From NCBI RefSeq assembly GCF_000003605.2, contig NW_003149765.1:61471-117143 (forward strand): a stretch of 55,673 nucleotides of DNA. Direction: 5' to 3'. The notes below the pieces were generated by a model. That model saw only the letters and a list, made by a program, of their open reading frames with translations, had not been told where the DNA came from and did no database searches. The position numbers and the translations under genes are program-made. Positions 1-55,673 of this stretch are shown one piece after another (the stretch's first letter is position 1; every line of letters starts with the position of its first letter). This stretch comes from Saccoglossus kowalevskii. Its lineage: Eukaryota; Hemichordata; Enteropneusta; Harrimaniidae.

Positions 1-1010
1 TTTTGGCTTTGATTTTGGTGGGAAAAACGGCATGATTTTTTTTTCAAATCAAGAAATTAGTTATTTTTGGAAAGTAAACTGAGCATTTAAAGAATAATTT
101 AACACTGTTTACTGTGACAACAGCGCATTTGAAACAGAACATTTTCGCGTTGTTTTAATTTCGTTTTTATGGACTTACTGCGAAATTAAAAACCACGCTG
201 ATATTTTCTACAGTAGACTAAAAAGACATGTTTCAAGAGAATATAGACCGATTTCTTAAAAATTGTTAGAAACAAAACCAATTTTTTTTACATAAAAGCC
301 ATTCGTACAGTAACAGCGAGGGACTTCCGCGATCGCGTCCATCGCTACGAACCGGTAGTCGATCCGCCGGCGCCCAATTCACGATCATTACGTGGCAAAA
401 TTTCAACTTTGTCTGGCGCTTAATTGAGGTGTAAAATACAAAGTTTTTGTGGCACTGGCGCCTAATTGAAGGTGGCGCTTAACTGAAGACAAATACGGTA
501 TATCGTTTAAAAGTACAGTTGTACATTGAATGACACAGTGATATAAAAGTATGGCCCAGGGGTATGGCTTCCTCTCATATTTTTGCATTTGGTGGCGCAC
601 TTTCGGCGAGAGTCGGAAATCCGGAAACAGTCAACCGTTTCAGGATAGGTGGGCGTGGCTACAGCACGGGAAATATCTCAAATTTACTTGGATATGAGTA
701 ATCATTTTCAGCAAAAAAATCAATAATTGCCCATTTCAGTGGGGCACAGATCTAAAATGGGAAGCGTGTGGGTGGGCATTACACAGGCACTTTAATCCAA
801 AATTAAACAAAAAATTGATTATAGTAAATACTAGGTGTAAAATGTTGCACTAAAATTTGAGCAAGATTTATTTATTGCATTTAAAGCTGGAAATGTGATT
901 TGAAAGTTCATACATGTTAGGTCTGTAATATGGTTTTAAAGTAAGTATAATCATGTTTCATCTTGTGAAGGAAAAAAAGGTGAATTCATATTTAATGTAT
1001 ACTGTTTCAG
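1..1010 (+). other. Intron of MCM2 upstream of the first visible exon
   Basis: No exon was recognised here. The stretch ends in a pyrimidine-containing tract and AG directly before the first visible MCM2 exon. It contains three diverged copies of a ~17-nt motif around GGCGCYTAAYTGAAGG at 413-489. Confidence 0.6.
413..489. repeat. Three short imperfect repeats (GGCGCTTAATTGAGG type)
   Basis: Copies lie at about 413-429, 454-471 and 472-489, with one or two substitutions each. They are in the MCM2 intron. No function is visible; they may be a remnant of a mobile element. Confidence 0.5.
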
Positions 1011-8614
<7,604 letters not shown>

Positions 8615-9060
8615 ATAAATCTCTCAACACAAGCTATGTGTCTATACCCAATTATACATTTATATATATATATATTGTTGTTTTTCATTCGTAATTATCC
8701 ATCATTATCTGTTTGTGTGACAGATTTGGTGCTTACTCACAAATACTGAAGTCATCTTATTAGTAATACCTAAATATATTCTGCACATGTTTAGTTGCAA
8801 TCTCTCACCATTGTGATATCGCTCTTATGTGAAAATGACTTGTATCAGTCAAAGCTATTCAATTCATACAACACCTATGCACTGTTATATGCATAGGTAC
8901 CCCAACACTCACTGCCAATTTTGACATGTGAAATTCAAATAGAATTTATTTATTCGTCATTCATTGTTTTCACTGTGCATCTGTATTATTTTTTTAATTA
9001 AACAATTGATATGTTCTGTAGAAAAGAGTATTTTTGTAAGTTTACAACAAAAGTGAAGGT

Positions 9061-9066
9061 AATAAA
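9061..9066 (+). terminator. Candidate MCM2 polyadenylation signal AATAAA
   Basis: An AATAAA hexamer lies about 450 nt after the MCM2 stop codon. It was chosen by position only; an ATTAAA variant lies near 8996. Confidence 0.45.
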
Positions 9067-9580
9067 TGTGAAGATGGCTATGTCTAAAGCCAATCGGTCG
9101 GCGTCTATTTTAATGTGTCTATTGGAATAGCATAGTACGGAAAATGCATGATTATGAACGATTTATTCGGCCGAGTTGGGACAAAATTTGAAAATTATAA
9201 TTTCTTGTGTGTCAGTATGGCAATCAATTTTGATTCCTGTGAGCGAAGCAGACAGCACACATACCTGCAGATATCACAGTAATTTATTTGTAACTCTGAC
9301 AATGAACGCAATTGCTGTATGTTTCAGATTTACGGAATTCAGCATATTTCCTGTGATTGAGGGAGTTTGTAATTTCATTGTTGAAATAGTGTTCTATGCC
9401 ATCAGAACTTTCAGTCAGCACATAATATTGAAAATCGGGAGAGATGTTTTTAAAACAAAAGAAGAAAAACTCAGAATAGGGGAGGAAGTGTTCCTTATTT
9501 TATGTCCTGACAATTCAGGTTAGATGGATATATGTTTTTTTGACTCCTGTGTGAGAAGCACACAATGAGAGTCTTTGCTG

Positions 9581-9583
<3 letters not shown>

Positions 9584-9624
<41 letters not shown>

Positions 9625-9636
9625 CGTGCGTGTGTC
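9584..9636. repeat. (GT)n microsatellite grading into CGTG repeats
   Basis: A run of GT dinucleotides is followed by CGTGCGTGCG and TGTGTCC. It marks the left edge of the decayed repeat ladder. Confidence 0.95.
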
Positions 9637-9654
9637 CGTCCGTCTGTCAGTCTA

Positions 9655-10620
9655 TTCCACTGATATCTCCAGAACCATACATCAGTTTTTGATGAAACTT
9701 TGTGCATAGATGCTCTGGGCCAATGATTATGTTTTGGTAGAAAACCATGCATATTAATATTTAATTTGTATGATAATTAGCTAATTTTTAGCTGTTCCAT
9801 GACTATATTCCACTGATATCTAAAGAACCACTCATTGGATTTTGATAAAACTTGGTACATAGACGCTCTGAACTAATGCAGAGATTTGATTAGTTTTGGG
9901 TAAAAATCTGTGCATATTAATTACCTAATTTGCATAATAAGTCAATTTTTGGCTTTTCCTCTTGATATCTCGCGTACTAATCACATTTCAATGAAACACG
10001 ATACATAGATGTCATAGGACACTGCACAGATCTGATAGTTTTTAGGGTACTGGTAATATCAGTACATATTAATTACCCAATTTGCATAATTAATTTTGAG
10101 CTTTTCAAGTGGTAGTCATCACATTTCAATGAAACTTGGTGAATAGATACTCTAGGACTATGCAGAGATCGATTGTTTTGGGGTAGATATTTGTGCATAA
10201 TGACCTAATTTGCATAATAATTTAATTTTCAGCTTTTTCCACTGACATCTCGAGTACTAATCATCACATTTAAATTAATCTAGGACTATGCAAAGCCCCA
10301 ATTAGTTTTTGGGAAATATTTATGCATATTAATCACCTAATTTACATTATTAACCAATTTTCAACTTTCATACTGATATTTCAAATACTGATCATCACAT
10401 TTCAATAAGACTTGGTACATAAATGCTCTAGGGCAATTGACAAGCCTGATTAATTTTGGGTTAAATTCTGTTCATATCAATTCCCGAATTAGCATTTCAA
10501 TGAAACTTGGTACATACCGTAGATGGTCTGTTACATTGAGTAGACCTTATTAGTTTTACACTCCAATCTGCACATATTAATTACCTGATTTGCATAATTA
10601 AATTTCAGCTAATAATTTTG
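9655..10620. repeat. Degenerate ~145-bp tandem repeat ladder
   Basis: At least six diverged units recur. Each contains a version of TTCCACTGATATCTC, then TCACATTTCAATGAAACTTG, then GGTACATAGATGCTCTAGG, then TTAATTACCTAATTTGCATA. Unit starts fall near 9655, 9809, 9955, 10100, 10237 and 10370, with a partial copy from 10492. There is no coding capacity; this looks like an old satellite or stacked element remnants. Confidence 0.8.
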
Positions 10621-11048
10621 AATTAATTTTTAATTCGTCTCCAATACTGTCAGCCACAAGAGTTCTTTATAAGCTTTCATTGATTTTTAATTGCATGAGG
10701 TGTAGATCCTGTATTAATGACCAAATCAGTTGGACTCAGGTTTCAAGTCCCGCCTGTTATCTTCTATTGATTGTGTCTAATGGAAGTGATCAGTTTTCTA
10801 TTTTGAAATCTGACTTTATATTATAGCATTGGTCTCAAGTTGTGTTTACATTAAAATTGTTCCCGCTATGAAATGGCAAAATTGTTTGTTTGACTTAACA
10901 TTGCATGCACTATGAATTTTCTATGGGATTATTCATATTAGCAGCAAAATAAGCATGTGCATACATAACCATAATTAACTCAATAGTCATATATAGAGAT
11001 TTCAACAGAGTACTGTAACAATAGACATACAACAATATACATGGGACA

Positions 11049-11205
11049 TACTGTGGAATACTTTATTTTCGCTGAAAAGGCTTTTTGGACGTTTTGAATG
11101 GAATACATTTTCACTGATTTTTGATGAGTTTATATAGGAAAAAATGTATATTCGCTGGATTTTATTTTCACAGAATCCTCCTTTCAGCGAAAATATTCTA
11201 CAGTA
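11049..11205. mobile_element. Short inverted-repeat element, TA-CTGTRGAATA type
   Basis: The left end TACTGTGGAATACTTTATTT and the right end (reverse complement TACTGTAGAATATTTTCGCT) form inverted termini of about 20 nt. TA at each end could be the target-site duplication of a Tc1/mariner-type element. The interior repeats TTCGCTG-like words. Non-coding. Confidence 0.65.
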
Positions 11206-13446
11206 GTTGATTTGCAAGTATATGTGGCTCAGAACAGAAATAAACCTGTTACATGAGATGAAATGGCAATTTATGTAAAAAGAATGACATATGGACCTCT
11301 AGGTTAAGACTGAGATTAAGACCAAGAAGCGATGTCAGTGATGGAAAAGAGGAAGCATATCTTGAACATATTGATAGCACTTATATAACAAATTGTATCT
11401 CGCATGTTATATTTTAAGTTATTCAAGTTAAAAAAACGTAGCATGTTACATTATCTTTAGTGGTTGCAGGCTCTTTTCGTTGTCAGTGTTGCAGAATTGT
11501 ACACGTTAGATTTGGACTTTTGGTCTATAACGTATATACACAATAGTTATTAATATAACAAATTAATATTAGGTATAATCGACAGTCTATGGTGAGTGTA
11601 TTAGCTGTGAAATGACCTTATCGCTCCTAAATATGAAAACAAAGGTACTTTATTTAACCATGGAGATCAATAAATTAACAAAATGCATCTGGCAAAATAA
11701 ATCGAACCTACTAGTAATTTGAACACTACATAACAAACGGGTGACAAATAGATAAAAGTAAATAAATATAACGATATAATCGTGGCACAATTTGTGTCCG
11801 ATATACAAGTTGTTTGGTTGTGAATGACTGTCTCTAGTATATTGTTTCAACATAGGTTTCATTATTAAATACTAACTGTCGTACATTTCATAATTTCATG
11901 TTTTTGTCACTTCTCAAAAGAGACCGAAAAAATACTATTTTTTTTTAAAAATGGAATTATTTTGTCCATGTTTATTTCATTTAAAGCTGGTTGAACGCGA
12001 TAATGAATAATGATGTATTAGTGAATATTGTTGATAGGATGCATCATATGTAATACGCATAAGATTAAACTAAACGTAATTCGAAAACGGGGATTTTTAA
12101 TTTCACCTTCCTTGGTTCGTTCATACGAGCCTTGGCCGATTTCATTCAAACTTCACACGGATCATACCACATCATACATATGCACATATATTTGTTTCAT
12201 GATTCAGGAAGGCCGAAAGGCGGCCATTTTAGTGCTAAATTTTCATCAAAATCAATCATTTCTGTAGTTATCAAACTAGAACTTGTTCGTGTATGTACAT
12301 ATTTCATTCACATTTGCACCATTATTACATTGGACATGGTGAGACCTTAATACATGTCATTTTTTCTCAGATCAGATTAAAACAAATTTAAATGACTGAC
12401 TTTAACTACTGCTGATCCAGGGTCATATATCTCTAACAAGCCTTGGACGATCTCATTCAACACAATAATACACAAATACCGGTATACAGTTTGTATCATA
12501 TCTGTCATGTGAGTATCAGTCATAAATAAATAGTAAAGACGTGAGTATTGGCCATCATACAACCGGCAACCGACAGTATTAACGCTGGATTGTTGTAATC
12601 TACCATCATCCTAACCACGCGAATCTTACACTAGGTCATTGTTTCTTTCTTTCTTCTGAAATCGTTCTTTTCATAACCAATCTTTTTTTGTGATTTGAAC
12701 AAATATTGCCGACTGGGTTCCACGCCATTTTCTCTGAAAAGAAACAAAACACACTTTTTCTGTTTAATCTTAGTACATAGGATATCAGCAGATACGTCTT
12801 TTCCAACATTTTTGTTGTGATTGATTCAATATGGCCGACTGACAGCCAATTTTTTTTGTGATTTGACCAGATATGGTCAAGATTTCTGAGTAAGGAATTC
12901 TCCGATAATTATTGAGGTGTTTGCTATAGACCGATATTAGATTGTTATCGGCCGGGCTGGATCATAGTCAAAATATCTGAGTTCGGGAATTTTCCGATAT
13001 TTATCAAACTTTTACATTGGCATTAGACGGAATGGGTTTGGTTCATAGTCATGAATTTTGGGGTTGGGAATCAGTATATCTGACACATTTTATAATGATC
13101 TAAAATCCGATAATAAAAATAATACGCAATATCCCGCCATCATGGTTCCAGGCATGCCAACGCTTATTGTTCGAGGCTGAGTTCGGACAGTTAATGGTAC
13201 TTTTCATGAATATTTAATTCCCAAACTTGATTTTATCTTATTTCCGGTAAATCCTAAAAACATGAAGCAAACTCGATCGGAGACGGGGCAGTTGGTGCAA
13301 ATCCCTCAATGACTAAGTGTAGTTTATAGACTTGCTGGCATGGCGACAAACAAGAGAAAACGTGGGTAAAACTTCAACAAGAACAAAATAAATAGGGTAA
13401 TGTCAGGCGAAATCTGGAGCTACGTAACCACAACTACAAGGTTGAT

Positions 13447-13579
13447 TTAAAGGGCGGCAGTCGACTTACCGCGTCCTGTTCGATATGGGACTCATAGCGA
13501 CGTATACAACGCGTATAAAATACATTGTTTATTTACATGAAATTCGAACACGCGCTGCGCGACGACCACCGCGCTTTAA
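13447..13579. mobile_element. TTAA-flanked MITE, family B (copy 1)
   Basis: Length is 133 bp. It runs from TTAAAGGGCGGCAGTCGACT to GCGACGACCACCGCGCTTTAA. The termini are inverted repeats and match the elements at 36490-36621 and 49474-49667, and the right end at 43570-43685. No coding capacity. Confidence 0.8.
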
Positions 13580-14395
13580 GATTATAAAGTAAATGTTTTA
13601 TTTATGGAATGGAAGTGCGTTCTTCTATAGTTACTGTATATTAGTACTGCTGTCTGGTTTGAACAATGGTGATCGCCTCCATGCATATGGACTAGCCATA
13701 CGTCAAGGCTGCACAATGACACTCCGAGTTCATGGTGTCAGACAGGGGACAACCCATGGTCATCACCATAAGTTCGTATGAATGTCAACGTACCCTTGCA
13801 CTTCTAGGTGACGACCTCTACGTATACACACTACGGAGAAAACACGGCGTGTTTATGTCTATGATAATCGGGACCAACTATTTAATTGTAGCAGATCTGA
13901 ATCCAGAAAACTATACGTGAACGTTTTCATAAATGAATGGCGATTTGTTTTGTGAAAAAAAGTCGCAGTTGGTCTATCAGGTAAGTAATTGAGATACTCA
14001 CCGTAACCGTTTGTGTTGGCAGTGTCATATTTACTAGTCATGGGGACGGTGTTTGAGCGAAATGGTGTATATAGTTTCTAACTGTATAGATTTATTTTAA
14101 TTATGGGGTTCCCACGTGATGAAAACTGTGGAAAGGTGGGATGGCTGAAGAGAGAAAAAAAAACGTTTGCACGATGACTTCGAAAACAATTGGGAAAACA
14201 AATTTCTCCACCCCCATTAATAAAATGGGTGATCCCTTCATGGACGTTGCGTCATGAATGATCGTGCGTGTATTGGTAATTAGTCATCACACATTCAGTC
14301 GAAGAGTTGTGTTGCTTCTGACGTAAACGTGCTACTCTTTATAACACACAGGGAATAGTGTTTTATAGGTCAGTCCAGACGAGGTGGTGTCGCGG

Positions 14396-14413
14396 ATGGG
14401 ACTATGGCCTTAA
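14396..14413 (+). promoter_or_regulatory. Five-codon uORF overlapping the SDR start
   Basis: ATG GGA CTA TGG CCT TAA reads across the SDR start codon (14404) in another frame and terminates inside the CDS. The main ATG has the better context (A at -3, G at +4). Whether the uORF is in the mRNA depends on the unknown transcription start. Confidence 0.4.
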
Positions 14414-17400
14414 GTGAGCATTGTCATGAACTCCACAGTCACAGGGTATGCGTAATCACAGGTGCCAATACCGGAATAGGCTTCGAATCGGCCAAGATTA
14501 TGGCGGAAATGGGGTATGATGTCATTCTGGCGTGTCGTAGCAAAACACGAGGGGAGGACGCGATTCGAAGATTGAACACGATGATCCCAGACGCCAGGTG
14601 CCAGTTTATAAAGGTGAGTTGACCTACTTACCAGTGACTACGTATACGTGCGAGCCCGAGCTCACACTCAGTACGGTACAGTGCGTGTACCGTCCCACGT
14701 GCAACAGAGACCCCGTCATTGTAGATAATTTACAATGGTGGTAGAATTATTCCTTGGTTGAATACGAGACAGTCAAAAATGTTTGTCAATTGCCACGTTG
14801 ATCAAACGTAAAGTGTTGCATTGTTATCGATTGTGTGTGCTTGACAATATTTCGAGATATCCGAAATGACCCCGTTATATTACACACCATAGCATTGAAT
14901 CAGTATTACTGTATCACGAACCTTGACCTTTTTGTTTCAATCAATAACAATTACATTAACAGTTCTTCAAGGATATCACGGAGAATCCAGTTTATGTGGC
15001 AGCTTTATTGTTATGCAGTTCTGTACTTAATCGCGTGTCTGTTTGCATATCATAATATATTTTTCTTTGGTTATATCTTCTATGTATAACAGTATAAATG
15101 AAGCACGGTATTTCACGCACAGCTATTGTGTTTTCTCCCCGAAAACGATGTGCAAGGCGTTGAAACAAAATGAAAATCGAAAAACAATCTTAGTTTCACA
15201 TGAAAACGCTCAGCGTGTTCGAATATTTGGCGTTAATACATTTTACCTATGTCACTATCCCAGCATATCCTGTTTTCAATCCAATGCAAACTGTGCTGGT
15301 AGTTAGTTGTTTGTTTACTCGGAAACTTCTAAAAAACGTTGTCAATCAAACTATACATAACAGTCATTTAATGAGACAATACCCAAGGTGATTCTAAGGT
15401 AGAAATGCCCAGGACGGAAGCGGTGGTGATGCCCTAAACCACATGCACGTTATCCAATGGTGATATCGTATCAATACATTCCTTTTTTAATATTGTGTTT
15501 TGATTATTACTGCAACATGACCGCCAGGTAAAGTACATTGCAAGTACAATGTAGAAAATATATATAGGTATATAATTGTTTCAGCCTCAGTCCACAGACA
15601 GAATTTTAATCGACAGTAATTTGCATATTGTATGGCGTGTTCATTGCAACGTACGTGTTTTATGTAACCCATTTTATGCAGAGCAAGATTGTATGTACGC
15701 AGAACACTTGAAGTCAGTGCGAAGCTACTTATAAGACTGTGCATGATCGGCTGCACAATGCTGACATCTAAACGTCAGACCAATCAGAGAGTAGCTTTTT
15801 TTGTCCCCTTTTTCAAAAGGGACACCCGTTGAATAATAGCAGAGACAATGCACATCGTCGGACAAACAATTAGTTTGTTTCGGTCATGGAATTGTTTCAG
15901 CGATGTTCTGTTAGAATGACATGCATGATGCCAAAACCACCAATTTAGGGAATTCCGTGAAATAAATAAAGACCATTAAAATAGTACTGTGGCGTCACAT
16001 GTGTGGTTTTAAAAGGCCCCATGCGGCGACAAATTGCAAGTTACGTTGATAATTCACGTAGTATATGAATTGTGTTTGGACAAAATAGGTACTAGTAATT
16101 CGGGCTCTGTACAAATTAAAAACATTTTCCCAGCTGATCCTTTGTAAGTGAATTTTGTTACCTCTTCATTTTAGTGTGATCTTGCTTCTTTGGAGTCCAT
16201 TCAAAATTTTGTCGATGAGTTTCACGCAACGGGGAAACCTCTACACGTACTTTGCAATAACGCTGGGTTGACAACACAGATGATCGGCCGTCTTGAAACG
16301 GACGACGGCTTCGAAATGACGATGGGCGTCAACCATCTTGGTGAGTATTTGTAAAGTTCGAACGGCCGGGGAATGGAGTTAGTTTCGGATAAAAACTTTC
16401 CAATGTACCCCTTACCCGATCGTAAAGACTCCAGCCTCCCAATTCAGTTGCATATGCGCCTGTAGTAGATAACCATAAGGTCTCTCAAGAGGGTCATATA
16501 CAATTAATTTGAAGGGCAAGTGAGGGCAGGGGCTGCGTTAGAATTATGATTAGAAATGCGGTACATTGGAAAGTCTTTCCGGTTTCTGTGGCAAAATACA
16601 GTTAAATTTAAAAAAAAAAGTTTAGCCATCTGTGAATATATTTGGACGTACAAGTGTCGGTGAACGAAATGACGTATCACGTTATGCGTGATTCGGAATC
16701 AAACTTGTCTATAAGATAAAAAAAAAAAAAGATGAATTTTCGATACGCACATAATTGTGTCCAAAAAATGTGTGTTCAGCCACAAAGTGAAATTTAATTT
16801 AGATTTGGTGTCATTTGGATGCTGTTTGGTATAAAACTATAGGAGTTAATGCAAGGGAAGAGGTCACTACGTAATAACATCGTCATATCATTATATAAGA
16901 ACGAGCATCCAGAACAACATTCTCATAACATCCCCTTTCCGTGTTTCTGTTGAAATTAAGCAATGAACTTAAATCCCTGAGAATTCGACCAGGTATGAAT
17001 TTAGACAAACACTACCAAGAGTGTTCTGAATACAATGATATTTACAAACTAAATATATTACCAAGTATCCGTGTTATATAAAATGTATGAGTGACCATTT
17101 CATCATTTTTTTTTCAAACAGGTCATTTTCTATTAACACATTTATTATTGGACGATTTAAAAAGAACAGCTAAGGACTGTGGAGAAGCCAGGGTTATTGT
17201 TACTACTTCCAAACTTCACGATCCCGAGAGCATGGGCGGAAGAAAAGGTAATCTCAGTGTTCTATAAATACGTGATTAGACTAACTCCAAGTCCAATTAG
17301 GATACTGAATACATAAATGAAAACAGGATTTTCAGCAAACAACCCTTGATTCCGCGACCATTCCACAAAACCCCTCTAATAAAACCTAAACTGGTCACCC

Positions 17401-19358
17401 AATTTCTAAGACACGTTATGTCATATATATATATATTACCTGGCCTTTTTTTTGGTCAGAGTCTTAAAATATGTACGAATAAATTAGTCTATTACACCTC
17501 CGACCTGTTTGTATGAGATTACACTAAAATCAGTCCAATTAAGTCAACGAATTTAGGCCAGACCAATGGTTTGTTATCACAGCTTTAGTGAGTTACGGTT
17601 GTAATTTTAGGAATGTTCAAATGATTTCGTCACGTCCATTTTTGTTCTGAAGTTTATGAACTTAGAGAAAACAATCTCATACCATCTTTCCTGGGTTTTA
17701 TGGATCGACAAATCAAACACGAACTAAATAACTTGGGAAACATTGACTTGGTGCGAACTAGACAACTTTACCAGCGGTTGGTGTATAGCTTTTCTTGTGT
17801 TAGTCGGTCTTTGACAAATTTAAAGACACCAGATGTTAGTAGCGGAAATGACTGAAATGTCATAATAGTGATAGGCACACAACAGTCGACATGATTCAAC
17901 CATGGCCCTAACTCATCTAAGATGAGATGTCAAAGCGCCGTTTATGTTCAATTTTTCTTTATATTCCAGGTCCCAAAGCCCATATGGATTTTCAAAACTT
18001 ACAACTAGACAAACAGGGTACGTTCAGCGGTGTACTAGCATACAAGAACGCTAAATTAGCAAACGTCCTATTTACATACGAACTAGCGAGACGACTGCAT
18101 GGAACTGGCGTAACGTGTAACTGTTTCCATCCAGGTAAGATTACCGTTGTACATCATTGCACTGTGTTGACTGTTACATTACTTTACAATGCATACGAAC
18201 ACAGTGCCTTGGTAGAGGGACTATGACACCACAGCTATTTGGGCATTCAAGTTGTAAACGAAACACAGAATGACAAACTACGGTTGGATTAGGCGTATGG
18301 GGATGGCATCGTCTGATTGCACGGTTTCATTCTGTTCCCCATAAATAAATTGATGCATTAACTTTAAGCTGGAATATTATAATACCTTGGAAATTCAAGA
18401 TGAGACTAGGTGCAGGTGCTTAGGCTGTAGTTTTTTTTTTGTTTTTTTTTCGCTACATGTGATTATTTTTCTAGTCGTGTGCACGTGCCAGTGGTTACCA
18501 TCAACGGATGAAATTACGAAACGAAAAAGAAATGTAAAGCGAACCAAAGGTCACAACCACGGCAACTAGACAAGTGCACTTTTAACGTTAACTTTTAACG
18601 GGGTTTGAATAAGGACTGCGACATAAGCAGAGTTCGTGGTGCATGCGCATTAGAGACGTGCTTACCCAGAACGCCGTACAATGTAACGCACTCAGTTTGG
18701 GAAATAATTTGTTCATTACGGCAATAAAGGTTGTTATGTCAAGATATTTTTTCTCTTTACTACAGGGTTTATTGCAACGACTGAATTGTTCAGACATTTC
18801 GGGTGGCCATTCAAAGCTATGATGTATTTACTCTCTCCGTTATTGAGATGGTTCGGGGCGATTCGTTCGCTACAGCATGGCGGAGAAATGGTGTCATTCC
18901 TCGCGACAGATCCAAGTCTCAAAGGTATAAACCTCAAAAGTACAATATCTACTTGTTTTCAAATATAATACAAAAAAAATACAACAAGCCAGTGGATGAT
19001 CAAAAGAATATACAACAAGCCCGTTGTGCACCAAGTACTATTATAAGATATAGCTGGTTCGTAAAACAGTCAAATGATAAAAATCAACGGGCATTTTAAA
19101 ACGTTTTCGATCGAGCATGACAAAAAACAAGTTAGTATGAATAATTCAGATTTATCATTACTTTGTTGTGCTCATGAAATCAAATCAAATCCTGTCATGT
19201 AATTTATCATACCGATTTTAATAGGAGTCAGTGGTAAATACTTTGAAAACTTTAGAGAAGAATCAAGTTCGACTGAGTCGTATGATGAAAATGTGGCAAC
19301 GAAATTATGGAAGATCAGTGAAGAATTGGTTAAACTGGAAGACAAGCGGAAAATATGA
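14404..19358 (+). CDS. Short-chain dehydrogenase/reductase, retinol dehydrogenase 11-14-like
   Basis: A predicted NADP(H)-dependent oxidoreductase of the classical SDR fold, 319 aa. Exons: 14404-14613, 16175-16340, 17122-17247, 17970-18134, 18766-18924, 19225-19358. Donors and acceptors are all GT-AG and the phases agree. Residues 19-26 are the cofactor motif TGANTGIG, 98-101 are NNAG, Ser155 is in VTTSK, and Y192-x-x-x-K196 (YKNAK) is the catalytic pair. Residues after YKNAK (KLANVLFTYELARRL, GTGVT, HPG) are typical of vertebrate RDH11-14, as is the tail GVSGKYF. The segment GFIATTELFR also recalls the related protochlorophyllide reductases. I see no N-terminal membrane anchor of the RDH11/12 kind; the protein starts almost directly at the Rossmann fold, so it may be soluble. 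The exact ortholog and substrate cannot be told from sequence. Confidence 0.93.
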
Positions 19359-19922
19359 ATTGCGTAGCGTCAGCAAGCTTTTAAGAGGTTGACTAAAAGA
19401 GCGCCACCTAGCGGTAACGATATTGTCCTCATCGGACATCGGTCGGCGTGAAAGATATTTACGGTACACAAGTTCTTTACTGGATCCAATCCATCATGCT
19501 ACTCAAACATATACAGTTCATATTTTTTTACATAGTTATTCTCCTACAGAAATATAACAGATTATTTAAAGATTTTATGAAGGCTTGATTATACAAAACA
19601 ATTTCTTTATTTACCAGGGAGTGTAGCTTAAACTCAAAACAACCCCAAAAATGTTTGGAATAGGAATTTTATACATTTAATTAACTCAACACCCACCTGC
19701 CAGACAGGGTTCATACAATTGTTATCCTATTTGAATTTATATTTTTTAGCATTTAAATTTGGTACATGCCTGTCATGCAAGTAGCATTATCTGTATAATT
19801 GGTGGCATATATTTAATACTGGACTTGACAGTAATGAAAAACTGTGGTGACAACTCACACTTTTTTGCAAAGGATGCATATGTAATAATGTTACTTGTTT
19901 GTATTTTGAAAACAACTTTCTT

Positions 19923-19928
19923 AATAAA
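19923..19928 (+). terminator. Candidate polyadenylation signal of the SDR gene
   Basis: An AATAAA lies about 565 nt after the SDR stop codon. It was chosen by position only. Confidence 0.35.
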
Positions 19929-20118
19929 CTGTTTTTGTGTTCTTAACGTTTGTGGCAGTTTCATAGATTCTTGTGATGGCGGTGATACTACAGCTCAAAT
20001 ATATCATGTTTATATGTATATTTAATACAATTTATTATTTTCATTATTTTGTGTTAATCTATTAATCAATAGATTATTTTCTGAGGAAGAACACTCGCTA
20101 GTTACGTCCATTTTCAAA

Positions 20119-20197
20119 TGCAATATGGAGGTTCATGAATACATAGCATTATGATGTACCATGAACTGAAACACTTATAATTTTCATCCATATTGCA
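20119..20197. repeat. Nested inverted repeats (hairpin)
   Basis: The outer arms TGCAATATGGA and TCCATATTGCA are perfect 11-nt inverses. The inner arms GTTCATG and CATGAAC also pair. A possible small MITE remnant or structured RNA; not coding. Confidence 0.55.
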
Positions 20198-20989
20198 TCT
20201 TACATTACTTTCACAGTTACTTCAAATGTGCTTCAGAGATTAAATGAATTGAAATGTCTCACCTGTTCATTATCCTTCCTATTTTCAAAATAATTGCTCT
20301 TTTACAATAAATTTTGTACAGTCTGAGATTATTGCTATGGCTTTATCGGGTAGGATATTAAGGTTTGATTTTGATGGATTTCCGGACATACATGTATGTA
20401 CATTCATTTTATTTCAGTGACAATGGTTTCTAATTCCATAAGTTAAATGAGAATCAATGAGCAACAACAGTTGATGCAAGCACAACAAGATATTTGTATT
20501 TTATTTCAACTTTCTAATATTAATTAATGTTCAAATTTTCCTAGATGTCAGATTTTACATGCCAAATCTGTGACCATTATGGATCGATGAGATTAGAATA
20601 AGACTTTGAAGAAATAAAACAACTTGATGGATACACATTTAGTTCATAAAACACCTCATATGATTTACAGTATTACTCAATAATTCACATTTCCAGAATT
20701 AAAACATAGCATAAATAATACAACATTGCCCATTGAAAATCTAGATTATATTAACAAATGGATGAATGGATGCAAACTAATGATAAAAAAATATACAGGT
20801 ATTCTTAGCATGGCAAAAAAGAGTATGAAATTCCGAAACAATGCAATGTATCTAAACATTTACTGCAAAAAATACTGGCAAAAATTTGTGTAAACAATTC
20901 TGACCAAAAATGGACAAGAACTATGAATTCATCATAAAAAAATAAAAATAAATAATCATTTTCCTCAGATACTACTACACGTAATAATC

Positions 20990-21550
20990 AATATGTCCCT
21001 TAGAATATTATAACGTGATTGAAAAACATGAATTATTATATGTACTGTGTTAATCTCAGCATTTCTTATAAAAGAATATAACATGAATTTATATATGAAT
21101 ATTACATTAAAATCACTGACTATTTTTTTTTATCACATGGAAATACAAATTTTGGTTGACTGTAAACTTTCAACAGTTTGTGATGTATATTTTAGAACCA
21201 AATTAGGGCCTTTCTCTAGATGATAAATAAATTTATTAGAGTGATACCTACATTATTTACGGTGGAGCAGCATATCAAACCAACATTTTGTAAGGAAAAT
21301 ACTAGGTGTGTTTTTCAATTTATACTACATCTACTGTATTAATCTCAATGTCCCTTAGAAAATAATGTAACATGAATTGTATAAATGTTTCGAAAAATTA
21401 ATAGAATGGCAACACATATAAGCACAATTTTCAAGAAAAATACTAGCCACTGTGTTCCTCCATTAATATATGTACTAACAGGATCTACTGTATCAATGTA
21501 TCTTACAGAATACAATGTAATATAACATGAATTGTATAGAAGTTTCTAAA
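20990..21550. repeat. Three diverged copies of an AT-rich repeat
   Basis: The string TACTGTRTTAATCTCARYRTYYCTTA followed by GAATATAATGTAACATGAATT-like sequence appears near 20990-21090, 21330-21385 and 21485-21540. The copies are decayed and non-coding. Confidence 0.55.
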
Positions 21551-22334
21551 TTATAGTACAGTAATTTATGTAAGCAGAATAAAAAAAACTATTGTAATTT
21601 AAAAAAGGCAGGAGAACTACATTCTCATAATAAAAACACACTTGATCTACATCTAATTGACAAATCTTGGAGAGCATAACACTAATTTATTTCACCCAAG
21701 TTTTACTTCCCATCTTGAAAATTGCACCAAAATTGAACTTGGTTGACATTGTGATTGAGAAGATTCTAAATTTGAAGATCATCAAATAAAAAAATTTTGA
21801 GTTATTGTAAGGTAATTTTAAGAGAAATTTAACCAATATCTTGAAAAATATATATCTAACATGGACCATAATCGAGATAGAACACATACTTTAACCTTAA
21901 GTTAAATTGACTAAGTCCTACAAAAATCAAGCTGTAGCCTCTAATATATACTGGTAGTAGTATTAAAGTGGTACTTCGAAATTATTCATATAGCAATAAT
22001 GAGGTCTTGGGAATATTATGTGAAATGTGTAATAGCATGAAAATTACAGAAAATTTTTGCAAACTCCACGGATTCACTTGTGTAATGAATTGTTGCACGC
22101 CAAGTCTTTGTGAATCCATGTACATTGCAACACTATTAACAGTAACTGAGTTGTAATTTTGAGTAAACTATTAATTTGGTAGCCGAAATGTATGTCAACA
22201 TTTGGAAATCATTGAAAAATGGACATTTAAAAACAACTTTTCCATAATTTGCACAATTCTAATATTGCACATAATTGTCCCAAGACCCCATTGAACGATC
22301 GATGGCAGAGTACAACTCAACTTCAATTATTAGA

Positions 22335-22928
22335 TTATTTTTTATGCCACGATGGCAAAAATCCAAAACGTTTATGTTCTTTCTTTTTTGGACCAATGTT
22401 GATTGTGGTGTTATTTCCACCCAGGACCACAAAATTCCCTTTTCCAGAAACCTCGGCATAATTGGTGGTACTTGTCTTTTGTGAACTTTGGGTCATCATA
22501 ACATTGGAGTTGCTGCCAGAGGACGCAGCCTGAGCAGGGCTACCAGAACTAGAGTGTTCCTCTCGATGCTGCTCTACAGACAATATCTCGGCTTTTCCAC
22601 TGGCATCCTCTTGCACACCATGGTTCATTGTCTCACTCTCTGTGATGGTTGGGATTACGGTAGCATCTAACTTTTCAACCAAATGTGGGTATGGTTCAAT
22701 TAAAGCTGTGCGAAACGCCACATAAGCATTGTCCTTGGAAGATTTCTCAAGCATGTTCAGTAATTTGGAAACTCTGTCCTGGTTAGTTTTCTCTGCTTTA
22801 ATTCGTTCGTCATCGTCGGGATCAAACACAAAACTAGCAATCAGGTGATTAAGTACATATTTCACATCCAAGTCTCTTACTATCTCCACACGATTGACTC
22901 GAAGACGGTGAATATCCTCCGCATTCAT
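22335..22928 (-). CDS. CARD-domain adaptor protein with C-terminal RHIM-like motif
   Basis: A single-exon gene of 197 aa. I start at ATG 22928 (MNAEDIHRLRVNRVEIVRDL); an in-frame extension to 22967 begins with TTG and adds non-homologous sequence. Residues 1 to ~90 read as a caspase-recruitment domain. It resembles the CARDs of CRADD/RAIDD and apical caspases: amphipathic helices with RVNRVEIVRDLDVKYVLNHL, then KTNQDRVSKLLNMLEKSSKD, then AFRTALIE.YPHLVEKL. Residues ~95-160 are a Ser/Thr/Gln/Asn-rich linker without predicted fold. Residues 162-179 hold GKGNFVVLGGNNTTINIG, which resembles the RHIM amyloid core (hydrophobic-x-hydrophobic-G-x-x-N, then alternating hydrophobics), though the usual Gln is Val. 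The last 18 residues are basic (PKKKEHKR...SWHKK). There is no protease or death-effector domain. It faces FBXO7 head to head. Proposed role: a death-fold signalling adaptor able to polymerise. The CARD call is firm; the RHIM-like call is inference. Confidence 0.85.
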   Translation of the reverse strand: MNAEDIHRLRVNRVEIVRDLDVKYVLNHLIASFVFDPDDDERIKAEKTNQDRVSKLLNMLEKSSKDNAYVAFRTALIEPYPHLVEKLDATVIPTITESETMNHGVQEDASGKAEILSVEQHREEHSSSGSPAQAASSGSNSNVMMTQSSQKTSTTNYAEVSGKGNFVVLGGNNTTINIGPKKKEHKRFGFLPSWHKK

Positions 22929-23836
22929 GACAACTGCTGTTATTGCTTTCACGTAGAATGAACACAACAGTTCAGTTCACAGGATATAACTATCTAACTC
23001 GGAATAGGATGACGGAATCCTTCTAATGCGTAAATAACACAGTGCTGACTAATAATTGGGTAATTTCTCGATGATCACCGTTTCCGTGAAACAAGGATAC
23101 TAAATAACAATTTTTATTAACACTTACACATTCCACAGAGGGATTGGCAATATTTACAAAAGTTTAAAGATGACCATGGCAGTGATATGACATTTCAAAC
23201 CGGAAAACCATTTTTCTTGAAAGCTAAAATAAATTTATAACAAATATATTGTTATTATATATATAGTTCGATATATATTATATGGTCGATATATTCAGCC
23301 AATATTGTCAGCAACATCACAGTGTAGAGGACTGTGGCTACATGTCCATCATTCGATTACGTCATCATCAGAATCTCCCCAGCCCCAAAATTCATTGGCG
23401 ATAAAGTTGTACATACCTGAGATTAACATTCTTAGTAGCTTTCAGTAGTATTAACGATTCAGTTACAATACACGCTAGGTTAATATATTCGTCTTCGGCT
23501 TCACGGCGACCCAACATCCGTTTCTGCGCAATCACGTTGAAGTCTCGCAGAACACAGGTTTATTTGTTCTCAAAATCGCTCGTTCCGATAACTGTTCACA
23601 GTAAAATTCTTAACAATCTTGAGATCATCGAATTTCAGAGCAACATTTAAATACGCTGCATTAGGCTGAATAAAAAGAATCGCAAATAACAGAGTCACTT
23701 CCGTATATGCGCAGATGACAATTCTCGTGAAATCTCGTTTGTTTATTTTGCTTTTGCCTGAGTCATTCGGGGTCATGACCTCGCTGACTGTAAATATTGT
23801 CTGCAGAATGTGGCGGGGCTAAGTTGTGATGTCACA
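22929..23836. promoter_or_regulatory. Divergent intergenic promoter region, CARD gene / FBXO7
   Basis: About 0.9 kb separates the two start codons, which point away from each other. The segment must hold both 5' UTRs and promoters. It contains a TATA-rich stretch near 23250-23300 and is richer in C+G toward FBXO7. Untranslated first exons of the CARD gene could lie here; none can be proven. Confidence 0.5.
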
Positions 23837-23840
23837 ATGA
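23808..23840 (+). promoter_or_regulatory. Two mini-uORFs before and across the FBXO7 start
   Basis: ATG TGG CGG GGC TAA at 23808-23822 is followed by ATG TCA CAA TGA at 23829-23840. The second overlaps the FBXO7 start codon (23837) so that its TGA shares bases with the main ATG. Their relevance depends on the unmapped transcription start. Confidence 0.4.
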
Positions 23841-24414
23841 AACTCCGTATAAGACTTCATAGAAGAACAGAAAAAATCGATATAAGTGACGAGGAACCAA
23901 CGGTACGGAATCTGAACGATGCCGTCGCTGTCGTTTTTGGGTAAGTTTCCTGGATCATGCGACGATATTCAAGTTGAAAAGTGAAACAACGTGCTCAAGT
24001 ACAGTGTAATGAAACAGAACTTTTTACACTAATGACGTGCTCTCCACTTCTTCATCCCTTGAATTTGGATAGTCCGCTCCTAGTACATATGCAAGTACTG
24101 TAATATGTTAGCTATTTTCACCAATTACCTTGGGTGGGTCATTTAAGTTCAAGGTCAGACTGACAGCATGTGTCAAAATAAGCCACATTTTTATCATGCA
24201 ATAAATGTACTTGTAATAGACCAAATGCAGCCTACTTTTAGATTGCAGATAGGATCATTCAATACAAGTCTAAACGGAAGGGATCCTCTTATAGGGGATG
24301 AAACCAAACTGTTGAAAGATTATGACATTGTATCAGGGAACCTGATAAGAGTTCTTTTGAATGCTGACGCAGCTGAAGCTGCAGATCTTTTACATCATCA
24401 CCACCACCAGCAGC

Positions 24415-24445
<31 letters not shown>

Positions 24446-27400
24446 GCAGCAGCATCATCAGTACAATGAACCACAACAATCTCAAAGTACAGAGAGCACA
24501 GCTGAAGGACTCAGTGATGGAATACAGAAAGCTGAAATCTGTTCAGCTAATGCTGCTGTTGCTATGGAAACAGAGGAAAGTAGTGTAGCTGATTTATCTG
24601 AACCAATGTTGTGTCGAGATGCATCAAGTGATGCAGTGCCATTGCGATTACATGCATTATTTACAGAAACTCATGCAATGAATGCAAATGAAGCTCTGTG
24701 TATCGTCTTAAATGTACTCATGCTGGAAACTGGATATTGTGCTAAAGTAAGTTAGTTTTTATTCAAAAAATAACATTTTGAACAGGTTTCATGAAGGTGT
24801 GAATTTGTTTTATGGACATTTATAAATACATGTACTTATAAAACATTTATTCTGAAAGATCCTTGCGCTTCATTCAAATCCATGCCTTCATTGGTTGTAG
24901 AATGCCCATTACCCATGAGTCTTTGAGTTTTTTTTTAATCATTGCCGGATTTACTGAATGCACAAGATTGGCAAAATGCCAAAATATGATTTCTTTATTA
25001 CTTTATTGGAAGAGGTGTTAATTTTGATTTCACGGTGTGTTTAATTATTTCTAGGTACACACATCTTCAAATCAAGAAAAAGAACAGGAGATAACTAGTG
25101 TCATAGAAACAGAAAATGTTGGTACCAGTACTACTGATGAGTCGGTGAGCATTGATGCAACACTTGCTATGCCTGTTGACTGGAAAAGACCTGGAGCTTA
25201 TCGATTGACATATACCCATCCTGCTTGTGAGGGGGCTATTTGCACTATCACGTGTGTTCCATTGGGAAATATTGTTATGGTACATGGTAAATACAAACAA
25301 TCTGTTTATACATGACATAGTTACATTTTACATTCAATGGTACATTTAAGGGTTAACAACCTTTTATAGTTAAATTGTTAGTCAAATCTGTGTTAGTGAC
25401 CACCTTTATATAAAAACCGCCTGCCCATAATAATCTCATTTGTACAATTCCACTGCAATATAAATGTAAATGAATACATATGTACCAGGAAATAAAGTCC
25501 AATATAACCAGTGACTGCCATTTTGCTACTTAATTTGTGTATAAAGGTTTAATTGATGGAAAATAATTGCATGTTTAGTGTTTTACACTAGTCTCTATAT
25601 AGCGTTGAAACCATAATAAGTCATATGTGTGTTTTGATATTGATAATTTTTATATATTTATTGATCTATGTGATTTGTTTCAATTTAATTCCGAGTTATG
25701 TGTTTATAGATGTTATACATAATTATTCCGCTCCAGTTTGTATAGAAATCAATCAAAAACATTCTATCTTTCCCTTCTGGCTGATATTCCATTATTAAAT
25801 TAGTATGTAGTCACTGATTGGTTGACCTCCGTCTGCATGGAAAACGCCATAATGTTCCATTCCCCTTTTTAAAAGTTAAACGGTAGTTCTGTTCTAGTTT
25901 TGGTCCGTGCTCAACTGTGCAGGGATTGAAATAGAATTTTTTCCATGCATGCATAGTGTGCATGTTGAATTTGAAATTTACTGCACTAACATGTGAAATG
26001 CACTACTTTTAAAGTGTAAATAAAATTTACGGGTTCTCGATTGATGCAATCACGAAAAAATTGTTCACAATGTTGGTTGAACTTAATTTAGGCTTAGTGA
26101 ATATAATGAGAAAATGTTGTTTCTACATGCACAGCATGCACATTATATTTTGAGTTTACTTGCACTAGCTAATAATCTATGTGCATAGTGCAGTGTGCAC
26201 ATTATATTTTGAGTTTACTTGCACTAGCTAATAATCTATGTGCATAGTGCAGTGTGCACCAGGGTATTTCAATCCCTGCTGTGTCAGTTAGTTTAAATAC
26301 TATGGTTGGTCACTACACATAGGTTGACTTTAACACTTTTTTTTGGTTAAGTATTTGCTCTATTGCTAAAACTGTATACACCTACATTTTAGCTTTGTTA
26401 GCACTAGTCTGTCTGTGTAAAATTGGTGTTCTTGAAAAATAAACATATACTAGAGGCTCGAATAAAGCAAAACCACCAACCTGTAATTAAGATATCTTCC
26501 ATAGAAAGTAGAATGTATAAATCAGAGTTTGAATTTTCGAGAGACACCAACAACAATTAGCAGAATGCAGTATTTGGTTTCCCTCAGTGACGATGACAAT
26601 ATTTGTTTATATCATCTCTAAGGCACTTTTATCAGATTTGGATTTGAAGTTGGGTGCCCTCTAGGTTTAAAGTTCTTGAATTATATTTATAGATCTGTAA
26701 ATGGGAATATTGATAAAATACATTTATTTCCATTTTTGACCTATTAACCAACCTACGTGTTTGGACTAAGCCCCCAAAATCAATGAATATATTCTAATTT
26801 TCTGTCAAGTGAAATTGAAAGATAGATTGCCTTGTTCATTTCCAATTTATGTATTACCGGTATTTGTAGTGTTTCTTGCATAGAGTCTTGTTTATTTATT
26901 TATTTATTTTTTTTAATAAAATAAAATATGGGAGTGTATGAATGGCGAAAGCCTGGTCACCAGGAAATAATCAAGAAACTTGTGACCCTTGCAAGGGTTC
27001 TCTTGCTATAATATTACTATTAATGAGCATTTCAATGACATCACAGGATTTGATGGGCGGAGCAGGAATACATTCGCATTCTCCGAAGATGATTGTGAAT
27101 AGCGGGCAAGTGATCACTAGCACACTAAAAAAAACAAGTTTCGTAACTGTTGTATCACAAAGAAGCATTTGCATTGTATGTTGGTCAAAAATACAGAAAT
27201 CGGATAACTGAGAAGACTGTTTAAAGCTGGCTTGATTGGTTGAATATTATTGAACCTGTCAATCATTTGCATCACACGCTGAACCTAGACTAGTGACAAC
27301 CATCACCAGTGTCACAATAGGGTGTCTACAAAGGTCACAAGTCCCTTGTTTATTTCACAGAATTTACATTTACACACTCGCTAGTTTTTATTTTATTAAT

Positions 27401-29183
27401 AAAACCACCAAAAATTAAATAAGAGTCAAAGTGTTTCCATGAAATGATTGCCATTATGTGAATTCACATTATTTTTCATATCATGTCTAGGTCTGATTGA
27501 TGGCTTTGAGGGAACTCACTCTCAGTTGAAAATAAAAGTTTCAGATTACATTGGTTTACTGACCGATGGTAAGTAAAACGTATAATGTATAGAGCTTGAC
27601 TATTAGCAGAGTTTTATTTTGCTAGGATTCATTCGCCAAGCTAGTGTGTATACTGTTTAGACATTTAATTAGTTTCACTGGCCATATTTTTCTTTTTCTT
27701 CAGATACAGCCAAAGTGTACATGAAACTTCCAATGTTATCCCGTATCTTTAAAGATGATGTTGCTTATCCTCTTTTGGCTGCAATGAGGACAGGTAATGT
27801 GAGAAATTGTTTGATCATGATCTTTAGGAGGACCACAAAGACGATTGTACAACTCAAAATATCATTGTTGCTTTGCATCGTATGCAATATTGTAATAATG
27901 TATATATTAATTAATAACCCCTATCTGGTCAAGTCAATGGAAAATAACATACAGCTGGCAGGACACATTACACAAGTTTGTCTGTTATCTGGTAGTAACA
28001 CGATTAATCAATAGATTTAGTTTTAGTTTACATCAATTGATACATGTACATATTGCAGTGCAGAAAATAGGAATGTGATTTGTCTACTCAGGAACACACA
28101 AAGCATCAAAAAACCCAGAGAGCTTTCGAGTTTAACTTCTTGTTTATTCCACCATTTTCAGTTACACCAACAGCACTACTTTTTACATATCAATAAACTC
28201 GGGTGATCAGGTGACATAACACCAATACAAAAGTATGTATTCCGACGCATGCAATAAAGTAGTCACAAGGAACTTTAGTATTTTTAGGGCTCACGATTTC
28301 AAGGCTAAAAATGTGTTTGACTGATTGAAACTGTGAAGGTGATATTTTATTCTTTTGAAGAACATCAAGGCAGACAGGGCATCTAAACAATAATTTCTGT
28401 GGTCTCTGTAAATTTCAAGTAAAAAAAAATTGCTTCGTTATGAACATTTCCCCTAAGGGTAATAACAATGCTATCAGATATTGACAAATAGACATTCCCT
28501 TTCTTAGATGCATTTAAAAAATATATATATATATTTAGTTATATGTATATTTAGTTTTAGGTCTATCCCCTCTGCATGGTATTCTAGCATTGGCTGCTGA
28601 ACTTCAGGTAAGTTCTGCTGATAATACAATATAAGACAGTAGGTTTGTAACCAGTATTAAAGTCACACTCAGAACAATCTTATAGCTTTATTGGAATCTT
28701 GGTTGTATAAAATATAATTAATAGCATAAATAAGCATTAATTATTGGAACTAATTGAGAGATTGACTAGATGCATGGAGCCGGGAACAGCCACTGGTGGT
28801 GCTGTATACAATCAAAATTGTCAATGATTTAGGCTCACGTCTATGATCAGTGTAAAAAGCGGAGACACTTGTTAAATCATAGACAGCATATTTGGTGTCC
28901 ACTTTAGTGTGATAGAAAGTGTGTACAGTCTTCAAATAGGCAGAGTGCAGGTCAAGACAGAATACACATGATTCCGGCGTTTCGTAATAAATGTTTTCTA
29001 ATAATAATTGCGTTTTAAAATAATATTCATAATATATGTCTACATCATAACCTCAGGTCATTTTTCTGTATTTCTCAATGCATGTGTCATCACAGTGTGG
29101 TCAATTGTAATTTACGTTTTATGTGAGGTAACATTCAGCACCGTCAATGAGGTTTCATTGATGGTGTTGAACGTAGTTTGTAT

Positions 29184-29216
<33 letters not shown>

Positions 29217-32200
29217 TTATTTACCTAGAAAATACACAAAATTGAATATGCAGTCTAGGTAAAATGGAATCTGAAATAGCTTAAAAGCTTGTCGAGTCAG
29301 AACCATAACTTGAATTTATCGACTTAGGTTTAGACTGACAGTAGGTTACACCTCAATATATTTCAAATACATAAATATGATAATATAATAATATATATAT
29401 GTATATACATACATTTGTAATACATATTAGTTCTATTCTAAATACTCTGACATTAAATTTTCCCGTATAGTATTTTTGAATATAAGTTTTTGTTTAGACC
29501 TTAAAAAAATTGATATTCAACATTACCAGATATTTACAAAAGCTNNNNNNNNNNNNNNNNNNNNNNNNNNNNNNNNNNNNNNNNNNNNNNNNNNNNNNNN
29601 NNNNNNNNNNNNNNNNNNNNNNNNNNNNNNNNNNNNATTCAACATTACCAGATATTTACAAAAGCTAACAAGCCACACCAACCAAGTGACTACTCAGATT
29701 GCAAAGGATTTGTACACACTCCCATCATGTCATACTCTGTAATATCCAATTACAATTCTGAATTCGCCCTTACTGCAAGTCACAGTATTTTAGAACAATG
29801 ATGAATCTCAGAGTCAATGCATTAAAGCAAGTCTTAGAAGTATATTTTTTATAAAGAGTATGCAAATTATTTTTGTTAGTCTAATCTGCCTAGTCTAAAC
29901 CAAAAATAGGCTTCCTGTAGCATAATACAAAAGTGTTAACAAATGAAATTTGAAAAAACATTAAGTTTCAAATGAGTGTTTTTTACTTATTCCTCGCAAT
30001 ATTATTCCATTTGAATATTATGGCAGTTTTGTGAAAAGCATAATATAATTAAATTTTAGCTTTCAAAAGTAAAATAACCACGTTTGATGGGTTGGGTTTT
30101 GGGGTTGGGGTTGCTTTGTAAGTTTTTTTTTTAAATATCTGTACTTAGATTATTTATATTTATTCTCTTCTCAGTTGAAGATATTAAGCTTACTTGATGT
30201 ACAAAGTTTAATTGCTGTCTCCACTGTCTGTAAACATCTATGTATTATTGCTAATGATGCCTCACTATGGAGAAGATTGTGTCTTAGAGACTTTGGTAAA
30301 TGCCATCAGCAAAATGCAAACTGGAAAAGGGTAGGCATGCAATATTTATATTAATACTTTCTATGAGTTGATTTGAGCTTTCTAAAATCTAGGAATCTTG
30401 TGGGTTAATACAAGTGCCTACCAGTGTGCTTTCTAAGATGACTGATTTTGTATTGAACCAGGTCAATTAAATCCCCCAAAATCAAGTTGATTCAGTTTGT
30501 TGACTGCTGGGGAGGTAAGTCAAAAAAAAATAATTGTATGTGACTGTGTGGCAGGAAGAAGTTGTACATTTTGCTTACAATCTTACACATGGTCTACCAA
30601 TACATTTTTTCCCCATTTATTTCGGCTAAACTTAGATGCTTTTTAGTGGGTGATGTGCTAAGGTTCTCAGTCCTGCTAATGAACTGACAGTAAATTTAAA
30701 TATAATAATTTTTCATTGAATATCTTCTTTTTTCATTTGCTCTTATGCAGCTTTACATTGCTAAGTATAAAGAAAAAAAAGAAATGCAACATCAAAGAAT
30801 GGTGCCCCATCCTGTCTTACCATTCCATGGAGTTTTTCAACCATATCCCCAACCAATGCCTCCTGTATATCCTCCTGGATTTGTGTAAGTACATATGTAT
30901 TCAAAAATTATTTAAATTCATCATTGGTTTTAAAAAACAATATATATTGTGTAGTGCAGTGATTCAGATCATCAGCAATTTGCTTATAGTTTTGTTTTTT
31001 TTCAAAATGTCATAATTTTGTTCAGTGATTTCAGACAAAGGGGCTAATTTTTTTCTGTTGGAGTTACTACTTTACACCCAAAATATGGCAAATGATCATA
31101 AATGTTTAATGATGCTTGTTGTCATTTTGGACAAAATGTCCTGAGATAATTTTAAGACAGCTGTAAACTTTTAATTCTGTGGGAGACCAGGTTCACAAAT
31201 TTCATATACATGTATGTGTCTTTGAATGTCATAAAATCGTGAGAATTTCTAGTAATGAAAATTTGCAGTTTACATTATGTATAAAAGTGTTCGCACAATT
31301 TTAACTTCCATAAAATGAAAAGAGAACTGTTGGAGATAGTAGAGAGTAAGAATCAAATCAGTCATGTAAACAGATTAAAGTAAATTGAAGTTTCATTCAT
31401 GATACATTGAGGAGTATTGTTGTTGACTATGTTGTAAATTGCAGGCTTATGTCATAAATGTTCAAATTGCAAATATTTGGCATTCCATTTTTTGTTTACA
31501 AGAATTTGCTAGTGATTTTGTATTGTGCTCTGATGTGCATGGATTCTGAATTATTGTTGTCCACTTTAATTCGGTATATGGGTGAATCCTGTAGTTTACA
31601 GCAATTCTCAAACACCATAGAATGTATTTCAATAATGTGAAGTAGCATGTGAGTTCAAATAAATAACAGCATTTAATTTAATACCAAATTTAGTCATATT
31701 TTAAGGTAGTAGGATAGTCTTTTTTTCTAGAAAAATATTGACAGCTGTAACCAGAACAATAATGGCCAAACCAATCCTACATATACATTTTTAGAAATAC
31801 AGATGACACATTCTTACAAAATGAAATTACAACTTGAAAGCTAATATTTTTACAACCATACAAACCAAACAGCGATATTGTAGTGCCACTCATCAAGTTG
31901 CTATTTGGATTTTAGCAAACCAAAGATGTTCAGAATTTAAAATGGAGAAAATGACATATTTGTGAACCTCACAGTCTGTTAAATTAATGATGAATTAATA
32001 ATTTGAAACATTGCCATGAAAGGAAGATCTGAAGTTTTGTTTGTAATTAAAAGAAAACAAAACATAGGAGCTGATCATTCTTCACACCTACTTGTGCTTG
32101 TTGTAATTATGTCTAACGGTCATATCGGGTAAATAATAATGAAGAAGTATTTTATAATACATGACGTACCATGAGTAAACACAAACTTGTGCACTTGTTA

Positions 32201-32663
32201 TGAAAAAGGAAACAGGCTTTTCTTTTTTTTTTCTTTAAACAAAATATATATGTGACAGTGTTTTTTATTTAATTTGAAAAAAAAAGACTATCCTGCTACC
32301 TTAATAATCCAATACACAGTAAATAGAACTTTTGATTTGTATGTTCTTCTAATAGTACAATTACAGTATTTATATTTATATTTATATTTATTATAATTCT
32401 TTATTTAAATTCTCTTTTTCAGTGGTGGTGACTACGACTTGGATCCATTCAATTCTGCATTTCCAGAAAATCCAATGAACCCCTTCCGTCCTCGTTTACC
32501 AGGATTCCATGGTCCACGATTCGATCCATTGAACCCACTTCCCAATCAGCCATTTGTTCCCGGACGAGGAGGAGGGCTCAGAGATTCAAGAGGTTCTGGA
32601 AGAGTACCGAACTATAGAAATCCATTTGGAGGAGGCTGGGGAGGTGGAGGTGGTATAATATGA
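23837..32663 (+). CDS. FBXO7: F-box only protein 7 (FBXO7), SCF substrate receptor
   Basis: FBXO7 is the F-box subunit of an SCF E3 ubiquitin ligase and also binds the proteasome regulator PI31; in mammals it works with Parkin and PINK1 in mitophagy. Exons: 23837-23940, 24242-24746, 25055-25286, 27491-27568, 27704-27793, 28561-28607, 30175-30330, 30751-30884, 32423-32663; total 528 aa. Residues 1 to ~80 are the ubiquitin-like domain (MKLRIRLHRRTEKIDI...; DPLIGDETKLLKDYDIVSGN). Residues 86-105 are five His then fifteen Gln. About 170-345 is the PI31-type FP domain (EPMLC, ALFTE, CEGAICTITCVPLGN, RIFKDDVAYPLLAA). About 337-395 is the F-box (GLSPLHGILALAAELQLKIL, SLWRRLCLRDF). The C-terminus is Pro/Arg-rich with PRFDPLNPLPNQPFVPGRGG, as in vertebrate FBXO7. 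The exon 2 acceptor (TTTTAG before 24242) was picked because it alone restores phase. The protein ends in a Gly-rich stretch instead of the vertebrate terminus. Confidence 0.96.
24390..24455 (+). repeat. CAC/CAG/CAA codon run encoding poly-His/poly-Gln in FBXO7
   Basis: A run of His codons (5) is followed by fifteen Gln codons, mostly CAA with CAG at both ends, then two His. It sits in the linker after the ubiquitin-like domain. Mixed CAA/CAG usage would limit slippage but length variation is still likely. Confidence 0.9.
25920..26278. mobile_element. 359-bp inverted-repeat element in FBXO7 intron
   Basis: The left terminus CAGGGATTGAAATA and the right terminus TATTTCAATCCCTG are perfect 14-nt inverses. 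Both ends are flanked by CTGTG (25915-25919 and 26279-26283), consistent with a 5-bp target-site duplication. Inside, a 59-bp unit is repeated in tandem (26138-26196, 26197-26255). Non-coding; no transposase. Confidence 0.75.
29184..29216. repeat. (ATA)n microsatellite
   Basis: About eleven ATA/TAA trinucleotides lie in the FBXO7 intron before exon 7. Confidence 0.9.
29545..29636. other. Assembly gap of 92 N flanked by identical 30-mers
   Basis: The 30 nt before the gap (29515-29544) and the 30 nt after it (29637-29666) are identical, starting ATTCAACATTACC. This is what results when overlapping contig ends are joined without merging, so the gap may be spurious. It lies in an intron, so the FBXO7 coding sequence is unaffected. 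Confidence 0.95.
31701..32304. mobile_element. 604-bp TTAA-flanked inverted-repeat element in FBXO7 intron
   Basis: The left end TTAAGGTAGTAGGATAGTCT and the right end (reverse complement TTAAGGTAGCAGGATAGTCT) match over about 26 nt with one difference. TTAA borders both ends. The interior has no coding frame of note. The TTAA target suggests piggyBac-type mobilisation, unrelated in sequence to families A and B. Confidence 0.75.
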
Positions 32664-32790
32664 ACATGTGTTACAAATTTCTTCATGGGACTTCAAATAA
32701 CACAACTCATGCTAGTATTAGGCAAAAAAACTGACACGTACCATTTTAAAATGGGATGCTCACATATTTTTTTTTGTATATTTCAAAAAA

Positions 32791-32796
32791 AATAAA
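32791..32796 (+). terminator. Candidate FBXO7 polyadenylation signal
   Basis: AATAAA lies about 130 nt after the stop codon; a second AATAAA at 33241-33246 is an alternative. Confidence 0.5.
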
Positions 32797-34229
32797 GGAA
32801 AATGTAAAACAAAAGAAAGGAAAAAAGATACCACTTGATGGCGTACAACTCTATCATGCATACCAAAGATGCATGTGTAAAATATTCTTAATGGTATGTG
32901 CAGGTTTGTTATTTGTTTTTTGCCTTACAATATAATAATATATTATTTTTTGGTTGATGGTTTTCAAGGTGAGAAAAACACAACTCTGATTGTTACATTC
33001 TCTACAGTATCTTTACAATTCCTACCAGCAAAACATATCTTGTTTCATATTGTACAACACCAAATTTTATGTACTGAAGAAATCCAGAATTGGGAGCAAG
33101 ATGCAGTATTTTATTGCATTGTATGAGTATCAACAGACAGTTGAAAATATAAAACATCTCCTGCAGAAAGCCTTCACAGGCATACCAATTTCAATGGCAA
33201 TTTCAATGTATTGAACATGGTAATACTTGGTGAATTGTGAAATAAAATACTGAGATTGGAATAAGCAATGCCATTGGGCATATTATATAAATCATTGTGG
33301 GTTCTTTTGAAATAAATACAGTACGCAATACTAGCAAGAATTTATTTGAGTTTATTTTGTGAACCAATAAAGAACCAATAATAATTATTTAACAGCTTAA
33401 TTATTTCTCCCTTAATTAATTACTGATCTCTTTCCCCATATTTTACTGGCTTAAACGTAATCATGATTCTGTGCCCCCCCCTCCAACCACTTTTAAAATG
33501 TCATAAAACTACTATTTGATGTGGTTGTATAACTACTGATGATTAAAGCTATATAATAAGTAATATAATGCAGTTTAGAACATAAATTAGAAATCAAATG
33601 TAAAAAAAAACACTTTACATTTGACAACTAGTTTCCCCCCAATTGTACTCTTTCACATATGTGCTGGCATATGATAAATTAACATTTGAGTAAAGAAAAT
33701 CTACACCAACAAAATGCATCGTAAAGCAGAATTGGGCAATTGTAGAGAGACATTGAATGAGTGAAGCAATCGCAGAGCTGATGGATGTGTATCGCTAGCT
33801 GGGATTAAAGTTTGAATGATCTGTCCCTAGAGTGCGCCATGCAGTTCACATTGTGAAAAGTGCATTTTCTATACCATAATTCTGAAATATTATTTTAGCA
33901 CATATTTGGTACTATTACACAGTTCTTTTTTAGAATGAACATAGTTAAAGGAGAAAAAAAATGATTTGATATGTGAAAAGTTATGCTACACAGGTTCTAA
34001 AGGCTATTTGTTTTTTAAATGATTACTATTAAACTGAACTTGTTATGGCGTAGAGAGGGGATGACGTTATTTTCAAAAGGTGTTGCGTGCTCACGTGACA
34101 TCAGTGGTATATTCCGTAGTCACTGCCTGAACTGCTGAGTAATAATATTTGGAGACGTGTAACCAGCGCCCTCGACGACGTTGAAACAGTCCAAATCTCG
34201 AAGCTGTCATCTTCGCCAGCCAAGGACCA

Positions 34230-34235
34230 TTTATT
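34230..34235 (-). terminator. Candidate WIF1 polyadenylation signal
   Basis: TTTATT on + (AATAAA on -) lies about 290 nt past the WIF1 stop codon. It was chosen by position only. Confidence 0.35.
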
Positions 34236-34523
34236 CGGCTTCTACATTCGTAAGTCGGCTATAAATGGCCGGCTTCAGCGAAACCGTTCGATTCGGACGA
34301 GGACGTTGCGCGAAGCAGCATCAGTGTAGGCTGTGACAGCCGCAAGCTGTATAAGTTATATTTTAAATGGGTTCACAGAGTTAACAATCTTAGACAGAAA
34401 AGAATGTTTTATATATAAAAAAAGTATATTTCAAAAAACCTGACAAGATATTTTGTTCTTGTTTTATAAATGGCATATTATCAACCAAATATTAGACAGT
34501 GCGTGCAATCCCTGGGTGGAATC

Positions 34524-37500
34524 TCAGCCACGTCGTCCACCACGACGCTTGCCGGCTTTCTTATTGTCATGGATGTGTTTACTCTCGTTGTCACGACCAC
34601 GGTGTTTCTTCATTCGTTTGCTGCTGGTGCGGAATATGTCGTGCAGTACGTTAGCCAATTCTAGAAATAATTTGAATACAACAACAAGTGAATGGCCAGC
34701 GATGATAAGCAAATAAGCGCCCTCTTATGACGAAACACTTTCCTGGGGCGAAAATATATATTTTTTTAAAACAATCACGAATCTATAATAACACTCGATA
34801 ATTCTATTATGAACTCGATAGAATAATCATGAACGCTGTTTGTTTTTTGCTGGGCTATACTAACTTTTCTCACAGTACTGTCCGGACCAGTGTTTGTGGC
34901 ATTCACACGTTTCTGGTGCCACACAACGACCATGTCGACCGCATGAGTTTGTACATAAAGCTGTCAATGAAAATAAGAACGAAAAAATTAGATTATCGGC
35001 CGGGCTGATACAATTTGTAATACTGTTCACACATCTCTTAATGATTAGATTAACACACCTTTCTCACAACTTCTACCAGTGAAGTCATCGGCACAGACGC
35101 ATATCCCAGGAGCAATACACGTCCCTCCATTAAAACAACGCGGACTACACAGAGCTGCGAAAATATTAAAGAAAACGAATATAGATAAAAATCAACCACT
35201 GTATCATGTAAAAAACGAGACTGTGCACGGGTTTTTATACGAACTCTTGCAAACAATCTTAATTTGGTCTAGTACGTCCATGATATAACCATAGAGGTAC
35301 CTCCATGATATAACACAGATATAACTCAGATCTATGCGGATTCCGAGGACCACGAGACTGACCACAGAAGACGCATATATATTAGTATTTTCATCATGAT
35401 TGAACAGTAGATTCTGCCGTGGTGTTTATACAGTCCGTATCAGACTTCGGCTGTCACGGTAGTAATGATCACTGGCTTCCGGCTTATACATGCTGCCCTC
35501 AAACGCATTTGTTTGAATACTAGTAGTATATGCCGGATACGGGCCGGAGAAACTTTACACTTTTTCATATATCATTGATTAAATGCATTGTCCGAAACGG
35601 CAAGCTATCTTGACAAGTTAGTTGGGATAACAGTTACCAAATATCCGACCGCTTATGCCTATCCGCGGCGTTGTCCTTCCCATTAGAGAGTTAAGACTCC
35701 CGCAGTTTGCCTCCGTTTGTTTTACAACTGTATATAGAAAAAAAAGTTTTCAATTCTCCTCCACAACCAAATCCAAATTGTGGCATATGTCTCCCCAGCT
35801 ATGGCATACTGGCCAGTATCTCCATGCGACATATTCCGCCTGAGATATGAATCAAGGGTTATGCGCCCTCTAGGAATATTAATAAAGACGTTCTTTGTTT
35901 CGAGAATCAATGATAAATTGCAGACTTGCCTTGTTTACAAGCGGGTCCAAAGAAACCATCAGGGCAGTCACATATACCGTGTTCGTCACAGAAGCCTCCG
36001 TTCTCACATGAACACTCTGGCGTTGGCACTAAAATAGTCGATACAAGTAATGATGTTAGACTACAATTGCAGATAATATCACAGTTCAGCAGGATGGGTA
36101 ACTAACTACAGGAATATAAGCCGGTTTGGCGAGTTCCATATATTCTTATTGCTACAGCGAATCCCGTCACATAGTTCATCACAGAAAATAGGACTAAAAT
36201 ATTTTTTTAAATTTTTTTGCAGAGTCAGAAACCAGACTCGAGATAGATACTTAGTAATTTGCTTCCTCGTATTTTCCTGTCTTAATTGTAAACAACTAGT
36301 TCTCTTAAATACTACTTTTCGTCAAAAGAGAGGCTAGTTCATGTTTATATCTCGTTAGTTTTGAATAATCCCCCTTGAGTGGTGAGTGTCGGGAAATGAA
36401 CAATCCATATATATTATCATTGCTCTGAATCACTCTTACCCCCCCCCTCCACCAACGACTGCGTTGAAGTCATCACTGTGTTTTAATAATTAAAGGACGG
36501 TGGTCGTCGCACAGCGCGTGTTCGAATTTCATTTAAACAATCAACGTATTTTACACCGTTGTGCGCGTCGCAATGTGTCCCATATAGAACAGTGCGCCAT
36601 GCGACGACCACCGCCCTTTAAAATTGTGACAGACCGTGACGTTACCACATCAACGATTAAGCAAAGTACGTACCATTAATTCAATTTGTAGTCCATTATT
36701 CATTCAGAAAACTATTGTGCACATTACTAAAACAGCGTTTTCAACGTATGATGACAAATAATCCCCGAAACAAACAAAATAATATATAATATATAAAACA
36801 TTTGTTCCGAAAGTCCCCGGATTCATTCAAACCCCCAAAAGACAATGATTCCATTGGCTATAAAAGACATTTGTCAAGAAATAAGGACTGCCCTGACGTT
36901 ATATACGAACCTTTATCACATTGTTTTCTGAACTTCACTTTCAGTGGTGAGGCTTTTATTTCTTTACCCAGCCTTAGGTCATCAATTGTCACAGTTACTG
37001 TGGCAACAGCATAACCTTTGACCTTGTTGGTACATGGAAACGTCACCTGAAAGTCTGGGAAATACAACACTAATTAGCGAGGAATTGAAAAGGGACGATG
37101 CGAAAATAAGGAGTATCAACCCCCTATAACCATATTGCGTTTGGACACATTAAAGCGAAAGAGTCGTCACCTGTGCACGTGCGACCTGTCCCAAGCGACG
37201 ATAACAACACATGCTAAAAACGCAAATTGTATACAAACCCTTGAAGTTTGTAAACAATGACGCGCTATGGCCATCTGACGCATGCGCAGGTGACGACTCC
37301 CCCGCTTTAATATATTCGATACGAATAAATTATAACACGTCATAGAATATAAAAATATATATATGATATGCATGAATCAATTTGCAGTGCTAGCTGGCCT
37401 GGAATGCACCGAGGTCAGCTCGCGATGTTTGGCAAACACTCGCCAGGCTTTCCAGATCACCCCGATGTATACAAATGAAAAGGGAACAAATTCTCTTGGT

Positions 37501-38788
37501 ATTAATCGATAGACGTTTCTCTCGTTTCTGTATTCTGTTTTCTGTATATAAACTCACCGGCGGCTTTTATGTTTGGGTCTTATGTCAAACCCATTCGCAT
37601 TATCCCCACCCAATGGAAACATTGACGTAACCACGACTGCAGACGTGCCTGCTCCGCATTCATGGAGCATGGACTTGTAATAGTTATAACACAGTACAGC
37701 TGGTAGGTCATAACAAATTATCTTAAGTTAGGTGAAGATCGATTTCTGAGAAGCTTTCAAAAACCACTTTAGATCGTCAATTGCTATTATGCAAGACTTT
37801 ATTGGATGGGAAAATAGAACACACGTGTCACTAAATAATTTCGTTTCGCTTACACAAACCAGCCACCACAGAATACTGTATGCGCACGTAGTGTTTTATT
37901 AATTTAGGAGTGTCCAGACTATCACACACTTTACACAAGTATAGCGAAAAGTAGACTAGACTAGACTAGAAAAAATAAAACAGAATAGAGCATTTCGTTT
38001 ATCCCCATCGCTATTTTAGTATACACAGCTTCTAGTCTATTCTCGCCTTTGAAGATGTCAATTGTGTACATAAATTGTATTTATGTTTAGATTTATTACT
38101 ATGTCTGAAATGATCGGATAATCTGATAATTCTGAGCGATGCTACTGTATACACACGTCCATTATTATTATCGAATACACACTAATTAAATTTTCTTTTT
38201 AAAACAGGTCACGTGGACACTGACCTGTTTGTTTGTGTGGTACTTCACCAGACGTTGGAATGCTGAGAAATGGATGACCCATGACCTCGGTGTCGGACGA
38301 CAACAGATGTCCAAATGTGTAATGATACTGCATAAAAAAGAAGAATGAATCCAGTGAATACAATAACTGTCATGGTGAAATTGCCGAGATGTTTTCATCG
38401 AGAGTCACTGACCCTACTACTAGTATGTAAGATATCTGACCCATACCACGTGACCGGGATTAATTATGGTTAGGATCAAACATTCAGATGACTATGTCGT
38501 TACAACAAGATATGCGATTTCTTTTACACGAGTTCGAATAAGGACGACAAACACAACCTGGGAACACATGTACTAGTCAGACCAGATACCTCATTCATAC
38601 AAGACATGGATGGATGCTTATACTCAATACGAATGTATTACATGGCATATTGAAAATATATTCGTAGTTGTATATTACCCGAACACAAACATCACAGTTG
38701 TTATCAAGCTGCCAAATAAATAAATAAATAAATAAACAAATAAATAAATAAATAAATAAATAAATAAATGAATAAATAAATACATACA

Positions 38789-38847
<59 letters not shown>

Positions 38848-41800
38848 ATTTAAATACTAGTAAATACATTTAAATAAATATATTCAAATGATTAAATAAA
38901 CTCACACAGAGGCAATGTTTTATATATCTGTTATGAAATATAAGCGGGACATTCGCCATCTTTGCGTATTTCCACAGTTGAATGCGCCACTAGATTTGCT
39001 AAAAATCACTTGGAAATATAATTATGGTGAAACAGTGCCCCTTCGTAATGTGTTGTCCTAGTCATGCGATTTTACGACTTATAGCAAAGTAGATATGAAC
39101 TCAGAGAACTAATAAACTTTATTAGTTGTCTGTGATATGTACAAGGAGGAGTGTTTCCGCCAACATGGTGACGTGTTATTAACAGAATTAAAATACTGGT
39201 AAGCGTAATGCATGCACAACATGTGATAATATATATGAGTTTGCTAAATTTGCGGAGCAACTACTATGATATACTGTAAAACATGTTGAAAAAGCGGCAT
39301 GCAATTTTAGCGAATTGTGGTAAAATGACGTAATAGCGAAATGTTGATTTAGCGAATCTCTCTTGTCATTGTTGATTTCTTTGTTTGGCGGCCATTTTGA
39401 ATTGACAATAAAGTCATTAGCAACATTTTAAATTAGCGAATCAGTTCTCTCACTAAATTTGCGAAAAAGACATGCTCGCGAAAAAGACGTGTTTTACAGT
39501 ATATTCGTTAGCTTCGACTCACTGATGTGATGGGAAGGCTTGGGGGAGGTGTCGTTCTGTACATTGTACTTTTTTTCAAATACGGATATCGATGTCGGAT
39601 ACACGAAAGAAGGCGCAGAAATATCAACAGAAGCATAATACGCAATTGTAATGTGCCCTGCGAACGCGATCTAGTCTCAGAAGGTCCGACATACCAGTAA
39701 ATGACGCTCTGCTCGGGTCACTCCTTCTAACTACAGTGTCATTATCGCAATGTAGTTACACTACTCGACACGCCATTGAACCCAGTTCTCCGTTACGGCA
39801 GAGTAATTCCGGTTATTAATATTATTGTTTGGGTTAAAACGAATACTGGTGTTTCTTGTTTCGCGTTGTTTTAGAACAAAACATACGCGGCATATATATA
39901 CACTGCACAAATAAACGAACGGAATGCAGTAAAGTGAAACCACCAGGGGGGGGGGGTATTGTCCTGATGACAACCAATACGACGTTGAGTTATTAAATGT
40001 AGGGATCAGAGATTAAACGTTGTGAACAGTAAACAGTGATCAGTAAACCCAACTTTTAGTTATCAACACATTAGAACATAACACTTTCACAATTCCGGAA
40101 CCGGATGTTAGTCGTGTGTGGATGGTTTTGATTTCGGCTTGGTAAATATATTTAACATAATGGAACCAAATCTGATTAAAATCTTATGTAGTGTACGGGT
40201 TTTAATTATTTTGGCTATAAACTTATTTTAATTTTATTTTTTATTACTTTTGTTATTAATGCCTTTTTATTTTGTTATTTTTCTTTGATTTTGATTTGGT
40301 GATTTTTTTTTTTAATTCCGCCCTACATACATCTCTTTGTTGGCTTTCCCAATCACCAAAACTTCAAAAAATAAATACTAGATCAAAATAAAATATATAT
40401 ACAAAAAAAGAGCCAAAACTAGGATCTTATTTTAATCAGATTGAATGGGACCTTGATGCACATCATTTTATTTTTAGAACTGGGTTCAAAATGACCGACT
40501 GGCCGACTGGCGACCATTTTAGTTCAAAGAATGCAGTGTCGGATCCACATATCCGACATGTCTAAACCGATCAAGTTCAAACTTTACCCATACATCAGAC
40601 ATTATATCGGATATATGCAAAAAATGGCTGTTTAAAGGAATACACTTTCACAGAACTATATTTCACACATGCTTAAACTTAAAGTTTATATATATATATA
40701 TGCGACTGACACTGAGCCAGAATTACTTTTGTGGCATCGAATGAGTAAACACGTTATATGTCATGTGACATAGTATATACTTATGACTTTTGTAAGAAAA
40801 TGGATATTTTGGTTGACTAACATTTTATCGCCACGTGTTTACTTATTCCGTGCCACAGAGGTCATTTGGTTCTGTATTACAGCGATACAGCCATTTAATA
40901 TGTTATCGGAGTACATGTATTTGTTATCACACTAGATATAGTAACAATTTTAAAGCCATTTAATTGATTATATTATTAAAAGTTATATCAAACACACTTC
41001 GAGACTAGTAAAGGTAGTTGCTACTATTCAAAATGATCACCATATTCTCTTGAATCTTACACTGCGGTTTCATTTTATAATGCATTTCAAACAAAAAACG
41101 ATGAAGAAATATGCTCCAAATATGGGATATAGGTCAATTTCCAACCCAAAAAGGGTAACAAATCCACACGGATTGCGCTTGAATCTTGTTTATGTTACTC
41201 ACATTACATACATCGTTTGTGGAACCCACATATAACACTACACGTTTTGACAACTGTGACGTTTTGATGCGACGGGCATTGTGAGAACAAATCCAGTTAA
41301 CGTTGAACACAGTATATATAGTTCAATTAGACACCAACACAACTGATTTCATGTAATGACGAGCTTCTCGTGCTCCCACCCGGGATTTGCTATTTCACTT
41401 ATTCGTCTCCCACGATAACATCTGATAACATCAACGCAAATAAATGACCGTTTACTCATTACGTATGACTGTGTCGGTATGTCTGGCTTCTTAAGATATA
41501 CGAGTACGAGTACATTTTCTAATTCTCGGATTACAGCTGTGATTACTTGTTTAGTTCACTCGTGTGGGTCCATATAGCCGTAAACATTGTCGGCATTGGC
41601 ACAAATGAATCTCCACATGCACCTGCGGAGTGTTATGCGTAGAACATGAATCCTTCACACAAAGAAGTCTGTAAGTACACCACAGCTGAAATTCGAAAGC
41701 TGTCAAATTCTGTTAGAACGAGTTGTTCCTGAATGTCGGATTGATTTGACCCTTTAATATATCTCACCTCGTTCCATGCGATCTAGGTTTATACTGGAAT

Positions 41801-44800
41801 ATAAATTTACGCAACACGCTTACAAAATTCGAAAATATATGAAAATTATGTAAGACAAGTTCTTTCGTTTTTATTTCAACTTTATTATGTCATTATACTC
41901 TCTGAATGCAATGCATCATGGTAGATTCCCGAATTTACAACGACAGTTACACTAAACTGGCATGCGTTCCACAGTCACTTAAGAATAACACGGTGTTAGT
42001 TGTTACATCCTAAGCAATTAACTTAAATTGCCGACGGAAACTGAGAATCTAAAGATCGACCACCTTTAGCACTCATTGAGTGGAGTCGTCACGTCTGATG
42101 TAAACAGTATGGATGGGAAGAAATACCAATGGGGGAAAACGAGTCAATGAGTTCATCCCCTGCCAGTCAGAATAGATCACATGTCATGAACAAATGGATG
42201 CAAACGAGTAGTCGTAAAATCGGTAGTAGGTCATTTGTTATCACCTGGAAAAGTAATCCTATTTGATCGGTGGATGAGGTAAAACGTAGCGGATGGGTTC
42301 CAGTTTTCAGTCGACAAGGCGTGGGAACGACTAAAATACAGACGTAAACATTGCAGGAGAGATGACGACACGTATGATGATGTTTTTTTTTTTGCATCAG
42401 TTAAAATTCACGTGGGTGTTTCGTAGCTTTTTAATTGCTGCGATGATCAACTTGATCTCCGCCAACATATGGTAGATTAATTCACGAGAAAACAGTATAG
42501 CAATATGAAATAACACGCCATTAGCAAATTTGACGAGTTTTCAACACATGATTTACTAGAACATAATCTTCAATCTAGCTAACGGGACAACAAAATTATT
42601 GTCAGAATATACTTTGCTATTAAATCAGTTGCACTTTGAATAAGCTAGATTACAGAGTAGCTACATTTCACTAATTTGCTAAAAAAAAATTATATGTTTC
42701 ACGCAGTATGCAAATAATTTCCCCATCTCACTCACTGCACTTAGCGGGATAAGATGAAAAGCTCATTTTATTTGTTCAGGTGTTAACATCGTTATCGCAT
42801 CTGTACTATTCACTGCTACTTATTGTTGATATCAATGACCGGTAGGAGCAATCTCAAGTTGTGGCGGATTCATTGCTTGTTAGTATCAATCCGCGGCTTG
42901 TAGTGGAAGAGGATACGTCTCAGGGGCCTCGCATCACTGAACACCGTTCTATCGGAAACCGCTGGAATTCATTGTAATCTTCCGAGTGAAAGCATACTCG
43001 GTTATTACTAGGTACGGTTAACTGAGTATAATACTAGTAGTAATAATCACCGTACTTTGAATTGTGCGTAAATTCTAGGTATATTCACTTATGAGTAGAT
43101 CTCAGAAGAACAGTGATGCATTCTTGCTCTCCGCATTTTCAAAATACATAAATTACTACGCATGCGTAGTAATTTATGTGTTTTGTTATGAAATTTGTGA
43201 CAATTTCCAAATAGTGTAATATATTAAAATCAGACCACAATGTACTCTTGATGGATGGATGTACGTGAAAGATGATATGCAGTTTGTGAACCAACAAACA
43301 TATTGCTATGGTTATACACATGTCGCTTGAAAACTTGGGTTGTGGTGATTATTGCACAAACTAGCGATGCATATTTTAGAGTATTACCTACAGCGTAAGC
43401 GCCCTAGTTGTCAGGCATTGAATTTCGTTTGAAACAAGCTATGCATTGTAAACGCGTTGTACACTTCGTATGGGAACCACATGGATTACGATGCGACGTA
43501 CAGACAAACGATTGGTAGTATATATTCAGTTTATGTAGAACAATTGAAACTTGAAATTATCTAGTTAAAGCTTGGTAACGTCTCAGTCTGTTCTAGTTGG
43601 TCTTCACAACAGCCAAAGTCGCCATCTTTGTTTATATGAGTCCCATAACACACGCATGCGTGACGCAATGACCACCGCTCTTTAAGGAAGGCAAGACGCG
43701 ACAACATGTAAGAAAAAAAAAACGCTGCTTTGCTTCGTGCATAATTTGGAAAACCTGTACATTTAACTCAATTTGACAATTTTGTATTTCAAATACTTGT
43801 AACTGGAGTGACTATGTATGTCTCTTTCCCAATAGCCGCAACTGCCCTTAGCCACAGTTTCAAATCATTCTTACGACCTGGTGGCATGTGTAGCTTATTT
43901 GATTATGGCTTCGTTATGTTCAGTACATAGACACACATATCACTGAGTATGCAAATAGTAACAAGCAAATCGCATTATATGTCCCCACATCAGTGAGTTG
44001 TCATGGGCGACTGAACACAGAAGGACACCGTGAACACGCTCGTCAAGTATACGAGATATGAGTGTATTGCATGAATAGGAACAACAAACAGCTTTGTAGC
44101 GACGACGTCAGGACGGACGTCTGCACAGTGTATGATTCCCAGACCACTGTGGATCCCATTAGTGTCACAGCGTACAGCCCAGAAGCATATTTTGTTGCCA
44201 CCGATGAAAAGAAATATCAAACAATACGTCTTAGCTCAATAAACAAAACGTGACACTCTACTTGTGACGGTACTCATATGCCTTTTATTCCAGTTGCTCA
44301 CGTGATTCATGCGAGTCACATAGCAACACATAGCAAGATATCGCTGTCTACAACATGGATCGAGAACCTGCATGATAATAACGATAGATTTATTTGATTA
44401 AATCTCGCACACAGGGTTTGGATGCTCCTGGTCTTGAGTTTAATGCTTTTAAATACATAACTATACCAATATTTTCGATCGATATCAATGGTATACGTTC
44501 TGAGAAACCTGAACCGGGTCTTGACAATTGCTGATGAAATGCAGCACTTATTTGGACACGTTTCAAGTGACAATGATTCACATTTCATGAGCTATATATG
44601 TTTTCTGTGCCAAGGACACACTCCATAAAGAACCTCGTATACTAAGAGAGCATATGTCTCATCATTCAGATATATTGCACAGTGGCTTTCATTGAAGAGA
44701 AATCGCACACTTTGATCGATGGAAACAGTATGACACACAATTAATGAGGCACTGATAGCCGATTTTCATCAATGGCAACTTGACAATAGAGTGTTAGCAG

Positions 44801-47800
44801 TGACAATTTGACAACCGAGTGTTAGCAGTGACATTTGACAAAACACTCACCAATGACATTTGACAAAACATTCACCAATGACAATTTGACAAAACATTCA
44901 CCAATGACAATTTGTCAAGACTTTCACCAGCAACAATTTGACAAGACTTTAACCAATGACAATTTGACAACCGACTGTTACCAGTGACAACTTTCAAGAC
45001 TTTCATCAGTGACAATTTNNNNNNNNNNNNNNNNNNNNNNNNNNNNNNNNNNNNNNNNNNNNNNNNNNNNNNNNNNNNNNNNNNNNNNNNNNNNNNNNNN
45101 NNNNNNNNNNNNNNNNNNNNNNNNNNNNNNNNNNNNNNNNNNNNNNNNNNNNNNNNNNNNNNNNNNNNNNNNNNNNNNNNNNNNNNNNNNNNNNNNNNNN
45201 NNNNNNNNNNNNNNNNNNNNNNNNNNNNNNNNNNNNNNNNNNNNNNNNNNNNNNNNNNNNNNNNNNNNNNNNNNNNNNNNNNNNNNNNNNNNNNNNNNNN
45301 NNNNNNNNNNNNNNNNNNNNNNNNNNNNNNNNNNNNNNNNNNNNNNNNNNNNNNNNNNNNNNNNNNNNNNNNNNNNNNNNNNNNNNNNNNNNNNNNNNNN
45401 NNNNNNNNNNNNNNNNNNNNNNNNNNNNNNNNNNNNNNNNNNNNNNNNNNNNNNNNNNNNNNNNNNNNNNNNNNNNNNNNNNNNNNNNNNNNNNNNNNNN
45501 NNNNNNNNNNNNNNNNNNTTTCACCAGTGACAAGTTGACAACCGACTGATACCAATGACAATTTTACAAGACTTTCACCAGTGACAATTTGACAGGACTT
45601 TCACCAGTGACAAGTTGACAACCGACTGATACCAATGACAATTTGACAAGACTTTCACCAGTGACAATTTGACAGGACTTTCACCAGTGACAAGTTGACA
45701 ACCGACTGATACCAATGACAATTTGACAAGACTTTCACCAATAACAATTTGAAAACTGACAGTTATCAGTGACAATTTAACAACCGACTTTCACCAATGA
45801 CAATTTGACAAGCGACAGTTACCAGTGACAATTTGACAACCGACTTCACCAGTGACAATTTGACAACCGACAGTTAGCAGTGACAATTTTACAAGACTTT
45901 CACCAATAACAATTTGACAACCGACAGTTAGCAGTGACAATTTTACAAGACTTTCACCAGTGACAAGTTGACAACCGACTGATACCAACGACAATTTTAC
46001 AAGACTTTCACCAATAACAATTTGAAAACCGACAGTTAGCAGTGACAATTTTACAAGACTTTCACCAGTGACAATTTGACAACCGACTTTCACCAGTGAC
46101 AATTTGACAACCGACAGTTAGCAGTGACAATTTGACAGGACTTTCACCAGTGACAATTTGACAACCGACTTTCACCAGTGACAATTTGACAACCGACAGT
46201 TAGCAGTGACAATTTGACAGGACTTTCACCAGTGACAAGTTGACAACCGACTGATACCAATGACAATTTGACAAGACTTTCACCAGTGACAATTTGACAG
46301 GACTTTCACCAGTGACAAGTTGACAACCGACTGATACCAATGACAATTTGACAAGACTTTCACCAGTGACAATTTGACAGGACTTTCACCAGTGACAAGT
46401 TGACAACCGACTGATACCAATGACAATTTGACAAGACTTTCACCAATAACAATTTGAAAACTGACAGTTATCAGTGACAATTTAACAACCGACTTTCACC
46501 AATGACAATTTGACAAGCGACAGTTACCAGTGACAATTTGACAACCGACTTTCACCAGTGACAATTTGACAACCGACAGTTAGCAGTGACAATTTTACAA
46601 GACTTTCACCAGTGACAATTTGACAACCGACTTTCACCAGTGACAATTTGACAACCGACAGTTAGCAGTGACAATTTTACAAGACTTTCACCAGTGACAA
46701 TTTGACAAGACTTTCACCAATGACAATTTGACAACCCATTTTCATTAGCGACATTTGAAGCACTCTTGATTTAATTTACATTATAAAATAAACACATATT
46801 AAATACACTACGCCCATCATTATACGCCGTGTATTTATTTATCCAAAAATCGAATTAGTTATATTATGGCTACCCCATACCGTAGTAAGGTCATGTTCAC
46901 CCGGCGTCCAGTTCACCCGCACCACATTAAAATGATGCTCTTTGAGTATAGCAACTATACCTTTCTAATCAGACCATACACATCCGCACCCAAAATATGA
47001 TGGAATCTTCCGGTGGTATACAGACAATTATTTATAAAATTGTCCACTGATACTGAATTTACAAGCCGGATTCAGATGTAAGAGGAGATTTTGAAAATAA
47101 AACGCTCTACTGAAAGTCTGATCTGTTAATACTATTATTAGCTGTCATTGATGAGGACTGGGCGGCTCACAGTTGTTGTGAAAATCCGTCTCCGATGGAA
47201 ACTATTCTGTCTTGAACCAAGATGAGTTATGTGGCATTTAATTTACGATTATGTCTACATCGATAGATGTTGAAATATAAATGTCAGAATTGCGGTAAAA
47301 ACAGATTATTTTGTTCTTTAAAGGTCAAAGGTAATTAGCATTATATATGGTGTACTTTTCATGTAATCTTCTCTTTCTGTTCACATTAGTATCGATTTCA
47401 AGTGGCACACAGAAAAAAGATTGTCTTCAACATCTGAGTATTTCCGTTTCCCCAAGTGTTATCGATTGTCACCTCTGCTCAAGGCTATGCGTTCTTAAGA
47501 AGAAAATTGGTAATCTAAAACTGAACTTAGTGGGAAACAAATCTCATTCAATTTTCTTGAGAAGTTCGCCCAAATCGTCCGGTATTAAGTTTTCGTTATT
47601 GATCATAATAGGAGGTTTGAACTGAATTGGCATTACATGGTAATGTCTCCATACTCACATAGACTCATGACATTAAGATACAGAAAAGGAGAAACACGAA
47701 GTCGACATGTAGCCCGCGTATGAATTTCGTGCGAACAAACAAAAATTTGACACCAGTTGTATACCCCCGTGTGTGTGTGTGTGTGTGTGTGTGTGGGGGG

Positions 47801-50800
47801 GGGGGTTACACAGAACTTGCCTGATGGGGACGTGCCCTTGAAATGGATCTCGTTTTTGGATTTTAGGTATAAGTATCGGTCTTATTTCTGGTCAAGATAG
47901 GTATAAATATCGGTAATATTTTTCCGATTTGGTACTGTTGATTCTCATTTAACAACCTAAATAACCTGAACATTGTGTTCATAATATGCTCTTATGTAAG
48001 TGACAGAGGTGTTTCTATGATCAAAATACATATTTTAATAAATCAATATACAATACAACTGTTGGCTTACATGTGCTTCTATTGGAGATGCTCTTCTAAT
48101 AGAGCAAATACGGTAACTGTTTTATTTGGAATAAACAGTGGTGACAGAAATGGTACTTTGGTATAAATATGGGTATAGATTTAACCACTATCCAGGTATG
48201 AAAATTGTCACACTTTTGAGCACTCAGGGGCACCTCCCTACCCAGCTTTGTTTTAACTGTCCCCGGGTTGTTTACGTCGTATGGGTTGCATATCGAACAC
48301 GACGCTCTATGAAAATTTTGCCGTTTTATGATTATGTAAATACATGTATCACCATTGTGTTCTTCTCTAACACTGTATCACTCAGATGTAATGAGTGAAG
48401 GGGTGAGGGGACGGGGCTCTTTAGTTTGATTAGCTGTGTACAACGACTGAGAATATATATAAACAATAAACTCATTAAAAAAAGAAGAAGTTGTTTGGAC
48501 ACTGTTCACTGCGTGTGATTTGCCGTGACCTAGGTGAACTGATCATGTTTTCCCTTGACAGTGATATACCCAAATCTGCCTGGTGTCATGTCCTCAGCAG
48601 TAGTTTCTATTAAGGCTTGGCCACAAGAAACTCTGAATGAGAAGATAGTAAAACTACTGTGCAACATTTCCCTCACTTTTATTTGCACCAGATGTTTTTT
48701 TTTTATAAACGTATTTTTGCACAGTAATTTCCTTGAAGATTATATCTTTTAAAAAAGTTCTTCGTGATTTAAAACCAAATCTACCATCCCATAGTTTCTA
48801 ATGGTCAGCCTCTTAAAAATTGTTCTTACCCAGCCCCAGCACATATACTAGTATGTGATGAAATTGTGGGACTTTTCAACGGAAATCACGTGGTTTGCGA
48901 GGATTCCAATTACTAGTATAGAACAAATCGCGTCCTGAATATATCAACACCCGGGGTCGTCGAAGTACGACAGTACACAGCAGGGTTCTACTTGGCCGGA
49001 TAAACTATCCCTGTCAATTCACATCAAATTAGAAGTACCTAGCGGGCAAAAATTTAGGTCCCCTTAAAACTAGGCGTAGTAGTAAAAATTGTATTTCCGT
49101 TGCATTCCACGCATTCGTTAATTAAATAAAACATTCGTTTATTCAAGGTAATGTGTACGCGCTGACCGCAGTCTGTGCCCTTGACGTTCCCGTACATTAA
49201 ATCATTAAGTTGCTACACTTAACGCATTCTCAGCTCAATGGGCTGTGATCTGATCCGATCTGGCTGTGAGTGTATGAAGCTCGGAAACTCTTGCAATCAG
49301 CTATAAGTAATCACGTTTTCCTTTCTCATGTTGAAACCTCGCTATTTTGCACCTTCTATTTTGCGTAAGTTCAGATTCTTAAAATTCCACAGACAGGTTG
49401 GATTAGTTGCAGATAATTCATGTTTTGGTCAATGATCTCAACACATTAAAACAAACAGGGTGCGGTTAAATCATTAAAGGGCGGTTGTCGTCGCGCCGCG
49501 CATGTGCGACATTTGTTTTGGTAAACATTGGTTTTCCCACAATCCAAAACATACCCAATTAGAGCCTGGCAACGTGTCAGTTCGTACTCGTTGAACAGCG
49601 CATCAGTCAAAGTCGCCATCTTTGTTTATATGAGACGCACGGGTGGCGCGACGACCACCGTCCCTAAAGTTGAAAAGAAGCAAAATCTCCGTCATCACCG
49701 ATTCTGTTCTCTTTCAATAAAACCACACAAGGGCACAGTCTTTTTACTCTGCCCTGTATCAGTGCACAAGTTACCATAGTGGCAGCAATCTTGTACAACT
49801 GTGGCTATTGGGATCAATACTATGCTACGTCAGCTAAATTGGCTAATAGAAACGCAGTTAAATCGGCCTATAGCAACGTTCGAACAAAAAAATATCTCAA
49901 TTTATTGTCTGTTTATAAAATATGTTAAATGTAAAGTGAATGCTTTATTTACTATAATATGGATTAAAGCTCTTTAGTTTGAGACTTATATCTGTAATTT
50001 TTAACTCATTCTCGGAATAAAGGATTATTATTATGATTAGAATCAGCAATGGCGGCCATTTTGTCAATTTCACAGCGTAGATTATGTAAAACATATTTCA
50101 AAGTTGAGCACGGGGACACGGGGTGAAACTATTAAATATTACCAAACCCGGCGTATTACTCGGGATATTTTTCTTTACAAATTGCCAAAGAAATAGCCTG
50201 TATTTATCCTTATTTATGTGACTGTTTATATTCATCTAAACATCTATAGTACTTTGATTAACATCGCGGGTCACGTGACGATCAAATGTCAGTGAATAGT
50301 TGACCTTAACGTGTAAATAATTAGACATTTAGATTGACCCACATTATTTACATATACTCTGTATAATTTATTCTACTAATAAGTGACGTCATGGGTGACA
50401 AGGAGGACATTCACGGCGTCGATATTGCTTTGATTTATACTCAGTCAATATTAAAATTTGGAGTTTTTAATATTTTACTAAATTCTACACAATTGTGCAC
50501 ATCTTCTGCTAAACTAAACGACCGACACAAGATTAACAACGTGTTCACGCTGACTATACCTACTTTCTTTCCGGTGCCCGCCGTTATAGAAATGTAGATT
50601 GCAATTTCTGACCGTTCTAAACTTAGGCGCTATGAAAAGAACGACTTTGTAAGTCCAATTATTTATGAACGCCACAATTTGATAGGTCATCGCGCTCGAC
50701 GTCATAACAAGCAAAAAGGTCTCTCATTGGCTGGCCGGACGTGGTCTCGACGAATGAGCAGCAGCAGAATGTCTGGGGGCTAATTGTACGCTGCTAATGC

Positions 50801-52209
50801 CAACGGTAAACATGGGTTTCGTGTAGTAATCCCAAGTTGCGATACTACAAACAACCACTTTAAACAGGAACAGATGCCGAATAGCTGGCGGCTACCAATG
50901 ATTAAGGATTGGCCATTAATTTTATGGGGGTGGCTTGGGTAGTTTCAAACAAGTTTCTTTTTCTTTTCTGTGTACATGTAATTGTTTCGTCGTTGTTGTT
51001 GTTGTTGTTGTTGTTGTTATTTACTTGTTGTAATAAAAGAGGTATGTGGATCGTGCACACCCATAATCATATACGCCATCTTCAATCGCAACAAGTTTAA
51101 TTCTCTGATTCTAGCAGCTAGCCACCCCAACACAAAGAGTGGCCCGAACTTAACCATGTTGATATCCAGAAGATGTCAACTAAAAAGTTGAGGAATTTAC
51201 GAACTTGGCTGAAAATTCATCTGTTATCGGAACAAACGTGGCTCTACTTGAGTGTCGATGTAAACATACACACACGCTCACAGTCATCCCCACCGGGTTT
51301 TATCATATATAACCAACCGCTGCGTCAAACCACTATCACATATATAAGTCTAAAACTCACCGTATTCTTGGCTTCCCAGTTTAACGTCAACTTCTCGATA
51401 CCAACACGCACGATGGGTAGATCGTCGTCTTCAGCGTCCCGTTGATAGGTGATGTCTTGTAGATAGGGCGACTGGGTTCCGTTGCGTATAACGTAGATTT
51501 CTGCTCGTATTCCTAGATATAGAGAGAAAATAGACCACATGAATCAGATATCATTGTCTATGCACCAATACAGTATCGACAAAAATGAAACCACTGTAGG
51601 TCAAAGTTTATTCTCAGCATTTGTAAAGTCAGTAAGTACCGATATGTTCTTGGTATGGCTACTAATGGTCTTTCTTTTAAAAGTGAAATAAAGTTGAGTA
51701 TTTGATTCCACTTTACTACGAGTGTAGCCCTTATAGAAACAGTTACTTTACAATAGGTTTGACGTTCTTAGTAAACAAGTCAGGGAAATCAAATATTCAA
51801 GTTGGTAGAGAAAGGAGTGAAATTAACACCGCGGTAGTTTTCAAAGTAAGCTTTCTACCTTCGAGAAAACTTTCGTTTTTATCAGAATGGAATATTTACC
51901 GGTAGTTAGACTGAGATAATCTGAAATTGTCTTAATACGTGTTTCAGTTAATTTGGTATATGATAAACCTCTAGCCCTAACGGGCATAACACGGTTCATA
52001 GGTTTGAATTTCTCCGTGAAACGAGATTCCTTAGTAAATATAGACAGACATATATCTCCCCAGCTCGTTAATACAGCTAGCTACTTACCAAGAAGACGTT
52101 CTACTTGCATAGCATCGAGCCATAGCGATATACTGTCTGACGTTGTCAGTGATGAGCTCGACGCCGATCCGATCGCGCCGAGGCATAATAAGCACACTAC
52201 ACCAAGCAT
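34524..52209 (-). CDS. WIF1: Wnt inhibitory factor 1 (WIF1): signal peptide, WIF domain, three EGF repeats, basic tail
   Basis: A secreted Wnt-binding antagonist. Exons in transcript order: 52209-52089, 51512-51361, 39670-39523, 37054-36911, 36028-35930, 35154-35059, 34960-34865, 34660-34524; 330 aa, all phases consistent. Exon 1 gives a signal peptide ([17 protein letters not shown]) then [16 protein letters not shown], matching the start of vertebrate WIF domains. Exon 2 continues [12 protein letters not shown] to [10 protein letters not shown]. Exon 3 ([13 protein letters not shown]...) is divergent and was accepted for its GTGAGT donor, phase and YYxxx(D/N)ISxP pattern. Exon 4 holds FQVTFPC and FRKQC. 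Three symmetric phase-1 exons each encode one EGF repeat. The last exon is Lys/Arg-rich and ends GKRRGGRRG. The intron after exon 5 (35930) uses a GC donor. Vertebrate WIF1 has five EGF repeats; I find three. Confidence 0.9.
35155..35929 (-). other. WIF1 intron between first and second EGF exons
   Basis: It was searched for the extra EGF exons found in other WIF1 genes. No cysteine-patterned open frame with phase-1 splice sites was seen. It starts with the GC donor and ends in TTTCGCAG. Confidence 0.55.
36490..36621. mobile_element. TTAA-flanked MITE, family B (copy 2), in WIF1 intron
   Basis: Length is 132 bp. TTAAAGGACGGTGGTCGTCG at left and CGACGACCACCGCCCTTTAA at right are nearly perfect inverses of each other. 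This is the best preserved copy of the family, with TTAA at both borders. Confidence 0.88.
37150..37310. mobile_element. TTAA-flanked MITE, family A (copy 2), in WIF1 intron
   Basis: Length is 161 bp, from TTAAAGCGAAAGAGTCGTCA to TGACGACTCCCCCGCTTTAA. It shares most of its interior with 3469-3627 in MCM2. Non-coding. Confidence 0.85.
38714..38849. repeat. (AAAT)n microsatellite
   Basis: About 34 AAAT units with a few substitutions. Long open frames rich in Phe/Tyr/Leu/Ile on the minus strand here are just translations of this repeat. Confidence 0.97.
39272..39501. mobile_element. 230-bp inverted-repeat element next to WIF1 exon 3
   Basis: The left end TACTGTAAAACATGTT and the right end ACGTGTTTTACAGTA are inverses with one mismatch, flanked by TA on each side. 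The interior repeats TTAGCGAA-like words. The termini resemble those of 11049-11205. The element ends 21 nt past the exon 3 splice donor. Confidence 0.7.
43141..43184. repeat. 44-bp palindrome with perfect 34-bp core
   Basis: Positions 43146-43179 read identically on both strands around a central GCATGC. A4...T4 extends the arms with one mismatch. It has no spacer, so it would form a cruciform or hairpin. Confidence 0.95.
43570..43685. mobile_element. 5'-truncated MITE, family B (copy 4)
   Basis: The right end CAATGACCACCGCTCTTTAA matches the family B terminus. Inside, TCGCCATCTTTGTTTATATG is shared exactly with 49474-49667. No matching left terminus was found. Confidence 0.65.
44774..46755. 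repeat. 26-28-bp minisatellite built on TGACAATTTGACA, with 500-N gap
   Basis: The array alternates variants of TGACAATTTGACAAGACTTT+CACCAR, TGACAATTTGACAACCGACA+GTTAGCAG and TGACAAGTTGACAACCGACT+GATACCAA. Variants combine into higher-order blocks of about 80 bp. A ~270-bp stretch at ~45570-45843 recurs at ~46275-46548 (offset 705). The open frames through it (both strands) are repeat translations, not genes. It lies in the large WIF1 intron. Confidence 0.97.
45019..45518. other. Assembly gap (500 N) inside the minisatellite
   Basis: Exactly 500 N, probably a placeholder; true array length is unknown. Confidence 0.98.
47769..47805. repeat. (GT)n microsatellite followed by a G-run
   Basis: About thirteen GT units are followed by eleven G. 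The G-run could be unstable or misread. Confidence 0.9.
49474..49667. mobile_element. TTAA-type MITE, family B (copy 3, long form)
   Basis: Length is 194 bp, from TTAAAGGGCGGTTGTCGTCG to GCGACGACCACCGTCCCTAA. The right border is CTAA rather than TTAA, apparently decayed. The interior is ~60 bp longer than copies 1 and 2 and shares a block with 43570-43685. Confidence 0.8.
50989..51018. repeat. (GTT)n microsatellite
   Basis: About nine GTT units lie in the WIF1 intron. Confidence 0.9.
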
Positions 52210-55200
52210 CTTACGAGGCCGCCGCGGTGCGAACACAGAACCACAGGGAGAAAGGGTCACGAAGTGACAACGTCCAACGTAGCAGAGATCCGAATGCAGA
52301 ACGTTTTTACTTGTTGCCGCGTACGTTTACGGAGTGGACGATTGAGGGCTGTGTAGGGAGTTCTAACAGGCGCTGGAATCTCGGATTTTAAAAGCTATAG
52401 TTAGGCCTCATGGGAAAGGGTATTCGTAAGCTAGCGGACACCGTGGGAAAATACGACCATCGACGGAAATTCGACTGGAATTTAAAGCAGCAAACTAACT
52501 AAAAATTATACTCATTTCTTGTCATGAATTGAAGTAAAACAATATGAAATATTGTAAACGTAGTGTACATTCTCTGTGTTTCGAGTTGATCTTACCCACT
52601 TCACAGAATGGTGTCACCCACACTGACATTTTAATGGGCGGGCATGGCAGTGGATTCTTATTACTTGCGCTTGGTACACGATACTGTTACCAGAATGAGT
52701 CGGTATCTGTTGCTAACTTGATAATTACCAACAATCGGAGAAATCAACCAAGGTACCATACCCCGAGTGTCCATTTCAATTAACACTAAGGCAGAAATAC
52801 ACATGACAAGTGGTTTATTTCATACTTAAGCCGTTGTGTATGTAAGAAAAAAATGTTTGGGTTACGTTGATTGCGCCGTTATATCAAGCTGGTGAGAAGT
52901 ATTAACAAGCTTGACCGAATTAACCGTTATACACACACGGTCGGCAACTAAATGGACTAAATCAGAAATAATCTAAGCGTTGAATTGGACGATCGAATTT
53001 TTCGCCATTATGTATGAGCGACTTCCTGATATATTTTTGCAATTTCCAGATTCAGTGAAACCAGAAATCGTAATTTCTAGTAGAGTATATGAAAAGTTAC
53101 AGTCGAAATAGGTTCGAATTGTGGAACATTTTGTATTGTAAAAAAGTTCAATACGATTTTAGTTTGATTAATCGTATTTTTTTATCGCACCGAGGCGGTA
53201 ATTAGGTGATATCAGTGATTAATTGGCCACGACACGATGGTAGGTGAAGTCATTCGACTGTGAATAGTACCCGTATTACTAGCATCAAAACACGATGTCC
53301 CATGAAATACAGCGCCTCCGACGTGGACTGGGATAATACAATTGAACTAATCAATTATACAACGCAAAAATAACAAAGTAATTATTTTAATTAAATAACA
53401 ATAATTAGAAAATAACAGCACGCATCAGCAAGTTTGTCGATTCATTAGTCATAGCAATGCCGTTTCGGAAGAGGATAAGTTTCACTCCATGGCCAGTATG
53501 ATTACGTCATGTCTACCATTCTGTACACCACTACTCGTATTTTATTTGGCGGAACATCAGCTACTCTTCAATGTTGTGTCGATTCTCGTTCTCCGATCGC
53601 GGCTATATACTAGTCACCAAAACCTCATGTTTGACGAATTCACCACCACTATGACGTGTGCGCACTTAAACCGGCATACCACGACAAACCCTTGGTTTGG
53701 CGGTACACACCCAACTATACATAGTTACCATCGAACATGGTGCGTATATGCATGCGAATTTATAGCTGGCATCTTTCAGCGGGTAATCGGTCATTGTCAA
53801 ATTCTGTCTCAGTAAACGCTTGTGTATCACTTTGTCAAAACAAACTATCGGTGTGAACTGCTCGCTCGGAGAAAACAGAAAACCGAACCTTTGTTTACTG
53901 TAAATGCCCAGTCTCGTATGTGCATGAAAATGAATTGAACCGTGGAAGATCCGCACGTTTTAGTTTTGGACGCGGTTGCTCGGGAATCCGGCGTATTTGG
54001 TCGATAATAAATCCGACCATGTTGCCTTCGTAGTATTTTACGACGATTGTATATATTTACTGGAGGTGATTTAATTTGTAGTGAATTGTCCGTGTGTTTA
54101 ATTTCTATATTGTCGGATGTCAAGTTGAAAGCTATCAGCCCTGGTATATTTTTTTGCACAAGGCCCGCTTGATATGGTGATATCCAGACATTGTTGGTCA
54201 GTAACCGAGAGCCGGGATCAGCTATTTTTCTATTTAATTTATTTGATACAACACTGATTATAAATAGTACAGCAAATTGGACACTAATATCTACAGTTAT
54301 TATCTATAAAATATAATAGACACTCTTGGTATCCACAACACTCAATAAATAAACAAACTTATATTCTTGGTTTAATTTGTTAAACTCTGGGATGTTGATT
54401 TGTTAGTATGATTTAAATTCTGTATTGGAGCACTGCAATATGTAATACGTCCCATCTCCGATAACTGTTGAGTCACATAGTTGACAAATACGTGTGTTTA
54501 TATATGTGTTACTAATAACGCCCTGTTTCTTTGGGCAACCGATGGTTGGAAGCTGTAGTTGATGTGTTTTTTTCCATTCCAGTTTTTGTGTAAACTACTT
54601 TTTATAATGTTCTGCAATCCTTTCTCCAGGACTGAGTTTGTAGCCAGTGGTTGATGGAAGTTTATAAATGTTTCTTTTTTTATGAAAAGACACGAAAGAC
54701 AATTTATTTTTGCATTGTCTTTGATTAAGCCACATTTTTACCGCACGTGCTATTTAATATGTATTGCAGTTGTAGAATGCATTTCTCACTTCCACCGACG
54801 TTTTTCACAGCGACACGAGTTCTGGTCTTTTGTAAATTGATTAACGGCGTCTTCGTGGCGAGCCGATGTACCGATTGAGAATGAAATCACAGTTTCAAAT
54901 CTTCACCGTATTACCCGTGATAGTTACGTTATGTTTGCATTGTAAACCAATGCGTGTAGATTTACGGATTGGAGTGAGATTGAATAATACTGAAATAAAC
55001 AGACACGTATGTAAATAAACATGTCATAGTGGTTCGAGGGCACCGAGTACTGTGAACCGCACAGAAGTCGACTTCCTGCGCAAACCCGAGACAGTATTGA
55101 ACGAAATAGTACAGACGAGTTGTTTGCTACAGCTTCCATGTGTGGCGATCACGGGTTTGATCAAAATGGCAGATAAAACATAGGTTTTTCAATACAATTG

Positions 55201-55673
55201 TGCGAACCCTTTATTCCTTAGCAACCCCTTTTATGCCATGCCTGTATCCCAAACAAATTTATTAAATACGATATAAGAATAAGCAGCCCTTAGATTTGTT
55301 AGTGATTAGAAAATATCTACCGCTTTTGAAATGATGGATGTATATTTGACTGAATTTTCTCGTTAGTGTTGTAAGCACCCTACTGTATCCACCGAAAGTA
55401 GCTTTCCATACCGGCAACCGGAAACGAAAACTAAATTTGGTACGGCGGAAAATTAACTTTATGGTTTGCAGAGTCACATGCACATAGTTATGATCTTGCA
55501 CGCCTATTCACTCCAACATAGCCTTTTAAAACAATTAAACATAATGGTGTCTAATGCATTTCTTTCTACATTAAAATGCCCGAACACAATGTTGTCAATG
55601 GTCCAGTACGCCCAACTGAAATCATAACCTTTAAAATGTGAAAGTACACTGGATGAAATCATAGATGTAAAAG
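52210..55673. other. Upstream flank of WIF1, no gene recognised
   Basis: The first few hundred bases should contain the WIF1 5' UTR and promoter; the sequence is relatively GC-rich and CpG-containing near 52140-52330. Open frames at 53489-53815 (+) and 53845-54159 (-) match no family known to me and have no splice or signal features worth calling. Confidence 0.5.

Follow-up and report, generated by a model that had tools for sequence, protein, structure and literature searches.

A small APAF1-type CARD protein with a RHIM-like string in its tail in Saccoglossus kowalevskii

The locus and its open reading frame

The window, i.e., the whole stretch of 55,673 nucleotides of Saccoglossus kowalevskii DNA analysed here (contig NW_003149765.1, positions 61,471 to 117,143), contains on its minus strand an uninterrupted open reading frame (ORF) for a protein of 197 amino acids at 22335-22928, which runs from an ATG at 22928 to a stop at 22335-22337 and to which further exons may belong. 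The gene encoding this CARD protein is real. It lies near MCM2, SDR and FBXO7-like genes: of the ten open frames of the window that were compared with Pfam, three gave MCM pieces and one an SDR match, the latter below the cut-off (E 0.0012), and the neighbours that we take to be FBXO7-like and WIF1-like EGF genes were assigned by reading, not by profile. Pfam recognised no NLR-type domain in these ten open frames, and no RNA families or tRNAs were found in the window. A large minisatellite lies at 44776-46758; its repeat unit measures about 26-28 bases, with a higher order of 52-54 and 78-82 bases, and a gap of 500 N lies within it.

Along the protein (all coordinates on the minus strand), the CARD domain occupies residues 7-87 (22668-22910), as given by Pfam PF00619, by phmmer against the PDB and by comparison with an APAF1-like CARD of the animal's own genome. 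It is followed by a linker rich in Ser, Thr and Gly at residues 88-164 (22437-22667), defined by composition and codon score, then by the RHIM-like or β-arch string NFVVLGGNNTTINIG at residues 165-179 (22392-22436), defined by pattern tests and lacking a Pfam match, and finally by a basic C-terminal end, PKKKEHKRFGFLPSWHKK, at residues 180-197 (22338-22391), read from the translation. The site to which the first-pass annotation had drawn attention, 22335-22487, was correctly placed and corresponds to the final 50 codons of the ORF and the stop. Its description of the linker as Ser/Thr/Gln holds for Ser and Thr and hardly for Gln, which is modest: residues 89-197 contain 16 S, 10 T and 10 G versus 5 Q. 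The tail is probably disordered.

Codon use, scored against neighbouring exons that had themselves been assigned by reading, is coding-like in the CARD as well as in the tail. The tail scores 0.210 in frame versus -0.078 ± 0.088 for intergenic DNA, where the maximum over 3000 windows is 0.170, and the linker (residues 89-160) reaches 0.321 in frame. Residues 181-197, comprising 17 codons only, score -0.186 and are not coding-like when taken alone.

The CARD and its relatives

That the product is a CARD protein, as first annotated, is borne out by the intact ORF and by a match of Pfam CARD to residues 7-87 of 197 with 53.5 bits, versus a cut-off of 23.9 (E 2.6e-14). CARD_2 also matches (E 2.3e-8). 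A match to TED_2 (E 0.0054), which lies below the cut-off of that family, was disregarded. Among the 39 PDB sequences listed by phmmer, the 13 at the top are all APAF1, the best with E 2.6e-7.

Searched with the Pfam CARD model, the genome (572,110,611 bases in 4830 contigs) yields 21 matches at E ≤ 0.1, of which 19 are above the cut-off, the window gene being third. In tblastn against the 20 other CARD loci, five reach E ≤ 1 (L020, L030, L032, L029, and L036), and, with L030 overlapping L032 and L029 overlapping L036, these five amount to three places. The L030/L032 pair is part of an APAF1-like gene at L038, positions 167-3281 on the plus strand, where a CARD in two open frames precedes exons that match NB-ARC (E 1.9e-9 and 1.4e-11). 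Downstream of these exons lie frames that we take, by reading, to be retroelement-like (reverse transcriptase/RNase H; L038, 8550-9901, and the start of L039).

With its two CARD exons joined at a junction that we guessed, the APAF1-like CARD aligns to the window CARD with a score of 140 and 35 of 79 residues identical (44%); the human APAF1 CARD scores 104. The best single open frames among all 20 other CARD matches are L020 (111), L021 (99), and L032 (93), and the APAF1-like exons taken singly, L032 and L030 (69), both fall below L020 and L021, so that the APAF1-like CARD leads its own genome only with the exons joined, in a comparison in which other split CARDs, such as L036/L029, entered as single open frames. 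Judged by sequence similarity, the CARD of the window is of the APAF1 type, with APAF1 nearest on the joined reading and L020 not far behind.

Other CARD loci of the genome are of different make. At L024, 1438-3246 on the plus strand, a CARD stands ahead of a Ser/Pro-rich open frame that extends for more than 600 aa within a single exon and in which Pfam recognised no further domain at E ≤ 0.01. The CARDs of L028, L034, and L037 presumably belong to RIG-I-type receptors, judging by reading; in L028 and L034, CARD_2 scores above CARD in Pfam.

An intron splits the APAF1-like CARD between its two open frames (L032 and L030), and the window gene lacks that intron. A functionless copy of a CARD, retroposed or decaying, would agree with such a single uninterrupted ORF, and also with the result that none of nine poly(A) hexamers occurs within 600 nt downstream of it. 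We nevertheless hold this to be very unlikely: the ORF is intact, its codon use is coding-like, and the gene is not a recent copy of the APAF1-like CARD, since the identity between the two is only 44%.

The C-terminal string compared with RHIMs

The tail had been proposed to end in a RHIM-like amyloid motif of a variant kind, with Val in place of the usual Gln. The core tetrad of RHIMs is published as (V/I)Q(V/I/L/C)G (PMC9444067); the tetrad of NFVVLGGNNTTINIG reads VVLG, which departs from the published form and shows the Val just where it was said to be. Past the tetrad, GGNN places an Asn three residues beyond the tetrad Gly, as in RHIM, and I176 and I178 alternate. These two isoleucines presumably stand one position further out than the hydrophobic residues of RIPK1 and of mammalian RHIMs.

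Profile searches gave nothing for the tail. Three fragments of the tail were compared with Pfam, and none of them reached E ≤ 10 with any family; neither NCBIfam nor the PDB sequences contained anything similar. PADLOC gave a single chance-level match (0.027) in the CARD part and none for the tail. The RHIM model itself (PF12721), one of the checks suggested for the proposal, does not match the tail, and when it was run over the whole genome, 15 candidates were scored and two places reported, with the window motif absent from the matches. The first place scores 20.1 bits (E 0.49), 0.1 above the curated cut-off of 20, in an open frame of 50 aa; the second has E 5.45 in an open frame of 45 aa. 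Both have an in-frame TGA and a weak score, and we read both as chance. A search for paralogues, also suggested in the first-pass annotation, found none for the tail: compared with their own genome, the final 50 residues of the protein hit nothing but their own position. What stands of the RHIM-like motif is a loose likeness of the core; the Gln, a profile match and a paralogue are missing. RHIM profile models may miss divergent motifs, so failed membership of the family leaves room for RHIM-like action.

Is the string more than chance?

Three patterns were counted in 200,000 shuffles each of the tail and of the whole protein, with figures that flatter the motif because the patterns were written after it had been seen: the loose pattern [VIL]x[VIL]GxxN is found in 1.3% of shuffled tails and 2.7% of shuffled whole proteins, the extended pattern, with two further hydrophobic residues, in 0.09% and 0.32%, and the strict tetrad in 0.66% and 0.78%, respectively. 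The 197-aa protein has the loose and the extended pattern, without the strict tetrad. Read in all six frames, the window has 19 instances of the loose pattern, four of the extended pattern and five of the strict tetrad; the counts of 19 and 4 include the NFVVLGGNNTTINIG motif, and two of the 19 and one of the four span a stop codon. An instance of the loose pattern within the FBXO7-like frame, LQIGSFN at window position 24243 on the plus strand, probably resembles the RHIM core by accident and serves as a warning on this pattern.

Among the 21 CARD loci, scanned over 3.1-3.2 kb each on both strands in open frames of at least 45 aa with introns not followed, the extended pattern is confined to the window gene; the strict tetrad appears once, as IQLG in L031, in a 60-aa frame of uncertain coding status. 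The aggregation profile of the tail has three peaks, one of them at residues 166-169; it is not the highest, as residues 92-93 and 191 score above it. Taken at the level of sequence, the chance tests suggest a motif that is uncommon and not overwhelming, i.e., they are suggestive, not strong.

It is quite possible that we are dealing with a CARD-only regulator, a decoy or adaptor of APAF1 or of caspases, in which the tail is a disordered extension and the RHIM-like string either a coincidence or a short β-strand docking peptide. The missing profile match and tail paralogue agree with this, and so does the result that the Pfam RHIM model turned up no convincing partner genome-wide. The loose pattern, which about 1% of tails of this kind would carry by chance and which has 19 instances in the window's six frames, own motif included, points the same way. 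The rarity of the extended pattern in shuffled tails and whole proteins sits less well with it, and so does the report of CARD plus RHIM for a protein that has bivalve relatives (PMC12452177).

Similar strings in viral and prokaryotic contigs

A DNA-level pattern for GNxVV(hydrophobic)GxNNT finds one stretch in viral contigs and five in prokaryotic genome contigs, where by our own arithmetic, with equal base frequencies, about four would be expected by chance; at the DNA level, the counts are thus about those of chance. A longer, exact pattern of the motif is absent from the viral contigs. By reading, we take three of the six similar strings (L005, L011, and L013) to lie in YadA-head-like β-roll repeat proteins, one (L009) in a secreted-glycosidase-like protein and one (L010) in an Asn/Gly-rich protein, with no assignment for L012; no NLR-type protein was recognised among the six. 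Since half of them appear to be YadA-like β-roll proteins, the string is not RHIM-specific, and it fits a tight arrangement of β-turn and strand. A match of the motif to an unrelated folded domain had been named as counting against the RHIM-like proposal, and the β-roll look-alikes, read by eye, touch on this point.

A search with the whole protein gave 12 pattern stretches in the viral contigs and two loci there, each matched over 26 residues (residues 49-74) and on phage-like contigs, which we put down to chance. In the prokaryotic genome contigs, 30 such stretches included no relative.

Precedents in the literature

The layout first described, one death-fold domain and a tail with no enzyme domain, is confirmed in the ORF. 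It is not new as a combination of CARD and RHIM, if the annotations of BiIV1_006R are right, because this protein of a cockle iridovirus (bivalve iridovirus 1), of which another bivalve iridovirus encodes an orthologue, is annotated with both and is similar to bivalve sequences (PMC12452177). In the open-licence literature, to which our search was confined, we found no paper dedicated to a host protein of this kind.

The same annotation, extending to the bivalve relatives, speaks for reading the gene product as a genuine RHIM protein of an invertebrate, with a tail that would co-assemble with RHIM proteins of the animal (RIPK-like, TIR-like or receptor-like) and so link amyloid to CARD signalling. 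The canonical tetrad is, however, lacking, and the two genomic places that could supply a partner are weak and each contain an in-frame TGA. Furthermore, among RIP kinases, one study assigns RHIM and CARD by SMART to vertebrate RIPK1-3 only (PMC9573974), and another describes RIPK1 of ambulacrarians and amphioxus as having no RHIM (PMC11507063). We consider a genuine RHIM improbable.

Interpretation

The reading that we put forward, tentatively and at somewhat less than even confidence, is that this single unbroken ORF encodes a small CARD adaptor of the APAF1 type, with a tail that may self-assemble. CARDs assemble with CARDs, and the likely partners would therefore be CARD proteins: from the families involved, APAF1, a caspase or other CARD proteins of the animal. 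The CARD would dock on, or compete for, the CARDs of the apoptosome/caspase branch or of another CARD receptor. Beyond the ORF, the CARD and its likeness to APAF1 CARDs, which are observed, we infer an amyloid step, less well supported than the docking, in which residues 165-179 would stack as a β-arch resembling RHIM, PP and BASS3 motifs, and in which this β-arch would cluster copies of the protein and lower the threshold for CARD assembly. An amyloid role of the tail is possible and unproven, and the protein may act either as an adaptor or as a decoy.

The fullest version of this proposal is a minimal CARD-amyloid adaptor, in which the APAF1-type CARD and the Gln-less RHIM-like motif would nucleate a helical CARD assembly and a cross-β fibre, respectively, and thereby connect amyloid signalling with the apoptosome branch, as a host counterpart of the bivalve iridovirus gene with CARD and RHIM. 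We think this rather unlikely. If the tail were a working amyloid motif, death-fold filaments and RHIM-type amyloid could be joined in one small adaptor free of any enzyme, the Gln of the RHIM core would be dispensable, and a host gene would be at hand for comparison with the bivalve iridovirus protein. If the tail is not amyloid, the gene encodes an ordinary APAF1-related CARD adaptor.

Comparison with known systems

With the RHIMs of RIPK1, RIPK3, TRIF and ZBP1 (PF12721), the string shares the core hydrophobic-x-hydrophobic-G-x-x-N, and alternating hydrophobic residues follow it here as well, presumably one position further out; it differs from them in its VVLG tetrad and in the missing profile match, and the ORF has none of the kinase, TIR or Zα domains of RHIM proteins. 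The fungal PP and bacterial BASS3 motifs are described as related to RHIM (PMC7885112, PMC12261475), and they, too, are short motifs with a hydrophobic core. They are, however, associated with NLRs, whereas here the companion is a CARD, and no NLR gene was recognised in the frames examined. BiIV1_006R and its bivalve relatives come closest in layout, with CARD plus RHIM in one protein, a likeness at the level of annotation (PMC12452177). Unlike APAF1, the ORF of the window has no NB-ARC and no intron, and consists of the CARD alone with its tail; at the same time, APAF1 is of the same domain family and provides both the best PDB match and, with the exons joined, the best match in the animal's own genome.
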